A stretch of DNA of 64,000 nucleotides, taken from NCBI RefSeq assembly GCF_004341365.1, contig NZ_SLXH01000014.1:1-64000 (forward strand), given 5' to 3'. Source of the stretch: Simplicispira metamorpha. GTDB taxonomy: Bacteria > Pseudomonadota > Gammaproteobacteria > Burkholderiales > Burkholderiaceae_C. The translations under genes were made by a program, and so were the position numbers. The notes under the pieces were generated by a model that saw nothing but the letters and a program-made list of their open reading frames with translations, was not told the DNA's origin and made no database searches. Of this stretch, positions 1-64,000 are shown in pieces. The first letter of the stretch is position 1. Each line of letters opens with the position of its first letter.

Positions 1-198
1 CAGCAGAAGGAGAAAAACCCGAAGAAGAAGGCATGCCGCTGGGTGGTTGAGGCGTGCCACGGCTGGTTCAACCGGTTTCGCAAGCTGTTGGTGCGCTACG
101 AAAAGCTGGAGCACACCTTTCTGGCGCTCAACCACCTGACCGCTGCCATCATTACGCTGCGCAAGATCAGGTTGCCCGTTAATATTATTTACGGATAA
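1..198 (+). pseudogene. IS5-family transposase, C-terminal fragment (continues off window)
   Basis: The frame is open from base 1 and stops at TAA 196-198, giving 65 residues. The fragment has the C-terminal signature of IS5/IS1031-type DDE transposases: a W-V-V-E stretch (residues 14-17, whose Glu is the likely third catalytic acid), then WFNRFRKLLVRYEKLE and a hydrophobic ALNHLTAAIITLR helix. Whether the gene is intact upstream cannot be seen. The right end of the element must lie in the 20 bp before the next gene's GTG at 219 or very close to it; no terminal inverted repeat can be defined without the left end. It therefore sits directly against the pilin glycosylation genes and may have separated them from their promoter or from an upstream pilin gene (inference). 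Confidence 0.82.
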
Positions 199-218
199 AT
201 TCTAAATCCATACATGCC

Positions 219-1925
219 GTGCAAAGTTTGAATTTTTGGATGTTGTTGGGAATGTTGCCCATGGGTTTGGGCTGGTTTTTGACCAACACGTACTTCCCGT
301 GGCTCAGTGCGTGGCTCGAAACCTCTGCCTTGTCCAGCGTACTGGTGCTGTCCATTGCAGCGTGGCAACTGACGCGGTGTGGATCTGTTGTAGCTGTCCG
401 ATTGAGCCCTCCCTTGGCGGGAATGACAATGTTGGTGCTGGCTTCTCTGGCTTTGCAACTTGCTATGGGGGTAGTATTTTTTGTGGGCGATGCCGTGATG
501 GTGCTGGCCTATTTGCTGGCGTGGTTACTGGCGGTGTACGTTGGTCAGGTGGTGGCCCGAACAGAGGCCAGGCAGAATCTGGATGCCTTCTGGTTCGCCG
601 TGTTGGGAGCGGCAACACTGTCGGTGGGGTTGGCACTGATGCAGTGGTTGGACGTAGAGGGTCTGAACATCTTTCTGCTGGACATGCCTGTAGGTGCGCG
701 CCCTTTTGCCAACTTGGGCCAACCCAACAATTTTTGCACCTTGTGTTTTTTGGGTTGTGCCGGTTTGCTTTATTTTCATGAGCGCGGCGTGGTGCGTGGC
801 ACATCTTTTGGGTTGGCTTGGTGTTGGCTCAGTTTTGGTATGGCACTCTCACAATCTCGCACCGGATGGCTGCAAATAGTCTGTCTGGTGGTGGGCTTAT
901 GGTGGTTGGGCCAGCGCATACCCTTGCGGGTAAGACGGCACCATCTGGTAGGCATGGGCATTGTTTTTACCTTTTGGGTTGTAACCTTGCCCTGGTTGGC
1001 CGATGCCCTCCTGGTTACTGCTGGCCGAACCTTGGGCGAGCAAATGCAAGGTGGTGTGCGTTTTTCGTATTGGTTGTCTATGCTGGAGGCTGTACTGCAA
1101 CGCCCTTGGCTGGGGTATGGTTGGTTGCAAACGGGCCTGGCACAGCAACTCGATTCGGCTTCTGCATTTCGGGTCGGAATATTTGATTTTTCACACAACA
1201 TTGCCTTGGATGCAGTCCTCTGGACGGGTTTGCCTTTGGGGCTGGGCATTGTGTTTTGTTTTTTATTCTGGACTTTTCAGCAGTTTCGTCGCCTTAATAA
1301 CGGCATCGCTGTCATGACCATGTTGGCGCTGGCTGGCGTAATGGTTCACGCACTACTGGAGTATCCACTGGCGTATGCTTATTTTTTGGTCCCATTCGGT
1401 TTTATCATGGGAACTCTGCATGGGTTGATTCCTTCTGCTGCTAATTCGGGGTGGGGGTTGGGGCGTCGTTTTATGGCCGGATTGGCCATGGGTGTCGCAG
1501 GATTCTTTGCCATCATTGCGCACGATTATTTTTCTGTAGAAAATGCCGTTCGGAACTTGCGATTTGAATCGGCCCACATTGGCTTAAGGAGTGAGCCAGT
1601 GCCTGTTCCCACAATCCGGTTGCTTACCCAGTTAGATGCTTTGATGCGCTACGGTTACCGTGATCCTGGAGAGAATATTTCCAAGGAGGAGTGGCAAAAA
1701 ACAGGCTGGATTTCTGACCGTTTTGGTTTGTCATTTGTGATGTTTCGTTATGCGCTGGCCAGTGGTTTTTATGGTAATTCAGTGGGTGCAAAAAATACCC
1801 TGGAAAAAATTTGCCGAGTTCACAATAAAAGTAAATGTCAAAATGTGAGAATAATGTGGAGTCAATGGGGGAAGAAATATCCTTTTTCTATTGGTTCTAT
1901 TGATTTTCCTGAAGTTGATAATTGA
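219..1925 (+). CDS. PglL/Wzy-type O-oligosaccharyltransferase (pilin glycosylation ligase), copy 1
   Basis: Polytopic inner-membrane protein of 568 residues, starting at GTG 219. It resembles the PglL/PilO family, which transfers lipid-linked glycan to serine or threonine of type IV pilin in the periplasm. Family landmarks are RPFANLGQPNNF (about residues 160-172, the PglL 'NLGQPN' motif), RPWLGYGW (about 295), the FDFSHN histidine (about 321) and HALLEYP (about 376). Roughly ten hydrophobic segments precede a soluble C-terminal tail. It is visibly more AT-rich than its neighbours, especially 1640-1960, which suggests separate acquisition. The next gene is a TfpX/TfpZ pilin accessory protein, which supports a pilin role rather than O-antigen ligation. 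No promoter or convincing ribosome site is visible in the 20 bp after the transposase. Confidence 0.78.
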   Translation: MQSLNFWMLLGMLPMGLGWFLTNTYFPWLSAWLETSALSSVLVLSIAAWQLTRCGSVVAVRLSPPLAGMTMLVLASLALQLAMGVVFFVGDAVMVLAYLLAWLLAVYVGQVVARTEARQNLDAFWFAVLGAATLSVGLALMQWLDVEGLNIFLLDMPVGARPFANLGQPNNFCTLCFLGCAGLLYFHERGVVRGTSFGLAWCWLSFGMALSQSRTGWLQIVCLVVGLWWLGQRIPLRVRRHHLVGMGIVFTFWVVTLPWLADALLVTAGRTLGEQMQGGVRFSYWLSMLEAVLQRPWLGYGWLQTGLAQQLDSASAFRVGIFDFSHNIALDAVLWTGLPLGLGIVFCFLFWTFQQFRRLNNGIAVMTMLALAGVMVHALLEYPLAYAYFLVPFGFIMGTLHGLIPSAANSGWGLGRRFMAGLAMGVAGFFAIIAHDYFSVENAVRNLRFESAHIGLRSEPVPVPTIRLLTQLDALMRYGYRDPGENISKEEWQKTGWISDRFGLSFVMFRYALASGFYGNSVGAKNTLEKICRVHNKSKCQNVRIMWSQWGKKYPFSIGSIDFPEVDN

Positions 1926-1980
1926 ATTTGATTCCATCAAATATCAGATATATTAATCTTTCAATCACTTGTTTTTGACC

Positions 1981-2736
1981 ATGCCATCCTGGAAATCCCG
2001 TCTGCGCGCCAGCGCCATTCACCTTGCTATCAGCCTGAGCGTTGCCACCTTGGCGGCGCTGGTGGTGTTTGGCTGGTGGTATCCATACCCGTACCGCGAG
2101 CTGTCGGGCGGGCGTGAGCTGTTTGCCTTGATGGTGGCCGTCGATGTGGTGCTGGGGCCGCTGATCACGCTGGTGATTTTCAATCCCGCCAAAACGCGCC
2201 GCCATCTGATGATGGACTTCACGGTGATTGGCCTGCTGCAGGTGGCCGCTCTGGCCTACGGGTTGTGGGCGGTGTTTACCACCCGGCCCGTTCACCTGGT
2301 TTTTGAATACCACCGCATGACCGTGGTGCATGCCGTGGACATCGAGCCTGAAACGCTGGCCAAAGCCCCGCCCGGTTTGCAGCAGTTGCCCTTGCGGGGG
2401 CCGACGCTGCTGTCGCTGCGGCCACTGCAGCCGTCGGAGGCCATCGAGTCCATTTTGCAAGCCACGGGTGGCATCCCCCAGGCGGCCCAGCCCTCTTTGT
2501 GGCAACCCTACGAAGCCGCCCATGAGCAGGTGCTGAAAGAGTCGCGCCCCGCAGCGCAGCTCAAAGAACGCTTTCCCAGCCATGCCGATGCCATTGATCG
2601 CGCGGTGCTCAGCACAGGTCGCTCCCTGGATGCGCTGCGCTATTTGCCCTTGATCTCACGCAAAACCGCCTGGACGGTGCTGATCGACGCGCAATCGACC
2701 CAGCCCGTGGGCTGGGTGGCGCTGGATTCGTTTTAA
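1981..2736 (+). CDS. TfpX/TfpZ family type IV pilin accessory protein
   Basis: Protein of 251 residues with three N-terminal membrane spans (about 12-34, 42-67 and 77-100) and a soluble C-terminal domain. The WWYPYPYRELSGGRELF stretch and the following VDVVLGPLITLVIF helix are typical of TfpX/TfpZ proteins, encoded beside the major pilin in Pseudomonas aeruginosa group I, III, IV and V pilus loci and in many betaproteobacteria, where they aid pilin assembly. ATG 1981 is used; an in-frame TTG at 1969 would add four residues. GC content returns to the window norm here, in contrast to the gene upstream. It lies between two glycosyl ligases in the same direction, with 55 and 226 bp gaps. No pilin gene is visible in the window. 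Confidence 0.8.
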   Translation: MPSWKSRLRASAIHLAISLSVATLAALVVFGWWYPYPYRELSGGRELFALMVAVDVVLGPLITLVIFNPAKTRRHLMMDFTVIGLLQVAALAYGLWAVFTTRPVHLVFEYHRMTVVHAVDIEPETLAKAPPGLQQLPLRGPTLLSLRPLQPSEAIESILQATGGIPQAAQPSLWQPYEAAHEQVLKESRPAAQLKERFPSHADAIDRAVLSTGRSLDALRYLPLISRKTAWTVLIDAQSTQPVGWVALDSF

Positions 2737-2805
2737 AGCCGAATCGGCTCCCAGCGCTCATGGAGCGTGCGCTTGCAGCTATCCAATTTGATGGATTTGG
2801 CGTGC
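2735..2805. repeat. Interspersed repeat copy 1 (diverged)
   Basis: Directly after the TfpX/TfpZ stop. It contains aagccgaatcggctcc and gtgcgcttgcagctatcc followed by aatttgat, matching the layout of the other copies (an aagc-caaa-type arm, a GC-rich middle, then the AGCTATC-AAA end). The remaining intergenic sequence to 2962 is GC-rich and shows no gene that I can support. Confidence 0.5.
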
Positions 2806-2962
2806 AGCAAGCCTGTGCTGCGCGTTGCCGCAGCGGGAGCAAGCCCGGCAAAAAGCGGGCAGTGCCGGTGCCTGGTGCGCCCACAATACGCCGCTGTTGC
2901 GCCTGCGCTGTGCAGGCGCTTGGGGGCCACTGGGCGCAGTGGCCGCTTTGCTGTGGTGCTCC

Positions 2963-4693
2963 ATGAACCTTTCTTCTTTTGTGCGCGCGCTGGTGCTGGG
3001 CCTGGCGGTGGCTTTGCCCATGGTGTTTCCGTTCACGCAGGCGCCGAATCCCAATTTCTGGCCGCTGATGGTGGCGTGGGGCTGTGGCTTGCTGGGGTTT
3101 GGCGTGCTGTGGTGGTGGCCTGCGTGGTGCGCGCGTTCGGCGCCGGGAGGGGCGGCTGAGGCGCTGGCCCCGGCGTTGTGGGCGCGCTGGGTGGCGGGCG
3201 GTTTGTTGTGGGGCGCACTGCTGGCGGCAGCGGCGGGGTTGTTGCAGTATTTTGATGGTGCCCTGGGCTGGGCGCCGTGGGTGGCACCGTCGTCACCGGG
3301 GCTGGCCATGGGCAATGTGCGCCAGCGCAACCAGCAGGCGTCGCTGCTCAGCGTGGGCGTGTGGGCGCTGCTGTGGCTGCTGGCGCAGGCGCAGGCACGT
3401 TTGCCCGTGCGCTGGTCTGCCACGGACGCAGATACCGACAGGGCTGTAGATGTGGGCACGGGCGCCGGTGCCATTGCAGGTGCAGGTGTGGATACCAGGG
3501 TGCCGCTGCCCGGGGCGGTGGGCCTGCTGGGGGTGTTTTCGGCCTGGGCGCTGGTGGCGTTGGCGCTGGCCAGCGCGGCCACGGCCTCGCGCACGGGGCT
3601 GTTGCAGTGGCTGGTGCTGGTGGCTTTGCTCTGGTGCTGGCGGGCGTCCATGGGGCGGTTGGCGCTGGTGCTGGCATTGGTGGGCGCGCTGGTGTACGGC
3701 GCAGCCGCCTGGCTGTTGCCGCAGCTGCTGTGGCAATGGACGGGGTTTCAGGCCGACGGGCTGCTGGGGCGTTTTACCGATGGCGGGCCTGTCTGCACCA
3801 GCCGGCGCGTGCTGTGGGCCAACGTGCTGCACCTGATTGCGCAAAAGCCCTGGTTGGGCTGGGGCTGGGGCGAGTTGGACTATGCCCACTACATCACGCT
3901 GTTTCCCGGGGAGCGCTTTTGCACGCTTCTGGACAACGCGCACAACCTGCCGCTGCACCTGGCCGTGGAGCTGGGGCTGCCGGTGGCGCTGGTGCTGTGC
4001 GGCGCGGCGGTGTGGGCGCTGTGGCGCGCGCAGCCCTGGCGCGAGGTCAACCCGGCGCGCCAGCTGGCCTGGGGCATGTTGGCGGTGGTGGGCATCCACA
4101 GCCTGCTGGAGTTTCCGCTGTGGTACGGGCCGTTTCAATGGATCACGGTGCTGGCGCTGGCGTTGTTGCTGGTGCCGCAGTCGGGGTCGGAGCGCGCCGG
4201 GGCGCCAGGGGCAGGGTGGGCACGGCATTGGGCGCACGCGCTGGTGCTGCTGCGCAGGCCGGGGGCGCTGGCGGTGCAGGCGCTGGTGGTGGCGTTATTG
4301 CTGGCCGGGGGGGGGTACGTCAGCGCCCAGTACCTGCGTCTGGCCCAGGTGTTTGTGCCGCCAGCGCAGCGCGCAGGTGCCTCCACTGAGGCGGTGCTGG
4401 CCCAGGTGGCCGGGACGCGGCTGTTTGCTGACCAGGTGGATTTTGTCGTGCTGACCACCACCCCGGTCACGCCCGCCACCGCTTCGCGCATCTACCCGCT
4501 GGCGCAGCAGGTGCTGCATTTCTCGCCCGAGCCCCGGGTGATCGAAGCGCTGATCGAGAGCGCCGCCCTGCTGGGCCACGACGCGGTGGTGGCCCAGCAC
4601 CTGCACCGCTACCGCGCCGCTTTCCCCGCCGAGTTTGCGCGCTGGTCAGCGGCCAACCGGGCCATCGCTGCGGGCGCGCGCCCGGCGCCGTAA
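2963..4693 (+). CDS. PglL/Wzy-type O-oligosaccharyltransferase, copy 2
   Basis: Polytopic membrane protein of 576 residues, a second member of the PglL/Wzy_C superfamily. Landmarks are GNVRQRNQQASLL (about residues 116-128, the equivalent of the NLGQPN motif), KPWLGWGWGEL (about 294), DNAHNLPLHLAVELGLP (about 323, catalytic-loop histidine) and HSLLEFPLWYGPFQ (about 378). A C-terminal hydrophobic helix near 450 is followed by a periplasmic helical tail. ATG 2963 is preferred because the protein then begins with a normal membrane helix; an open frame continues upstream to 2825 but reads as GC-rich non-coding sequence. Copy 1 and copy 2 share only the motifs, so this is not a recent duplication. 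The second ligase may prefer another glycan or acceptor (inference). Confidence 0.82.
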   Translation: MNLSSFVRALVLGLAVALPMVFPFTQAPNPNFWPLMVAWGCGLLGFGVLWWWPAWCARSAPGGAAEALAPALWARWVAGGLLWGALLAAAAGLLQYFDGALGWAPWVAPSSPGLAMGNVRQRNQQASLLSVGVWALLWLLAQAQARLPVRWSATDADTDRAVDVGTGAGAIAGAGVDTRVPLPGAVGLLGVFSAWALVALALASAATASRTGLLQWLVLVALLWCWRASMGRLALVLALVGALVYGAAAWLLPQLLWQWTGFQADGLLGRFTDGGPVCTSRRVLWANVLHLIAQKPWLGWGWGELDYAHYITLFPGERFCTLLDNAHNLPLHLAVELGLPVALVLCGAAVWALWRAQPWREVNPARQLAWGMLAVVGIHSLLEFPLWYGPFQWITVLALALLLVPQSGSERAGAPGAGWARHWAHALVLLRRPGALAVQALVVALLLAGGGYVSAQYLRLAQVFVPPAQRAGASTEAVLAQVAGTRLFADQVDFVVLTTTPVTPATASRIYPLAQQVLHFSPEPRVIEALIESAALLGHDAVVAQHLHRYRAAFPAEFARWSAANRAIAAGARPAP

Positions 4694-4719
4694 ACAGCGT
4701 GCCGGGTGGGGCGCTGCCC

Positions 4720-5208
4720 TCAAGGCGCGGTAAAGCTGCCCGATTTGCCGCCGTGCTTTTCCAGTACGCGCACATCGTGGATGGACATGCCCCGGTCGGC
4801 GGCCTTGCACATGTCGTAGATGGTGAGCAGCGCCACCTGCACGGCGGTCAGGGCCTCCATCTCCACGCCGGTGGGGCCCACTGTTTCTACGGTAGCAGCA
4901 CAAAATATGCCGCAAGCGCCCGGCTGGCGTGCGCTGGCAGCTTCAAATTCGATAGCAACACGGGTCAGGGCCAGCGGGTGGCACAGCGGAATCAGGTCGC
5001 TGGTTTTTTTTGCGGCCTGGATGCCTGCGATGCGCGCAATGCCCAGCACATCGCCCTTTTTGGCGTTGCCCGCTTCAATCAGCGCCAGGGTGGCGGGCAG
5101 CATTTCTATGCGCCCGCCCGCCACGGCAATGCGGTGGGTGGCGGCCTTGGCGGCCACATCGACCATATGGGCCTGGCCCTGGGCGTCAAAGTGGGTGAGT
5201 GCAGACAT
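4720..5208 (-). CDS. moaC: Cyclic pyranopterin monophosphate synthase MoaC
   Basis: Second step of molybdenum cofactor synthesis: converts 3',8-cyclo-7,8-dihydro-GTP to cyclic pyranopterin monophosphate in the cytoplasm. Length is 162 residues, close to the usual 160. Conserved features include the HMVDV start, the [13 protein letters not shown] loop with catalytic Lys and His, [14 protein letters not shown], and YDMCKA with the catalytic Asp and Lys. The frame is open upstream to 5397, but ATG 5208 gives the canonical N terminus ([18 protein letters not shown]). The segment between IEFEA and CAATVE carries residues [12 protein letters not shown] that are not typical of the family; they coincide with a copy of the interspersed repeat. 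It converges on the upstream ligase (26 bp gap). No other moa gene is present. Confidence 0.93.
4898..4960. repeat. Interspersed repeat copy 2, inside moaC
   Basis: Contains caaaatatgccgcaagcgcc, then ggcgtgcgctggcagcttc and aaattcgatagcaac. It is very similar in layout to copy 3 at 5401 (both have gtgcgctggcagcttc). It is read in frame by moaC and adds an Ala/Ser/Arg/Gly-rich stretch between two beta strands. Confidence 0.6.
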
Positions 5209-5400
5209 GGGGGTGTAACCGGTTGATGCGGCTAGGAAACATTCAGACAACTGGGCATCATACGGTGATGCCATACCGCCTGCACCCCACCACCGGCCCC
5301 GCCGCAGCCACTGGCCTGCGGGTCTGCGCTGCCCCGGCCTTGCCCACTTTGCCACCCACTGCTCCCGGGGCGCGCGGGCCGCAGCAACCCCGCCCATTAT

Positions 5401-5464
5401 TCAAGCCAAAAATGCCTCTGGTGCTTGCTGGGCGTGCGCTGGCAGCTTCTGTTCTGATAGCAAT
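5401..5464. repeat. Interspersed repeat copy 3, over the M48 protease signal peptide
   Basis: Contains caagccaaaaatgcctctgg, gtgcgctggcagcttctg and tctgatagcaat. The ATG at 5412 lies inside it, and the repeat encodes about the first 18 residues of the predicted signal peptide. Confidence 0.62.
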
Positions 5465-6947
5465 CTGCGGTGCAGTGGGCACCCCGGCGCTGGCCCAGCC
5501 GCGCCTGCCCACGCTGGGCGATGGCGGCGACCTGACCGCCGGGGCAGAGCGCCGCCTGGGTGACAGCATCATCCGCGAGCTGTACCGCGACCCCGACTAC
5601 ATCGACGACCCAGTGCTGGTCGAATATGTGCAGACGCAGTGGCTGGCGCTGTTGGCGGCGGCGCGTGCGCGCGGCGAGCTTTCGCCCGAGCTGGACGAGC
5701 GTTTTGCCTGGGAGGTGCTGCTGGGGCGCGACCGCTCGGTCAACGCCTTTGCGCTGCCCGGCGGCTACCTGGGCGTGCATTTGGGGCTGATCGGCGTGGT
5801 GGCCAGCCGCGACGAGCTGGCCTCGGTGCTGGCGCACGAACTCAGCCACGTCACGCAGCGCCACATCGCGCGGCTGATGGCCCAGCAAAGCCGACAAACC
5901 CCGCTGATGATCGGCGCCATGATTCTGGGCGCGCTGGCTGCCAGCAAAAGCCCCGATGCCGCACAGGCGCTGGCGATTGGCGGGCAGGCGCTGGTGGTGC
6001 AAAACCAGCTCAACTTCTCGCGCGACATGGAGCGCGAGGCCGACCGCGTTGGCTACAGCCTGATGGCGCCTGCCGGTTTTGCGCCGCAGGGCTTTGTCGG
6101 CATGTTTGACAAGCTGCAACAGGCCAACCGGCTTAACGACAACGGCTCCTGGCCCTACCTGCGCAGCCACCCGCTGACCACGCAGCGCATTGCCGACATG
6201 CAGTCGCGCCTGTCGCCCGGTGCCAGCACGCTCGCGCCCGCGCCTGCGCTGGAACACGCCATGGTGTCGGCGCGCGCGCGGGTGCTGTCGCGGCCCGGGG
6301 TGGATGTGCTGCGCCAATGGCAGGCCGAGCCGCGCAGCACGGGGTTTGCCGCGCAGCCCGCAGCGCGGCGCGCGGGCGCGTTGTATGCCGCCGCGCTGGC
6401 CGCCAGCCAGCTGCGTGACCACGCAGGCGCCCGTGCCCTGCTGGCGCCGTTGCAGGCCGTGGTGCAGGGCGACGCCCCGGCGCAGCGCCAGGTGCAGTTG
6501 CTGGCCGCCGAGCTGGCTTTGGCCGCAGGCGATGTGCAGGCCGCCCGCCAGGCCCTGTCTGCTGGGGGCGGTGCTGCCAGCAGCCCGGATCGTCCCACGC
6601 TGTTGCTGCGCACCCAGGTGCTGCTGCGCGCCGGCCAGGCGCAAGACATGGCCGGGCCGCTGCAAACCTGGTTGGCTACGCACCCGCGCGACGCCGGTGC
6701 CTGGCAGCTGCTGGCCAGCGTGTGGCAAGCCCAAGGCCAGGTGCTGCGCAGCGTGCGCGCCGAAGCCGAGGCCCACGCTGCGCGCTACGACTACGCCGCC
6801 GCCGTGGACCGCTTCAAAGCCGGGCAGGATGTGGCGCGCAAGGGCAGCGCACCGGCAGATTTTGTGGAAGCCTCCATCATTGACACGCGGCTGCGCGCCG
6901 TCGAAGCCCTGGCGCGCGAACAAGCCCAACAGGCCGCCGAGCGTTGA
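5412..6947 (+). CDS. M48 family zinc metalloprotease with TPR-like C-terminal half (BepA/YfgC-like)
   Basis: Periplasmic zinc protease resembling BepA, which takes part in outer-membrane protein (LptD/BAM) quality control. With ATG 5412 the protein has 511 residues: a signal peptide ending in TPALAQ (about residues 1-29), an M48 domain with HELSH (H142, E143, H146) and the third ligand in EREADRVG (about residue 209), then about 250 Ala/Leu-rich residues that look like TPR repeats. The frame stays open to 5199, and ATG 5268 is an alternative that would put a Pro-rich 48-residue leader before the hydrophobic segment; I prefer 5412 because it gives a normal signal peptide. Neither start has a strong Shine-Dalgarno. 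The gene ends at a strong terminator. Confidence 0.86.
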   Translation: MPLVLAGRALAASVLIAICGAVGTPALAQPRLPTLGDGGDLTAGAERRLGDSIIRELYRDPDYIDDPVLVEYVQTQWLALLAAARARGELSPELDERFAWEVLLGRDRSVNAFALPGGYLGVHLGLIGVVASRDELASVLAHELSHVTQRHIARLMAQQSRQTPLMIGAMILGALAASKSPDAAQALAIGGQALVVQNQLNFSRDMEREADRVGYSLMAPAGFAPQGFVGMFDKLQQANRLNDNGSWPYLRSHPLTTQRIADMQSRLSPGASTLAPAPALEHAMVSARARVLSRPGVDVLRQWQAEPRSTGFAAQPAARRAGALYAAALAASQLRDHAGARALLAPLQAVVQGDAPAQRQVQLLAAELALAAGDVQAARQALSAGGGAASSPDRPTLLLRTQVLLRAGQAQDMAGPLQTWLATHPRDAGAWQLLASVWQAQGQVLRSVRAEAEAHAARYDYAAAVDRFKAGQDVARKGSAPADFVEASIIDTRLRAVEALAREQAQQAAER

Positions 6948-6950
6948 ACT

Positions 6951-7016
6951 GGGCCGCGCCGCCATCTACTTGCGCGGCCCAATAAAAAAGGGGGCTTGCG
7001 CCCCCTTCGGTTTTTG
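6951..7016. terminator. Two hairpins, the second a bidirectional rho-independent terminator
   Basis: The first stem pairs gggccgcgc (6951-6959) with gcgcggccc (6972-6980), a perfect 9-bp match. The second stem pairs aaggggg (6988-6994) with cccccttc region bases 7001-7007 and is followed by gg-ttttt (7009-7015); a run of A on the left (6983-6989) provides the U-tract for the opposite strand. It lies between the convergent M48 protease and TerC genes and can serve both. Confidence 0.85.
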
Positions 7017-7060
7017 GCACTGCGCCAGCGCCCAGTGCGCTGGCAGCAGGCAGCGCCCAC

Positions 7061-7819
7061 TCAGTGTGCAGCCGTTTCGCCGCTGGCCGCGCGGCGCGCC
7101 AGAATCATCTTGCCTGCGGCCAACACCAGCAGCGCGCCTGCCACGTGCGAGGCCCAGTACATGGTGTCCGAGATCACGGCAATGCCCTTCTCGTCCAGGC
7201 TGCCCCACTTGGGCATCCAGTCCACGATGGCGGGGTTGACGAAGGCCGGGTCAGTGACCAGCATGCCGCCAGCGATCCAGCCCAGCAGCATGCCGCCAAA
7301 CGTAATGATCATCGGGAAGCGGTCCATCAGCTTGATGACCAGCTGGCTGCCCCAGACGATGATCGGGATGGAGATCAGCAGGCCCAGCACCACCAGCAGC
7401 ATCTGGTGTTCGCCCGCGTTTTGCGCCGCACCGGCGATGGCGATCACGTTGTCCACGCTCATCACCAGGTCGGCCACGATGATGGTCTTGATGGCGGCAA
7501 ACAGCTTGTCGCTGCCTTCGACGTTGCCGTGGCCTTCTTCATCGGGGGCCAGCAGCTTGACGCCAATCCACACCAGCAGCAGCGCGCCGACAAACTTCAG
7601 GAACGGCAGCGCCAGCAGCGTCATGGCAAACGCAATCAGGATCACGCGCAGGACGATGGCGCCAGCGGTGCCCCAGATGATGCCCTTGGTGCGCTGGGCG
7701 GGCGGCAGTTTGCGGCAGGCCAGGGCAATGACCACCGCGTTGTCGCCACCCAGCAGGATGTCGATGATGATGATCTGGCCTAGCGCAATCCAGAATTCGG
7801 GCGAAGACAAAAATTCCAT
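7061..7819 (-). CDS. TerC family integral membrane protein (Alx/YkoY-like metal exporter)
   Basis: Protein of 252 residues with about seven membrane spans and the two TerC acidic motifs: IIDILLGGDNAVVIAL (about residues 16-31) and VMSVDNVIAIAGA (about 120-132). Family members such as Alx and YkoY are linked to manganese export, including metalation of exported enzymes. A cytoplasmic loop DEEGHGNVEGSD separates the halves. ATG 7819 is preceded by a strong GAGGAA site at 7821-7828, which decides the start although the frame stays open to 7927. A yybP-ykoY riboswitch lies about 155 bp upstream on the same strand, supporting Mn2+-dependent control. The substrate itself is inferred from the riboswitch, not read from the protein. 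Confidence 0.9.
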   Translation of the reverse strand: MEFLSSPEFWIALGQIIIIDILLGGDNAVVIALACRKLPPAQRTKGIIWGTAGAIVLRVILIAFAMTLLALPFLKFVGALLLVWIGVKLLAPDEEGHGNVEGSDKLFAAIKTIIVADLVMSVDNVIAIAGAAQNAGEHQMLLVVLGLLISIPIIVWGSQLVIKLMDRFPMIITFGGMLLGWIAGGMLVTDPAFVNPAIVDWMPKWGSLDEKGIAVISDTMYWASHVAGALLVLAAGKMILARRAASGETAAH

Positions 7820-7974
7820 AAGTTCCTCGGTATCAGTGGGCAAAAAGGACGGGCCGGTGGCCACTGTGGCACCGAGTCCGTCCAGGCGGTCAGGGCCTGC
7901 GATGGGCGGATCAAGGGCGTGCCGCAAGGGCTCAGGTTGCGCGGGGATGGCCTTGATCAGCCCACTGTGGGCCC

Positions 7975-8090
7975 ATCAAAGGTCTTGCTCGGTGCGGCGC
8001 CCCGTGTGTGAGGCCGAACCCGGAAGCGCCGGAAGCAAAGCTTCGTATTGACGACGGTTCCGATCGGGAGCTACTCCCCTTCGAAGGCCC
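7975..8090 (-). promoter_or_regulatory. yybP-ykoY manganese riboswitch
   Basis: Read on the minus strand, the element begins with cgaaggggagtagctc (8086-8070), continues with cgtcaatacg (8053-8044) and closes with accgagcaagacctttg (7993-7977). These are the diagnostic conserved blocks of yybP-ykoY: the GGGGAGUAGC strand, the CGUCAAYACG loop that binds Mn2+, and the GAGCAAGACCUUUG closing strand, in the right order and spacing. It sits between the probable promoter and a TerC gene, its commonest downstream gene. Just after it, gcccacagtgggc (7970-7958) is a palindrome that may belong to the expression platform. The remaining sequence to 8239 on the other side should hold back-to-back promoters; none was clear enough to mark. 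Confidence 0.92.
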
Positions 8091-8239
8091 CGATTGGAGC
8101 ACTGTCTGGGCGCTGGCACAAGCCCGCGCCCGATGTGGATACCACGTAGATCGGCCGCTGGGCTGGCGGCGGGTGCGTCCGGTCTGGCGTATCCTGCCCA
8201 GCCTTTGCAAACACCCCGTCCCGGCAGGCTTGGCACCCC

Positions 8240-8662
8240 ATGAGCACCATCCACATCACCGACATCGAAGCGGCCATCAACCACTGGCGCGCGCGCAGCC
8301 CCTCGCCCGATGGCGTGGCGCTGGCGCCCCCGGTGCTGGCGCTGGCCGAGGTGTATGCCCGCATGGTCTATGCCCGCGCCCAGGCACTGGACGAGGCCGA
8401 CCTGCCCGCGCCCGCCCTGGCCGCCTGGCTGGACTGGTATGCCACCACCCCTGACACCCCCTGCATTGCCATCTGCTCCACCAGCCAGGGCGATGACTGC
8501 TGCAAAGGCTGTGGCCGCAGTTTTGCCGAAGTGCAGCACTGGCTGGCCTACAGCCCGGCGCAAAAGCGCGCCGTCTGGCAGCGCATCACCCGCGAGGGCA
8601 CGGCCTGGCGCTTCAACCGCTACGCCGAGCGGGCCGCAGAAAACGTGGCTGGCAATCCCTGA
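8240..8662 (+). CDS. DUF3717/DUF1289 domain protein
   Basis: Small cytoplasmic protein of 140 residues, function unknown. The N-terminal part (ITDIEAAINHWRARSP, residues 5-20) matches the short DUF3717 module of Burkholderiales. The C-terminal part is a DUF1289 cysteine cluster: CIAICSTSQGDDCCKGCGRSFAEVQHW (about residues 76-103), five or six Cys that could bind zinc or an iron-sulfur centre, followed by the usual W-x7-R-A-V-W helix. It is divergent from the riboswitch-TerC unit with a 150-bp shared upstream region. Confidence 0.82.
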   Translation: MSTIHITDIEAAINHWRARSPSPDGVALAPPVLALAEVYARMVYARAQALDEADLPAPALAAWLDWYATTPDTPCIAICSTSQGDDCCKGCGRSFAEVQHWLAYSPAQKRAVWQRITREGTAWRFNRYAERAAENVAGNP

Positions 8663-8667
8663 TTTTT

Positions 8668-8732
8668 TAAACCAAATCGGCCTGCAAGGCCCGACCAGAA
8701 AGCGCTATAAGCTATCAAATCAGGAGTTTTTG
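8668..8732. repeat. Interspersed repeat copy 4
   Basis: Between the DUF1289 gene and yaeQ: aaaccaaatcggcctgcaag, then gaaagcgctataagctatca and aatcagga. The central ggcctgcaaggcc can fold into a hairpin and may end transcription from one or both convergent genes. Confidence 0.65.
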
Positions 8733-8768
8733 AGGCCGCCTTGCACCGGCGCCGGGCGCGCGCGTGGC

Positions 8769-9329
8769 CTATTTCCAGCGCACGGCCTCGATGTGTACGC
8801 TACCCAGGTTGCTGCTGAGCGTCAGGGCGCCCTCTTGCACCGTGGCTTGCAGCTGCATGCTGCGCTCGGCCAGGCGGGACAGCTCTTGCGACGCCTCGGT
8901 GGGAATGCGCCAGACCTGCAACTTCTCCAGCCGCGAGAGCTTGGTTTCGATGCCTTTCCACCAGATTTCAGCGGCGTGGTTGAAGCAATAGACGATGACC
9001 GAGTCGGCCTTGCTGCACGCTTTGGTCAGGGGCTTGTCTTCGGGCTGGCCCACTTCGATCCACACGCGCTTGCGCCCGGTGAAGTCGGTCAGCGAGGCGT
9101 CCGGGTCGTCCGGGTCGGACAGGCCCGCGCCAAAGGCCAGGGTGCCATCGCCGTGGCACAGGTCATTGAGCTGGTGCGCTGAAATAGCCAGCGCGGCCAG
9201 GCGCACCATCATGCGTTCGTCGGTCTCGCTGGGGTGGCGCGCCAGCGTCAAGGCGTGGTCGGCGTAGTAGCCGTGGTCGATGTCGGCGATTTGCAGGTTC
9301 GCCTTGAAGATGGTGGATTTGATGGCCAT
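8769..9329 (-). CDS. yaeQ: YaeQ family protein
   Basis: Protein of 186 residues, the full family length. It starts MAIKSTIFKANLQIADIDH and carries the conserved HPSETDERMMVRLAA and WIEVGQPEDKPLTKACSKAD stretches. YaeQ has a PD-(D/E)XK nuclease-like fold with no proven enzymatic role; in enterobacteria it was reported to compensate for loss of RfaH. Transcribed alone between two repeat copies. Confidence 0.92.
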   Translation of the reverse strand: MAIKSTIFKANLQIADIDHGYYADHALTLARHPSETDERMMVRLAALAISAHQLNDLCHGDGTLAFGAGLSDPDDPDASLTDFTGRKRVWIEVGQPEDKPLTKACSKADSVIVYCFNHAAEIWWKGIETKLSRLEKLQVWRIPTEASQELSRLAERSMQLQATVQEGALTLSSNLGSVHIEAVRWK

Positions 9330-9407
9330 GGGCGTTCGCAGTAAAGGGTGTCAGGCAGAAAACGGCGGGCGCAGGCCCGGAAAAAGCAATGCCCTGGGGT
9401 TTCCAGG

Positions 9408-9475
9408 GCATCAAAAATGATAGCTGCTAGCGCTTACCAGGTAAGCGCCAGAGGCCAAAAAGGCTTGAAAGCCGA
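9408..9475. repeat. Interspersed repeat copy 5 (near-consensus)
   Basis: Reads tcaaaaatgatagctgctag, cgcttaccaggtaagcgcc, then gaggccaaaaaggcttga. The inner cgcttaccaggtaagcg is an almost perfect hairpin, so the copy downstream of purB (minus strand) may act as a terminator. Confidence 0.75.
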
Positions 9476-9492
9476 TAGGCCCATCGCCCAGC

Positions 9493-11642
<2,150 letters not shown>

Positions 11643-11649
11643 GCGCGCT

Positions 11650-12102
11650 TCAGGCGTTGGCGCGTGTTTTGAGCCAGCGCATCAGCGCACCGACCAGCGG
11701 AATTTTTTCATACAGCTCTTCGGCGGCATCCCAGTAATCGCGGTGCAGCAGGATGCGGCCTTGCGCGTCCAGCACCAGGTGCGTGGCGCCGCGCACGGTC
11801 TGGGTCACGTGGCGGTCAAAGCGCTGGAAGCGGAAGTGAAAATCCCAGGTCAGAAAGCACTGCGTGCCTTGCACCACGCGCTGCGTGACCACAAAGCGCG
11901 GTGCATCCAGCGCCACAAACATGTGCTCGAACACGCCGGTGATGGCGGCAACGCCCTGCACGTCCTGGAACGGGTCTTTGAAGCGGGCGTTGGCGGCATA
12001 GAGCTGCCCGATCTGCGGCAGGTTCTCGGGCCGCAGGTGCTCAAAAAACGCCACGATGGCCGTGACGGCCTCGTCGGGGTGCAGGGTGATGGCAGCGGTC
12101 AT
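11650..12102 (-). CDS. Nuclear transport factor 2-like (SnoaL-like) protein, last gene of the LitR-linked cluster
   Basis: Protein of 150 residues with the NTF2-like cone fold: AFFEHLRPENLPQIGQLYAANARFKDPFQDVQG, then strands ending HLVLDAQGRILLHRDYWDAAEELYEK. Homologues occur beside COG2907/DUF1365/CFA-type genes in many proteobacteria. It may bind or isomerise a small lipid-derived ligand (inference). It lies 13 bp after the SDR stop and is probably co-transcribed. Confidence 0.82.
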   Translation of the reverse strand: MTAAITLHPDEAVTAIVAFFEHLRPENLPQIGQLYAANARFKDPFQDVQGVAAITGVFEHMFVALDAPRFVVTQRVVQGTQCFLTWDFHFRFQRFDRHVTQTVRGATHLVLDAQGRILLHRDYWDAAEELYEKIPLVGALMRWLKTRANA

Positions 12103-12115
12103 GGGGCAAAGCCTT

Positions 12116-12898
12116 TCACAGTCCGGTAAAGCGGCGCACCGCCGGAAAATACAGCCGGTAGGGCAGCAGGCGCAGCAGCTTCATCACCCGGGTAAAGCGC
12201 TTGGGAAAGTGGATGTCAAAGTCGCCGCGCTCCCAGCCTTGCACGATGGCGCTGGCGGCTTGCTCGGGCGAGATCAGCGCGGGCATGGAAAAGTCGTTTT
12301 GCGCCGTCAGCGGTGTGGCCACAAAGCCGGGGTTGACGATGCTCACGGCGATGCCTTCATGGTGCAAGTCCAGGTACAGCGCCTCGGCCAGGTGGATCAG
12401 CGCGGCCTTGGTCGGCCCGTAGGCCAGCCCCTGCGGCAACCCCCGAAACCCCGCCACGCTGCCCACCAGGCTGAGGTGGCCGGGCCGGCCCTGGCGCGCG
12501 GCGTCCAGAAAGGCGGGCAGCACGGCGCCCAGCACGTGCAGCGCGCCAGTGGTGTTGATCTGCTGGTGGCGCAGCGCATCGTCCAGGTCAAAGGTCTGGG
12601 CGCGCATGGCGTGGTAGTGGCCCGCGCAGTAGCACACCAAATCCAGCGGGCCCTGGGCCAGCAAGGTGGCGGCGCCAGCGGCTACGGCCTGGCGATCGGT
12701 GCTGTCCAGCGCCAGCGCCTGGCTGCCGGGGTGCTGGGCCACAAACGATTGCAGCGCGTCGGCGTTGCGCGCCGACACCACCACCTGTGCGCCGCGCGCG
12801 TGCAGTGCGGCAGCGGTGGCGCGGCCTATGCCGCTGGAGGCGCCCACCAGCCAGACGCGCTGGCCCGGCCAGTGGGTGATGCGAGGGTTCAATGCCAT
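12116..12898 (-). CDS. Short-chain dehydrogenase/reductase
   Basis: Classical SDR of 260 residues: VGASSGIG cofactor motif (residues 18-25), CYCAGHYH in place of the usual NNAG, SLVGSVAG with the catalytic serine region, and YGPTK (about 160-164). The C-terminal part after VNPGFVATPL includes a hydrophobic helix MKLLRLLPYRLYF, so it may associate with membrane. NAD(P) preference cannot be decided. Cluster membership suggests a lipid-derived alcohol or ketone substrate (inference). It is 41 bp downstream of the DUF3833 gene. Confidence 0.88.
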   Translation of the reverse strand: MALNPRITHWPGQRVWLVGASSGIGRATAAALHARGAQVVVSARNADALQSFVAQHPGSQALALDSTDRQAVAAGAATLLAQGPLDLVCYCAGHYHAMRAQTFDLDDALRHQQINTTGALHVLGAVLPAFLDAARQGRPGHLSLVGSVAGFRGLPQGLAYGPTKAALIHLAEALYLDLHHEGIAVSIVNPGFVATPLTAQNDFSMPALISPEQAASAIVQGWERGDFDIHFPKRFTRVMKLLRLLPYRLYFPAVRRFTGL

Positions 12899-12939
12899 GG
12901 GGTGTGTACCGGTTCAGCGCTGGCAAGCAGTGCGGGCAG

Positions 12940-13473
12940 TCAGCGCTTGGTGAACGACAGCGTGACCTCGCCCAGGCGCAGGCCAAACTTGGTCATGGTG
13001 GCGCGGTTGAGCATCACGCGCTCGTCGATCAGCACCATCCAGTCGTCAAACTGCACCTCATAGACCTTGTCGTCCACGGGCAGTTGCAGGGTGTATTTCC
13101 AGCGGAAGGTGTTGCCTGCGGTGTGGCCCTCGGCCTCGCCCACCACGTCGTCGGCGGTGCCGGTGATGCGGCCATCGGCGTGGCGCGTCAGGCGCCAGAT
13201 GCGCCGCCCGGTGGTGCCGTCCGAGTAGCTGAAAGCCTCGTCGAGCACGCCCTGGTTGCCCTGCCACTGGCAGTCCATGACCACGGTAAAGCGCTTGACG
13301 ATGCGGCCACTGCGGTCCTGGAACATGCCGTGGGCATCGACGGTGCCGTTGAAATATTGGGCCAGATCGAGGGTGGGCGTCTGGCTGGCGTAGTCGCCCA
13401 CCTGCGGGCTGGCGCAGCCGATGAGGCTGGCGCTGCTGGCCACGGCAGCGCTGAGAACAAGGCGTCGTTGCAT
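12940..13473 (-). CDS. DUF3833 family lipoprotein
   Basis: Protein of 177 residues with an N-terminal signal and lipobox (LIGC at about residues 17-20), so probably membrane-anchored in the periplasm. The body matches DUF3833: LDLAQYFNGTVDAHGMFQDR, RFTVVMDC, YSDGTTGRRIWRL and DWMVLIDERVMLNRATMTKFG. The lipocalin-like strand pattern suggests a lipid-binding barrel, but no function is established. Six bp separate it from the transporter stop. Confidence 0.87.
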   Translation of the reverse strand: MQRRLVLSAAVASSASLIGCASPQVGDYASQTPTLDLAQYFNGTVDAHGMFQDRSGRIVKRFTVVMDCQWQGNQGVLDEAFSYSDGTTGRRIWRLTRHADGRITGTADDVVGEAEGHTAGNTFRWKYTLQLPVDDKVYEVQFDDWMVLIDERVMLNRATMTKFGLRLGEVTLSFTKR

Positions 13474-13479
13474 GGTGAG

Positions 13480-14904
13480 TTACCTTTCAGAAAAGGGCGC
13501 AGGGTGTGCAAAACTTGCGGGGCTTGCGGGGCTTGCGGGGCTTGCGGGGCTTGCGGGGCTTGCGGGGTGCGCCGCTGGGGCGGGCTGGCCCGCACCCGCA
13601 GCGGCAGGCCGCACGATGAGGCCATACAGCGCCGCTGCCGCCAGCAGCTTGAGGGCGCAGGGCAGCACGGCATAGGCCAGGGCCAGGGTGCGCAGGGCTT
13701 CTGGGTCGCGTGTGCCGGGCGTGTAGCCCAGGGCATCGAGCAGCGGCAGCGCCAGGCCTGCGGCCAGCGCCAGGTTGAGTTTGGTGGCGAAGTTCCACCA
13801 GCCAAAGTAGGCGCCTTCGTGGCGGCCCGCGTCACCTGCCTGGGCGATCACGCCCGCCAGCAGCGCGCCGGGCAGCGCCAGATCGGTGCCCAGCGCCACA
13901 CCCGAGAGCGCGCACACCGCAATAAACGCCGCCACATCGCCCGCGCCCAGCGTGGCCGTCCAGCCAAACACGGCCACCGCCAGCAGCATGCCCGCCAGCC
14001 AGCTGCGTGCCAGCCCCCAGCGCGCCACCGCGCGCAGCCACAGCGGTATCGACAGCGCAGCGCACAAAAAATACGTGCCCAGAAACAGCGGCTCTTGCGC
14101 GGGCGTGGCGCGCAGCCGATCCTGGATGAAAAACAGCACCAGCGTGGCTGGCACCGCACTGGCAATGCCGCTGACCATGAACACCGCCAGCAGGCGCCGG
14201 AACGCTGTGCTGTGCCAGGGGTGCCACAGGCTGGCCGGGGGCGGCGGTGCAGGCGAGGTGGTCGGTGCTGTAGCCGTGGCCGGTGCGGCGCTGGGCGCAG
14301 GTGCGCGCGTCCAGGCCAGCCAGCCCAGTGCCAGCGCGGCGCTGAACACCGCCAGCATTGCCGGCAGTCCGGCCAGCGCAGGCAGCACCGAGGCCAGCAC
14401 CACGCCGACCAGCGCGCAGCCCTCGCGCCAGGCCACGGTGCGGCTGCGTTGCAGCTCGTTGCCGCCGAGCCGCGCGCCCCAGGATTGGTGGGCAATGCCC
14501 AGCAGGCTGTAGGCGGTGTAGGTCAGCAGCAGCGCCAGCGCCGCCCAGACCAGCAGGCGCTGCGGCTGGCGGGGCAGGTCGGCGCTGAAGCGTTCGGGCA
14601 CGAACAGCGCCGCCAGCCCCAGCACCAGCGCCAGCGCTGCCAGCGCCCCCGCTGTCCAGACGGCGCGCAGCGAGTGGGCAAACAGCCGGTCGCTGAAGCG
14701 ACCCAGCAGCGGGTCGATAGCGGCGTCCAGCAGGCGCGCGCCCAGCAGCAGCGCGCCCAGCGTGGCCAGCGGCATGGCGTAGGCCTGGGCGTAGTGGTGG
14801 GGCAAGAGCACGTACAGCGGCAGCGCCACAAAGGCCAGCGGCAAGCCCAGCAGGCCATAGGCCAGGCCTTGGCGGGCCGTCAGGGGCTGCTGGCTGTTCG
14901 TCAT
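13480..14904 (-). CDS. MFS/GPH-type transporter with a PAS-repeat tail
   Basis: Inner-membrane carrier of 474 residues with about twelve spans, of the glycoside-pentoside-hexuronide:cation symporter type (family traits: LLGARLLDAAIDPLLGRFSDR near residues 50-70 and GWWNFATKLNLALA near 390). A proline/alanine/threonine-rich central loop (about 215-240) separates the halves. The C-terminal tail contains Pro-Ala-Ser units encoded by a perfect 9-bp tandem repeat. Start ATG 14904 overlaps the previous gene by 4 bp; the frame stays open far upstream but that part is antisense to the other cluster genes. Similar transporters are part of singlet-oxygen or light-induced clusters in other proteobacteria. 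Confidence 0.86.
   Translation of the reverse strand: MTNSQQPLTARQGLAYGLLGLPLAFVALPLYVLLPHHYAQAYAMPLATLGALLLGARLLDAAIDPLLGRFSDRLFAHSLRAVWTAGALAALALVLGLAALFVPERFSADLPRQPQRLLVWAALALLLTYTAYSLLGIAHQSWGARLGGNELQRSRTVAWREGCALVGVVLASVLPALAGLPAMLAVFSAALALGWLAWTRAPAPSAAPATATAPTTSPAPPPPASLWHPWHSTAFRRLLAVFMVSGIASAVPATLVLFFIQDRLRATPAQEPLFLGTYFLCAALSIPLWLRAVARWGLARSWLAGMLLAVAVFGWTATLGAGDVAAFIAVCALSGVALGTDLALPGALLAGVIAQAGDAGRHEGAYFGWWNFATKLNLALAAGLALPLLDALGYTPGTRDPEALRTLALAYAVLPCALKLLAAAALYGLIVRPAAAGAGQPAPAAHPASPASPASPASPASPASFAHPAPFSER
13514..13567. repeat. Tandem 9-bp repeat, six perfect copies of cttgcgggg
   Basis: Six identical 9-bp units on the plus strand lie inside the 3' end of the transporter gene, where the minus strand reads (Pro-Ala-Ser)n. 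As the unit is a multiple of three, copy-number change would alter tail length without a frameshift. Confidence 0.93.
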
Positions 14905-15500
14905 GGCGCGGGCAGGGCCAGCAGCGCCTGGCGCAGCTGTGGCTCGGAGGTGCGCGGCGACAGCCAGATGCCGAAAAACAGCCGGGCAAATTCGGCATCG
15001 GCCACCTCGCCCACGGTGCGCCCCTGCATCTGGAACACGGCCCCCGCGCCGGGGCGGTACAGGCCCATGAGCCGGTCGCCGGGCTGCACGTCGGGCAGGG
15101 TCGCTTGCAGTGCCTGTTGCCAGCGCGCGCCCTGCTCGGGCGAGAAGTTGCCCACGCGGCGCATTTCTTCGATGGAGCGCTGCGCAATGGCCTGCGCCGT
15201 GAACGCGCGCTGGTAGGTCAGCTCCAGCGCTAGCGGCAGGGCGGCGTAGTCCTGCGCGGCAAAGCCGGGGCTGACCCACAGGCGCGCCTCGTAAATGGCC
15301 AGGCCCCAAAAGCGCAGCACGCCCTGGCCGCGCCCCTGCAACCCGGCCATGGGCGCTTGGGTGTCTGCGGCTGTAGCGGTGCCTGCGGAGGTGGTGGCGG
15401 GCATGGCAGCAGCAGACGCCACAGCGGCGCCAGAATATAGGTAAAAAGTGGTTGTAACGCCCGCCAATAGTGCGCAACCAGCTATCATTTTGATATTCAT
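14901..15500 (-). CDS. Exported chalcone-isomerase-like protein
   Basis: Protein of 199 residues: signal peptide (about 1-30), Ala/Thr-rich linker, then a chalcone_3-type domain (GQGVLRFWGLAIYEARLWV at about 58-76, QRAFTAQAIAQRSIEEMRRVG, YRPGAGAVFQMQG, FFGIWLSPRTSEPQLRQALL). Bacterial members of this fold bind fatty acids or are of unknown function, and they recur beside cyclopropane-synthase-like genes. Start ATG 15498-15500 overlaps the methyltransferase stop by 4 bp. About the first 23 codons coincide with a copy of the genome's interspersed repeat, so the signal peptide appears repeat-derived. Confidence 0.82.
   Translation of the reverse strand: MNIKMIAGCALLAGVTTTFYLYSGAAVASAAAMPATTSAGTATAADTQAPMAGLQGRGQGVLRFWGLAIYEARLWVSPGFAAQDYAALPLALELTYQRAFTAQAIAQRSIEEMRRVGNFSPEQGARWQQALQATLPDVQPGDRLMGLYRPGAGAVFQMQGRTVGEVADAEFARLFFGIWLSPRTSEPQLRQALLALPAP
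15430..15498. repeat. Interspersed repeat copy 6, encoding a signal peptide
   Basis: On the minus strand it reads aatatcaaaatgatagctgg, then ttgcgcactattggcgggcg and gttacaaccac. It has the TCAAAATGATAGCTG start seen in copies 5 and 10 and forms codons 2-23 of the chalcone-isomerase-like gene. Confidence 0.6.
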
Positions 15501-16735
15501 TCGCGCTCCAGGGTGTACTGCACCAGGTTGATGTTGCCCATGGTGAAAGCCGCTTCGCAGTACGCCAGGTAAAACTCCCAGATGTGCAAAAAGCGCTGGT
15601 CAAAGCCTTGTTGCAGGATGTGGGTGCGCTGGGCCACAAAGCGCTCGTGCCAGCGCCGCAGCGTCTCGGCGTAATCCAGACCAAAGGCCAATTCATCGAC
15701 CACACGCAGCCCGGCGGCCTGGGCCTGGCGGCGGAACTCGCGCGGGCAGGGCAGGCAGCCGCCGGGGAAGATGTACTGCTGGATGAAGTCGGTGGAGCGG
15801 GTGTAGCGGTCAAACAGCGCGTCGTCGATGACGATGCTCTGGATGCAGGCGCGCCCGCCGGGTTTGAGCAGCCGCTGCACGCTCTGGAAGTAGGTGGGCC
15901 AGTATTCCTGCCCCACGGCCTCGATCATCTCGATGGAGCAGATGGCGTCGTAGGGGCCGTCCTGGATGTCGCGGTAGTCCTGCAAGCGCAGGTCGGCTTG
16001 GCTGCCCACGCCCAGGCGCGCCATGCGCTGGCGGGCAAAGTCCAGCTGCTCGGTCGAGAGCGTCACGCCGGTGAGCGTGGCACCGAACTCGGTGGTGGCC
16101 ATCTCGGCCAGCGCGCCCCAGCCGCAGCCGATCTCCAGCACGCGGCTGCCCGGCGCCACGCCCGCCAGGGTCAGTGCCCGGCGCACCTTGGCGTGCTGGG
16201 CGGCGCTCAGGTCGCCGTCCAGGCGGCCCTCAAACCAGGCGGACGAGTAGTTCATGGTCTCGTCCAGCCACAGTGCGTAAAAGGCGTTGCCCAGGTCGTA
16301 GTGGGCGTGGATGTTTTTCTGGCTGTTGGCGCGCGTGTTGCGGTGCAGCAGATGCTTGAGGCGGTACAGCAGCCGCCCGGCCCAGGTGCCATAGACCATG
16401 CCCTCGATGGCCTGGCGGTTGGCAATCAACAGCTTGAGCAGCTCGGCCAGGTGCGGGGTGGTCCAGTCGCCCGCTATGTAGCTCTCGGCAAAGCCGATGT
16501 CGCCGGACTTGAGCGCTGCGGCAAAGACGTTCCAGTTTTTCAGGGTGATGGCGGCCACGGTGCCGCCGCCGGGGCCAAAGTGCTGCACGCTGCCGTCGGG
16601 CAACTGCACCGTGAGCGCGCCGTGTTGCAGGCGCGCGAGCAGGCGCAGGGCGGTGCGGGCGCTGGCGGGGATGTTGGCGGGCAGGCGGGCCGGGGCCAGG
16701 GCGCTGGCCGCGCGGGGGGCGGTGGTGGTGTTCAT
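15497..16735 (-). CDS. Cyclopropane-fatty-acyl-phospholipid synthase family methyltransferase
   Basis: S-adenosylmethionine-dependent enzyme of 412 residues that acts on unsaturated acyl chains of membrane phospholipids. Features: N-terminal lipid-binding region with IGFAESYIAGDW, then AHYDLGNAFYALWLD, the SAM motif VLEIGCGWGALAE (about residues 195-207), SIEMIEAVGQEYW, and FIQQYIFPGGCLP. Family members either form cyclopropane rings or, as with UfaM of Rhodobacter, methylate the chain on the way to furan fatty acids; sequence alone does not separate these. ATG 16735 overlaps the DUF1365 stop by 4 bp, so translation is probably coupled. Confidence 0.91.
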   Translation of the reverse strand: MNTTTAPRAASALAPARLPANIPASARTALRLLARLQHGALTVQLPDGSVQHFGPGGGTVAAITLKNWNVFAAALKSGDIGFAESYIAGDWTTPHLAELLKLLIANRQAIEGMVYGTWAGRLLYRLKHLLHRNTRANSQKNIHAHYDLGNAFYALWLDETMNYSSAWFEGRLDGDLSAAQHAKVRRALTLAGVAPGSRVLEIGCGWGALAEMATTEFGATLTGVTLSTEQLDFARQRMARLGVGSQADLRLQDYRDIQDGPYDAICSIEMIEAVGQEYWPTYFQSVQRLLKPGGRACIQSIVIDDALFDRYTRSTDFIQQYIFPGGCLPCPREFRRQAQAAGLRVVDELAFGLDYAETLRRWHERFVAQRTHILQQGFDQRFLHIWEFYLAYCEAAFTMGNINLVQYTLERE

Positions 16736-17748
16736 GGCGGTGCGGTCGGTGAAGTGGCGGGCAATGGGGTGGGCGTGGCAGGCTGCGACGCTGTGGGCCA
16801 GGTTGCTGGCGCGCGGGACGTGGCGGCTGAGGCTGTGGGCAACGTGGTGGGCGATACCGCAGGCGCCGCGCCGCCATGCGTCACGCTGCTGGCCGGCGGC
16901 GCGGGCAGGGAGCGAAATCCCACCCGCTTGGCCCACAGGTGCAGGGCATGCCAGTGGATGCGGGCGATGGTGGCCAGCGTCATGGCCGGGTAGCCCCACA
17001 GAGCGCGGCGCAGGCTCTGGCGGGTGATGGGCGCCAAGGTGCCGCTGACGCTGGTTTGCAGCAGCACGCCCTGGTCGTCGTGGTGGTCTATGCGCACTAC
17101 GGTGTGCGCCTGTCCGCCGCGCTCCGTGCGCATAAAGCGAAAGCGGTAGCTGCCCGCCACATCGCAAAACGGCGAGACGTGGAACACCTTGTCGGCGTGC
17201 AGTTCGGCGCCGTAGCGCGGCGCGTCCAGCAGGTAGCAGTGGCGCTGGCCAAAGGTGTTGTTGACCTCGGCCACGATGGCGCGCAGGCTGCCATCCGCCC
17301 GGTGGCAGTACCAGAAGCTCACGGGCTTGAAGGTGTAACCCAGCACGCGTGGGTAGCAATGCAGCCAGGCCTCGCCCGTGGCGTCGGTGATGCCGTGGGC
17401 GTGCAGCAGGCCATCGAGCCAGGCCAGCGCACCGCCCGCTGCGGCGCTGCGCCCATCGCCGTGGTCGGTGTCGTGAAAGCTGATGGCCCCCGCGCAGTTC
17501 AGCGCCAGGGGCAGCGCTGCCCGGGGCTGGGCTTGCAGCGTGCGCATGGGCAGCAGCAAGAAAAACGTGCGGTAGGCAAAGGCGTGGTGCGCTGGACGCA
17601 GGCGGGTGTGGCGCACCTGGCCGAAGCCGATCAGCGGCGCAGCCGGGGCAGCCACCGCTGGTGCCACCGCAGCCAGCGGGGCCGCAGCGGTCAGCGCAGC
17701 TGGTGTGGCCGGGCCAATGGCGGATGCCGCAGGGCGGTGCGCGGTCAT
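16732..17748 (-). CDS. DUF1365 family protein (COG3496)
   Basis: Protein of 338 residues. The core (about 40-285) carries the DUF1365 hallmarks: RHTRLRPAHHAFAYRTFFL, SFHDTDHGDG, YPRVLGYTFKPVSFWYC, AEVNNTFGQRHCYLL and KVFHVSPFCDVAGSYRFRF. It is flanked by an Ala/Pro-rich N terminus and a 60-residue Ala/Thr/Pro-rich C-terminal tail, both of low complexity. DUF1365 is nearly always encoded between a COG2907 FAD protein and a CFA-like methyltransferase, as here, but its reaction is not known to me. It starts 3 bp after the FAD gene stop. Confidence 0.9.
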   Translation of the reverse strand: MTAHRPAASAIGPATPAALTAAAPLAAVAPAVAAPAAPLIGFGQVRHTRLRPAHHAFAYRTFFLLLPMRTLQAQPRAALPLALNCAGAISFHDTDHGDGRSAAAGGALAWLDGLLHAHGITDATGEAWLHCYPRVLGYTFKPVSFWYCHRADGSLRAIVAEVNNTFGQRHCYLLDAPRYGAELHADKVFHVSPFCDVAGSYRFRFMRTERGGQAHTVVRIDHHDDQGVLLQTSVSGTLAPITRQSLRRALWGYPAMTLATIARIHWHALHLWAKRVGFRSLPAPPASSVTHGGAAPAVSPTTLPTASAATSRAPATWPTASQPATPTPLPATSPTAPP

Positions 17749-17751
17749 GGC

Positions 17752-19059
17752 TCAGGCCGCCTGCGCCTGGGGCGCGCGTTGCAGGGCCAGCAACTGGTCG
17801 GCTACGGCCAAGCCCGAGCGCAGGCCGTCTTCATGGAAGCCGTAGCCCGTCCAGGCGCCGCAGAACCAGGTGTGCTGGCGGCCTTGCAGTTGCGGTACAT
17901 GGCCTTGGGCGCGGATGGCAGCCATGTCAAACACCGGGTGGGCGTAGTCGTAGCTGCCCAGCACGCGTTGGGGCGCGATCTCGCGCACGGGGTTCAGCGA
18001 TACCAGCACCGGCTGGGTGAATGGCAGCGGCTGCAACTGGTTGAGCAGGTAGTGCAGGCACACGCGGGCGCTTTCGCGGTTGCTGTGCGGGGCGCGCTCG
18101 TAGTTCCAGGCGGCCCAGGCTGCGCGCCGCTGGGGCAGCACGCTGGTGTCGGTGTGCAGCACAGCGCGATTTTGCTGGTAGCGGATGGCGCCCAGCACGG
18201 CGCGTTCTTCGGCGCTGGGCTGGGCCAGCAGTGCCAGCGCCTGGTCGCTGTGCACGGCCAGCACGACCTGGTCAAAGTGCTCGTCGTGGCCGTCGGTGAG
18301 CACACGCACGCCGCTGGCGCTGCGTTCAATGCGCCGCACGGGGGTGGACAGGCGCTTGTCGGCCACACCGGCCAGGATTTTGTCCACGTACTGGCGCGCG
18401 CCCCCGGCCACTGTCCACCACTGCGGGCGGTCGCTCACTTGCAGCAGGCCGTGGTTGTGGCAAAACCGCACCATGGTGGCCACCGGAAAGCGCAGCATCT
18501 GGTCGGTGGGGCAGCTCCAGATGCAGCCCAGCATGGGCAAAAAATACCAGTCGCGGAAGGCGGTGCCAAAGCGGTGCTGGTTGAGAAAGTCGCCCAGCGG
18601 CTGCACCAGGGCCGACTCCGCCCCGGCCTGCGCCAGCTGCGTACACAGCCGGTTAAAGCGCAGCAGGTCGCGCAGCATGCCCCAAAAGCGCGGGCTGACC
18701 AGGTTATTGCGCTGGGCAAACACGCTGGCCAGGCTGGAGCCGCTCCACTCCAGCGCGTTGCCGCCGCGCGCATCGGGCACCTGCACCGAGAACGACATGT
18801 CCGATTGGGCCGTGGGCACGCCCAACTCGGCCAGCAGGGCAATCAGCTGCGGGTAGGTGCGCTCGTTGAACACCAGAAAGCCTGTGTCCACGCCATGCGT
18901 GACCGGCTGGCCCTGCACGGTGGGCAAGGTGACATCCACGGTGTGGGTGTGGCCGCCAAAGTAGTCACCTGCCTCCAGCAGCGTGACCTGGGCTTGACTG
19001 CGCAGGCGGTGGGCCACCGCCAGGCCAGAGATGCCTGAGCCGACAACAGCGACCCTCAT
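17752..19059 (-). CDS. FAD/NAD(P)-binding amine-oxidase-like oxidoreductase (COG2907)
   Basis: Protein of 435 residues with an N-terminal Rossmann dinucleotide motif VGSGISGLAVAHRLR (about 6-20), an acidic ribose contact LLEAG, and the DTGFLVFNERTYPQL stretch typical of COG2907. C-terminal FAD contact: CGAWTGYGFHEDGLRSGLAVAD (about 397-418). Related proteins act as desaturase-like enzymes on methylated fatty acyl chains in furan fatty acid synthesis; this is family-level inference. It is the first gene of an eight-gene minus-strand unit running to 11650. The frame is open to 19293, but ATG 19059 places the Rossmann motif at the N terminus as expected. Confidence 0.9.
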   Translation of the reverse strand: MRVAVVGSGISGLAVAHRLRSQAQVTLLEAGDYFGGHTHTVDVTLPTVQGQPVTHGVDTGFLVFNERTYPQLIALLAELGVPTAQSDMSFSVQVPDARGGNALEWSGSSLASVFAQRNNLVSPRFWGMLRDLLRFNRLCTQLAQAGAESALVQPLGDFLNQHRFGTAFRDWYFLPMLGCIWSCPTDQMLRFPVATMVRFCHNHGLLQVSDRPQWWTVAGGARQYVDKILAGVADKRLSTPVRRIERSASGVRVLTDGHDEHFDQVVLAVHSDQALALLAQPSAEERAVLGAIRYQQNRAVLHTDTSVLPQRRAAWAAWNYERAPHSNRESARVCLHYLLNQLQPLPFTQPVLVSLNPVREIAPQRVLGSYDYAHPVFDMAAIRAQGHVPQLQGRQHTWFCGAWTGYGFHEDGLRSGLAVADQLLALQRAPQAQAA

Positions 19060-19380
19060 GGCCGCACACCACCGACCTGGACCGGGAAGAAAAAAGTTGC
19101 GAAGCGCCCCCGAGCGAATAAGTGAGGGAGGGAGGAGAAGCGCTCCGGGATTGCAGCCAGAACCCGCAGGTCTGAAAGGCTTCGCAACGGTAATGGGTGG
19201 AACGCCACTGGGCGCTCCATGGGAGAGTGGAGCGGTGCCGGTGCGCAAAAGTTCCGGGGCGGGCGTGTGAGCAAATCCAACAAAAGTAACCACATGGAGG
19301 GCTGGGCGGGCGTGGGTGCCCGCCGGGGGGAGTGGGGCCTGCGCGCAGGGCCGTTGCGGTGCTTCATCATGGACAACATT
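19060..19380. other. Intergenic region between the lipid cluster and litR, no supported gene
   Basis: The left 240 bp stay open in both the minus-strand frame of the FAD gene (to 19293) and a plus-strand frame (19031-19270). Neither has a family I recognise or a clear ribosome site. The segment holds aagcgcccccgagcg and gagaagcgctccggg. It is probably the untranslated leader of the minus-strand operon or a decayed insertion. Confidence 0.4.
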
Positions 19381-19382
19381 CC

Positions 19383-19426
19383 TTTTTGTCTAGGACATTT
19401 GTATATTTCAGCACAATTTGTCCATC
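19383..19426. promoter_or_regulatory. Candidate LitR operator / promoter region
   Basis: An AT-rich island in GC-rich surroundings, 80-120 bp before litR. It contains three TTGTnnA words in the same orientation: ttgtcta (19386-19392), ttgtata (19399-19405) and ttgtcca (19418-19424). Bases 19393-19423 also form an imperfect inverted repeat with ggacattt- and -atttgtcc ends. MerR/B12 regulators of this kind bind repeated short elements upstream of divergent targets and of their own gene. Assignment is from position and pattern only. Confidence 0.45.
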
Positions 19427-19502
19427 TGCGCTTTAATCCGTTCCGTGATGGCTGCACAAGCCAGTGGGTCATGGGGCATGGGCCCGGTTTGAGGTTTGAT
19501 AT

Positions 19503-20459
19503 ATGAATGAGCACATGTCCGGGGCCAGCCCCGGTTGGTCGATTGCCGCAGTAGAGCGGGATACGGGTTTGTCCAAAGACACGCTGCGCGTGTGGGAGCG
19601 CCGCTATGGTTTTCCGCAGCCCGCGCGCGATGCCTTTGATGAGCGCCTGTACCCGCCCGAACAGGTCGAGCGCTTGCGCCTGGTTCGCCGCCTGCTGGAC
19701 GCCGGGCACCGCCCTGGGCGCGTGGTGGCACTGGACTTGCCCGCGTTGCAGGCCCTGGCGGTTCCCGCTGCCGGCGTTGCCACCGGGGCCCGCCACGCGC
19801 AGGCAGGCCCGGCGGTGCTGCCCGATGTGGCCGCCTGCCTGGCGCTGGTGCAACGCCACGATGCGCCGGGCCTGCGCCGCCAGTTGGCCCAGGCGGCGCT
19901 GCGGCTGGGGTTATTGCAGTTTGTCACCGGGTTGGTGGCGCCGCTGACCACGGCGGTGGGCGACGCCTGGATGCAGGGCCGGTTCCAGGTGTTTGAGGAG
20001 CACCTCTACACCGAGTGCATCACCGGCGTGCTGCGCGGCGCCATTGCCAGCGTGCCCGCGCACCCCGACGCGGCGGGCCCCCGGGTGCTGTTGACCACGT
20101 TTCCGGGTGAGCCGCATGCCATTGGGTTGCTGATGGTGGAGGCGCTGCTGGCACTGGAGGGCTGCGCCTGCCTGTCGCTGGGCACGCAAACCCCGGTGCC
20201 CGAGATTGCCGCCGCCGCCCTGGCGCACCGCGCCGACATCGTGGCCCTGAGCTTTACGCCCGTGCAGGGCGCCAGCGCCGTGCTGACCGCCCTGCGCGAG
20301 CTGCGCCAGACGCTGCCCGCCGCAGTGACCGTGTGGGCCGGGGGGAGCTGCCCGGCGCTGGACCGGCAGGGCGTGGTGGCGGGGGTGCTGCGGCTGCACG
20401 CCCTGGAGCGCCTGCCCGAGCAGGTGGCGCTGTGGCGGGCCGCTGCGGCCCCTGCCTGA
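19503..20459 (+). CDS. litR: LitR/CarH-type MerR family regulator with B12-binding light-sensor domain
   Basis: Protein of 318 residues. Residues 12-75 form a MerR winged helix (WSIAAVERDTGLSKDTLRVWERRYGFPQP...LYPPEQVERLRLVRRLL). Residues about 110-190 are the helical cap, with W156 and E166-H167 in the exact W-x9-EH spacing that in CarH shields and senses the upper adenosyl ligand. GEPHAIG gives E203-x-H205-x2-G208, the cobalamin-binding motif whose His is the lower axial ligand. Proteins of this type bind adenosylcobalamin in the dark, repress DNA, and are released by light. It is divergent from an eight-gene lipid-modification unit, its likely target. It ends one base before the stop of the convergent HD-GYP gene. 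Confidence 0.9.
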   Translation: MNEHMSGASPGWSIAAVERDTGLSKDTLRVWERRYGFPQPARDAFDERLYPPEQVERLRLVRRLLDAGHRPGRVVALDLPALQALAVPAAGVATGARHAQAGPAVLPDVAACLALVQRHDAPGLRRQLAQAALRLGLLQFVTGLVAPLTTAVGDAWMQGRFQVFEEHLYTECITGVLRGAIASVPAHPDAAGPRVLLTTFPGEPHAIGLLMVEALLALEGCACLSLGTQTPVPEIAAAALAHRADIVALSFTPVQGASAVLTALRELRQTLPAAVTVWAGGSCPALDRQGVVAGVLRLHALERLPEQVALWRAAAAPA

Positions 20460-21671
20460 TCAGACCATGGCCAGCAGCCGCTCCAGCGGGATTTGCACGC
20501 GCACTTCGCGCTGCGAAACCACGCCGGTGATTTTCCAGGCGGGCTGGCTGCTGTCGCGCGGAATCATCTCGCCTGTGGGCATGCCTTCGCGGTTGAGCAG
20601 CACGGCCACCTTGGGCGTGGTGGCGGTGGCACCGCGCCGCACTACCAGCCCCACTTCCTGGCTGGTCAGGCGCACAAAAGTGCCGGGTGGGTACACGCCC
20701 AGGGTTTTGACGATGGCAGCGCCCGCTTCATCGACCTGGTGCGCTTCGTCGTAGTAACACGACTGCATGGCCGCCGTGACCGGCATGGGGGTGCGCGAAA
20801 CCCGGGGTGCCAGGCGCGCAGCAAAAATGTCGGCGCGCTGCATCAGGCGGGCCATTTGCTGGGCCTCGCTTTTGCTGGCCAGCGTGCCAGGGGCGCGGTG
20901 GTGGTGCATGCGCACGGCGTCCAGCCACAGCGTGTCGCGCACGCCCAGCGATTGCAGCAGGGCCACGGTGCGGTCGGCGTGGTTTTCCACGGCGGCAATC
21001 TGTCCGGGCGAGAGGGGGTCTTTTTGCACGGCCAGCTGGTCTTGCAGCTCGGTCATGGCGCAGTTCATGCTCAGGGCGGCGCAGCCGATGCGCAGCACCC
21101 GGTCTTCGGTCCAGCGCAGCGTGGCGCGGGCCACCACCATGCACACGCAGGCCACCAGCATGCTGTGGGTGGCGCTGTACATGTGCGTCTCCTGCCCCGA
21201 GATGCGGATCAGTGCCAGCAGCGTGGCATCGGGCGTTTGCAGGCATTGCTGGGCCAGTTCGCCGTGCAGTTCCAGAAAGCGGTCGGCAAACTCGCCCTCG
21301 CCCACCTGCGGCGAGCGCAGCAACTGGGTGGCACGCTGCTGCAAGTCGGGCCAGCTGGACGGGCCAGCGGGCGCCGCCTGGTTGCGCGCTGGCTGTGCAG
21401 CGGCCTCCATCTGCATGCTGGCGATGTCTTTGAGGGGTTTTTCCGACAGCAGCATGCGCTGCAATTGCGACAGGTAGGTGCGGTGGCTGTCGCCCGACTC
21501 TTCGGTGTCCACACACAGCTGGACTCCGCGCGCCAGCAACACCTCCAGCTCCTCGCGGTTGCGGATGACGAAGCCTTTGTGTGCCAGCAGCCCCCCGGCA
21601 GCGCCGCGCAGCGCAAAGGGCAGGGGTTGCCCCAGGGGGATGGTGTCGATGTTGAGGGTGAGGAGGTTCAT
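20460..21671 (-). CDS. Degenerate HD-GYP-like domain protein
   Basis: Protein of 403 residues. The N-terminal part (about 1-130) matches the region before the catalytic domain in HD-GYP proteins (NIDTIPLGQPLPFALRGAAGGLLAHKGFVIRN). The middle follows the HD-GYP helix order (HSMLVACVCMVVAR, LSPGQIAAVENHADRTVALLQSLG, MHHHRAPG, MARLMQRADIFAARLAPR), but the expected HD pair in the 'LLHDIGK' position reads SMN and no GYP is present. It is therefore probably inactive against cyclic di-GMP, or acts as a binding protein. ATG 21671 was chosen for the clean N terminus; the frame is open to 21890. Confidence 0.72.
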   Translation of the reverse strand: MNLLTLNIDTIPLGQPLPFALRGAAGGLLAHKGFVIRNREELEVLLARGVQLCVDTEESGDSHRTYLSQLQRMLLSEKPLKDIASMQMEAAAQPARNQAAPAGPSSWPDLQQRATQLLRSPQVGEGEFADRFLELHGELAQQCLQTPDATLLALIRISGQETHMYSATHSMLVACVCMVVARATLRWTEDRVLRIGCAALSMNCAMTELQDQLAVQKDPLSPGQIAAVENHADRTVALLQSLGVRDTLWLDAVRMHHHRAPGTLASKSEAQQMARLMQRADIFAARLAPRVSRTPMPVTAAMQSCYYDEAHQVDEAGAAIVKTLGVYPPGTFVRLTSQEVGLVVRRGATATTPKVAVLLNREGMPTGEMIPRDSSQPAWKITGVVSQREVRVQIPLERLLAMV

Positions 21672-21782
21672 GGGCAGGCAGATTATGACCACGGCGCGCT
21701 TGCGCGGAAATGACAGAACCCGTGCCAGCGCGGTGCCGGGAGCGGGCCAGGGCAGGCGGGGCCGTATGGCTGTCCTGGTTTT

Positions 21783-21848
21783 CAGGTCAAAACAGGATCC
21801 AGGCCTTGCGGGATAAGCGCGAGCAGCTATGCTTTTTGATGTGATGGG
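21783..21848. repeat. Interspersed repeat copy 7
   Basis: Between the HD-GYP-like gene and glnE: aggtcaaaacaggatccagg, ccttgcgggataagcgcgag, then cagctatgctttttgat. It fills much of the 191-bp gap, and the HD-GYP promoter must lie in or beside it. Confidence 0.6.
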
Positions 21849-21862
21849 GCGGCGGGCGGATG

Positions 21863-24604
21863 TCAGGGGGTGCCAAACACCGCCAGCCACAGCGCCTGCA
21901 CGGCGGCGCGTTCGGCTTGCAATGCCGGGGGCATGACCTGGGTGGGCGCCTCGTCCAGACGCGCCCGGTGCTGCACACGGCGCAGCTCGCGGTAGGCGGT
22001 TGCGGCGGCCTGGCCCACGCCAGCGGGCAGCAGGCCAGCGGCTTCGGCGCGTTGCAGTAGGGCGATGTTGCCCACGTTGTCCAGCAGCTGCGGGTGCGTG
22101 CCCGAGTGCGACAGCACCAGGTACTGCATGGCAAATTCGGCGTCCACCATGCCGCCTTCGCTGTACTTGATGTCGAACTGGCCCGGGGGCGCAGGGTGCG
22201 CACCCAACACGCGTGCGCGCATGGCGGTGATTTCGCCGCGCAGCGCCTGGGCGTCACGCGGGGCGCTGATGACGGCGGCGCGCACCGCGTCAAAGCGCGT
22301 GCGCAGGGCCTCGGTGCCCAGCACAAAGCGCGCGCGCGTCATGGCCTGGTGTTCCCATGTCCAGGCGGTGTTGCTGCCGCGCTGCTGCTGGTAGTCGGCA
22401 TACGACTTGAAGCTGGTGACCAGCAGGCCTGAGTTGCCGTTGGGGCGCAGCGCGGTGTCAATCTCGAACAGATCGCCTTCGCCGGTCTTGACGGTGAGCC
22501 AGTTGATGAGCTTGCGCACAAAGGCGGCATAGACCTCCGGGGCGCGCTCGTCGTCGTCATCGAACACGAACACGATGTCCAGGTCGCTGCCGTAGCCCAG
22601 TTCTTTGCCGCCGAGCTTGCCGTAGCCAATGATGGCGAACTCGGGTTGCTCGCGGTGGCGGTTTTTCAGGCGCTCCCAGCACCACTGGGCGGTGATGCGC
22701 AGCACGCTGTCGGCCAGCGCGCTCAAGTCATCGGCCACTTGCTCTACCGTCAGGCGGCCGCCCACGTCGCGCGCCAGGGTGCGGAAGGTTTCGGCGTGGT
22801 GGGCGCGGCGCAGCAGGTTCAGCAGGGCTTCGTCGTCGTCTTCCTGGGTCGATCGCAGCGAGGCCAGGCGCAGCGAGAGGTCGCGCTCGAAGTCGGCAGC
22901 CACAAAGCGCTCTTGCAGCAGGCTGCTGCCCGCCAGCTCGTCGATGACGCCGGGGTGTTGCAGCAAATAGCGCGCGGGCCAGCGCGCCGCGCCCAGCAGG
23001 TGCAGCAGCTGCTCGTGGACGGCGGGGCGCTCCAGCAGCAGGGCCAGGTAGCTTTCGCGGCGCAGCAGGGATTCGAGCCAGTCCACCAGGCGCACGGTGG
23101 CAGTGGCGCTGGCGCGGCCTTCGCGCAGCCACTGGGCGGTGCGCTGCACCAGCCGGAACAGCCGCGTGCGGGCTTCCTCGCGCAGGGCGCCCACGCGGGC
23201 GTGGGTGCGCCACTCTCCCACGCGCTCGCGCAGGGGCTCGGGCAATTGCTCCAGCAGGGCTTCAAGTTCGGGCGGAGGCGCCGCGTTGGCGTTGGGGCCG
23301 CCGCAGCCGCCGCCGTTGCATTGTTTTTTGTCGTTGCCGCCCAGCAGGGTGTCAAATTCTTGCGCCACCAGTTCGCGGTGGGCGTCCAGGGCGTGCAAAA
23401 AACTGCAACAGTCGGCATGGCCCATGGTCTGGGCAATCCAGGCCAGGTCGTCGTCGCGGGTGGGCAGGACGTGGGTTTGCTGGTCGTCCAGGTATTGGAT
23501 GCGGTGCTCGACCTGGCGCAAGAACAGGTAGGCCTGGGCCAGGGCCTCGGCGGTGGGCGCGGGCATCAGGCCCGCTTGCACGAGGCGCTCCAGGGCTTGC
23601 AGGGTGGGGCGCCTGCGCAGTTCAGGGAACTGGCCGCCGCGCACCACTTGCAGCAGTTGCACGGTGAATTCAAGCTCGCGGATGCCCCCGCGTGAGAGTT
23701 TGACGTCGTTGGCGCGCTCTGGGTGGCCCGCGCTGCGCCGGGCGGCATGGTCGCGGATCTGGCGGTGCAGGGCGCGCAGGGCGTCGAACACGTTGTAGTC
23801 CAGGTAGCGGCGGAAGACAAACGGCAGCACTACGGCGCGCAGGGCCTGCACCTGGGGGCTGGCGATGCAATCGAAGGGCGCCACCACGCGGCTCTTGAGC
23901 CAGGCAAAGCGCTCCCATTCGCGGCCCTGGATCTGCAAATACTCTTCCAGCGCCGCCAGCGACACCGCCGGTGGCCCCGAGTTGCCGTGCGGACGCAGTG
24001 CCAGATCGACGCGGAACACCAGTCCGTGTTCGGTGGTGTCGCCAATCAGGCTGTAGATGATTTTGACGGCGCGGCCAAAGTACTCGTGGTTGGAGATGCG
24101 ACCGCGCCCGTCGGCGGTGCCTGCGGTCTCACCGTCGTGCTCATAGACGTAGATCAGGTCGATGTCGCTGGAGACGTTGAGCTCGCGTGCGCCCAGTTTG
24201 CCCATGCCGATGATCCAGAACTGCACTGGCTGGCCGTCAGGGCCGCAGGGCGTGCCGTGGCGTTCGTCCAGTTCCTGGCGGGCTTGCTGGCAGGCGCGGT
24301 CCAGGGCCAGCTCGGCCAGCTCGGTCATGGCGCGGGTGACGACTTCGAGGGGCGCGCGGGTCTCGCAGTCCAGGCGCATCAGGCGCTCCATCACCAGCTG
24401 GCGCAGTGTGCGCAGGGCGGTGGCGGTGCTGTTGCCACTGGCCAGCAGTGCGGCCAGGGCCTGCTCCATGGTGGCGCGCACAGGCGCTCCGGCAGGCAGC
24501 AGCGCCAGCTGCGGGCCGTAGCGCCGGTGCAGGCGCTGGAAAAAACGGGAGTGGGCTGCCGGCCCGGGGGCGGCATCGGTGGGGTCAGTCAAAACTGTCT
24601 GCAT
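21863..24604 (-). CDS. glnE: Bifunctional glutamine synthetase adenylyltransferase / deadenylase
   Basis: Controls glutamine synthetase by adding or removing AMP in response to PII and glutamine. Length is 913 residues (E. coli GlnE has 946). Two nucleotidyltransferase domains are visible: GMGKLGARELNVSSDIDLIYV (about residues 129-149, the deadenylase half) and GYGKLGGKELGYGSDLDIVFVF (about 657-678, the adenylylase half), each with the paired metal-binding Asp residues. A glycine-rich insert (CNGGGCGGPNANAAPPP) lies in the linker near residue 425. ATG 24604 is chosen; the frame is open to 24631. Confidence 0.94.
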   Translation of the reverse strand: MQTVLTDPTDAAPGPAAHSRFFQRLHRRYGPQLALLPAGAPVRATMEQALAALLASGNSTATALRTLRQLVMERLMRLDCETRAPLEVVTRAMTELAELALDRACQQARQELDERHGTPCGPDGQPVQFWIIGMGKLGARELNVSSDIDLIYVYEHDGETAGTADGRGRISNHEYFGRAVKIIYSLIGDTTEHGLVFRVDLALRPHGNSGPPAVSLAALEEYLQIQGREWERFAWLKSRVVAPFDCIASPQVQALRAVVLPFVFRRYLDYNVFDALRALHRQIRDHAARRSAGHPERANDVKLSRGGIRELEFTVQLLQVVRGGQFPELRRRPTLQALERLVQAGLMPAPTAEALAQAYLFLRQVEHRIQYLDDQQTHVLPTRDDDLAWIAQTMGHADCCSFLHALDAHRELVAQEFDTLLGGNDKKQCNGGGCGGPNANAAPPPELEALLEQLPEPLRERVGEWRTHARVGALREEARTRLFRLVQRTAQWLREGRASATATVRLVDWLESLLRRESYLALLLERPAVHEQLLHLLGAARWPARYLLQHPGVIDELAGSSLLQERFVAADFERDLSLRLASLRSTQEDDDEALLNLLRRAHHAETFRTLARDVGGRLTVEQVADDLSALADSVLRITAQWCWERLKNRHREQPEFAIIGYGKLGGKELGYGSDLDIVFVFDDDDERAPEVYAAFVRKLINWLTVKTGEGDLFEIDTALRPNGNSGLLVTSFKSYADYQQQRGSNTAWTWEHQAMTRARFVLGTEALRTRFDAVRAAVISAPRDAQALRGEITAMRARVLGAHPAPPGQFDIKYSEGGMVDAEFAMQYLVLSHSGTHPQLLDNVGNIALLQRAEAAGLLPAGVGQAAATAYRELRRVQHRARLDEAPTQVMPPALQAERAAVQALWLAVFGTP

Positions 24605-24705
24605 GGCCTGGGCGGCAGGGCAAAGCCGCATGTAAAACGACGCTGGGTTGCACGGAATCCGCGCGGTGGCTGCGGGTCATAATTCTGGCCACCTCCACGC
24701 CTGCC

Positions 24706-27700
24706 ATGACTGACCCTGTTTCGCACCCTCCACGCCTGCTTCGGTGGCTGGCGTGGCTTGCGCGGTGGTCTTTGGGGCTGCTGCTGGCCGCTGCCCTGGT
24801 GCTGGCGGTGGCCTGGGGGGCTCTGCACGGCGCGATTGTGCCGCGAATCGGCGAATACCGCGTGCAGCTGCAAGCGCAGGCCGAACGCGCGCTGGGGGTA
24901 CCCGTGCGCATTGGCACCCTCTCGGCGCACACGCAGGGGCTGATTCCTTCCATTGAACTGGGCGAGGTGGCGCTGCTGGATGCCCAAGGGCGCGAAGCGC
25001 TGCGCTTGCAGCGCGTGGTGCTGGCGCTGTCGCCGCGCTCGCTGTGGCGCTTCGGGTTTGAGCAGCTCTACATCGAGCGCCCCGAGCTGGACATTCGCCG
25101 TGACCGCACGGGCCAGGTGTTCATCGCCGGACTGCCCTTGCCCGGTGGTGCCAGCGATGACAGCCGCGCCGTCGATTGGCTTTTTTCGCAACCCGAGGTG
25201 GTGGTGCGCGGTGGCACGGTGCGCTGGACGGACGAGCAGCGCGCCGCTGCCCCGCTGGCGCTGAGCCAGGTCGATGTGCTGCTGCGCAACGGCGCCTGGC
25301 GCCATCAACTGCGGCTGGACGCCACGCCGCCGCCCCAGTGGGGCGATCGTTTTCAGATCACCGGGCTGTTTCGCCAGCCGCTGCTGTCCACGCACAGTGG
25401 CCGCTGGCAGCAGTGGAGCGGGCAGCTGTTTGCCAATTTTGCGCGGGTGGATGTGTCCCGCCTGCACCTGCACGCCGACCTGGGCGTGGCGCTGGCACAG
25501 GGCCGGGGCGCATTGCGTGCCTGGTTGAGCCTGGAGCGCGGCCAGTGGGTGGGCGCCGTCGCCGATGTGGCGCTGGCCAACGTCAATGCCACGCTGGCGC
25601 CGCAGCTGGAGCCTTTGCGGCTGCCCTCGGTGCAGGGGCGCCTGGGCGCGCGGCGGCTGGCAGGGGGCTTTGAGCTGTACACGCAGGGCCTGCAATGGGT
25701 GGGCGACGACGGCCTGCACTGGCCGGGCGGCAACCTGCGCGTGCGCTATACCAACCCCGGCGGCAAAGCATCGGCGCAGGGCGAATTCCAGGCCGACCGG
25801 CTGGATCTGGCCGCGCTGGCGCGCGTGGCCCAGCGCCTGCCTCTGGGCGAGGCCACCCATGAAGCATTGCGCACCTACACCCCGGAAGGACTGGTGGACA
25901 CCGTGCAGGCTCACTGGCAAGGGCCCTGGGATGCTCCACGCAGTTACCAGGTGCGCGCCCGCGTCACGGGCCTGGCACTGGCCAGCGCAGCACCTGTGGG
26001 CACCAGCGGGGCATTGGGCCTGCGCGGCGCCAACGTGGAGCTGGAAATGACCCAGGCCGCAGGCAAGGCCACGGTGGGCATGACCGATGGCGCCCTGGTG
26101 CTGCCCGGCGTATTTGAAGACCCCTGGCTGCCACTGGCACAGCTGCGCAGCGAGGTGCGCTGGCAACTGGCTGGCGAGCGCATTGCCGTGCAGGTGGGCG
26201 AAACGCACTTTGCCAACGCCGATGCCCAGGGCCAGCTGCGCGCCACCTGGCACACCAGCGATCCTGCGCGATCGGCCAGCCGTTCGCGCTTTCCGGGTGT
26301 GCTGGACTTGAGCGGCACCCTCAGCCGCGCCGATGGCACGCGGGTACACCGCTATCTGCCCTTGTCCATTCCCCAGGATGCTCGCCACTATGTGCGCGAC
26401 GCCGTGGTGGCGGGCGTGGCTAGCAGCGCAGACTTTCGCGTCAAGGGCGACCTGCATGACATGCCGTTCAACAACCCCAAACTGGGCGAGTTCCGGATTG
26501 CCGCCCGCGTCAAGGATGTGACCTACGCCTACGTGCCCCCCGGCCTGCAAAGCGCGGGCGAGCTGCCCTGGCCCGCGCTGACCCAACTGGCTGGTGAGCT
26601 GGTGTTTGAGCGCTCTTCCATGCAGGTGCGTGACGCCAGCGGCACCTTTGCGGGCATGCGCAACACGCGCCTGGCCAAGGTGCAGGCGCACATCCCCGAC
26701 CTGTCCCACACCGTGGTGGCCGTCAGTGCGCAGGCGCGCGGGCCGCTGCCTGAGCTGCTGGCGTTCATGCGCAACTCGCCGCTGGACGCCATGACCGGGC
26801 AGGCGCTGGCCCAGGCCAGTGGCAGTGGCAACGCCGATTTGCAGCTGAACCTGAGCTTGCCCATCAGCGATATTCACAACACCAAGGTGCAAGGCAGCGT
26901 GGTGCTGGCGGGCAACGAGGTGCGCATGACCCCCGATACCCCGGTGTTGGCGCGTGCGCGCGGCACGGTGCAGTTCACGCACACCGGCTTTGCTTTGCAG
27001 GGCGTGCAGGCCAGTGCGCTGGGCGGCGAAGTGCGCTTTGAAGGCGGCATGCGCGCACTGCCTGCGGGCGCTGCGCCCACCGAATCGGCCTTGCAGTTGC
27101 GCGCCCAGGGCGTGGCCTCGGCGCAGGGCTTGCAGCAAGCGCGGGAGCTGGGTTTGCTCTCGCGCCTGGCGCAGCATGCCAGCGGCAGCACGCCCTATAC
27201 CCTGGCACTGACCTTGCGCCGGGGCGTGCCCGAGTTGCAAATCCACAGCAGCTTGCAGGGTATGGCGCTGGCCCTGCCTGCGCCGTTGGCCAAAACCGCC
27301 GACAGCAGCGTGCCGCTGCGCCTGGAGAGTCGCCTGACCCGCGAATCGGTGGCGGCGCCAGAGCCCGGCACCAGCGCGCCTGCACCGCTGCACGAACAGT
27401 TCACATTGCAATGGGGCACGTTGGGCCAGGTGCAGTATGTGCGTGACCTGAGTGGGCCTGCGCCGCAGGTGCTGCGCGGCGCCATCGCCGTGGGCCTGGC
27501 CCCGGACGAGGCGATGGCCTTGCCCGCGCGCGGGGTGGCGGCCAACATCCAGCTGGCCTTGCTGGATGTGGACGCCTGGGAGCCATTGCTGCTGTCCGGG
27601 GTGGCGGCGGTTGCTACGCCAGCGCCTGCGGTGCCGTCTGCGCAGCTTGAGCAGACCGAGCAGGAATCCGCCGCCCAGGGCGCCTCGGATTACCTGCCCA

Positions 27701-28899
27701 CGGTGCTGGCCGTGCGTGCCCGTGAACTGACGGTGCAGGGGCGTACTTTGCATAACGTGGTGGCCGGTGGCTCGCGCGAGGGCGGCGTCTGGCGCGCCAA
27801 CCTGGACGCTGCACAACTCAGCGGCTACGTTGAATACCGCCCGGCCGGTGGCACGGAGAGCCCCGCCGGGCGCCTGTTTGCCCGGCTCTCGCGCTTGAGC
27901 GTGCCGCAAAGTGCTTCCACGCAAGTCGAAGCCCTGCTGGACGAGCAACCGCGCCAGCTGCCTGCCCTGGACATCGTGGTCGAAGACTTTGAGCTGCGCG
28001 GGCACAAACTTGGGCGCGTGGAGATAGCCGCCACCAACCGCGGCGGCGAAGGCGTGCAGCGCGAATGGCGCCTGCACAAGCTCAATCTGAGCACCCCTGA
28101 AGCCACCTTCACCGCCAACGGCAACTGGGCGCTGCTGGGCGCAGGCGAGGCACCTGGCCCGCGCACGGGGCCACTGCGCCGCACGGTGCTGAACTTCAAG
28201 CTCGACATCCGCGATGCAGGCGAGTTGTTGCAGCGTTTTGGCATGGCCGACGTGGTGCGCCGGGGCCAGGGGCGATTGCAGGGGCAGGTGGCCTGGCGCG
28301 GTGCGCCGTTGTCGCCGGACTACCCCTCCATGTCGGGCCAGATCAACTTGCAGGTAGAGACGGGCCAGTTCCTCAAGGCCGATCCGGGGCTGGCCAAGCT
28401 GCTCAGTGTGCTGAGCCTGCAGTCGCTGCCCCGGCGTCTGAATCTGGATTTCCGGGACGTATTCAGCGACGGTTTCGCCTTTGATTTTGTGCGCGGTGAC
28501 GTGCGCATAGAGCAGGGCGTGGCCATCACCAACAACCTGCAAATGAAGGGCGTGAACGCCGCCGTGCTGATGGAGGGGCGCGCGGACATCGACCACGAAA
28601 CCCAAGACTTGCACGTGGTGGTGGTGCCTGAAATCAACGCCATGACCGCCTCTTTGGTGGCCACGGCCATCAACCCGGTGGTGGGGTTGGGCAGTTTTTT
28701 GGCGCAGGTGTTTTTGCGTGGCCCGCTGATTGCGGCGGCCACACAGGAGTTCCGCATCGATGGCACCTGGGCCGAGCCGCGCGTGGTGCCGCTGCGCCGC
28801 GCGCAGCGCACGGCAGGTGGTGCGGCCAGTCCACCCGCTGCTGTGCCCGCCAGCGCCCCCGCTACCACGCTGCCCCCTGTCACCGGAGATGCCCCATGA
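24706..28899 (+). CDS. yhdP: YhdP family AsmA-like envelope protein
   Basis: Very long protein of 1,397 residues with one N-terminal membrane span (about 18-45, WSLGLLLAAALVLAVAWGAL) and a periplasmic body rich in beta strands. The start (VPRIGEYRVQLQAQAERALGVPVRIG) and the C-terminal AsmA-like domain (about residues 1130-1350, with the GRADIDHETQDLHVVVVPEI stretch) are typical of the TIGR02099/YhdP family. YhdP, TamB and YdbH form bridge-like conduits that carry phospholipids to the outer membrane. It is longer than E. coli YhdP (1,266). It overlaps the nitrilase gene by 4 bp and is divergent from glnE. Confidence 0.92.
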   Translation: MTDPVSHPPRLLRWLAWLARWSLGLLLAAALVLAVAWGALHGAIVPRIGEYRVQLQAQAERALGVPVRIGTLSAHTQGLIPSIELGEVALLDAQGREALRLQRVVLALSPRSLWRFGFEQLYIERPELDIRRDRTGQVFIAGLPLPGGASDDSRAVDWLFSQPEVVVRGGTVRWTDEQRAAAPLALSQVDVLLRNGAWRHQLRLDATPPPQWGDRFQITGLFRQPLLSTHSGRWQQWSGQLFANFARVDVSRLHLHADLGVALAQGRGALRAWLSLERGQWVGAVADVALANVNATLAPQLEPLRLPSVQGRLGARRLAGGFELYTQGLQWVGDDGLHWPGGNLRVRYTNPGGKASAQGEFQADRLDLAALARVAQRLPLGEATHEALRTYTPEGLVDTVQAHWQGPWDAPRSYQVRARVTGLALASAAPVGTSGALGLRGANVELEMTQAAGKATVGMTDGALVLPGVFEDPWLPLAQLRSEVRWQLAGERIAVQVGETHFANADAQGQLRATWHTSDPARSASRSRFPGVLDLSGTLSRADGTRVHRYLPLSIPQDARHYVRDAVVAGVASSADFRVKGDLHDMPFNNPKLGEFRIAARVKDVTYAYVPPGLQSAGELPWPALTQLAGELVFERSSMQVRDASGTFAGMRNTRLAKVQAHIPDLSHTVVAVSAQARGPLPELLAFMRNSPLDAMTGQALAQASGSGNADLQLNLSLPISDIHNTKVQGSVVLAGNEVRMTPDTPVLARARGTVQFTHTGFALQGVQASALGGEVRFEGGMRALPAGAAPTESALQLRAQGVASAQGLQQARELGLLSRLAQHASGSTPYTLALTLRRGVPELQIHSSLQGMALALPAPLAKTADSSVPLRLESRLTRESVAAPEPGTSAPAPLHEQFTLQWGTLGQVQYVRDLSGPAPQVLRGAIAVGLAPDEAMALPARGVAANIQLALLDVDAWEPLLLSGVAAVATPAPAVPSAQLEQTEQESAAQGASDYLPTVLAVRARELTVQGRTLHNVVAGGSREGGVWRANLDAAQLSGYVEYRPAGGTESPAGRLFARLSRLSVPQSASTQVEALLDEQPRQLPALDIVVEDFELRGHKLGRVEIAATNRGGEGVQREWRLHKLNLSTPEATFTANGNWALLGAGEAPGPRTGPLRRTVLNFKLDIRDAGELLQRFGMADVVRRGQGRLQGQVAWRGAPLSPDYPSMSGQINLQVETGQFLKADPGLAKLLSVLSLQSLPRRLNLDFRDVFSDGFAFDFVRGDVRIEQGVAITNNLQMKGVNAAVLMEGRADIDHETQDLHVVVVPEINAMTASLVATAINPVVGLGSFLAQVFLRGPLIAAATQEFRIDGTWAEPRVVPLRRAQRTAGGAASPPAAVPASAPATTLPPVTGDAP

Positions 28900-29711
28900 A
28901 AATAGCCGCTTTGCAAATGGTCTCCAGCACGGCGTTGGCCGACAACCTGGCCACCGCCCGCCACCTGCTGGAGCAGGCGGCGGGCGCCGGTGCCGAACTG
29001 GCCGTGCTGCCCGAATACTTTGGCGCCATGGGTTGGCGCGATACCGACAAGCTGGCCTGGGCCGAATCCCCCGGACAAGGGACGGTACAAAGCTTTCTGG
29101 CCGAGGCAGCGCGGCAACTGGGCTTGTGGGTGGTGGGCGGCACGCTGCCCCTGGCCTGCGCCGATGCGCAGCGGGTGCGCAACACCACGCTGGTGTACAA
29201 CCCCGGCGGGCAGTGCGTGGCGCGCTACGACAAGATCCACCTGTTTCGCTTTGATAACGGGCATGAGCGCTACGACGAGGGCGCCCGCATCGAGCCCGGC
29301 ACCGAGCCAGTGGTCTTCACCCTGGTGGCCCGCAACGGCCAGTCTTGGCGTGTGGGCCTGAGCGTGTGCTATGACCTGCGCTTTCCTGAGCTGTTTCGGG
29401 CCCACGCCCGCGCCGGGGCCGATCTGTTGCTGGTGCCCAGTGCCTTCACTTTCACCACTGGTCAGGCGCACTGGGAGCTGCTGTTGCGTGCCCGCGCCAT
29501 CGAAAACCAGGCCTACGTACTGGCCCCGGCACAAGGCGGCGTGCACGAGAACGGTCGCCACACCTGGGGCCACAGCATGGTGATTGACCCCTGGGGCGAG
29601 GTGCTGGCGCAGCAGGCGCAAGGCGCTGGCGTGGTGCTGGGCGAACTACAGGCCCAGCGCCTGCAGCAAGTGCGCACCCAGCTGCCTGCGCTGGAGCACC
29701 GCGTCCTGTGA
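28896..29711 (+). CDS. Nitrilase-superfamily amidohydrolase (deaminated glutathione amidase-like)
   Basis: Cytoplasmic enzyme of 271 residues with the full Glu-Lys-Cys triad: E40 in LPEYFG, K113 in RYDKIHLF and C158 in SVCYDLRFPEL. The NGHERYDEG loop and SVCYDLRFPE match the Nit1/NitB branch, which repairs deaminated glutathione formed by transaminase side reactions. Overlaps of 4 bp with yhdP (ATGA) and with the sensor kinase (GTGA) show a coupled operon. Confidence 0.88.
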   Translation: MKIAALQMVSSTALADNLATARHLLEQAAGAGAELAVLPEYFGAMGWRDTDKLAWAESPGQGTVQSFLAEAARQLGLWVVGGTLPLACADAQRVRNTTLVYNPGGQCVARYDKIHLFRFDNGHERYDEGARIEPGTEPVVFTLVARNGQSWRVGLSVCYDLRFPELFRAHARAGADLLLVPSAFTFTTGQAHWELLLRARAIENQAYVLAPAQGGVHENGRHTWGHSMVIDPWGEVLAQQAQGAGVVLGELQAQRLQQVRTQLPALEHRVL

Positions 29712-31765
29712 GGCTGCTGGCCCTGCACTGGCTCTGGCGCTACTGGCAAGGCGCCTGGCGCCGCTGGTCTTTGTGGACGCTGCTGGTAGCCCTGGTGGCG
29801 GCCATGCTCGTCACCCTGGTGTGGCTGGCTGGCCGCTATGAGGCCAGCGTGGTACAGGCGCAGCTGGAGCGCGATGCGGCCGATGCCGTGTCCGACATCC
29901 GCACCGCTTTGGCCCGCAACCTGCAAAACCTGCAAGCCCTGCAAACTGGCGCCATCGAACCGCTGGCTTGGGAGGGTTTGGCGCAGGCATTGCTGCGTGA
30001 GCACCGCGAACTGGTGCGCCTTGAGTGGCGCGATAGTGCGCTGCGCCCGCGCGCCCATGCCGAGTCGCCTTTTTCGGCGGTGCAGTGGACGGAGGGCGTG
30101 CGCGATGGCACCCATTCCGATACGGCACTGGCCTGTGCCAATGCGCGCCGCCTCAACGGGCCTGCGTATTCCAGCAGTTACTTCCAGCCCCACGGCGATG
30201 GGCTGGGATCGGAGATGGTGGAGCTGTGCCTGCCCCTGATTTCCACCGGGCACGAAGAGGGGTATTTGGTCGCTACCTACGGGTTGCAGAGCATGTTGGT
30301 CGAACTGGTGGGCCACAGCCTGACACGGCGCCAGGAGGTGTCGTTCACCGAGGCCGACGGCACCCGCTTGGCCATGCTGGGTGCGGTGCGCCGGGGCAGC
30401 CGCATGTTCACCGCACAGCAGCTGCTGGATTTGCCGGGCAACACCATTGTCCTGCGCATGGACAGCTGGCACAGTGCCCCCAGCCTGTTCCCGAACGTGC
30501 TTACCGCGCTGGTCACGGCCATGTCGATTGCCCTGGTTACGGTGTTGGTGGTGCTGGTGCGCGACAACCGCCGCCGCTTGCGTGCTGAAAGCGATCTGGG
30601 CGACGCGCTGGCGTTTCGCAAAGCCATGGAGGACTCGCTCATCACCGGCCTGCGCGCCCGTGACCTGCAAGGGCGCATCACCTACGTCAACCCGGCATTT
30701 TGCGAAATGGTCGGTTTTGAGGCCCACGAGCTGCTGGGGCAAAGCACGTCTGCGCCCTATTGGCCGCCGGAACTGGTGGAAGAGTACCAGCAGCGCCAGG
30801 CCGTGCGCTTTGCCGGCCACATGCCGCCCCGCGAAGGCTTTGAATCGGTGTTCATGCGCAAGGACGGCACGCGCTTTCCGGTGCTCATCATTGAGGCGCC
30901 GCTGATCAACGCCGTGGGCCAGCACACCGGCTGGATGAGCGCGTTTCTGGACATCAGTGAGCAAAAGCGGGTGGAAGAAATCTCGCGCGCCTCGCAAGAG
31001 CGCCTGCAAGCCACGGCGCGGCTGGCCACGGTGGGCGAGATGGCCTCGCTGCTCAGCCACGAGCTCAACCAGCCGCTGGCCGCCATCTCCAGCTACGCCA
31101 CCGGTTCTTTGAACCTGCTGGACGCTGCCCAAGAGCACCAGGGCGCCAGCCTGCAGGCCGATTTGCACGACATGCGCACTGCCATGCAGCGCATTGCCAT
31201 GCAGGCCGAGCGGGCGGGCCGCGTCATCAAAAGCGTGCACGATTTTGTGCGCCGCCGCGACCAGTCGCGTGAAACCGTGGCCGCGCAGGAGTTGCTGGAC
31301 GCCGTGCTGCCGCTGGTGATGCTGCAAGCACGCAAACTCGATGTGCGTGTGCGGGTGCATGTGGAGGCGGGCCTGCCCCTGTTACTGTGTGACCGCACCA
31401 TGGTGGAGCAGGTGTTGCTCAACCTCACGCGCAACGCCATGCAGGCCATGGACGAGCCCGGCATCGCGCCGCGCGTGCTGGAAGTGCGGGTGCGCCGGGC
31501 CGCCTCCAACGCACGCAGCGGCTGGCTGGAGTTTTCTGTGGCTGATGTGGGCTGTGGCCTGACCGAGGAGATTGCGCGCCAGCTCTTTACCCCATTTTTC
31601 ACCACCCGCCCCGAAGGCATGGGCCTGGGCCTGAGCCTGTGCCGCACCGTGGTGGAGCAGCATGGCGGTTTTTTGGGATTTGCACCCCACCAGCCCCGTG
31701 GTACGGTGTTCACCTTTACCCTGCCGGCGGTGGTGCCGGAGCAAGATACCCCCAAGACTGTTTGA
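29708..31765 (+). CDS. PAS-containing sensor histidine kinase (DctS/FixL-like)
   Basis: Membrane kinase of 685 residues beginning at GTG 29708. A first span (about 22-43) and a second (about 265-287) enclose a periplasmic sensor domain. A PAS domain follows (about 305-415, DLQGRITYVNPAFCEMVGF), then the H-box SHELNQPLAAISSYATGSL with H451, N-box NLTRNAMQAMDE, and ATPase boxes VADVGCGLTEE and TTRPEGMGLGLSLCRTV. The layout matches DctS of Rhodobacter, which senses C4-dicarboxylates; the ligand here is unknown. It pairs with the response regulator 3 bp downstream. Confidence 0.9.
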   Translation: MRLLALHWLWRYWQGAWRRWSLWTLLVALVAAMLVTLVWLAGRYEASVVQAQLERDAADAVSDIRTALARNLQNLQALQTGAIEPLAWEGLAQALLREHRELVRLEWRDSALRPRAHAESPFSAVQWTEGVRDGTHSDTALACANARRLNGPAYSSSYFQPHGDGLGSEMVELCLPLISTGHEEGYLVATYGLQSMLVELVGHSLTRRQEVSFTEADGTRLAMLGAVRRGSRMFTAQQLLDLPGNTIVLRMDSWHSAPSLFPNVLTALVTAMSIALVTVLVVLVRDNRRRLRAESDLGDALAFRKAMEDSLITGLRARDLQGRITYVNPAFCEMVGFEAHELLGQSTSAPYWPPELVEEYQQRQAVRFAGHMPPREGFESVFMRKDGTRFPVLIIEAPLINAVGQHTGWMSAFLDISEQKRVEEISRASQERLQATARLATVGEMASLLSHELNQPLAAISSYATGSLNLLDAAQEHQGASLQADLHDMRTAMQRIAMQAERAGRVIKSVHDFVRRRDQSRETVAAQELLDAVLPLVMLQARKLDVRVRVHVEAGLPLLLCDRTMVEQVLLNLTRNAMQAMDEPGIAPRVLEVRVRRAASNARSGWLEFSVADVGCGLTEEIARQLFTPFFTTRPEGMGLGLSLCRTVVEQHGGFLGFAPHQPRGTVFTFTLPAVVPEQDTPKTV

Positions 31766-31768
31766 ACC

Positions 31769-32398
31769 ATGGAGCCTGTTGCCAACGCCACCATCTATAT
31801 CGTCGATGACGACGCCAGCGTGCGCGAGGCGCTGGCGTGGCTGCTGCGCACGCGCCGCCTGCCCAGCGAGTCTTTTGACAGCGCCGAGGCCTTTGAGGCG
31901 GCCCTGGCCTCACGCTCGCCGCAGCGCCAGCCTTGCTGCCTGCTGCTGGATGTGCGCATGCCCGGCACCAGCGGCCTGGCCTTGTTCGATGCGCTGCTGG
32001 CGCGTGGCGCTGTCGCGGCCATGCCGGTGATTTTTCTCACCGGCCATGCCGATGTGCCCACGGCGGTGGACACCGTCAAGCGCGGCGCTTTTGATTTTTG
32101 CGAAAAGCCTTTTTCCGACAACGCCCTGGTCGATCGCATCGAGCAGGCGCTGGCGCAGTCTGCTGCGCGCCTGGCGCACCTGAGTCAGCGCGACGACCTG
32201 CGCCAGCGCCTGGATGACCTCACCGACCGTGAGCGCGCCGTCATGCAGTGCGTGGTCGAAGGGCTGCCTAACAAGCTCATTGCCGACCAGCTCGACATCA
32301 GCGTGCGCACCGTCGAAGTTCACCGCGCACGGGTGTTCGACAAGATGCAGGTCAAATCAGCGGTGGAACTGGCCAACCTGCTGCGCGACAGCCATTGA
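31769..32398 (+). CDS. FixJ/DctR-like response regulator
   Basis: Protein of 209 residues. The receiver domain has VDDD (12-15), phospho-acceptor D61 in LLLDVRMPG, TGHAD and the KPF lysine. The C-terminal LuxR/FixJ helix-turn-helix (about 147-203) reads LTDRERAVMQCVVEGLPNK...ISVRTVEVHRARVFDKM. It is the partner of the kinase just upstream. No dct transporter is nearby, so its targets lie outside the window or are unknown. Confidence 0.92.
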   Translation: MEPVANATIYIVDDDASVREALAWLLRTRRLPSESFDSAEAFEAALASRSPQRQPCCLLLDVRMPGTSGLALFDALLARGAVAAMPVIFLTGHADVPTAVDTVKRGAFDFCEKPFSDNALVDRIEQALAQSAARLAHLSQRDDLRQRLDDLTDRERAVMQCVVEGLPNKLIADQLDISVRTVEVHRARVFDKMQVKSAVELANLLRDSH

Positions 32399-32399
32399 G

Positions 32400-32417
32400 G
32401 CCGCCCGCGCGGGCGGC
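32400..32417. terminator. Perfect GC-rich hairpin between convergent genes
   Basis: gccgcccgcgcgggcggc is an 18-bp perfect palindrome directly after the response regulator stop and before the OmpA gene stop. There is no U-tract, so it is a probable but not a classical rho-independent terminator. Confidence 0.5.
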
Positions 32418-32421
32418 TGGC

Positions 32422-33075
32422 TCAGTTGCGTGGGCGTTCGCCGACAAAAATTTCCACGCGGCGGTTGCGCGAGCGGCCCTCGGCGGTGTTGTTGCTGGCA
32501 ATGGGTTGGTAAGAGCCCTGGCCCTCGGTCTGGATGCGTGCGCCGCTGACGCCGCGGGCCGTCAGGTAATTGCGTGTGCTGTTGGCACGATCCACCGACA
32601 GCGGGTTGTTGATGGCATCGCTGCCGGTGTTGTCGGTGTGGCCGACGATGCGCACGTCGGTGCTCTGGTTGGCGCGCAGGCTGGCGGCAAAGCGATCAAG
32701 CACCGGGGCAAAGTTGCCCTTGACGTCGGAGCGGCCCACGTCAAAGGAGATGTCGCTCGGGATGTCCAGTTTGAGCTGGTTGTCCTGGGTTTGCGACACC
32801 GATACGCCCGTGCCCTGGGTGGCCTGCTCCATCTCGCGTTTTTGGCGCTCCATGTTTTGCGACCAGACATAGGTGCCCAAAGCACCCACGCCCGCGCCAA
32901 TGACGGCGCCCGTGCCCGCGCTGCCGCCCGTGGCCGAGCTGATGACGGCACCGGCCAGCGCACCCACGCCCGCACCGGTGGCGGTGCGCCGCTGGGTGTC
33001 GCTCATGTTGGCGCAGCCGCTGATGAACAAGGCGGTGAGGGCAGTGCCCAGAATGAGGTGTTTGCGCATGTGCAT
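32422..33075 (-). CDS. OmpA family lipoprotein with glycine zipper (YiaD-like)
   Basis: Protein of 217 residues: lipoprotein signal with FISGC (Cys21), a glycine-zipper membrane region (GAGVGALAGAVISSATGG...GAVIGAGVGALG, about 35-67), a short linker and a C-terminal OmpA peptidoglycan-binding domain (about 100-215) with VRIVGHTDNTGSDAINNPLS and GRSRNRRVEI. It anchors the outer membrane to peptidoglycan. The AAGGAA ribosome site supports ATG 33075 over ATG 33069. Confidence 0.9.
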   Translation of the reverse strand: MHMRKHLILGTALTALFISGCANMSDTQRRTATGAGVGALAGAVISSATGGSAGTGAVIGAGVGALGTYVWSQNMERQKREMEQATQGTGVSVSQTQDNQLKLDIPSDISFDVGRSDVKGNFAPVLDRFAASLRANQSTDVRIVGHTDNTGSDAINNPLSVDRANSTRNYLTARGVSGARIQTEGQGSYQPIASNNTAEGRSRNRRVEIFVGERPRN

Positions 33076-33163
33076 GGATGTGTTCCTTGAAGGTGAAATG
33101 GGGGGCGATGATGCAGCGCCCTATACGGGACACCGTAACAGCACCCAGGCTGTATGGCTGTAG

Positions 33164-33212
33164 GACGAAAGCTATCGGCGCTGGCTTGTCGCCGCTTCAA
33201 GCAAAATCGGCA
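33164..33212. repeat. Interspersed repeat copy 8 (short)
   Basis: Contains gaaagctatcggcgctggct and cgcttcaagcaaaatcggc and ends a few bases before the mltA ATG, so it forms the mltA leader. Confidence 0.5.
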
Positions 33213-33214
33213 CC

Positions 33215-34363
33215 ATGAAAACCGCACTCCTGCGCCTTGCTGCCGCAGCCCTGGTGGCTGCGGCGCTGGCGGCCTGCTCCACGCGAGCGCCTGCCCCGCC
33301 GTCGCCCGGCGTTCCCGCCCGCGTGGCACCTTCTGTCTCCCCGCCTGCGCCTGCCGTGGCAGGTGCGGCTCCCATGGCACAGCCTGGCAGCCGCTGGGTG
33401 CCCGTCGCCTGGCAAGAACTGCCCGGCCTGGACAGCGATGCGTTGCACGAGGCTTGGAATGCCTGGGTGCGCAGTTGCGAGCGCCCCCCGCCGGCCTTCG
33501 TGGCGCTGTGCCCACAGGTGCGCCGCCTGAGCATCGGCACGCCCCAGGAGCAGCGCGCCTTTTTGTTCGAACGCCTGCAGCCCTACCGCATTGAGGCCAC
33601 CAACGGCAGCCCCGATGGCCTGCTCACCGGCTACTACGAGCCCGAACTGGTCGCCATGCGCCAGCCCGGCAACGGCTACACCGTGCCGCTGTACCGCGCG
33701 CCTGCCGGTCTGGCATCGCGCAAGCCCTGGTATTCGCGCCAGCAAATTGACACCCTGCCCGAAGCGCAGGCCGCGCTGCAAGGGCGCGCCATTGCCTGGC
33801 TGGCCGACCCCATTGATGCGCTGGTGCTGCACATCCAGGGCTCAGGAAGGTTGCGCATCACCGAGCCTGACGGCAGCACGCGCATGGTGCGTGTGGCGTT
33901 TTCTGCCACCAACGACCACCCCTACCGCAGCGTGGGCCGCTGGCTGCTCGACCAAAACCTGGTGCGCGACGCCACCTGGCCGGGCATCAAAGCCTGGATT
34001 GCGCAAAACCCCCAGCGCGTGCCCGAGATGCTCTGGAGCAACCCGCGCTACGTGTTCTTCAAGGAAGAGCCGCTGGAGGGCCTGGACGCCGAATTTGGCC
34101 CGCGCGGCGCCCAGGGTGTGGCGCTGACACCAGGGCGCTCGATTGCCGTAGACCGCCAGAGCATTCCGTATGGCACGCCGGTGTGGATGGCCTCCAGCGG
34201 CCCCACCGGCCAGATCCAGCGCCTGGTGCTGGCGCAGGACACCGGCAGCGCCATCATCGGTGCCGTGCGCGCGGATTACTTCACCGGCTGGGGTCAGGAT
34301 GCGGGCGATATTGCCGGGCGCCTCAAGCAGGGGCTGCGCCTGTGGGCGCTGTGGCCGCGCTGA
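33215..34363 (+). CDS. mltA: Membrane-bound lytic murein transglycosylase A
   Basis: Cleaves the MurNAc-GlcNAc bond of peptidoglycan, leaving 1,6-anhydro-MurNAc. Length 382 residues with a lipobox LAAC (Cys21) and a Pro/Ala-rich linker to about residue 60. The MltA barrel follows (LLTGYYEPEL, DALVLHIQGSGRL, FSATNDHPYRSVGRWL), ending in the 3D domain with the catalytic aspartate region (VLAQDTGSAIIGAVRADYF) and GLRLWALWPR at the C terminus. The mltA leader overlaps an interspersed repeat. Confidence 0.93.
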   Translation: MKTALLRLAAAALVAAALAACSTRAPAPPSPGVPARVAPSVSPPAPAVAGAAPMAQPGSRWVPVAWQELPGLDSDALHEAWNAWVRSCERPPPAFVALCPQVRRLSIGTPQEQRAFLFERLQPYRIEATNGSPDGLLTGYYEPELVAMRQPGNGYTVPLYRAPAGLASRKPWYSRQQIDTLPEAQAALQGRAIAWLADPIDALVLHIQGSGRLRITEPDGSTRMVRVAFSATNDHPYRSVGRWLLDQNLVRDATWPGIKAWIAQNPQRVPEMLWSNPRYVFFKEEPLEGLDAEFGPRGAQGVALTPGRSIAVDRQSIPYGTPVWMASSGPTGQIQRLVLAQDTGSAIIGAVRADYFTGWGQDAGDIAGRLKQGLRLWALWPR

Positions 34364-34371
34364 GGGTAGTG

Positions 34372-34442
34372 TCTCAAATTTAAGCAAAATCGGCTTCTAA
34401 AGCCCGCAGGATACGCGCTAGCAGCTATCAAAATAGTAGCTT
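34372..34442. repeat. Interspersed repeat copy 9
   Basis: Reads atttaagcaaaatcggcttc, taaagcccgcaggatacgcg, then ctagcagctatcaaaatag. It lies between the convergent mltA and Lrp-type genes and fills most of the gap; its gct-tctaaagc part can form a hairpin. Confidence 0.72.
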
Positions 34443-34479
34443 GTTCAAGGTGGTGGCGCTGCTGGCAGCGGGCGCGCAT

Positions 34480-34956
34480 TCAGCGCACCAGGTGCGCCAG
34501 CGGCAGCGCGCCGCCCGCCTTGACCTCGCCCAGTGAAAAACTGGTGTGCATGTCCTTCACATTGGGCAGGTTCAGCAGCACCTCGCGCGCAAATTGCGAG
34601 AAGCTGTCCAGATCGCGGGCCACCACTTGCAGCTCGAACGTGCCGGTGCCGCTGATGTAGTGGCACGACACCACCTCCGGAATCTGGCGGATGGCCTCCT
34701 CCATGGCGCGCGTCAGGCCGCCCGTGCTGCGCTCGGCGTCCAGGCGCACAAAGGCCAGCACCCCCAGGCCGATTTTGTGGCGATCGATCTCGGCGCGGTA
34801 GCCCAGGATGTAGCCCGCCTCCTCCAGCGCCCGCACGCGCCGCCAGCAGGGCGCCGCCGACAGGCCCACGCGCTGGGCCAGTTCGGCGTTGGTCAGGCGT
34901 GCATCGGTTTGCAGTTCGCTGAGGATGGCGATGTCAAATTTGTCCAAATTGTTCAT
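34480..34956 (-). CDS. Lrp/AsnC family transcriptional regulator
   Basis: Protein of 158 residues: N-terminal winged helix (LDKFDIAILSELQTDARLTNAELAQRVGLSAAPCWRRVRALEEAG, about 4-48) and a C-terminal RAM ligand-binding domain (VLAFVRLDAERSTG...SCHYISGTGTFELQVVARDLDSF). It is divergent from an indolepyruvate ferredoxin oxidoreductase gene with a 30-bp inverted repeat between them, so it probably responds to an aromatic or branched-chain amino acid and controls that gene and itself (inference from arrangement). Confidence 0.92.
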   Translation of the reverse strand: MNNLDKFDIAILSELQTDARLTNAELAQRVGLSAAPCWRRVRALEEAGYILGYRAEIDRHKIGLGVLAFVRLDAERSTGGLTRAMEEAIRQIPEVVSCHYISGTGTFELQVVARDLDSFSQFAREVLLNLPNVKDMHTSFSLGEVKAGGALPLAHLVR

Positions 34957-34963
34957 GGGTAGA

Positions 34964-34993
34964 TTGTTTCAGGAAAGATCCTTTCTGAAACAA
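34964..34993. promoter_or_regulatory. 30-bp inverted repeat, likely Lrp-type operator
   Basis: Arms ttgtttcag (34964-34972) and ctgaaacaa (34985-34993) are a perfect 9-bp inverted repeat around gaaagatccttt, which is itself nearly symmetric. It starts 8 bp upstream of the Lrp gene ATG and lies in the shared divergent promoter region, the usual place for an autoregulatory site. Confidence 0.7.
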
Positions 34994-35122
34994 GGGTAAA
35001 CGTGGCACAAAAACGAAAGCACATAGCGCGGCACTGTGCATAAACTTGCCCTCCAACCCATCCGCTGCCCAGCCAGTGCCCACAAGGCCGACGCTGCGTT
35101 GCGCCCCCCACAGGAAACCGCC

Positions 35123-38100
35123 ATGAACGCCCCTCTGCCCGAATCCGTCCGCCAGGCCCTTGCCACCGTCAGCCTGGAGGACAAATACACGCTGGACAGT
35201 GGCCGCGCTTTCATGAGCGGCGTGCAGGCGCTGGTGCGCTTGCCGATGTTGCAGCGCCAACGCGACGCCGCCGCCGGGCTGAACACTGCCGGTTTCATCA
35301 GCGGCTACCGGGGCAGCCCGCTGGGCACCTACGACCAGGCGCTGTGGGCGGCCAAAAAGCACCTGGCCGAGAACCACATCGTCTTTCAGCCCGGTGTGAA
35401 CGAGGAGTTGGGCGCTACGGCGGTGTGGGGCACGCAGCAGCTGGATTTGTACCCGCAAAGCAAGAAGTACGACGGCGTGTTTGGCATCTGGTACGGCAAA
35501 GGCCCGGGGGTAGACCGCTGCTCGGACGTGTTCAAGCACGCCAACATGGCGGGCACCGCACAGCACGGCGGCGTGATTGCCATTGCCGGTGATGACCACA
35601 TCAGCAAAAGCAGCACCGCCGCGCACCAGAGCGACCACATCTTCAAGGCCTGCGGCACGCCGGTGTTTTTTCCCAGCAGCGTGCAAGAGATTCTGGACAT
35701 GGGCCTGCACGCCTTTGCCATGAGCCGCTTTTCGGGTGTGTGGTCGGGCATGAAAACCATCCAGGAGGTGGTGGAGTCTTCCAGCAGCATCAGCCTGGAC
35801 CCTGACCGCGTGAAGATCGTTCTGCCCGAAGATTTTGTGATGCCCCCTGGCGGCCTGCACATCCGCTGGCCCGACGCGCCGCTGGAGCAGGAAGCGCGGC
35901 TGATGGACTACAAGTGGTACGCCGCCCTGGCCTATGTGCGCGCCAACCGGCTCAACTACAACGTGATTGAAGGCCCCCACGACCGCTTCGGCATCATTGC
36001 CAGCGGCAAGGCCTACAACGACACGCGCCAGGCGCTGGTCGATCTGGGCCTGGACGACGCTACCTGCCGCCAGCTGGGCATTCGCCTGCACAAGGTCAAC
36101 GTGGTCTGGCCGCTGGAGGCCACCATTACCCGCGACTTTGCCCAGGGCCTGCAAGAAATCCTGGTGGTGGAAGAAAAGCGCCAGGTCATCGAATACCAGA
36201 TCAAAGAGGAGCTGTACAACTGGCGCGCCGATGTGCGCCCCAACGTGCTGGGCAAATTTGACGAGCCCGAGGGCGATGCCACCGGCGGTGAATGGAGCAT
36301 GCCCAACCCCAGCCAGAACTGGCTGTTGCGCGCCAAGGCCGATCTGACGCCCGCCATCATCGCCCGCGCCATCGCCAAGCGCCTGAAAAAGCTCGGTGTG
36401 CCCGCCGACATCGCGGCGCGCATGGACAGCCGCATCGCCATCCTGGATGCCAAAGAGCGCGCACCCCTCACGGTCAGCACCGACACCGGCGAGCGGGCGC
36501 CTTGGTTTTGCAGCGGCTGCCCGCACAACACCAGTACCCGTGTGCCCGAAGGCAGCCGCGCCGTGGCGGGCATTGGTTGCCACTACATGACGGTGTGGAT
36601 GGACCGCAGTACCAGCACCTTCACGCAGATGGGCGGCGAGGGCGTGACCTGGGTCGGCCAGGCGCCCTTCACCAAGGAGGCACATGTGTTCGCCAACCTG
36701 GGCGACGGCACCTACTTCCACAGCGGCCTGCTGGCCATCCGCCAGAGCATTGCCGCCGGGGTGAACATCACCTACAAAATCCTCTACAACGACGCCGTGG
36801 CCATGACCGGCGGCCAGCAGGTGGGCGAGCGCCCTGAGGGCCACTCGGTAGCGCAGATTGCGCACAGCCTGCGCGCTGAAGGCGTGGTGCAACTGGTGGT
36901 GGTGACCGACGAGCCCGAGAAGTACCACGGCCGCACGCACCATGTGGACAGCAGCGCCGCGCGCAGCGGCCACCCCGAGCTGCTCAACGACCTGCCGCCG
37001 GGTGTGGAGGTGTTTCACCGCGACGAACTCGACCGCATCCAGCGCCAGTTCCGCGAGGTGGCGGGCTGCACGGCCATCATTTACGACCAGACCTGCGCCA
37101 CCGAAAAGCGCCGCCGCCGCAAACGCGGCCTGCTGGCCACACCCGACAAAACCGTGGTCATCAACGAGGCCGTGTGCGAGGGCTGCGGCGACTGCTCGGT
37201 CAAATCCAACTGCCTGTCGGTGGAGCCCGTGGAGACGCCGCTGGGCCGCAAGCGCCGTATCAACCAGAGCACCTGCAACAAGGACTACTCCTGCGTCAAC
37301 GGCTTTTGTCCCAGCTTTGTCACCATCGAGGGTGGTCAGCTCAAAAAGCCGAAGAAGGAAAAAAAAGGCGACCTCTCCAGCCTGCCCGCCATCCCCGAGC
37401 CGGTGCTGCCGGTGGCCGATGCCGCCTGGGGCATCGTCGTCGGTGGCGTGGGCGGCACGGGTGTGATCACCATTGGCTCCCTGCTGGGCATGGCCGCACA
37501 CCTGGATGGCAAGGGCGTGGTCACGCAGGATGCGGGTGGCCTGGCACAAAAGGGTGGCGCCACCTGGAGCCACATCCAGATCGCCAACCGGCCTGAGGCC
37601 ATCTACACCACCAAGGTCGATACCGCCAAAGCCGACCTGGTGATTGGCTGCGACGCCATCGTGGCCGCCAACAAAGCCACGCTGGCGGTGATGCAGCCGG
37701 GGCGCACCTTTGTGGCGCTCAACACGCACGGCACGCCCACGGCAGCTTTTGTGACCCAGCCGGACTGGCAGTTTCCGGGTGGCTCCTGCCAGAGCGCCAT
37801 CACCGCCGCGGTGGGCGCTGACCAGGTGGGCAGTTTCGATGCCGAGCAGGTGGCCGTGCAGGCGCTGGGCGACAGCATCTACACCAACCCGCTGATGCTG
37901 GGCTACGCCTGGCAAAAAGGCCGGGTGCCGCTCACGCATGCGTCCCTGATGCGCGCCATGGAATTGAATGGCGTGCAAATCGAGAACAACAAGGCTGCGT
38001 TTGAATGGGGCCGGCGTTGTGCCCACGACCTGGCCACCGTGCAGGCGCAGTTGCAGACGGCGCAGGTGATCCAGTTCGTCAAGAAGCCCGCGCTGGTCGA

Positions 38101-38737
38101 GGTGCTGGCGCTGCGGGTGGCGCACCTCACCAGCTACCAGAACGCCGCCTACGCTGCCGAGTACCGTACCTTTGTCGAGAAAGTGCAGGCCGCCGAAGCC
38201 CGGCTGGGCCGCAGCACCCAGCTCACCGAGGCGGTGGCGCGCTACCTGTTCAAGCTCATGGCCTACAAAGACGAGTACGAAGTGGCCCGCCTGCACACCG
38301 ACCCGGCCTTTACCGACAAAATCGCGGCCATGTTTGAGGGCGACTACCGCATCGTTCACCACCTGGCCCCGCCGCTGTGGGCGCACACCAACGAGCGCGG
38401 CGAGGCCCTCAAGCAGTCGTTTGGCCCGTGGGTGCGCAGTGCCTTCGGGGTATTGGCGCGGATGAAAGGGCTGCGCGGTTCATGGCTGGATGTGTTTGGC
38501 CGAAGCGCTGAGCGCCGCACCGAGCGCGCGCTGATCCAGGAGTACCGCGCCTGCATCGAGGAGCTGCTGGCCGGATTAACCCCCGAGCGCCTGGCGCTGG
38601 CCACCGAGATTGCGCGCATCCCCGAGGGCATTCGCGGCTATGGCCATGTCAAGGAGCGCCACCTGCGCGCTGCACGCACCCAGTGGGACGGCCTGCTGGC
38701 CCAGTGGCGCCGGGCACTGTCCGCACCGGCGGGTTGA
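35123..38737 (+). CDS. Indolepyruvate ferredoxin oxidoreductase, single-chain fused form
   Basis: Thiamine-diphosphate enzyme of 1,204 residues that oxidatively decarboxylates aryl 2-oxo acids (from Trp, Phe, Tyr) to acyl-CoA with ferredoxin. Order: N-terminal IorA-like region (SGRAFMSGVQALVRLP, GFISGYRGSPLGTYDQ), a TPP-binding region (GIGCHYMTVWMDRST at about 490), a [4Fe-4S] cluster (CEGCGDCSVKSNC at about 685-697 plus CNKDYSCVNGFCP), an IorB-like gamma domain (GGVGGTGVITIGSLLGMA at about 774) and a C-terminal DUF6537-like region. This fused form is typical of aerobic proteobacteria. ATG 35123 has AGGAAA in front; the frame is open upstream to 35036. Confidence 0.93.
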   Translation: MNAPLPESVRQALATVSLEDKYTLDSGRAFMSGVQALVRLPMLQRQRDAAAGLNTAGFISGYRGSPLGTYDQALWAAKKHLAENHIVFQPGVNEELGATAVWGTQQLDLYPQSKKYDGVFGIWYGKGPGVDRCSDVFKHANMAGTAQHGGVIAIAGDDHISKSSTAAHQSDHIFKACGTPVFFPSSVQEILDMGLHAFAMSRFSGVWSGMKTIQEVVESSSSISLDPDRVKIVLPEDFVMPPGGLHIRWPDAPLEQEARLMDYKWYAALAYVRANRLNYNVIEGPHDRFGIIASGKAYNDTRQALVDLGLDDATCRQLGIRLHKVNVVWPLEATITRDFAQGLQEILVVEEKRQVIEYQIKEELYNWRADVRPNVLGKFDEPEGDATGGEWSMPNPSQNWLLRAKADLTPAIIARAIAKRLKKLGVPADIAARMDSRIAILDAKERAPLTVSTDTGERAPWFCSGCPHNTSTRVPEGSRAVAGIGCHYMTVWMDRSTSTFTQMGGEGVTWVGQAPFTKEAHVFANLGDGTYFHSGLLAIRQSIAAGVNITYKILYNDAVAMTGGQQVGERPEGHSVAQIAHSLRAEGVVQLVVVTDEPEKYHGRTHHVDSSAARSGHPELLNDLPPGVEVFHRDELDRIQRQFREVAGCTAIIYDQTCATEKRRRRKRGLLATPDKTVVINEAVCEGCGDCSVKSNCLSVEPVETPLGRKRRINQSTCNKDYSCVNGFCPSFVTIEGGQLKKPKKEKKGDLSSLPAIPEPVLPVADAAWGIVVGGVGGTGVITIGSLLGMAAHLDGKGVVTQDAGGLAQKGGATWSHIQIANRPEAIYTTKVDTAKADLVIGCDAIVAANKATLAVMQPGRTFVALNTHGTPTAAFVTQPDWQFPGGSCQSAITAAVGADQVGSFDAEQVAVQALGDSIYTNPLMLGYAWQKGRVPLTHASLMRAMELNGVQIENNKAAFEWGRRCAHDLATVQAQLQTAQVIQFVKKPALVEVLALRVAHLTSYQNAAYAAEYRTFVEKVQAAEARLGRSTQLTEAVARYLFKLMAYKDEYEVARLHTDPAFTDKIAAMFEGDYRIVHHLAPPLWAHTNERGEALKQSFGPWVRSAFGVLARMKGLRGSWLDVFGRSAERRTERALIQEYRACIEELLAGLTPERLALATEIARIPEGIRGYGHVKERHLRAARTQWDGLLAQWRRALSAPAG

Positions 38738-38814
38738 AGGCCAAGGCAGAGCGGGCGACTGGCTGGTGCGGCCCGTGGTCGCAGCCGGGCGCGGCCAGCC
38801 TGTGTGGTGTGGGT

Positions 38815-38886
38815 TGGTGATTGCTATTTATTTGATAGCTGCTAGCGCTTATCAGGTGGGCTTTGTGGCCTGTTTTGGCTTGATTT
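38815..38886. repeat. Interspersed repeat copy 10 (near-consensus)
   Basis: Reads tgattgctatttatttgata, gctgctagcgcttatcaggt, then gggctttgtggcctgttttg. This is the clearest full copy: the gatagctgctagcgcttat core is followed by an inverted match of the leader, ending in ggcttgatttta. Confidence 0.75.
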
Positions 38887-38951
38887 TATGGTGTCCCGGG
38901 GCGGCTCCAATACCCCGCTGCCCTGGCGGGGGATGCACAGGGGGCGCCGCA

Positions 38952-38957
38952 TACAAT
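38952..38957 (+). promoter_or_regulatory. Possible -10 box for yajC-secD-secF
   Basis: TACAAT, 82 bp upstream of the yajC GTG, in an otherwise GC-rich stretch. No good -35 hexamer is visible at the expected distance. Confidence 0.35.
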
Positions 38958-39039
38958 GCGTCTTTTTTCGTCTGGCTGCGCCCCACCGGGGGTGCTGGCC
39001 GGGCGGATTCTGTTGACGTTGTTTTGTTGGGAGCTTCCC

Positions 39040-39375
39040 GTGTTCATTTCCTCCGCTATTGCCCAGACCGCCCCCGCCGCCGCCGCTGCGGGCGGTGACT
39101 TCACATCGACGCTCACGGGCATGCTGCCTTTGGTGCTGATGTTCGTGGTGCTGTACTTTGTCATGATCCGCCCCCAGATGAAGCGCCAGAAAGAGCACCG
39201 CGCCATGATCGACGCCATCGCCAAGGGCGATGAGGTGGTGATCGGCGGCGGCATGCTGGGCAAAGTCACGCGCCTGTCCGAGCAGTACCTGCATGTCGAG
39301 GTGGCCTCGGGCGTGGAAGTGCAGGTCCAGCGCGGCGGTGTGGCGCAGGTGCTGCCCAAAGGCACGATCAAGTAA
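39040..39375 (+). CDS. yajC: Sec translocon accessory protein YajC
   Basis: Small inner-membrane protein of 111 residues that joins SecD-SecF in the Sec accessory complex. One membrane span (about 26-45, GMLPLVLMFVVLYFVMIRPQ) is followed by a cytoplasmic domain with RPQMKRQKEHRAMIDAIAKGDEVV and GGMLGKV. GTG 39040 with a GGGAG ribosome site gives the canonical length; the longer open frame from 38956 would add 28 atypical residues. First gene of yajC-secD-secF. Confidence 0.93.
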   Translation: MFISSAIAQTAPAAAAAGGDFTSTLTGMLPLVLMFVVLYFVMIRPQMKRQKEHRAMIDAIAKGDEVVIGGGMLGKVTRLSEQYLHVEVASGVEVQVQRGGVAQVLPKGTIK

Positions 39376-39464
39376 GTAAGCAGCCGCACGGTGGTTTTTT
39401 TGCAGGCACCGGTGTCGCCACGGCACCGGCCTGATCCTATTGTCCTAGAGGTAAAAGCGCGATC

Positions 39465-41348
39465 ATGAACCGTTACCCGGTCTGGAAGTACGCGATCATT
39501 GTGGTCGCGCTGCTGGTGGGGGTGCTCTACACCCTGCCTAATTTCTTTGGCGAGGCCCCGGCGGTGCAGGTGTCGTCGGCCAAGGCCACCGTCAAGGTCG
39601 ATGCTGCCGTGCTGGAGCGCGTGCAGGTGGCCCTGGACGGCGCTGGCGTCAAGCCCGACCTGTTGCGGCTGGAGGGCACCTCGGTACGGGCGCGCTTTGA
39701 TACGCCCGATACCCAGCTGAAAGCCAAGGACGCCATCCAGAAAGCGCTGGTGCCCGACGCCGCCGATCCGCAGTACATCGTGGCGCTGAACCTGGTGTCG
39801 CGCTCACCCGCTTGGCTCACCGCCATCCATGCCGCGCCCATGTACCTGGGGCTGGACTTGCGCGGCGGCGTGCATTTCATGCTGCAAGTGGACATGGAAG
39901 CGGCCCTGACCAAAAAGGCCGAGTCGTACGCGGGCGATATCCGCACTGCACTGCGCGACAAGAATATCCGCCACGGCGGCATCAGCCGCAATGGCCAGAC
40001 CATTGAAGTGCGCCTGCGCGACGAGGCCACCCAGACGGCAGCGCGCAACCTGATTGCCGACCAGTTTGCCGACCTGCAAACCACCAGCGTGCCCGAGGGC
40101 AGCGAGTTCAAGCTGCGCGCCACCATCAAGCCCGAGGCCGTGCGCCGCGTGCAAGACCAGGCGCTCAAGCAAAACATCACCACCCTGCACAACCGCATCA
40201 ACGAGCTGGGCGTGGCCGAGCCGGTGATCCAGCAGCAAGGGCTTGATCGCATCGTCGTGCAGCTGCCCGGCGTACAAGATACCGCCAAGGCCAAGGACAT
40301 TCTGGGCCGCACCGCCACGCTGGAAGTGCGTCTGGTGGACGAAGGCACGGAAGCACGTGCGGCCGAACTGGGCGGCGGCCCGGTGCCGTTTGGCGCTGAA
40401 AAGTACCTTGACCGCAATGGCCAGGCTGTGATCGTGAAAAAACAGGTCATTCTGACCGGCGAGAACCTGACCGATGCCCAGCCCGGTTTTGACAGCCAGA
40501 CGCAGGAACCCACCGTCAACCTGACGCTGGACGCCAAGGGTTCGCGCATTTTCAAGGACGTGACGCGCGACAACATCGGCAAGCGCATGGCCATCGTGCT
40601 GTTTGAAAAGGGCAAGGGCGAGGTAGTGACCGCGCCCGTGATCCGCTCGGAGATTGGTGGCGGCCGGGTGCAGATTTCGGGCCGCATGAGCACTGCCGAG
40701 GCCAATGACACGGCGCTGCTGCTGCGTGCTGGCTCGCTGGCCGCGCCCATGGAGATCATTGAGGAATACACCATCGGCCCCAGCCTGGGCGCTGACAACA
40801 TCGAGCGCGGCATCAACAGCGTGGTCTGGGGCCTGGTGGCCATTGCGGTGTTCATGTGCTTTTATTACATGCTGTTTGGCGTGTTTTCCACCGTGGCGCT
40901 GGGTGTCAACGTGCTGATGCTGCTGGCCATCCTGTCCATGCTGCAAGCCACGCTCACGCTGCCCGGTATTGCCGCCATGGCGTTGGCGCTGGGTGTGGCG
41001 ATTGACTCCAACGTGCTCATCAACGAGCGTATCCGCGAGGAGCTGCGTGACGGAGCCTCGCCACAGATGGCCATCCATGTGGGCTACGAGCGCGCCTGGG
41101 CCACCATCCTGGACTCCAACGTAACCACGTTGATTGCCGGCCTGGCACTGCTGGCCTTTGGCTCGGGGCCGGTACGCGGCTTTGCCGTGGTGCACTGCAT
41201 CGGTATTTTGACCAGCATGTTCTCCGCGGTGTTCTTCTCGCGCGGGCTGGTCAACCTCTGGTATGGCGGCAAGAAGAAGCTCAAGAGCGTGTCCATCGGC
41301 CAGGTCTGGAAACCAGACGCCGACACCGCCGTGGCCAAGACCAACTAA
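39465..41348 (+). CDS. secD: Protein translocase subunit SecD
   Basis: Six-span inner-membrane protein of 627 residues that uses proton motive force to pull exported proteins through the periplasmic side of SecYEG. Features: first span about 8-25, GLDLRGGVHFMLQVDMEAA (about 128-146), a large periplasmic domain, then five spans with AMALALGVAIDSNVLINERIREE (about 505-527) and the SNVTTLIAGLALLAFGSGPVRGFA segment. Separated from yajC by 89 bp and from secF by 12 bp. Confidence 0.97.
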   Translation: MNRYPVWKYAIIVVALLVGVLYTLPNFFGEAPAVQVSSAKATVKVDAAVLERVQVALDGAGVKPDLLRLEGTSVRARFDTPDTQLKAKDAIQKALVPDAADPQYIVALNLVSRSPAWLTAIHAAPMYLGLDLRGGVHFMLQVDMEAALTKKAESYAGDIRTALRDKNIRHGGISRNGQTIEVRLRDEATQTAARNLIADQFADLQTTSVPEGSEFKLRATIKPEAVRRVQDQALKQNITTLHNRINELGVAEPVIQQQGLDRIVVQLPGVQDTAKAKDILGRTATLEVRLVDEGTEARAAELGGGPVPFGAEKYLDRNGQAVIVKKQVILTGENLTDAQPGFDSQTQEPTVNLTLDAKGSRIFKDVTRDNIGKRMAIVLFEKGKGEVVTAPVIRSEIGGGRVQISGRMSTAEANDTALLLRAGSLAAPMEIIEEYTIGPSLGADNIERGINSVVWGLVAIAVFMCFYYMLFGVFSTVALGVNVLMLLAILSMLQATLTLPGIAAMALALGVAIDSNVLINERIREELRDGASPQMAIHVGYERAWATILDSNVTTLIAGLALLAFGSGPVRGFAVVHCIGILTSMFSAVFFSRGLVNLWYGGKKKLKSVSIGQVWKPDADTAVAKTN

Positions 41349-41360
41349 AGGAGGAAGACC

Positions 41361-42311
41361 ATGGAATTCTTCCGTATCAAAAAAGACATCCCTTTCATGA
41401 AGCACGCGTTGGTGTTCAACGCGATCTCTTTCATTACCTTTGCGCTGGCGGTGTTCTTCCTGTTTTCGCGCGGCTTGCACCTGTCGGTGGAATTTACCGG
41501 CGGTACGGTGATGGAGGTGGCCTACAGCCAGCCCGCCGAGCTGGCCAAGGTGCGCGAGACAGTCTCCAAGCTGGGCTACCCCGATGTGCAGGTGCAAAAC
41601 TTTGGCACTGCGCGCGATGTGATGATCCGCCTGCCAGTGCAAAAGGGCGTGACCTCGGCCCAGCAAAGCGAACAGGTGTTGGGTGCCCTCAAGGCGGCTG
41701 ACCCGGAGGTGACGCTGCGCCGCACCGAGTTTGTGGGCCCGCAGGTCGGCGAGGAACTGCTGTACGGTGGCTTGATGGCACTGGGCATGGTGGTGCTGGG
41801 CATCGTCATTTACCTGGCCTTCCGCTTTGAATGGAAGTTTGGCGTGGCGGCCATCATTGCCAACCTGCATGACGTGGTGATCATCCTGGGATTTTTTGCC
41901 TTCTTCCAGTGGGAGTTTTCGCTCTCGGTGCTGGCGGCGGTACTGGCAGTGCTGGGCTATTCGGTCAACGAGTCGGTGGTGATTTTTGACCGGATCCGCG
42001 AGGCTTTCCGGCGCTACCGCAAGATGAACACGCACGAGGTGATTGACCACGCCATCACCAGCACCATGAGCCGCACCATCATTACCCATGCCTCCACCGA
42101 GGCCATGGTGCTGGCCATGTTCTTCTTTGGTGGCCCCAGCCTGCATTACTTTGCGCTGGCGCTTACGGTCGGTATCCTGTTCGGGATTTACTCTTCGGTG
42201 TTTGTGGCTGCTGCCATTGCGATGTGGTTGGGCGTCAAACGTGAAGATCTGGTCAAGACGGTGCGCCAAGACGGCGATCCCAACGATCCCAACGCAGGCG
42301 CCACGGTCTGA
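41361..42311 (+). CDS. secF: Protein translocase subunit SecF
   Basis: Partner of SecD, 316 residues, six spans. FTGGTVMEV (about 45-53) is the conserved periplasmic entry, and VLGYSVNESVVIFDRIRE (about 197-214) is the SecF signature in span 4-5. Strong AAAGGAGGAAG ribosome site directly after secD. Confidence 0.97.
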   Translation: MEFFRIKKDIPFMKHALVFNAISFITFALAVFFLFSRGLHLSVEFTGGTVMEVAYSQPAELAKVRETVSKLGYPDVQVQNFGTARDVMIRLPVQKGVTSAQQSEQVLGALKAADPEVTLRRTEFVGPQVGEELLYGGLMALGMVVLGIVIYLAFRFEWKFGVAAIIANLHDVVIILGFFAFFQWEFSLSVLAAVLAVLGYSVNESVVIFDRIREAFRRYRKMNTHEVIDHAITSTMSRTIITHASTEAMVLAMFFFGGPSLHYFALALTVGILFGIYSSVFVAAAIAMWLGVKREDLVKTVRQDGDPNDPNAGATV

Positions 42312-42348
42312 CCTGGAAGGCATTCTTTTGCACTAGCACTGGGCCGCC

Positions 42349-44778
42349 ATGCACAACCCCGTCACGCCCCGCACGCAGCAGAGTCTGGCGCACCAGGTGC
42401 GTCAGCAATTCGTAGCAGCCCTGAGCGCGAGCCTGGCAGACATCGATAAAGCGGTGCTGGAGTTTCTGACTGCGCTCATGGGCCAGACGGGCACGCAGCG
42501 CGAGATGCAAAGCCGGCGTGATGCCTGGCAGCTGTATGGCCAGCACCGGGCGGAGTGGGTCAGTGCCACCCAGCGCGCCTTGCAGCAAGCGCTGGGCCCG
42601 CAAGCCAGTGCCTCGCGTTCAGCCTCTTTGTCCGGTGCCAGCCTGGAGCTGCTCAGTGACGATGTGGTGGAGAACAAGATCGTTGCCTCGCGCATGGCTC
42701 TCACCGTTCTGGAGGCTGTCAGCACCCACTTTGATGCGCTGCGCCTGCGCGTGCAAAGGCTGGAAGGGCAGGAGCTGGGCCGCAACGATATCTTGCGGCC
42801 CGAAACCCTCAGTCTGTTGTTGGTCGAGCGGTGGGTGGAGGTGGGCTTGCCGCGTGCCAATTTGCAAACGGTCATCGACCCGTTGCAGCGCGCACTCGCG
42901 GAGCGCGTGCAAGCGGCCTACCAAGCCTGTAACGATTTTCTGGGCGGGCAGGGCGTTGCGCCCCAGGATGTGCGTTTGCGCGTCAGCCGACCCGCTGGGG
43001 GCGCCACAGGCGCGGGAACGGTATCGGGCAGTCTGGTTTCGCAGGCGCTGGAGCAGTCCCAGGGAGCGCTGTCTGCCGCCCGTGGTCTGGGGACTGAGTC
43101 TGCGCTGGGCCCGGTCAGCGTTGATGCGGCCCCAGCGGCGCGGCCTGCAACGGGCATGGCACCGTTGCCTGCCCTGACTCCCTTGGCCCGCGCACGCCAG
43201 CGTGCCTATGGTGTCATGGGGCAGTTGCGCCGTTTGATGGCGCAGCCTGCGCTGGTTGGCGTCGGTGGCCTCAGTGCCATTGGCGGTCTGGGCGCCATGG
43301 GGACAGGGCTGGTGCCGGTGTCTTCGGCTACCGGCATGGGGGCCATGGGGGCATCGGGTACCAGCGCAGTGCAGGCGCCGCCTGCCTCTGCGGCATTGGC
43401 GCATGCGCTGGCCGAGCAGCGTGTTCAGGCCGAGACCTACTACAGCACGGTGGGCGCGCTGGTGCAGGATGTCAGCCCCGCTGCCGTCGTGCAACTGGTG
43501 GGTGCGGTGCGCGACCGCTCAGCGGAGCTGAAAAAGAAGGCTGGTACCGACAGCGAAAAAGCCATCATTGAAGTGGTGGCGCTCATGTTCCAGAGCATTC
43601 TTTCTGAAGATCGTATTCCACCGGTAGTGCGGGTCTGGTTTGCCCGTTTGCAGGTGCCTGTTTTGCGCGTGGCACTGGCTGAACCGGAATTTTTCAGCAA
43701 CCTCAACCACCCGGCGCGCCAACTGATTGACCGCATGGGCGCTTGCGTGATGGGTTTTGATGCCACCTCGATTGGTGGCAGTGCGCTGGAGGCTGAAATT
43801 CGCCGCGTGGTGCAGGTAATTGAGCAATACCCCGAGACTGGGCGCCGGGTTTTTCAGCTGGTTCACGACGAATTTGAGAAGTTCCTGGCCCAGTTCCTGA
43901 CGCAAAAACAGTCCACCTCGCGGGTGGTCAGTGTGGCGCAGCAGGTCGAGCAAAAAGAGACCTTGGCCATTCAGTACACCATCGAGTTGCGCACCATGCT
44001 CAAAGACATGCCGGTGCGCGACGAGATCCGCGACTTCCTGTTCAAGACCTGGGCCGAGGTACTGGCGCTGTCTGCGGTGCGCGAAGGTGCGCAGCATGCT
44101 GACACCCTGGCGTTCAAGCAAACGGCAGCCGATCTGGTGTGGGCCGCCAGTGCCAAGCCCCACCGCAGCGACCGTGCGCAGGTGATCCAGAGCCTGCCAG
44201 GCTTGCTACAGCGCTTGCGCCAGGGGTTGAACCTGCTGGGCGTGCAGGGGGCCGCGCAAGACGTACAAGTCAAGGCACTGACCGACACTCTGGCGGAGGC
44301 GTTCTTGTCCAAGACAGCGGCCATTCCACGTGAGCATATCGATGCCATGGCACGGCGCTTGGCCAATCTGGAAGATTTCATCGACGATGCCGTGCTGGGT
44401 GATTTGCCCCTGGATGCCGAATCCATCGAAATGATGCTGGGCATTGATGCCTCGGCCATCCATGTCGTGGCAGACAACGGTACGCCGGTCGAGGAGGCCA
44501 TGCTGGACTGGGCCCGTGAGTTGCAGCCCGGCACCTGGTTCACTCTGGACCACAACGGTGCCCGTGCCCAGGTGCAGTACGTCTGGCAAAGCCAGCGTAA
44601 ACAGCTGCATTTGTTTGCCGCAGTCGATGGCAGCAGCTACCTGATCCAGCTGCGCCGTCTGGCGGCGTATTTGCAGGCAGGCTTGATCATGGCGCAGGAA
44701 GAAGAAGGCCTCACGGTGCGCGCTGCGCGCGATGCCTTGGCAAAAATCGATGCCAACCCGGAGCGCTTGCTGAACTGA
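42349..44778 (+). CDS. DUF1631 family protein
   Basis: Large, mostly helical cytoplasmic protein of 809 residues, function unknown; family members are sometimes mislabelled 'thymidine phosphorylase'. DUF1631 stretches include LLSDDVVENKIVASRMA (near residue 103), RVWFARLQVPVLRVALAEPEFFSNLNHPARQLIDRMG (near 435), and a C-terminal PilZ-like segment (GTWFTLDHNGARAQVQYVW...HLFAAVDG, about 728-765). The last part could bind cyclic di-GMP, but RxxxR and D/NxSxxG are not clearly present. A low-complexity Gly/Ala/Met linker lies at about 300-345. It is 37 bp downstream of secF. Confidence 0.85.
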   Translation: MHNPVTPRTQQSLAHQVRQQFVAALSASLADIDKAVLEFLTALMGQTGTQREMQSRRDAWQLYGQHRAEWVSATQRALQQALGPQASASRSASLSGASLELLSDDVVENKIVASRMALTVLEAVSTHFDALRLRVQRLEGQELGRNDILRPETLSLLLVERWVEVGLPRANLQTVIDPLQRALAERVQAAYQACNDFLGGQGVAPQDVRLRVSRPAGGATGAGTVSGSLVSQALEQSQGALSAARGLGTESALGPVSVDAAPAARPATGMAPLPALTPLARARQRAYGVMGQLRRLMAQPALVGVGGLSAIGGLGAMGTGLVPVSSATGMGAMGASGTSAVQAPPASAALAHALAEQRVQAETYYSTVGALVQDVSPAAVVQLVGAVRDRSAELKKKAGTDSEKAIIEVVALMFQSILSEDRIPPVVRVWFARLQVPVLRVALAEPEFFSNLNHPARQLIDRMGACVMGFDATSIGGSALEAEIRRVVQVIEQYPETGRRVFQLVHDEFEKFLAQFLTQKQSTSRVVSVAQQVEQKETLAIQYTIELRTMLKDMPVRDEIRDFLFKTWAEVLALSAVREGAQHADTLAFKQTAADLVWAASAKPHRSDRAQVIQSLPGLLQRLRQGLNLLGVQGAAQDVQVKALTDTLAEAFLSKTAAIPREHIDAMARRLANLEDFIDDAVLGDLPLDAESIEMMLGIDASAIHVVADNGTPVEEAMLDWARELQPGTWFTLDHNGARAQVQYVWQSQRKQLHLFAAVDGSSYLIQLRRLAAYLQAGLIMAQEEEGLTVRAARDALAKIDANPERLLN

Positions 44779-44784
44779 CCCCGC

Positions 44785-45975
44785 TCAGGCCTGGGCTGTG
44801 CGCTGGAACAGGCCGCCGGGCAGGCGTGCCACCACACCGTCCAGTTCCAGCTCCAGCAATTGCACCAGCAAGGTGGCTGTATCCAGCCCGGTGCGCGCTA
44901 CCAGCGTGTCCAGTCCGACCGGATCAAAGCCCAGTGCCGTCAGCAAGGGCGATTCGCAGGCAGCGGTGCTCTCGATGGTGACGCTGTTATCTGTACCGAC
45001 ATCGGTGCCGGGTTTTGCGTCTGTGCGGGAGCCGGGGGCTGCGGGCAGATGCAACTCTTCCAGTACATCCTGGGCAGATTCGACCAGTTTGGCGCCCTGC
45101 CGTATCAGTGCATGGCAGCCGCGCGATTGGGGTGCGTGGATGGAGCCCGGAATGGCAAATACTTCGCGACCTTGCTCTGCCGCCATGCGGGCGGTGATCA
45201 GCGAGCCCGAAGCCGGTGCGGCCTCTACCACCAGCGTGCCCTGCGACAAGCCGGAAATGATGCGGTTGCGTTTGGGGAAGTTGGCGGCCAGGGGCGGTGT
45301 GCCCAGCGGGTATTCGCTCATCAACAGGCCGTGGGCGGCAATCCGGTGTGCCAGCTCCCGGTGGCGACTGGGGTAGACGCGATCCAGGCCTGTTCCCACC
45401 ACGGCAATGGTGGCGGGCGTGGCGCTGTTTCCGGTGGCGTCGGCCAGCGCGCCTTCATGGGCTGCGGCATCTACGCCCAAAGCCAGGCCGGACACAATCG
45501 TCAGTCCGCTGGCGCGCAAGGCCTGGGCAAAGGCTTTGGCGTTGGTTTGCCCCTGGGCTGTCGGGTTGCGGCTGCCCACGATGGCAATGCAGTGCGCTGC
45601 ACTGAGTGCGGGGGCGTTGGGGTTGAGAAAGCGCTCTGGCCCCAGCAGGTACAGCAACAGGGGCGGGTCGGCCGTATCGAGCAGGGCGCTTGGGTACAGC
45701 GGGTGGCCCAGCGGCGCAATGGCGCGCACAGGGCCGCCGGGCGATGTGCCGTGCAGCCAATGCCAGGTGGTATCGAGCTGTTCTTGCAGGGTGGGCGGAA
45801 TGCTGTGCAGCGCTTTGCATTGCGCCGCACTGGCGCAGTTTTCCAGTGCGGCACGCGGCTGCGTGAAGATGTGTTGCGGCAGTCCGAAGGCTGCCAGCAG
45901 GCGGCGTGCGGTGGCATTGCCAACGCCAGGCGTCAGGATCAGTCGCAGCCAGGCAGTGAGTTCATCGCGTTCCAT
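44785..45975 (-). CDS. dprA: DNA-processing protein DprA
   Basis: Loads RecA on single-stranded DNA taken up in natural transformation. Length 396 residues: N-terminal SAM/HhH-like helices (ILTPGVGNATARRLLAAFG), a Rossmann core with IVGSRNPTAQG, SGLALGVDAAAHEGAL, KRNRIISGLSQGTLVVEA and SGSLITARMAAEQGREVFAIPG, and a C-terminal winged-helix domain (FDPVGLDTLVARTGLDTATLLVQLLELELDG). ATG 45975 is preferred over an upstream in-frame start. It converges on DUF1631 with 6 bp between stops. Confidence 0.95.
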   Translation of the reverse strand: MERDELTAWLRLILTPGVGNATARRLLAAFGLPQHIFTQPRAALENCASAAQCKALHSIPPTLQEQLDTTWHWLHGTSPGGPVRAIAPLGHPLYPSALLDTADPPLLLYLLGPERFLNPNAPALSAAHCIAIVGSRNPTAQGQTNAKAFAQALRASGLTIVSGLALGVDAAAHEGALADATGNSATPATIAVVGTGLDRVYPSRHRELAHRIAAHGLLMSEYPLGTPPLAANFPKRNRIISGLSQGTLVVEAAPASGSLITARMAAEQGREVFAIPGSIHAPQSRGCHALIRQGAKLVESAQDVLEELHLPAAPGSRTDAKPGTDVGTDNSVTIESTAACESPLLTALGFDPVGLDTLVARTGLDTATLLVQLLELELDGVVARLPGGLFQRTAQA

Positions 45976-45996
45976 GGACGCTGGCACCACCGGGGT

Positions 45997-47223
45997 TCAG
46001 CGGGGGGTGATGAGTCGGTCGCCCACGCGCACGGTGGTGCGCACATCCAGGATCAGTGCGTACGAGATGCGGTCGAAGGTGCGAAACACCATGGCCATGC
46101 CGTTGCTTTCACTGGGCAGCTTGATCATGTCCCGGGCATCGGCTGTGGTGTCTTTGATGCGGTCGCCCTGGGTCATGAGGTTGAGCACATGGCCGCTTTG
46201 TATGCCATCGTCTTCTCCCATGTTGATGGCAATGACCTGGTTTTGTGCCGCATTGGCAAAAGCGGAGCCGTAGATCGAGACTACCCGGGCCTCTACATCG
46301 CCTTCGGGGGCGTGCGGGGTGTAGCTGATAAAGGTGCGTTCGGGCGCAGGCAGCAGCCGGTCGCCCGCGCGGATTTCTTCGCGTGTGGCGGTGATGTCCA
46401 CCGTGGCCGGGACATGGTCTGCCGTGCTGCCGCCTTTGCCGTCAGGCGTTACGGCAACCGATTCACCATGCACCAATTCTGCTTTGCCCAGGTACTGTGC
46501 TTCGTAGCCCAGGATTTCGCCCGTGCCGGGGTCTTTCAAGGGCACGGCATCGCGAAACACCCGGTATTGGCGCGGCTCGCCCGGTTCAGCGCGCAAGGGG
46601 TTGGATGCATCGCTGCGGGCGTAGGCGCGGTCGCCAGCGCTCATCAGCACGCGGTCTTCGGTGGTGGCGACGATGCGCGGTGCGCGCAGCAGGGTCTGCT
46701 CGTCCACCACCATGGGTTCGACCAGGAAGGGCTCAATCAGGTGGGGTTTGAGGGTGGGCAGTGCGCTGTTGGCCAGGCTGTCGCTGCGGGTGCGCGGGGA
46801 AACGCGCACGGTGGCGGGCTCGCTGTTGTCGTTGGGGCGGGTGCGCAGGCGGGCATAGCCGCCTTGCTTGTCCAGGTACAGCGTCTGGCCGGGGAAGATG
46901 AGGTGGGGGTTGGCAATGTCTTGCAGGTTCATGCCCCACAGCTCGGGCCAGCGCCAGGGACGCAGCAGGTAAATGCCCGAGATTCCCCACAGCGTATCGC
47001 CGCGCTTGACCACATAGGTGTCGGGGGCGTTGGGAGCCAGCTCTGCCAGCGGCACGCCCTGTTGTGCTACTTGCTGGGCCGTTGCGCGTTGGCTGCCGGT
47101 GACCGGAGCGTTTTGGGCTTGTGCCGACATACACAGCAGGGCGGTGGTTACGGCCGTGAGGGCGCCCAGTGCCGTGCGCCGCAGGCGGTGGAGGGCTGTG
47201 TTGTTGGTTTGGTCGTCATGCAT
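45997..47223 (-). CDS. LysM domain protein (exported)
   Basis: Protein of 408 residues with a signal peptide ([19 protein letters not shown], about 17-35) and one LysM domain (about 69-117, [17 protein letters not shown]...IFPGQTLYL) for peptidoglycan binding. The rest (about 120-408) is a conserved beta-rich region common in Burkholderiales proteins encoded between dprA and def. ATG 47223 is chosen because it gives a normal signal peptide; the frame runs on to 47406. Probably transcribed with dprA (21-bp gap) and divergent from def. Confidence 0.9.
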
Positions 47224-47405
47224 CGCTAATGCGCTCCCTCGCTGGCACCGCCTTGCGCCCGAGCGGGGGAAGAAGCGGCAGAAATACGTTACACATCGGC
47301 CGAGATTCTCAGTCCAAGCCCTTGATTGGGCAACGATTATTGGCCGAGCCTGTGCCGTGGTGCAGCAAAAGTGGCGAAAATGACGAAATATTCTCCCCTG
47401 ATGCA

Positions 47406-47915
47406 ATGGCCATTCTCCCCATTCTTTGTTATCCCGATGCCCGTTTGCACACCGTGGCGCGCCCGGTCGCTGTGGTGGATGCGCGCGTGCGCCAGTTGGT
47501 GGCCGACATGCTCGACACCATGTACGACGCCCACGGCATCGGTCTGGCCGCCACGCAGATTGATGTCCACGAACGTGTGGTGGTGATCGACGTTTCTGAA
47601 GAGCGCGACCAGCCCCAGGTGCTGATCAACCCCGAGATCGTCTGGGCCAGCCCGGAAACCGTGGTCGGCGACGAGGGATGCCTGTCGGTGCCGGGCATTT
47701 ACGACGGAGTGCAGCGTGCAGTGGCCGTCCATGTGCGTGCGCTGGACGCCGAGGGTACTTCGCGCGTGATCGAAGCCGAGGGGCTGCTGGCGGTGTGTGT
47801 GCAGCACGAGCTGGACCACCTGCTGGGCAAGGTGTTTGTCGAATACCTCTCGCCCCTCAAGCGCAACCGCGTCAAGTCCAAGATGCTCAAGCGCCAGCGC
47901 GAGGCGCGCGAATGA
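47406..47915 (+). CDS. def: Peptide deformylase
   Basis: Removes the formyl group from nascent proteins. Length 169 residues with all three motifs: GIGLAATQ (about 43-50), EGCLSVP (metal-binding Cys near 90) and QHELDH (about 132-137, two His ligands and catalytic Glu). ATG 47406 starts [14 protein letters not shown], the canonical N terminus; upstream frame to 47169 is antisense to the LysM gene. It overlaps the next gene by 4 bp. Confidence 0.96.
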
Positions 47916-48433
47916 CGGCGCGGTGGCCAGCGCGCCGTACCGGCGCTGTGGTTGCGCTGTTGGCTGCGGCGTCGGTGCTGGCCGCTTGTGCAATGCCCGG
48001 TGGCGGCGTTGCCCCCGGCATGTCGCAAGACGATGTGGCGGTGCGTTGGGGTGAGCCGCGTGCCGCCTACGACCTGCCCGGCGGCAAGCGGCTGTTCTAC
48101 AGCACCCAGCGCGACGGCTCGCAGTTGCAGGCGCTGGACTTTGACGCCAATGGCCGCCTGCTGCGCGTGGAGTCCGTGCACACGGCGCAGCACCTGGCGG
48201 CGGTTGCCCAAGGTGGCCAGCGCGCTGCCGATGTGCTGCGCGCCCTGGGCCCGCCCGCCAAGCAAACCACCCAGACCAGCGGCGCAGACCCATCGGGCAA
48301 GACCGCCGTCTGGGTTTACCGCTTCCGGGAGTTTGACCGCTACCGGTTGGCCCACATTCATTTCGATGCGGCGGGCATCGCCCACGAGGTGGTCTTTACC
48401 GACGACCCTGCTGCTGGCGACCACTACCGCTGA
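47912..48433 (+). CDS. BamE/SmpA-like lipoprotein in the def-fmt operon
   Basis: Protein of 173 residues with a lipoprotein signal (lipobox LAAC, Cys26), then [34 protein letters not shown]. This pattern, a short helix followed by 'G.P......G...W.Y', is shared with SmpA/BamE-type envelope lipoproteins and with DUF families of the same fold. A second such unit appears later ([14 protein letters not shown]...VWVYRF). It overlaps def by 4 bp (ATGA) and precedes fmt by 40 bp, an unusual place for an envelope protein. Confidence 0.75.
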
Positions 48434-48473
48434 TGTTTCGCGTTTCTTTTTTCTGCCTGTGTGCAGCCCTTGC

Positions 48474-49460
48474 ATGAGAGTCGTTTTTGCCGGCACCCCG
48501 GAATTTGCCCGCATGGCCTTGCAGCGCCTGATCAATGCCGGGTTCACCGTGCCCCTGGTGCTGACCCAGCCCGACCGCCCAGCGGGCCGGGGCATGAAAT
48601 TGCAGGCATCGCCGGTCAAACAATGCGCTCTGGAGCACGGCATCCCCGTGGCGCAGCCACGCAGCCTGCGCCTGGATGGCAAATACCCGCAAGACGCCGC
48701 TGAGGCGCGCGCCGCCCTGGAGGCCGCACAGGCCGATGTGATGGTAGTGGCCGCTTACGGCCTGATCCTGCCAACCTGGACGCTGGAGTTGCCCCCCCAC
48801 GGTTGCCTGAACATCCACGCCAGCCTGCTGCCGCGCTGGCGCGGCGCCGCGCCCATCCACCGCGCCATCGAGGCGGGCGATGCCGAAACCGGCGTCACCA
48901 TCATGCAGATGGACGCGGGCCTGGACACCGGCGACATGCTGCTCATGGAGCGCCTGGCCATCGCCCCCACCGACACTACCGCGCTGTTGCACGACCGCCT
49001 GGCGGCGCTGGGTGCCGATCTGATCGTGCGCGCCCTGGAGCAAGTCGCCAGCGGCCAGCTGCACGCCACGCCCCAGCCCGCGCAGGGTGTGACCTACGCG
49101 CACAAGATCGAAAAGGCCGAGAGCGCTGTGGATTGGTCTTTGCCCGCGACGGTGATTGGCCAACGTATCCGTGCTTTTGATCCGTTTCCGGGGGCTTCCA
49201 CCGTGCTGGGTGGTGAGGTCATCAAGCTGTGGTGCTGTGAAATTGATAGCTGCTCGCGCCCATCTGGCGCGGCTTCAGGCCAAATTTTGTCTGTAGATTC
49301 TGCGGGCGTCACGGTGGCCTGTGGTGATGGCGCACTGCGCCTGACCACGTTGCAGCGCGCCGGTGGCAAGCGCCTGGCCGCCGCTGATTTTCTGCGTGGC
49401 TTTGCGCTGGAGCCAGGCATGGTGCTGGGGGCTGGCCCCGAGGCGGATGCCCACCACTAG
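48474..49460 (+). CDS. fmt: Methionyl-tRNA formyltransferase
   Basis: Formylates initiator Met-tRNA with 10-formyl-THF. Length 328 residues. The N-terminal domain has [40 protein letters not shown] (about 113-132) and DTGDML. The C-terminal OB-like domain reads [15 protein letters not shown] and [12 protein letters not shown]. Residues about 255-273 ([20 protein letters not shown]) coincide with an interspersed repeat read in frame. ATG 48474 is the canonical start. Confidence 0.95.
49233..49298. repeat. Interspersed repeat copy 11, inside fmt
   Basis: Reads gaaattgatagctgctcgcg, cccatctggcgcggcttcag, then gccaaattttgtctgtagat. Orientation and layout follow copies 5 and 10; it replaces a loop between two strands of the Fmt C-terminal domain. 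Confidence 0.65.
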
Positions 49461-50232
49461 CGCCTGGGTACAGGCCTGGCAGGCCCTGCGCGCCACCGTG
49501 GTTCACCCGGCGTACCGCCGGGGCGTGGCCGACATGGGCAGCGCAGCTGTCGGTGTGGGGGCTTGGGGCCTGGTCACGGGGGTGGCCATGGTCAAGAGCG
49601 GCATGTCCGTGCCCCTGGCCATCATCATGTCGTTGCTGGTGTATGCGGGCAGTGCCCAGCTGGCGGTGATGCCGCTGCTGGCCGTGGGCGCACCGCTGTG
49701 GGTGGTCTGGCTGACGGCAGCGTGTGTGAACCTGCGCTTCGTCATTTTCAGCAGCCTGTGGCGCAGCTATTTTCAGCACCTGCCACTGCGCCAGCGTCTG
49801 GCCATCGGCTATTTCAGTGGCGACGTGATTTTTGTGGCCTTCATGAAGCGCTACCCGCAGCCCCAGGTGCAGGCCGAGCAGGTGCCCTACTTCTGGGGCG
49901 CTGCATCCACCAACTGGATAGCCTGGCAGGTGCCATCGATTGCTGGCATTTTGCTGGCCAACGTGGTGCCGTTGTCGTGGGGGCTGGGATTCGCCGGGGT
50001 GCTGGCGCTGCTGGGCATCTTGCTGTCCATGCTGTTTGACCGTGCGACCTGGCTGGCTGCCGGAGTGGCGGCCACGGCAGCCATTGCCGCATTTGCACTG
50101 CCACTCAAACTCAACATTCTGGTGGCCATTGCCGCCGCTGTGGCCGTGGGCCTGGGCATGGAGGCGCTGGAGCGCAGCCGCACCCCTTTGCCGCCGCCCG
50201 CCAAAGTGCCCCAGCCCGAGGAGCCGCAGTGA
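49447..50232 (+). CDS. azlC: AzlC family branched-chain amino acid exporter subunit
   Basis: Inner-membrane protein of 261 residues with about seven spans, larger subunit of an AzlCD-type export pair. Conserved motifs: [32 protein letters not shown] (about 43-74) and [11 protein letters not shown] (about 97-107). ATG 49447 overlaps the fmt end by 14 bp; the longer frame to 49363 lies wholly within fmt. AzlD follows with a 1-bp stop/start overlap. Confidence 0.92.
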
Positions 50233-50567
50233 TGGATGCCTCCTGGATCGAGTCTGCATTGGTGGTTCTGGGTCTGGCGGCCATCACGGTGCTGACGCGC
50301 TCTTTTTTCATGATCCCGGAGCGCGAGATGCCCCTGCCCGGCTGGCTCAAGCGCGGCCTGAAATACGCACCGCTGGCCGCCCTGACGGCAGTGATTGCCC
50401 CCGAGATTGTCATGAGCCATGGGCAGCTGATTACTACGTGGTGGGATGCCCGCCTGCCCGCCGTGCTGTGCGCTGCGCTGTACTACTTTTGGCGCCGCGG
50501 CATCCTGGGCACGATTGCCGTGGGCATGGCGGTGTACCTGCCGCTGCACATCGTCGGGGGCTGGTAA
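50232..50567 (+). CDS. azlD: AzlD family branched-chain amino acid transport subunit
   Basis: Small membrane protein of 111 residues, four spans, partner of AzlC. It starts at ATG 50232 within TGATG; a GTG at 50229 is possible. VLTRSFFMIPEREMPLPGWLKRGLKYAPLAALTAVIAPE contains the conserved AzlD segment. Confidence 0.92.
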   Translation: MDASWIESALVVLGLAAITVLTRSFFMIPEREMPLPGWLKRGLKYAPLAALTAVIAPEIVMSHGQLITTWWDARLPAVLCAALYYFWRRGILGTIAVGMAVYLPLHIVGGW

Positions 50568-50609
50568 CGGCTGCGCTGGCGGCGGTCGTGGCGCCGGGTA
50601 GGGCGCGCC

Positions 50610-50615
50610 TACAAT
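50610..50615 (+). promoter_or_regulatory. Possible -10 box for pgk
   Basis: TACAAT in cctacaatg, 40 bp upstream of the pgk ATG. No good -35 is seen. Confidence 0.38.
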
Positions 50616-50655
50616 GTGGCCCGCTTCCAACAGCCCGTTTGCAGACATTGCCGCC

Positions 50656-51861
50656 ATGAAAATCCTTCGCTTCTCTGACCTGTGTGCCCAAGGCCAAGCC
50701 CGTGGCCAACGCGTGTTTATCCGTGCCGACCTGAACGTGCCGCAAGACGATGCCGGCCGCATCACCGAAGACACGCGCATCCGCGCCTCTATCCCTTGCA
50801 TTCAGCTGGCGCTGGATGCGGGCGCTGCCGTGATGGTCACCAGCCATCTGGGTCGTCCCACTGAGGGCGAATTCAAGCCAGAAGACTCGCTGGCGCCCGT
50901 GGCTGCACGCTTGTCGGAATTGCTGGGCCGTGACGTGCCACTGGTCGCTGACTGGGTGGACGGCGTGCAGGTGCAACCCGGCCAGGTGGTACTGCTGGAA
51001 AACTGCCGCCTCAACGTGGGCGAGAAAAAGAACAAAGAAGACCTGGCACGCAAGCTGGCCGCGCTGTGCGACATCTTCGTCAACGATGCCTTTGGCACCG
51101 CCCACCGCGCTGAATGCACCACCTACGGCATCGCCCAGTTTGCCCCCGTCGCTTGCGCTGGCCCGCTGCTGTCGGCCGAGATTGACGCCCTGACCAAAGC
51201 ACTGGCACAGCCCCAGCGCCCGCTGGCCGCCATCGTGGCTGGCAGCAAGGTCAGCACCAAACTGACGATTTTGCAAAGCCTGGCCGATAAGGTCGATCAA
51301 CTTATCGTAGGCGGCGGCATTGCCAACACCTTCATGCTGGCGGCTGGTTTGCCCATCGGTAAAAGCCTGGCCGAGCCCGCCTTGCTGGCCGAGGCCCGTG
51401 CCGTGATGGACGCCATGAAGGCGCGTGGCGCCGAGGTGCCGATTCCCACCGACGTGGTGGTGGCCAAGACCTTTGCGGCCGACGCGCCCGCCACCGTCAA
51501 GGCCGCTGCCGACGTGGCCGATGATGATCTGATCCTCGATATCGGGCCTGAAACGGCCCAGAAACTCGCAGACCAGCTCAAGGCTGCAGGCACCATCGTC
51601 TGGAACGGCCCGGTAGGTGTGTTCGAGTTTGCCGCGTTTGAGAACGGCACCCGCACGATTGCCCAGGCCATTGCCGCATCACAGGCTTTCAGTATTGCGG
51701 GCGGTGGCGACACATTGGCGGCCATCGCCAAATACGGAATTGAAAAGCAGGTGGGTTATATCTCCACCGGCGGGGGCGCATTTCTGGAAGTGCTGGAAGG
51801 CAAAACATTGCCTGCGTTTGAAATTCTGCAAAAACGCGCTACAGAGGTTGCTGCATCCTGA
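50656..51861 (+). CDS. pgk: Phosphoglycerate kinase
   Basis: Glycolysis/gluconeogenesis: 1,3-bisphosphoglycerate + ADP to 3-phosphoglycerate + ATP. Length 401 residues. Motifs: [14 protein letters not shown] (about 18-31, substrate-binding signature), [35 protein letters not shown], and the C-terminal nucleotide loop [16 protein letters not shown] 50656 is the canonical start. Confidence 0.96.
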
Positions 51862-51877
51862 GCATTGCCCGCAATGT

Positions 51878-51939
51878 GACAAAAACAACAAGAAGCATGC
51901 ATTCGTGCATATTTGAACTACCTTTTTCTTGTTTTTGTC
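51878..51939. repeat. Long AT-rich stem with an inner UUCG hairpin
   Basis: gacaaaaacaa (51878-51888) and ttgtttttgtc (51929-51939) are perfect 11-bp inverted repeats. Between them, atgca-ttcg-tgcat (51897-51910) forms a second hairpin with a UUCG tetraloop. It lies 17 bp after the pgk stop. The right arm with its T-run could terminate pgk transcription. Confidence 0.7.
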
Positions 51940-52021
51940 GTGGTTAACGACCAGAATTATTTTTGAATCGGACGGGTGCTGTTTCTCAAATCCCGCCGTC
52001 CCAATATGGAGGAGGGAAATC

Positions 52022-52708
52022 ATGGTGTTTGCAAAAGCAATCGGTGCCGCCTTGTTGGCAGGTGCTGTGGCTGTTTTGACGGGGTGCGCTGCTAAATCGC
52101 CAATCCCCCTCGCAGAGAATTTTGAGCTGACGGTTCAGCCCAAGGTGCGCTCTGCTGGCCATTGGGAACTGCTTTCGCGCGATGTGGTAGCCCAGACGCT
52201 GGGTTCACTTGACAAGGCCGGTATGCCCCCAGGCACACCCTTGCATGTGGCATTGCCTGTCAGCCCCAGTTCTTTCGACCTGGCGTTCCGTGAGTTTCTG
52301 ATCACCCAGCTGGTGCAAAGCGGCGCCTCCGTGCAGCAAGCCCCGGGCCAGGCGCTGGATGTGACCTATCACACCCAGTTGGTGCGCCATAACAGCGATC
52401 GCCCCCATTTCGTTCCTGGTCAGTACACCATGATTGCTGCAGGCCTCATGGCCGCTTACGGGCTGCGCCACGAGCACCTCGATGCCCAACTCCTGGGTGT
52501 ACTGGGTTTGTCTGCGGCTGCCGACTATGGAGCCAGCATTAATTCTGGTGGGCCTACCAATACCGAAATGATTTTGACCACCACGGTCAGCCGGGGTGGG
52601 CAATACCTGGTGCGTAAAACCGATGTGTATTACCTTGAAAATGCGGACACGCCTTTGTTCTTGCGTCCCTCCTACAGAAACGTCAACATGAAGGTGGTCT
52701 CGCAATGA
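52022..52708 (+). CDS. Lipoprotein of unknown function, first of a FlgO-linked pair
   Basis: Protein of 228 residues with lipobox VLTGC (Cys22). The body has no family I recognise: a FELTVQPKVRSAGHWELLSRDVV start, a helix with FREFLITQLVQSG, an amphipathic segment YTMIAAGLMAAYGL and a C-terminal strand region TEMILTTTVSRGGQYLVRKTDVYYL, roughly in the style of a TolB-N/LpoB-type periplasmic domain. A very strong ggaggaggg ribosome site decides ATG 52022. The next gene overlaps by 4 bp. Confidence 0.75.
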   Translation: MVFAKAIGAALLAGAVAVLTGCAAKSPIPLAENFELTVQPKVRSAGHWELLSRDVVAQTLGSLDKAGMPPGTPLHVALPVSPSSFDLAFREFLITQLVQSGASVQQAPGQALDVTYHTQLVRHNSDRPHFVPGQYTMIAAGLMAAYGLRHEHLDAQLLGVLGLSAAADYGASINSGGPTNTEMILTTTVSRGGQYLVRKTDVYYLENADTPLFLRPSYRNVNMKVVSQ

Positions 52709-53259
52709 AATCCTTTGCCCTTCTGGCGGCGCTGACCGCTACCGTGTTGGCAGGCTGTGCCAACAATGCAGCGCCGGTGCGCGTGGAGCCTACCTACCAG
52801 GAAGCTGCCGCCAGTCCGTTCCTGCAAAGCAGCCGTGAGGCCATTGCCCGCTTGACCGATGGCTTTGACATGAGCGCCTTGGGTGGCGGCCCGGTGCTGG
52901 TCGCTACAGTGGTCAACGTCAATGATCTGAGCCGTTCTGCGCCGCTGGGCCGCACTTTGTCCGAGCAATACGCTTCGCACATGGCAGCTGCCGGTTTCAA
53001 CGTGAAAGAAATCAAGCTGCGTGGCGATGTGTTCGTCAAAGAAGGCGCGGGCGAGTTGCTGCTCTCGCGTGAAATCAAGGACATCGCTCGCAGCCACAAT
53101 GCCTCCATGGTGCTGGTGGGTACCTACTCGGCCGCCGCCAGCTTCACGTATGTGAGCCTCAAGCTCGTGCGCACCGAAGACAGCCGCATCGTGCGTGGCC
53201 ACGACTACGCTTTGCCCAACGACAGGGATGTGCAACGCCTGTTGCAGGTGCCGCGCTGA
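52705..53259 (+). CDS. FlgO domain outer-membrane lipoprotein
   Basis: Protein of 184 residues with lipobox VLAGC (Cys18). The FlgO-domain core is visible: VATVVNVNDLSRSAPLGRTLSEQYASHMAAAGFNVKEIKLRG (about 71-112), LLLSREIKDIARSHNASMVLVGTYS and RTEDSRIVRGHDYAL. In Vibrio, FlgO is an outer-membrane factor for flagellar stability; here no flagellar genes are near, so the role may be general envelope maintenance. It starts inside the preceding gene's stop (ATGA) and ends at a terminator. Confidence 0.82.
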   Translation: MKSFALLAALTATVLAGCANNAAPVRVEPTYQEAAASPFLQSSREAIARLTDGFDMSALGGGPVLVATVVNVNDLSRSAPLGRTLSEQYASHMAAAGFNVKEIKLRGDVFVKEGAGELLLSREIKDIARSHNASMVLVGTYSAAASFTYVSLKLVRTEDSRIVRGHDYALPNDRDVQRLLQVPR

Positions 53260-53296
53260 CGCTTTTTCTGGCCCGGTGGGCGCCAGATACCAACCC

Positions 53297-53323
53297 AGGC
53301 CATCCATCGTGATGGCCTTTTTT
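53297..53323 (+). terminator. Rho-independent terminator after the FlgO-like gene
   Basis: aggccatc (53297-53304) pairs with gatggcct (53311-53318), loop of 6, followed by six T. Confidence 0.9.
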
Positions 53324-53413
53324 ACGGGTGTTTCGGGCGCGTCCGGGGTGTTCGGCCCATGCCCGCCTTCACTTGTTGTGTAGGTCGTCGGTGTGTAACT
53401 GATTTCGTGTGAA

Positions 53414-53428
53414 AATTGAAATTCAATT
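53414..53428. promoter_or_regulatory. Perfect 15-bp palindrome upstream of pyk
   Basis: aattgaa-a-ttcaatt, 16 bp before the pyk ATG, in an AT-rich patch. Position between promoter and ribosome site suggests an operator. It only loosely resembles HexR sites (TGTAATTxxxATTACA type), so no regulator is assigned. Confidence 0.55.
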
Positions 53429-53444
53429 ACATACGAGGTTTTTC

Positions 53445-54873
<1,429 letters not shown>

Positions 54874-54881
<8 letters not shown>

Positions 54882-55644
54882 CCCGCTGCTGCTTGACGGG
54901 TTCCTCGCCTTGGGCTGGTGGCGTGCTGTCTGCCCAAGAGGCCGTGCGAGGTAACTTGCGGGCAGCCACATCCGTCAGCCAGGCCGTGCTCCAGCACAGC
55001 CAACCCGTCCACAGGGTATGGCTCAGGAAATGCGCACCACGTGCCTGCTGCGCCATGCCCAGCAGCAGGCCTGCCGCTACCGCACAAGCCAGCCAGATGC
55101 GGGCGGCGCGTGGTTGTTGCCGCCGCAGCGCAAAAAAACCGCCGACAAAGGCAAACCCTGCCGAAGCATGACCGGCCGGAAAGCACCTGCCAACGCCACC
55201 ATCTGCTGCGCCCCAAGTCCAGTGCGATACATACCGTGCCACCCCGCCAAACTCAGCCAAATCCCAAGGGCAACTGGTCGTGCTGGCGTATTTCAAGACA
55301 TTGATCACTGCGACGCCCAGCAAAGCGGTGATGGCCAGCTGCAGGCGATCGGCACTGCTGATCTGGCGCAGTACGCCAAAAGGCCACCAGACTGCGATGG
55401 TCAGTACCAGCATCACGCCCCAGGCTGCGCGGCGTGCCCCCTCGTGCAGTACGCTGACCAAGAACCATTGTTCTCGCAGGGGAAAGCCCGTCGCTGTACC
55501 GAATACACGGGCCAGTGCGCGATCCTGGGCCAAGGCATCCCAGGCCAGTACACCCAGCAAGGAAACCAGCGTCCAGGCGAGCGCGGCAAACGGTGGATGG
55601 GTTGGCGCAGGCGCCGCAGCAGACAAAGACATGCTTCGCACCAT
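54874..55644 (-). CDS. PAP2 family membrane phosphatase
   Basis: Polytopic phosphatase of about 256 residues. The three PAP2 motifs are visible but two are modified: KYASTTSCPW (motif 1), CFPAGHASAGF (motif 2, P-A-G-H instead of P-S-G-H) and RGAHFLSHTLWTGW (motif 3, ending W rather than D). Enzymes of this group remove phosphate from undecaprenyl pyrophosphate, phosphatidic acid or lipid A. It is divergent from a PmrA/PmrB-like system with a shared PmrA-like box, which fits a lipid A or envelope role. Start is uncertain: GTG 55656, ATG 55644 (used) or ATG 55632. Confidence 0.82.
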
Positions 55645-55655
55645 AGTGTGCGCCA

Positions 55656-55672
55656 CTTAACAGCGCCTTAAT
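55656..55672. promoter_or_regulatory. PmrA-box-like direct repeat
   Basis: cttaac-agcgc-cttaat matches the YTTAAK-N5-YTTAAK pattern bound by PmrA/QseB-type regulators in one base-perfect and one near-perfect half. It lies between the PAP2 gene and the regulator gene. GACAAT at 55680-55685 is placed as a -10 for the regulator, and cactat at 55648-55643 (minus strand) as one for PAP2. Confidence 0.72.
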
Positions 55673-55691
55673 GTCTGGCGACAATGGCGCC

Positions 55692-56396
55692 ATGCGAATC
55701 CTTGTGGTGGAAGATGACAACGGTATTGCCGAGGGCCTGCGAACCAACCTGCGCCAGCGCGGCTACGCCGTCGATGTGTGCGATGGTGTAGCGAGTGCCT
55801 GGAGTGCATTGCGCACAGAACCATTCGATGCGGTGCTGTTGGATTTGGGGCTCCCCGATGGCGACGGTAGTGAACTGCTGCAGCGCCTGCGCGGCAACAC
55901 CCGCGCAGAGCCCGGTCTGGCAGGCGCTGGATTGCCAGACCCCGCCACCCCCGTGCTCATCATGACGGCACGCGATCAAGTGAGCCAGCGCATCGCAGGC
56001 CTGAACCTGGGGGCTGACGATTATTTGGCCAAGCCCTTTGATGTGGATGAGCTGGAGGCGCGGCTGCGTGCGTTGCTGCGCCGCGCCGCAGGGCGAGCGC
56101 AGCCATTGATTCGCCAGGGCGACATCGAGCTCGATCCCGCAGTCCGTACCGTGCGATTGCGCGGCCAGTTGGTGGATGTGTCGCCGCGCGAGTTTGCCGT
56201 GTTGCTGGTGTTGCTGGAGTCCCGAGGGCGGGTGCTTTCACGCAGACAGCTGGAAGAGCGGCTGTACAACTGGCAATCGGCGGTGGACAGCAATGCGGTA
56301 GAGGTGCATATCCACCATTTGCGGCGCAAGCTGGGCAGCCATTGCATTCAAACCATGCGGGGGGTCGGTTACTTCATTCCCCGGGACGATGCGTGA
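55692..56396 (+). CDS. OmpR/PmrA-family response regulator (QseB/PmrA-like)
   Basis: Protein of 234 residues: receiver with EDD (7-9), phospho-acceptor D51 in LLDLGLPDGDG, MTARD and KPF; C-terminal winged helix with SPREFAVLLVLLESRGRVLSRRQLEERLYNW and EVHIHHLRRKLG. A short Ala/Gly-rich insert (RAEPGLAGAGLPDPATP, about 76-92) lies in the receiver. ATG 55692 is canonical; if the GACAAT at 55680 is the -10, the message would be leaderless. The stop shares one base with the kinase ATG. Confidence 0.9.
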   Translation: MRILVVEDDNGIAEGLRTNLRQRGYAVDVCDGVASAWSALRTEPFDAVLLDLGLPDGDGSELLQRLRGNTRAEPGLAGAGLPDPATPVLIMTARDQVSQRIAGLNLGADDYLAKPFDVDELEARLRALLRRAAGRAQPLIRQGDIELDPAVRTVRLRGQLVDVSPREFAVLLVLLESRGRVLSRRQLEERLYNWQSAVDSNAVEVHIHHLRRKLGSHCIQTMRGVGYFIPRDDA

Positions 56397-57796
56397 TGGT
56401 TGCCCAAGTGCCTGCGGGCAGTCAATCGCTCACACGCCGTCTGTTGCTCTGGAGCCTGGGGGCTTTGGTACTGGTCTGGGGCTGCTTTGTCGGGCTGGCT
56501 TATCGCACCGGGGTGCATGAGGCCGATGAGTTGACGGATGGGCAGCTTGCAAGTGCGGCAGCCTTGTTGCTGAATCTGGGCGTACATACCCGGACACAGT
56601 CCATTCCGGAAAGCGCTGGTGTTGCACTGCCGTGGGCCAAAAGCCATGACTACCAGCACGCTTTGAGCGTGGTGCAGTGGGATGCACAGCAACGGGTGAT
56701 TTTGCGCGTGGGCGATGCCCCATTGCCTGCGTTCCATGTGGCCGAAGGCTACGCCAATCTGTACCTGGGGCCGGATGCACAACCGTGGCGCAGCTTCTCC
56801 AAATGGGATGTGGCGCATGGGCACAAGGTCATGGTGCTGCTGAGTCTGCAAGAGCGTGACCAGCTGGCCCATGACATTGCCGGACAAATGATAGAGCCCG
56901 GGATGTGGCTTTTGCCCGTGGTTTTTCTGGCCTTGGGTTTGGCCATTGCCCGGGGGCTGCGACCCTTGCATGAACTCTCGCAAGAAGTCGAGCAACTGGA
57001 TGTGCAGGGCGCGCAGCGCCTGGAGCGCCAGCACCCCTGGCGGGAGTTTGATGCGGTGGTACGGTCTGTAAACACCTTGTTGGCACGCCAGCAAGAGGCG
57101 CTGGCAAGGGAGCGCGAGTTGGCCAACGAGGTCGCCCACGAACTGCGCACACCGCTCGCGTCCATGGTCTTGCAGGCACAGGCTTTAGGCGGCAGTGGCC
57201 TGCTTTCTGCCGATCAGGTGGCGGCATTGGCACGCATACGCACCGACGCACTGCGCGCTGGCCATGTGCTGGATCAATTGCTGGCGCTGGCGCGCACCAG
57301 CCGCGGCCAATGGCATGGGGCTGCCAGTCCGGTGGACGTGGCGCAGCTGGTGCGTACCGTGGTAGCCGATTACGCACAGGCCGCTTGGGAAAAAAAGGAC
57401 ACCTTGTCAGTGGACGGGCCCGCCACGCTCATGCTGTCCGGGCACCCTGTGCTGTTGGAGATGGGACTGCGCAACCTGATTGAAAACGCCCTGCGGCACA
57501 CCCCTTGCGGCACCTGTATTGAAGTGCAGTGCGGTGGGGCGGTGGACGTGACCACGCCGTCTTCTACAGCCCCCGGCGGGCCTTGGCTGCAAGTCTGTGA
57601 TGATGGCGCTCGCGCTCTGGGCCCTGCGGCGTCAACACCTGCGTCACCTGCCGACAGTCTGCACCTGGGCCACGAAATTGTGGCCCGGGTGGCGCAGGTG
57701 CATGGAGGACGATTTATGCCAGTGCCCGCAGCAGCCCCGTTTACCACCTGCTACCGGCTGGATTTTCCGGTATCGGCACTGGCGCAGGCCCGCTAA
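56396..57796 (+). CDS. PmrB/QseC-like sensor histidine kinase with degenerate ATPase boxes
   Basis: Protein of 466 residues with two spans (about 17-38 and 163-183) around a periplasmic sensor region, then a dimerisation domain with H248 in [16 protein letters not shown] and N-box [13 protein letters not shown]. The ATP-lid region departs from the norm: the D-box reads [11 protein letters not shown] instead of 'V.DNGPGI', and the G2 region reads [19 protein letters not shown] rather than 'GLGLGL'. The kinase may thus have weakened ATP binding or act mainly as a phosphatase (inference). Confidence 0.88.
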
Positions 57797-57876
57797 AATC
57801 AGCAGTTACCAAGCGGTTACAGCCGCTGCGCCCGGCCCTTGCGGCCCCTCTTTTCTTCTCCGAACGGACTACGACC

Positions 57877-58941
57877 ATGCCCCTCGTCTCGATGCGCGAA
57901 CTGCTCGACCATGCTGCTGAAAACCGCTACGGCATCCCCGCTTTCAACGTCAACAACCTGGAGCAAGTGCAGGCCGTGATGGCCGCTGCCGATGAGGTAG
58001 GAGCGCCGGTCATTTTGCAAGCCAGCGCTGGTGCGCGCAAATACGCGGGCGAAGCCTTCATCAAGCACCTCATCCAGGCTGCTGCCGAGATGTACCCACA
58101 CATTCCGCTGGTCATGCACCAAGACCACGGCACCTCGCCCGCCATTTGCCAGGGCGCGCTGGACCTGGGCTTTGGCTCGGTGATGATGGATGGCTCACTG
58201 CGCGAAGACGGCAAAACCCCGGCCTCGTTCGACTACAACGTCGAAGTGACACGCAAGGTGGTGGAAATGGCACACAAAATCGGTGCAACCGTCGAGGGCG
58301 AACTGGGCTGCCTGGGTTCGCTGGAAACGGGTGAGGCCGGTGAGGAAGACGGTGTGGGCGCGGCGGGCAAGCTTGACCACAGCCAGATGCTGACCGACCC
58401 CGAAGAGGCCGCCGCTTTCGTCAAGGCCACGCAGCTTGACGCCTTGGCCATTGCCATCGGCACCAGCCACGGCGCCTACAAGTTCACGCGCAAGCCCACG
58501 GGCGACATTCTGGCCATCAGCCGCGTACAGGCTATCAACGCCCGCATCCCCAACACCCATTTGGTGATGCACGGTTCCTCGTCCGTACCGCAAGAGCTGC
58601 TGGCCATCATCAACCAGTACGGTGGCAAGATGAAAGAGACGTATGGCGTGCCGGTCGAAGAGATCCAGAAGGCCATCCAGTTTGGCGTGCGCAAGATCAA
58701 CATCGACACCGATATCCGCCTGGCCATGACTGGCGCGGTGCGCAAGTTCCTGGCCGAGAACCCCGACAAATTTGACGCCCGCGAATGGCTCAAACCCGCC
58801 CGCGAAGCGGCCAAGGCCATCTGCAAGCAGCGCTATATCGAGTTCGGCTGCGAAGGCCAGGGCGCCAAGATCAAGGGCCACAACCTGCAAGTGATGGCCT
58901 CCCGCTACGCTGCGGGCGAGCTGGCCCAGGTCGTTAACTGA
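57877..58941 (+). CDS. fba: Class II fructose-1,6-bisphosphate aldolase
   Basis: Zn-dependent aldolase of 354 residues for glycolysis, gluconeogenesis and possibly the Calvin cycle (CbbA-type). Motifs: [26 protein letters not shown] with Zn and catalytic residues (about 81-91), [33 protein letters not shown] and HGSSSVPQE, ending with [23 protein letters not shown] at 57794-57799 may be its -10. Confidence 0.95.
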
Positions 58942-59108
58942 CCTGATACACCGCACTGTGGGCGTGGCGTTCGCCCCAGTGACGGCAGGGGGAGCCCTCG
59001 CCTAGAGAGCTGCCCCTGTACCAAGGCAAACCGCCAGTCGCAAAAGTTTCTTCATGTAAGCTTGTGGTCAGTGAATGCAGCCCACCGACACAACGAGGAG
59101 ACAGACGC

Positions 59109-60224
59109 ATGCTGATTGGCATACCTGCCGAGACCATGGCCGGAGAGACCCGGGTCGCCGCGACCCCTGAGACGGTCAAAAAACTCAAAGCCCAGGGACA
59201 CACCGTACGCATCCAGGCGCATGCCGGTGTCGCTGCCAGCATGCCTGATGCAGCCTACGAAGCTGTCGGCGCAGACATCACCGATGCCGCAGCCGCTTGG
59301 GGCTGCGACATGGTGCTCAAGGTGCGCGCGCCCCAAGAGTCCGAGATGGCGCTGCTGCGTCCGGGCACCGTGGTGGTGGGCATGCTCAACCCCTTTGACG
59401 GTGCCGGCTTGCAGCGCATGGCGCAGGCGGGCCTGACGGCCTTTGCCCTGGAGGCCGCGCCGCGCACCTCGCGTGCGCAAAGCATGGATGTGCTGTCTTC
59501 GCAGGCCAACATCGCCGGTTACAAGGCGGTGATGATCGCCGCCGACAAGTACCAGCGCATTTTCCCGATGCTGATGACCGCTGCGGGCACCGTCAAAGCC
59601 GCCCGCGTGGTGATTTTGGGCGTCGGCGTGGCGGGCTTGCAGGCCATTGCCACCGCCAAACGGCTGGGCGCGGTGATCGAGGCGTCTGACGTGCGCCCCA
59701 GTGTGAAAGAGCAAGTGGAGTCGCTGGGTGCCAAGTTCATCGACGTGCCCTACGAAACCCAGGAAGAAAAAGAAGCCGCCGAAGGCGTAGGGGGCTATGC
59801 CCGCCCCATGCCGCAAAGCTGGCTCGATCGCCAGAAGGCCGAAGTGGCCAAGCGCGTAGCCGCTGCCGATATTGTTATCACCACCGCCTTGATTCCCGGG
59901 CGCGCCGCACCCGTGCTGGTGACCGAGGACATGGTCAAGGCCATGAAGCCGGGCTCCGTCATCGTGGATCTGGCGGCAGCGCAGGGCGGCAATTGCCCCC
60001 TGACCGAAGCCAATGCCGTGGTCGTTAAGCACGGCGTGACGCTGGTGGGCGAGACCAACCTCCCCGCCTTGGTGGCGGCGGACGCCTCGGCCCTGTATGC
60101 GCGCAACGTGCTGGACTTTCTCAAGCTGGTGCTGACCAAGGAGGCCACCTTGCAAATAGACCTGCAAGATGACATCGTGGCCGCTTGTCTGGTGGCCCAT
60201 GAAGGCGTGGTGAGGCGGTCATGA
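59109..60224 (+). CDS. pntAA: NAD(P) transhydrogenase subunit alpha, part 1
   Basis: Soluble NAD(H)-binding domain I of proton-translocating transhydrogenase, 371 residues. It begins MLIGIPAETMAGETRVAATPETVKKLK, with ILGVGVAGLQAIATAKRLGA (about 173-192, NAD fold) and DLAAAQGGNCPLTEAN. The split alpha subunit (AA and AB) is typical of betaproteobacteria. ATG 59109 follows a CGAGGAG site. It overlaps the following lipoprotein gene by 4 bp. Confidence 0.95.
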   Translation: MLIGIPAETMAGETRVAATPETVKKLKAQGHTVRIQAHAGVAASMPDAAYEAVGADITDAAAAWGCDMVLKVRAPQESEMALLRPGTVVVGMLNPFDGAGLQRMAQAGLTAFALEAAPRTSRAQSMDVLSSQANIAGYKAVMIAADKYQRIFPMLMTAAGTVKAARVVILGVGVAGLQAIATAKRLGAVIEASDVRPSVKEQVESLGAKFIDVPYETQEEKEAAEGVGGYARPMPQSWLDRQKAEVAKRVAAADIVITTALIPGRAAPVLVTEDMVKAMKPGSVIVDLAAAQGGNCPLTEANAVVVKHGVTLVGETNLPALVAADASALYARNVLDFLKLVLTKEATLQIDLQDDIVAACLVAHEGVVRRS

Positions 60225-60946
60225 GCGCAGTGGTACACGGCGCCAGGCTGCTGCTGGCCACTGGCGTACTGGCGTTGGTGGCGGCATGCGCCCCCCTGGG
60301 CAACGCCCATCCCGAGTACCCCGTGGGCCGGGCCCGCCTGGTGCTGGCGCCGGGGCAATGGGTGGACTTGGGGCATTCCGAAGAATCCCTGCCTTTGCTG
60401 CCGGAACTGGGTGCCACCGTGCCTTTGCAGACCCGCATTGTCGGGTTGCGCGGGCCTGGCCAGGAATGGCTGGCCGTACTGCGGATCCAGACCAACAGCA
60501 CCAACTTTCCTCCGCACAACCCAACCCTCTGGACGGGCTCCTGCCCCGCGCAGCAAGGCGTCTGGGTGGAAGATGCCACTGCGGCCAGCCCGGTGCGCAT
60601 TGACTGCCTGCGCTTCAAGCGCTGGGCCAACAACCGCGATGACTGGCTGGGCAAGAACCATCCCGATTGGGCCCAGTGGCTGGGCATGCACCAAGTGCAG
60701 CTGACCCGGCCTGCGTCGTACATCAGCTACCGCTATGCCACCGAAGGCGGTGCGTATGTGGCAGTGACTGCGCTGGTAGACCAGCGACTGCTCATCCCGA
60801 AAACACGCAGCAACGATGAGTTCCTGCGTTCGGGCCAGCCAGCGCAGGACTGGATGGGCCAACTGCGCACCGCCGTCCAACAAAGCGTTGGCATGCTCGA
60901 TGGCCACCTGGCCGTGCCTGCTTTTCCCCTTGCTGTGTCCCCCTAA
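60221..60946 (+). CDS. Putative lipoprotein inserted in the pnt operon, unknown function
   Basis: Protein of 241 residues with a lipoprotein-type signal (lipobox LVAAC, Cys23). The body is not a family I recognise: ARLVLAPGQWVDLGHSEESLPLLPELG, QEWLAVLRIQTNSTN, WTGSCPAQQGVWVEDAT, DCLRFKRWANNRDDWLGKNHPDWAQWL and YRYATEGGAYVAVTALVDQRLL. Tryptophan-rich, probably periplasmic. It sits between pntAA and pntAB (4-bp overlap and 12-bp gap), so it must be co-expressed with transhydrogenase; any functional link is unknown. Confidence 0.72.
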   Translation: MSAVVHGARLLLATGVLALVAACAPLGNAHPEYPVGRARLVLAPGQWVDLGHSEESLPLLPELGATVPLQTRIVGLRGPGQEWLAVLRIQTNSTNFPPHNPTLWTGSCPAQQGVWVEDATAASPVRIDCLRFKRWANNRDDWLGKNHPDWAQWLGMHQVQLTRPASYISYRYATEGGAYVAVTALVDQRLLIPKTRSNDEFLRSGQPAQDWMGQLRTAVQQSVGMLDGHLAVPAFPLAVSP

Positions 60947-60958
60947 GGAGCCGTCGCC

Positions 60959-61276
60959 ATGGATGTTGTGTCCCCCACGCTGATCAACCTGATCATTTTT
61001 GTGCTGGCCATTTACGTGGGCTACCACGTTGTCTGGACAGTGACCCCTGCACTGCACACACCGCTGATGGCGGTGACCAACGCGATTTCTGCCATCGTCA
61101 TCGTGGGCGCCATGCTGGCCGCCGCCCTGACCGAAACCCCGCTGGGCAAAACCATGGGCGTGCTGGCCGTGGCGCTGGCGGCGGTCAACGTGTTTGGTGG
61201 CTTTCTGGTCACGCGCCGGATGCTCGAAATGTTCCGTAAAAAAGAACGAAAAGTGCCTGCGGCGACCGCCAAATAA
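60959..61276 (+). CDS. pntAB: NAD(P) transhydrogenase subunit alpha, part 2
   Basis: Membrane part of the split alpha subunit, 105 residues with three spans (about 5-22, 38-60, 66-86). The ALHTPLMAVTNAISAIVIVGAM segment is highly characteristic. It precedes pntB by 33 bp. Confidence 0.94.
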   Translation: MDVVSPTLINLIIFVLAIYVGYHVVWTVTPALHTPLMAVTNAISAIVIVGAMLAAALTETPLGKTMGVLAVALAAVNVFGGFLVTRRMLEMFRKKERKVPAATAK

Positions 61277-61308
61277 GCGCTAGCAGCTATAAAAACAGGA
61301 GCATTTCA
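61276..61308. repeat. Interspersed repeat copy 12 (half-length)
   Basis: taagcgctagcagctataaa then aacaggagcatttc. It provides the AGGAG ribosome site of pntB, so the repeat now serves as its translation leader. Confidence 0.68.
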
Positions 61309-61309
61309 T

Positions 61310-62752
61310 ATGAGCATGAACCTCGTCGTACTGCTGTATCTGGTGGCCAGCGTGTGCTTTATTCAGGCCCTCAAAGGGCTGTCGCACCCCACCACCTCCA
61401 TCCGGGGCAACCTGTTTGGCATGGTCGGCATGGCCATCGCCGTGCTCACCACCGTGGGGCTGATCTACAGCCAGGCGCAAAGCCTGGGTGTGGACTTTGG
61501 CACCGGGCTGGTCTATGTGGTGGCGGCCCTGGTGGTGGGTGCCAGCGCAGGCACCCTGATGGCCCAGCGCGTCGAGATGACCAAGATGCCTGAGCTGGTG
61601 GCCTTCATGCACAGCATGATCGGCCTGGCTGCCGTGTTCATTGCCGTGGCCGCCGTGGCCGAGCCCTGGGCATTCCAGATTGTGGCCAAGGGGCAACCGA
61701 TTCCGCTGGGCAACCGGCTGGAGCTGTTCCTGGGCGCGGCCATTGGTGCTATCACTTTCAGCGGCTCGGTCATTGCGTTTGGCAAGCTCTCGGGCAAGTA
61801 CAAGTTCCGCCTGTTCCAGGGCACGCCGGTGCAGTTTTCGGGCCAGCATATGCTGAACCTGGTGCTGGGCCTGGCCACCGTGGGGCTGGGGTTGGTGTTC
61901 ATGTTCACGGAGAACTGGACGGCCTTTTTCCTCATGCTGGCGCTGTCGTTTGTGCTGGGCGTGCTCATCATCATCCCCATTGGCGGGGCTGACATGCCGG
62001 TGGTGGTGTCCATGCTCAACAGCTACTCGGGCTGGGCGGCGGCGGGCATTGGTTTTTCGCTCAACAACGCCATGCTCATCATTGCTGGCTCGCTGGTGGG
62101 CAGCTCCGGGGCCATCCTGAGCTACATCATGTGCAAGGCCATGAACCGCTCGTTCTTCAACGTGATTCTGGGCGGCTTTGGTGGCGATGCCGCTGGCCCT
62201 GCTGCTGCCGGTGGCGCGCAGCAGCAGCGCAACGTCAAAAGCGGCAGTGCCGACGACGCCGCCTTCGTGCTGGGCAACGCGGAAACCGTGGTCATCGTGC
62301 CCGGCTACGGCCTGGCGGTGGCCCGCGCCCAGCATGCCGTCAAAGAGCTGGCAGCCAAGCTCACCGACAAAGGCATCACCGTCAAATACGCCATCCACCC
62401 GGTGGCAGGGCGCATGCCCGGCCACATGAACGTGCTGCTGGCCGAGGCCGAAGTGCCCTACGACCAGGTGTTCGAGATGGAAGACATCAACGGCGAGTTC
62501 GGCCAGGTGGACGTGGCCATCATTCTGGGCGCCAACGATGTGGTCAACCCCGCCGCCCACGTCAAGGGCACCCCCATCTACGGCATGCCCATCCTGGAAG
62601 CCTACAAGGCCAAGACCGTGATTGTGAACAAGCGTTCCATGGCCTCGGGCTACGCGGGCCTGGACAACGAGCTGTTCTACATGGACAAAACCATGATGGT
62701 CTTCGGTGACGCGAAAAAGGTCGTCGAAGACATGGTCAAGGCCATCGAGTGA
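61310..62752 (+). CDS. pntB: NAD(P) transhydrogenase subunit beta
   Basis: Proton-channel and NADP(H)-binding subunit, 480 residues. About nine spans (residues 1-265) are followed by domain III (about 300-480), with VIVPGYGLAVARAQHAVKELA (NADP site), IHPVAGRMPGHMNVLLAEA and VNKRSMASGYAGLDNELFY. Transfers hydride from NADH to NADP+ coupled to proton entry. The gene ends 71 bp before fadD. Confidence 0.96.
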   Translation: MSMNLVVLLYLVASVCFIQALKGLSHPTTSIRGNLFGMVGMAIAVLTTVGLIYSQAQSLGVDFGTGLVYVVAALVVGASAGTLMAQRVEMTKMPELVAFMHSMIGLAAVFIAVAAVAEPWAFQIVAKGQPIPLGNRLELFLGAAIGAITFSGSVIAFGKLSGKYKFRLFQGTPVQFSGQHMLNLVLGLATVGLGLVFMFTENWTAFFLMLALSFVLGVLIIIPIGGADMPVVVSMLNSYSGWAAAGIGFSLNNAMLIIAGSLVGSSGAILSYIMCKAMNRSFFNVILGGFGGDAAGPAAAGGAQQQRNVKSGSADDAAFVLGNAETVVIVPGYGLAVARAQHAVKELAAKLTDKGITVKYAIHPVAGRMPGHMNVLLAEAEVPYDQVFEMEDINGEFGQVDVAIILGANDVVNPAAHVKGTPIYGMPILEAYKAKTVIVNKRSMASGYAGLDNELFYMDKTMMVFGDAKKVVEDMVKAIE

Positions 62753-62823
62753 CAGACCGCTTCTGAGCACCCGGCGCGAACCGCCTTCGCGCCGCACTAC
62801 AACAAAAAATGGAGAGACAAAAA

Positions 62824-64000
62824 ATGACCGACCGCCCTTGGCTGGCCGCGTACCCGCAGGGTGTGCCTGCCGATATCGACCCCGCCCAGTACCCGTCTCT
62901 GGTGGCCTTGATGGACGAGGCGTTTGGCAAATACGCCGACCGCGTCGCCTACAGCTTCATGGGCCGGGATGTGACCTATGCAGAGACCGAGGCGCTCAGC
63001 CGCGCCCTGGCCGCTTACCTGCAAGGGCTGGGCCTGGTCAAGGGCGACCGGGTCGCCATCATGATGCCCAACGTGCCGCAGTACCCGGTGGCCGTGGCCG
63101 CCGTTTTGCGCGCGGGCTTTGTCGTGGTCAACGTGAACCCGCTGTACACGCCGCGCGAGCTGGAGCACCAGCTCAAGGACGCCGGTGCCAAGGCCATCGT
63201 CATCATCGAGAACTTTGCCTCCACGCTGCAAAGCTGCATTGCCAACACGGCGGTCAAGCATGTGGTGCTGTGCGCCATGGGCGACCAGCTTGGTTGGCTC
63301 AAGGGCGCGCTGGTCAACTACGTGGTGCGCAACGTCAAGAAAATGGTGCCTGCCTACAGCCTGCCTGACCCGGTGCGCTTCAACGATGCCATCGCCCAGG
63401 GCGAGCGCAGCAGCTTCAAGGCGCCCGACATCCGGCCCGATGACATCGCGTTGCTGCAATACACGGGCGGCACCACCGGCGTGAGCAAGGGCGCTGTGCT
63501 GTTGCACCGCAACGTGATTGCCAACGTGCTGCAGTCCGAGGCCTGGAACGCGCCCGTGATGCAGAAAATCCCGGCGCAGGAGCAGCCCACCAGCGTGTGC
63601 GCGTTGCCGCTGTACCACATCTTTGCCTTCACGGTGAACATGATGCTGTCCATGCGCACCGGCGGCAAAACCATCCTCATCCCCAACCCGCGCGACCTGC
63701 CAGCGGTGCTCAAAGAGCTGTCCCGGCACACCTTCCACAGCTTTCCGGCGGTCAACACGCTGTTCAATGGCCTGGCCAACCACCCGGATTTCAACACCGT
63801 CAACTGGAAGAACCTCAAGGTGTCGGTGGGCGGCGGCATGGCCGTGCAGGGCGCCGTGGCCAAGCTGTGGCTGGAGAAAACCGGCTGCCCCATCTGCGAG
63901 GGCTACGGCCTCTCGGAGACCAGCCCCTCGGCCAGCTGCAACCCCGTGACGGCCAAAGAGTTCACCGGCACCATCGGCGTGCCCATTCCCGGCACCTGGA
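62824..64000 (+). CDS. fadD: Long-chain fatty acid-CoA ligase, N-terminal part (runs off window)
   Basis: Activates long-chain fatty acids to acyl-CoA via acyl-AMP. 392 residues are visible. Motifs: GRDVTYAETEALSRALA, NVNPLYTPRELEHQL, the AMP-binding P-loop YTGGTTGVSKGAVLLH (about 217-232), LPLYHIFAFTVNMML and the EGYGLSETSP loop (about 358-367). ATG 62824 follows GGAGAG. The C-terminal lid is missing only because the window ends. Confidence 0.93.
   Translation, partial: MTDRPWLAAYPQGVPADIDPAQYPSLVALMDEAFGKYADRVAYSFMGRDVTYAETEALSRALAAYLQGLGLVKGDRVAIMMPNVPQYPVAVAAVLRAGFVVVNVNPLYTPRELEHQLKDAGAKAIVIIENFASTLQSCIANTAVKHVVLCAMGDQLGWLKGALVNYVVRNVKKMVPAYSLPDPVRFNDAIAQGERSSFKAPDIRPDDIALLQYTGGTTGVSKGAVLLHRNVIANVLQSEAWNAPVMQKIPAQEQPTSVCALPLYHIFAFTVNMMLSMRTGGKTILIPNPRDLPAVLKELSRHTFHSFPAVNTLFNGLANHPDFNTVNWKNLKVSVGGGMAVQGAVAKLWLEKTGCPICEGYGLSETSPSASCNPVTAKEFTGTIGVPIPGTW

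Follow-up and report, generated by a model that had tools for sequence, protein, structure and literature searches.

Does a B12-dependent light sensor control membrane lipid genes in a bacterium that is not a phototroph, and is light the only signal that reaches them? The question is raised by the divergent gene pair litR-ufaD in the window, the whole stretch of 64,000 nucleotides analysed here. The original prediction described a light-driven lipid pathway with light through B12 as its input. The reading preferred here, at a probability of roughly 0.58, is a photo-oxidative and membrane-stress locus with two inputs, LitR/B12 for light and an RpoE-type promoter with an RNA, and one furan-lipid output. 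The features concerned are listed below.

19503-20459, plus strand: litR, class I LitR/CarH-type MerR and B12-binding regulator (Pfam, motif positions, CarH match)
19370-19424, no strand: putative LitR operator array, TGGACAA (19370-19376), TTGTCTAGGACAT (19386-19398) and TTGTCCA (19418-19424) (dyad conservation)
19228-19255, minus strand: RpoE/ECF-type promoter motif GGAACTT (19255-19249), N16, CTCCA (19232-19228) (conservation upstream of the RNA); presumed to be RpoE type from the usual RpoE consensus
19082-19190, minus strand: structured RNA, 109 nt, three-way junction (covariation, model R1 match), with P1 arms 19188-19179 and 19105-19096, a variable P2, P3 with the C-rich loop CUUCUCCUCCCUCCCUC (19140-19124) and a U tract (19095-19090)
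17752-19059, minus strand: ufaD-like FAD oxidoreductase (Pfam Amino_oxidase / NAD_binding_8)
16732-17748, minus strand: ufaO-like DUF1365 protein (Pfam DUF1365, E 6e-78)
15497-16735, minus strand: ufaM-like CMAS/CFA-type methyltransferase (Pfam)
14901-15500, minus strand: chalcone-isomerase-like protein (Pfam Chalcone_3; export signal by eye only)
13480-14904, minus strand: MFS_2 (GPH-type) carrier (profile match)
12940-13473, minus strand: DUF3833 protein (Pfam; lipoprotein nature by eye only)
12116-12898, minus strand: short-chain dehydrogenase, SDR (Pfam)
11650-12102, minus strand: SnoaL_2, SnoaL/NTF2-like protein (Pfam)

The litR reading frame encodes 318 aa, in which Pfam MerR_1, B12-binding_2 and B12-binding all score above cut-off. 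The light-sensing residues of CarH/LitR that had been claimed for it, W156-x9-E166-H167 and E203-x-H205-x2-G208, are present exactly as described and are invariant in 19 aligned sequences (the window protein and 18 homologues). The class I signature, given in the available text of PMC11796333 as GxxW, EH, GxxH and GxxxP, is found as G153/W156, E166/H167, G202/H205 and G227/P231, of which G202 is the sole residue not invariant across the 19. CarH 5c8d is the best match in a PDB sequence search (E 2.5e-26), and 5c8d/5c8e are the top Foldseek matches of the AF2 model (pLDDT 87; E from 4e-17). The rmsd to full-length CarH is large (14-22 A), with the domains placed differently; PDB entries holding the B12 domain only align at ~2.6-3 A. 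Judged by sequence, the product of 19503-20459 is a MerR protein of the class I LitR/CarH type that bears the signature residues published for AdoCbl photoreceptors.

Like the class I proteins CarH of Thermus thermophilus and LitR of Bacillus megaterium, the window LitR has a MerR HTH, four-helix-bundle and Rossmann B12 domains, W-x9-EH and ExHxxG. Unlike them, it carries Met157 at the place of CarH His132, adjoins a furan-lipid-type operon instead of carotenoid genes, and reaches only 113 bits against the NCBIfam CarH cut-off of 400. As this cut-off is set at equivalog level, the low score argues against naming the protein the CarH ortholog, but not against class I LitR.

In Pseudomonas, LitR-family proteins have been reported to put a similar operon under light control. 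There the proteins PplR/PmlR are class II and LOV-driven, the light-inducible unit has nine genes (PME6650-PME6610), and the region holds phrB, an SDR, an FAD oxidoreductase and ufaM (available parts of PMC9758184). By gene names, not by sequence, the same kinds of lipid genes accompany a LitR-family gene in both systems. Class II LitR of Pseudomonas mendocina, together with a LOV protein, binds the promoter of the similar operon (same source, in part), so the window LitR could likewise be the effector of another photoreceptor and not itself a B12 light sensor. As described in the available text, class II LitR has no functional B12 domain and depends on a LOV partner, whereas both B12 domains of the window LitR score above cut-off. 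The consensus reported there, T(G/A)TACA-N12-TGTA(C/T)A, differs from the TTGTC-N3-GACAA found here. With the invariance of the signature residues in the 19 sequences and a cobalamin adenosyltransferase match in the genome also against it, an effector role of this kind is quite improbable.

The genome further contains two photolyase/cryptochrome-type matches, and the absence of any Photo_RC match agrees with the claim that the organism is a non-phototroph. In R. sphaeroides, the operon RSP1091-1087 and ufaM are controlled by sigma-E/ChrR. Such control of the present unit was considered and rejected, as no ChrR-type anti-sigma factor scores above cut-off in the genome (best 29 bits against 124.5). 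The ChrR/ECF11 sigma-E consensus TGATC-N18-CGTAT (PMC5241685, as far as available), at up to two mismatches, has no match in 19060-19502, before ufaD; 16 matches occur in the window against 16.3 by chance.

The eight-gene minus-strand unit facing litR is confirmed at 11650-19059 by reading frames and Pfam. The predicted 4-bp overlaps number three (UfaO/UfaM, UfaM/Chalcone_3 and Chalcone_3/MFS), with 3, 6, 41 and 13 bp between the remaining genes. The product of 17752-19059, which we take to be COG2907, is placed with RSP1091/UfaD on its protein family and the order of the genes. DUF1365 is the domain held by UfaO (PMC7380195, available text). The UfaM-like protein, scanned against Pfam without its first Met, has Ser and Gln at the sites of Cys and His in the CFA synthase 5z9o. 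A CMAS methyltransferase, an FAD oxidoreductase and a DUF1365 protein thus stand in one unit, and at family level these three belong with UfaM, UfaD and UfaO of the published furan-fatty-acid pathway.

The expectation of four or five enzymes of unknown reaction was overstated and partly out of date: the reactions of UfaD, UfaO and UfaM are already published, and the furan product is still made without RSP1087-1089 of the R. sphaeroides operon (PMC7380195, in the parts available). The UfaO model (pLDDT 91.5) has no PDB fold match at E<=0.001 and so offers no hint of a cofactor. The unit resembles RSP1091-1087 and ufaM of Rhodobacter sphaeroides in the UfaD, UfaO (DUF1365) and UfaM families (same source, in part). 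It differs in that LitR is adjacent, ufaM lies inside the operon, no ChrR scores above cut-off, and the promoter motif is of RpoE type instead of TGATC-N18-CGTAT.

The pairing of litR with these genes is not confined to the window. Of 80 named loci, 69 show ufaD divergent from litR. Among the remaining 11, 7 have <1 kb of sequence upstream of litR, which leaves 69 of 73 informative loci (those with >=1 kb). Since the motif residues are invariant in 19 sequences and the arrangement recurs in 69/73, the locus is not due to chance, and the class I (B12) LitR-ufa arrangement is, on gene content, widespread. Upstream of litR, 80 of 102 distinct loci carry a TTGTC-N3-GACAA dyad at <=1 mismatch (88 of 110 before 8 duplicates were dropped; shuffle mean 0.0). 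The 22 loci without a match include the three most distant homologues.

Searching the genome for TTGTCYWRGACAA with one mismatch gave 13 sites against 7 in a reversed control, and only at the litR site do flanking half-sites stand in register. Two exact matches fall among DnaA-box-like repeats (contig C5, by eye) and within a long reading frame (C22). A genome-wide LitR regulon was rejected for want of a second in-register array; for these reasons LitR action looks local.

A narrower possibility is that LitR controls only itself, with the adjacent gpx in relatives, and that the RpoE-type promoter alone drives the ufa operon of the window. The putative operator lies ~310-365 bp from ufaD, upstream of the RpoE-type motif, and the promoter scan called no sigma-70 promoter with 9/12 matches in 19040-19520; LitR might therefore regulate only itself here, and its control of ufaD in this genome is only inferred. 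In L158-L162, from other genomes, the order is k20460-gpx-RNA-ufaD, and the 1.5 kb upstream of the RNA hold no litR match. Against self-regulation alone stand the divergent pair in 69/73 informative loci and the four loci L013-L016, where only ~125-180 bp separate litR from ufaD and both genes have a single operator region in common. Exclusive self-control is accordingly doubtful, though it keeps appreciable weight beside the two-input reading.

The RNA and the RpoE-type motif within 19082-19255 had been overlooked in the original prediction. Model R1 finds the RNA in its own genome at E 3e-28, as the single match at E<=10. At E<=0.01 it is present in 285 of 399 family genomes and without a match in 114; it occurs once per genome in all of the 285 but G067, few candidates being scored per genome. 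A plain MAFFT alignment of 12 copies has two-sided changes in 8/25 pairs. In 29 model-aligned copies (27 distinct), 98.1% of cells are paired, with two-sided changes in 18/25 pairs and slid controls at 34-45%, and in 45 further copies (42 distinct) 95.5% and 20/25, although A3 and A6 were fitted to the RNA model, so that their pairing leans towards the structure. Covariation extends to all three main helices; the stems vary and the C-rich, anti-Shine-Dalgarno-like loop is invariant. L063 (E 0.0032, partial) was excluded from all RNA counts. An element that looked similar by eye in another family (L021) was discarded, as R1 has no match at E<=1 in its genome, G037.

Of the 50 loci tested, 39 have the RpoE-type motif in the 95 nt upstream of the RNA and none (0/50) has it in the 95 nt downstream; shuffles gave a mean of 0.06 and a maximum of 1. 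It is absent from 11/50 copies, the pattern was written after the sequences had been seen, and many of the 50 loci are related. L167 was excluded from the promoter and terminator counts.

Betaproteobacterial repeats of ~90 bp have been described (PMC3110155, available text), and the inverted repeat might be such a REP-like DNA element or a chance terminator instead of an RNA gene. A REP element was rejected on its one copy in the genome, and a chance hairpin is contradicted by the covariation. With the near-universal single copy in matched family genomes and the promoter motif upstream as well, a DNA element is barely credible.

A stronger rival reads the RNA solely as a cis-acting ufaD leader or attenuator, with termination or read-through and no trans-acting sRNA. 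In 22 of the 24 copies measured in ufa context, the distance from the model start to the beginning of the ufaD match is 131-152 nt (exceptions: L041, whose BLAST match sets in only within the gene, and L062, with 246), and a weak terminator-like element of 5 pairs (19112-19100, then U6; 1 found against 0.4 in shuffles) could serve attenuation. Yet of 74 copies ufaD follows only 45; it is missing behind 28, and one ends at a contig end. Of the 28, 26 are followed by GST and/or PurB, and L050 and L052 by neither. Pairing is at least as good without ufaD (98.4% in 27 copies against 95.5% in 44 before ufaD; L129, L179 and L180 excluded), and a leader role alone is thus unlikely. Because the RNA persists without ufaD, its gene probably encodes an sRNA in its own right and doubles as the leader of ufaD. 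A second terminator was found by a crude script in only 8/26 non-ufa copies. Conversely, the RNA is not needed for the litR-ufaD pair, which lies on a different contig from it in G005, G013, G014, G020 and G035.

The Rfam 15 search of 18 copies gave no match above gathering. These came from 6 of 9 loci in a first set (no match at E<=1) and all 12 of a second, in which three matches below gathering cover no more of the RNA than its final 33 nt. Nor was the RNA found described in the literature searched, as available and mostly without subscription journals. The family resembles the alphaproteobacterial anti-Shine-Dalgarno sRNAs alpha-r14, cuckoo and CcsR in its invariant unpaired CCUCC-type loop, variable stems and stress setting (PMC10746234 and PMC10253847, available parts). 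In alpha-r14/cuckoo an unpaired CCUCCUCCC motif is described in each of three hairpins (PMC10746234, in part). The present family has one C-rich loop in a three-way junction, and 8 of 29 copies carry the exact CCUCCUCCC, which the window copy lacks; its neighbours are GPx, GST/PurB and ufaD, and it has no Rfam match. A target search with GGAGGAGA-N3-9-ATG gave 4 sites, none of them a convincing target, and 2 in the reversed control.

MicA, RybB and VrrA are sigma-E-dependent sRNAs. The window RNA shares with them, by analogy only and with no sequence relation shown, an RpoE-type promoter motif and an expected translation-blocking mode.

The anatomy of the original prediction has thus stood: a B12-type regulator, furan gene families, linkage, an operator-like array, an adenosyltransferase, and neither Photo_RC nor ChrR above cut-off. 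In doubt is B12 as the sole input. With an RNA and a conserved RpoE-type promoter motif immediately in front of ufaD, the operon probably receives other signals besides light through B12, and an account by B12 light sensing alone is probably incomplete.

We infer B12 binding, a light response, repression of ufaD, a furan product, RpoE dependence and sRNA action for this two-input locus. On its anatomy and the CarH/LitR precedent, AdoCbl-loaded LitR oligomers on 19370-19424 would block transcription from the litR/ufa intergenic region in the dark; in light the Co-C bond would break, LitR would leave the DNA and the divergent unit would be expressed. By family membership, UfaM would methylate cis-vaccenoyl chains, UfaD would desaturate the methylated chains and UfaO would close the furan ring with O2. 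The promoter at 19255-19228 would start an RNA with a presumed length of ~140 nt, whose fold would display the C-rich loop and whose U tract (19095-19090) ends ~30 nt before the ufaD start codon. Transcripts that stop at the U tract would be set free as a trans-acting sRNA, and those that read through would become ufa mRNA.

Light and membrane stress may both feed into the lipid operon. Offered more tentatively, as possible and short of probable, is an undescribed family of RpoE-controlled anti-Shine-Dalgarno sRNAs, spread through one family of betaproteobacteria at a stress locus made up of gpx, the RNA and gst/purB. Before ufaD it would be both trans-acting sRNA and attenuating leader, and a single membrane-lipid operon would then answer both to light (LitR/B12) and to envelope stress (RpoE).

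The furan-lipid pathway is known from work on a phototroph, and in the window its gene families stand beside LitR and behind an RpoE-type promoter motif. The unit looks like a set of genes for a protective furan membrane lipid, back to back with a B12 light sensor. Two questions become directly testable: do B12 photoreceptors govern the membrane chemistry of betaproteobacteria that are not phototrophs, and what is the function of an RNA that is widespread and strongly covarying at a locus of oxidative stress? This RNA would be a stress sRNA shared across a betaproteobacterial family, of one-loop anti-Shine-Dalgarno design, with a logic comparable to that of the alphaproteobacterial cuckoo RNAs.

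The 318-aa MerR-type ORF at 19503-20459 (+), litR, contains the W156-x9-E166-H167 and E203-x-H205-x2-G208 residues by which the original prediction had recognised a light-sensing, B12-dependent protein. W156, E166, H167, E203, H205 and G208 are invariant across 19 aligned sequences, the window protein and 18 homologues with 43-65% identity to it. MerR_1, B12-binding_2 and B12-binding all score above their Pfam cut-offs, and the signature elements given for cobalamin photoreceptors in PMC11796333 are found in LitR. Among solved structures, Thermus CarH comes nearest in sequence (E 2.5e-26) as well as in predicted fold (E 4e-17 at best, with a model pLDDT of 87). The rmsd of the model to full-length CarH is large (14-22 A) due to a different placement of the domains, with values of ~2.6-3 A for B12-domain entries. 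LitR misses the NCBIfam CarH equivalog cut-off (113 of 400 bits). LitR has Met157 where CarH has His132, which belongs to the bis-His light state; PMC11796333 describes this position as variable among other photoreceptors.

All eight genes of the minus-strand ufa unit (11650-19059) are present in the predicted order, with three 4-bp overlaps (UfaO/UfaM, UfaM/Chalcone_3 and Chalcone_3/MFS) and other gaps of 3 to 41 bp. The suggestion that the unit encodes enzymes of unknown reaction is partly outdated, as the operon mostly represents a known pathway: families matching UfaM, UfaD and UfaO are present (Pfam, family level). According to PMC7380195, RSP1091 (UfaD) and RSP1090 (UfaO, DUF1365) are required after UfaM for the methylated furan fatty acid, three R. 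palustris homologues of UfaM, UfaD and UfaO suffice, and RSP1087-1089 are dispensable.

The start codon of UfaM is at 16735, and assignment to the CMAS family holds with the first Met left out of the scan. Compared with CFA synthase 5z9o, UfaM has a Ser in place of a Cys and a Gln in place of a His, at positions which we take to be bicarbonate ligands. From the sequence, these substitutions would be in keeping with a methyltransferase whose reaction stops short of cyclopropane ring closure. The UfaO core (16852-17628) yields a confident AlphaFold2 model (pLDDT 91.5). As a search of the PDB with this model gave nothing at E<=0.001 (E 0.009 at best), the modelled fold of the furan-forming oxygenase may be new; TM by query length is at most 0.22 among the 50 matches listed.

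Neither the furan pathway nor LitR-family control of such operons by light is new (PMC7380195, PMC9758184 and PMC5241685). In Pseudomonas, light induces a unit of nine genes whose region contains phrB, an SDR, an FAD oxidoreductase and ufaM; the nearby class II LitR was judged incapable of B12 binding, and a LOV protein is the light sensor (PMC9758184). The cfa-like gene VC1122 of Vibrio cholerae is induced by blue light (PMC5241685). Within the literature searched, the novelty lies in the B12-type (class I) LitR version with this gene order.

The first gene of the unit, ufaD (17752-19059), is divergent from litR in 24 of 27 loci (L004-L030) within the available flank. These loci come from 60 genomes, the own genome and relatives, and are those with a long LitR match at 42% identity or more, the own locus among them. 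There is no divergent ufaD within the available flank of L020, L026 and L030. Among the best 80 LitR loci listed from the named genome collection, ufaD lies divergently upstream within 3 kb of litR in 69, and UfaD, UfaO and UfaM occur together in 61. Seven of the remaining 11 have less than 1 kb of sequence upstream of litR; the 3.7-10 kb upstream in L072, L103, L127 and L141 contain no ufaD. Eight loci of the named collection duplicate loci of the 60-genome set at the DNA level. The genera of the best 80 include Acidovorax, Comamonas, Simplicispira, Giesbergeria, Polaromonas, Rhodoferax, Curvibacter, Limnohabitans, Rubrivivax, Methylibium, Thiomonas and Cupriavidus, the last with just 600 bp available upstream of litR.

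In 36 of the best 80 loci, litR and ufaD are separated by a glutathione peroxidase (gpx; identified by Pfam GSHPx on one example), which is absent from this position in the window. FolE2 (Pfam, type I GTP cyclohydrolase) replaces it at 2671-3474 of L025, and a similar frame, judged by eye, occupies 545-1366 of L021; both loci belong to other families. FolE2 resembles in this the folE of the Pseudomonas LitR regulon (PMC9758184). These neighbours are consistent with a photo-oxidative stress unit.

Many loci contain the array T(A/G)GACAA - TTGTC(C/T)(A/T)(A/G)GACAA - TTGTC(C/T)A upstream of litR, a putative LitR operator.

Putative LitR operator array in the window
19370-19376, half-site
19386-19398, dyad
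19418-19424, half-site

Among 110 loci, 88 have the central dyad (<=1 mismatch) upstream of litR, 41 have the dyad with the far half-site and 26 the near half-site with the dyad; means over 20 dinucleotide shuffles were 0.0 for the dyad and both combinations. Following removal of the eight duplicates, the dyad is present in 80/102 loci at <=1 mismatch, the level that the shuffle control covers, and in 91/102 at two mismatches. The most distant three homologues (L031-L033) have no dyad. Of 13 dyad sites in the own genome (the reversed control gave 7), the one at litR alone is flanked by half-sites in register. An exact LitR-like dyad at C5:116064-116076 of the own genome lies amid TTATCCA/TGGATAA repeats, which resemble DnaA boxes, possibly of an origin region. 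Across the array of some relatives, a sigma-70-like promoter directed at gpx or ufaD can be made out by eye; in the window, a promoter scan of 19040-19520 returned none. We infer that LitR controls ufaD in the window. The observation behind the original prediction stands, and its interpretation of light acting on the operon through B12 is supported in part.

The earlier reading of the litR-ufaD intergenic region as a target of LitR overlooked a structured RNA. It shows as an inverted repeat, C-rich inside, in the stretch that separates ufaD from the operator. Twelve copies align gap-free over 109 columns, and this plain alignment has 8 of 25 predicted pairs maintained through two-sided changes. 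Covariance model R1 gives one own-genome match, at 19190-19082 (-) (E 3e-28). At E<1e-9 it matches 29 of the 60 genomes, own included: 23/26 of the own genus, 6/10 from other genera of the family and 0/24 of other families (best E 0.03). Standard pairs fill 98.1% of pair cells in the 29 model-aligned copies (27 distinct; slid controls 34-45%), with two-sided change in 18/25 pairs, and 95.5% in 45 copies (42 distinct) outside a second model, R2, with 20/25, both alignments being biased towards structure by their fitting to the model. At E<=0.01, R2 matches 285/399 family genomes and 107/141 genera, once per genome with the sole exception of G067 (two); 114/399 have no match, with few candidates scored per genome. 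A class-wide draw of 274 genomes yielded 3 matches at E<=0.001 within the own family and none outside it. Rfam returned no family match for 18 copies searched; three sub-gathering matches share no more than the final 33 nt of the RNA.

A GGAACTT with a TC(T/C/G)A- or TCTC-type element 14-17 nt further on (window 19255-19228 (-)) lies <=95 nt upstream of the RNA in 39/50 loci, which are related, the pattern having been defined after the sequences were viewed. Controls gave 0/50 downstream and a shuffle mean of 0.06 (max 1). The motif is close to the RpoE consensus. Downstream of 74 copies, a split biased by 21 fetched via litR and 22 top scorers, ufaD follows in 45 and is absent in 28, of which 26 have GST and/or PurB next; one copy ends at the contig end. 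A recurrent neighbourhood in relatives is glnE-k20460-(RNA)-gst-purB; k20460 itself (20460-21671), adjoining litR in the window, has a weak HD_5 match below cut-off, with GlnE beyond. In L158-L162, k20460, gpx, RNA and ufaD run in one direction, an RNA-ufa pair without an adjoining light sensor; no litR match lies within 1.5 kb upstream of the RNA.

The RNA probably has its own function, since copies without ufaD pair equally well (98.4% of cells in 27 versus 95.5% in 44 with ufaD), the C-rich CCUCC loop occurs in 74/74 copies, and at L036 (G015) the RNA and promoter motif appear intact. The litR-ufa cluster at L036 looks decayed, with remnants on both sides of the RNA (the litR C-terminal part, a ufaD-like start and SnoaL pieces), followed by GST then PurB. 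The RNA is most likely a trans-acting sRNA, whose loop CUUCUCCUCCCUCCCUC... could pair with Shine-Dalgarno-like sequences. A second terminator was found by a crude script in 1/24 copies with ufaD behind versus 8/26 elsewhere; its scarcity before ufaD would let transcription from the RpoE-type promoter run on into ufa.

The design resembles that of the alphaproteobacterial alpha-r14/cuckoo RNAs, in which variable stems carry a CCUCCUCCC loop that is ultraconserved (PMC10746234), and of the Rhodobacter CcsR RNAs, which act in stress defence (PMC10253847). Membership of alpha-r14/cuckoo is rejected because defining features are missing: the present RNA has one loop, and the exact CCUCCUCCC motif in 8/29 copies.

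The own genome has no Photo_RC match, which makes anoxygenic phototrophy with that type of reaction centre improbable. ChrR matches are far below cut-off only. Such absences are provisional because the assembly is 98.6% complete. A cobalamin adenosyltransferase is present, as are two photolyase/cryptochrome-type matches, the second of which (C8:25916-26371) has an in-frame TGA and is possibly a pseudogene or a sequence error.

Confidence in the overall reading is reduced by the model-fitted nature of the large pairing counts and the 114/399 genomes without a match. At a rough probability of 0.58, the locus is best taken as a furan-lipid operon under B12- and light-dependent repression by LitR and probably boosted by RpoE, whose leader contains a small RNA that is new and found across the family.
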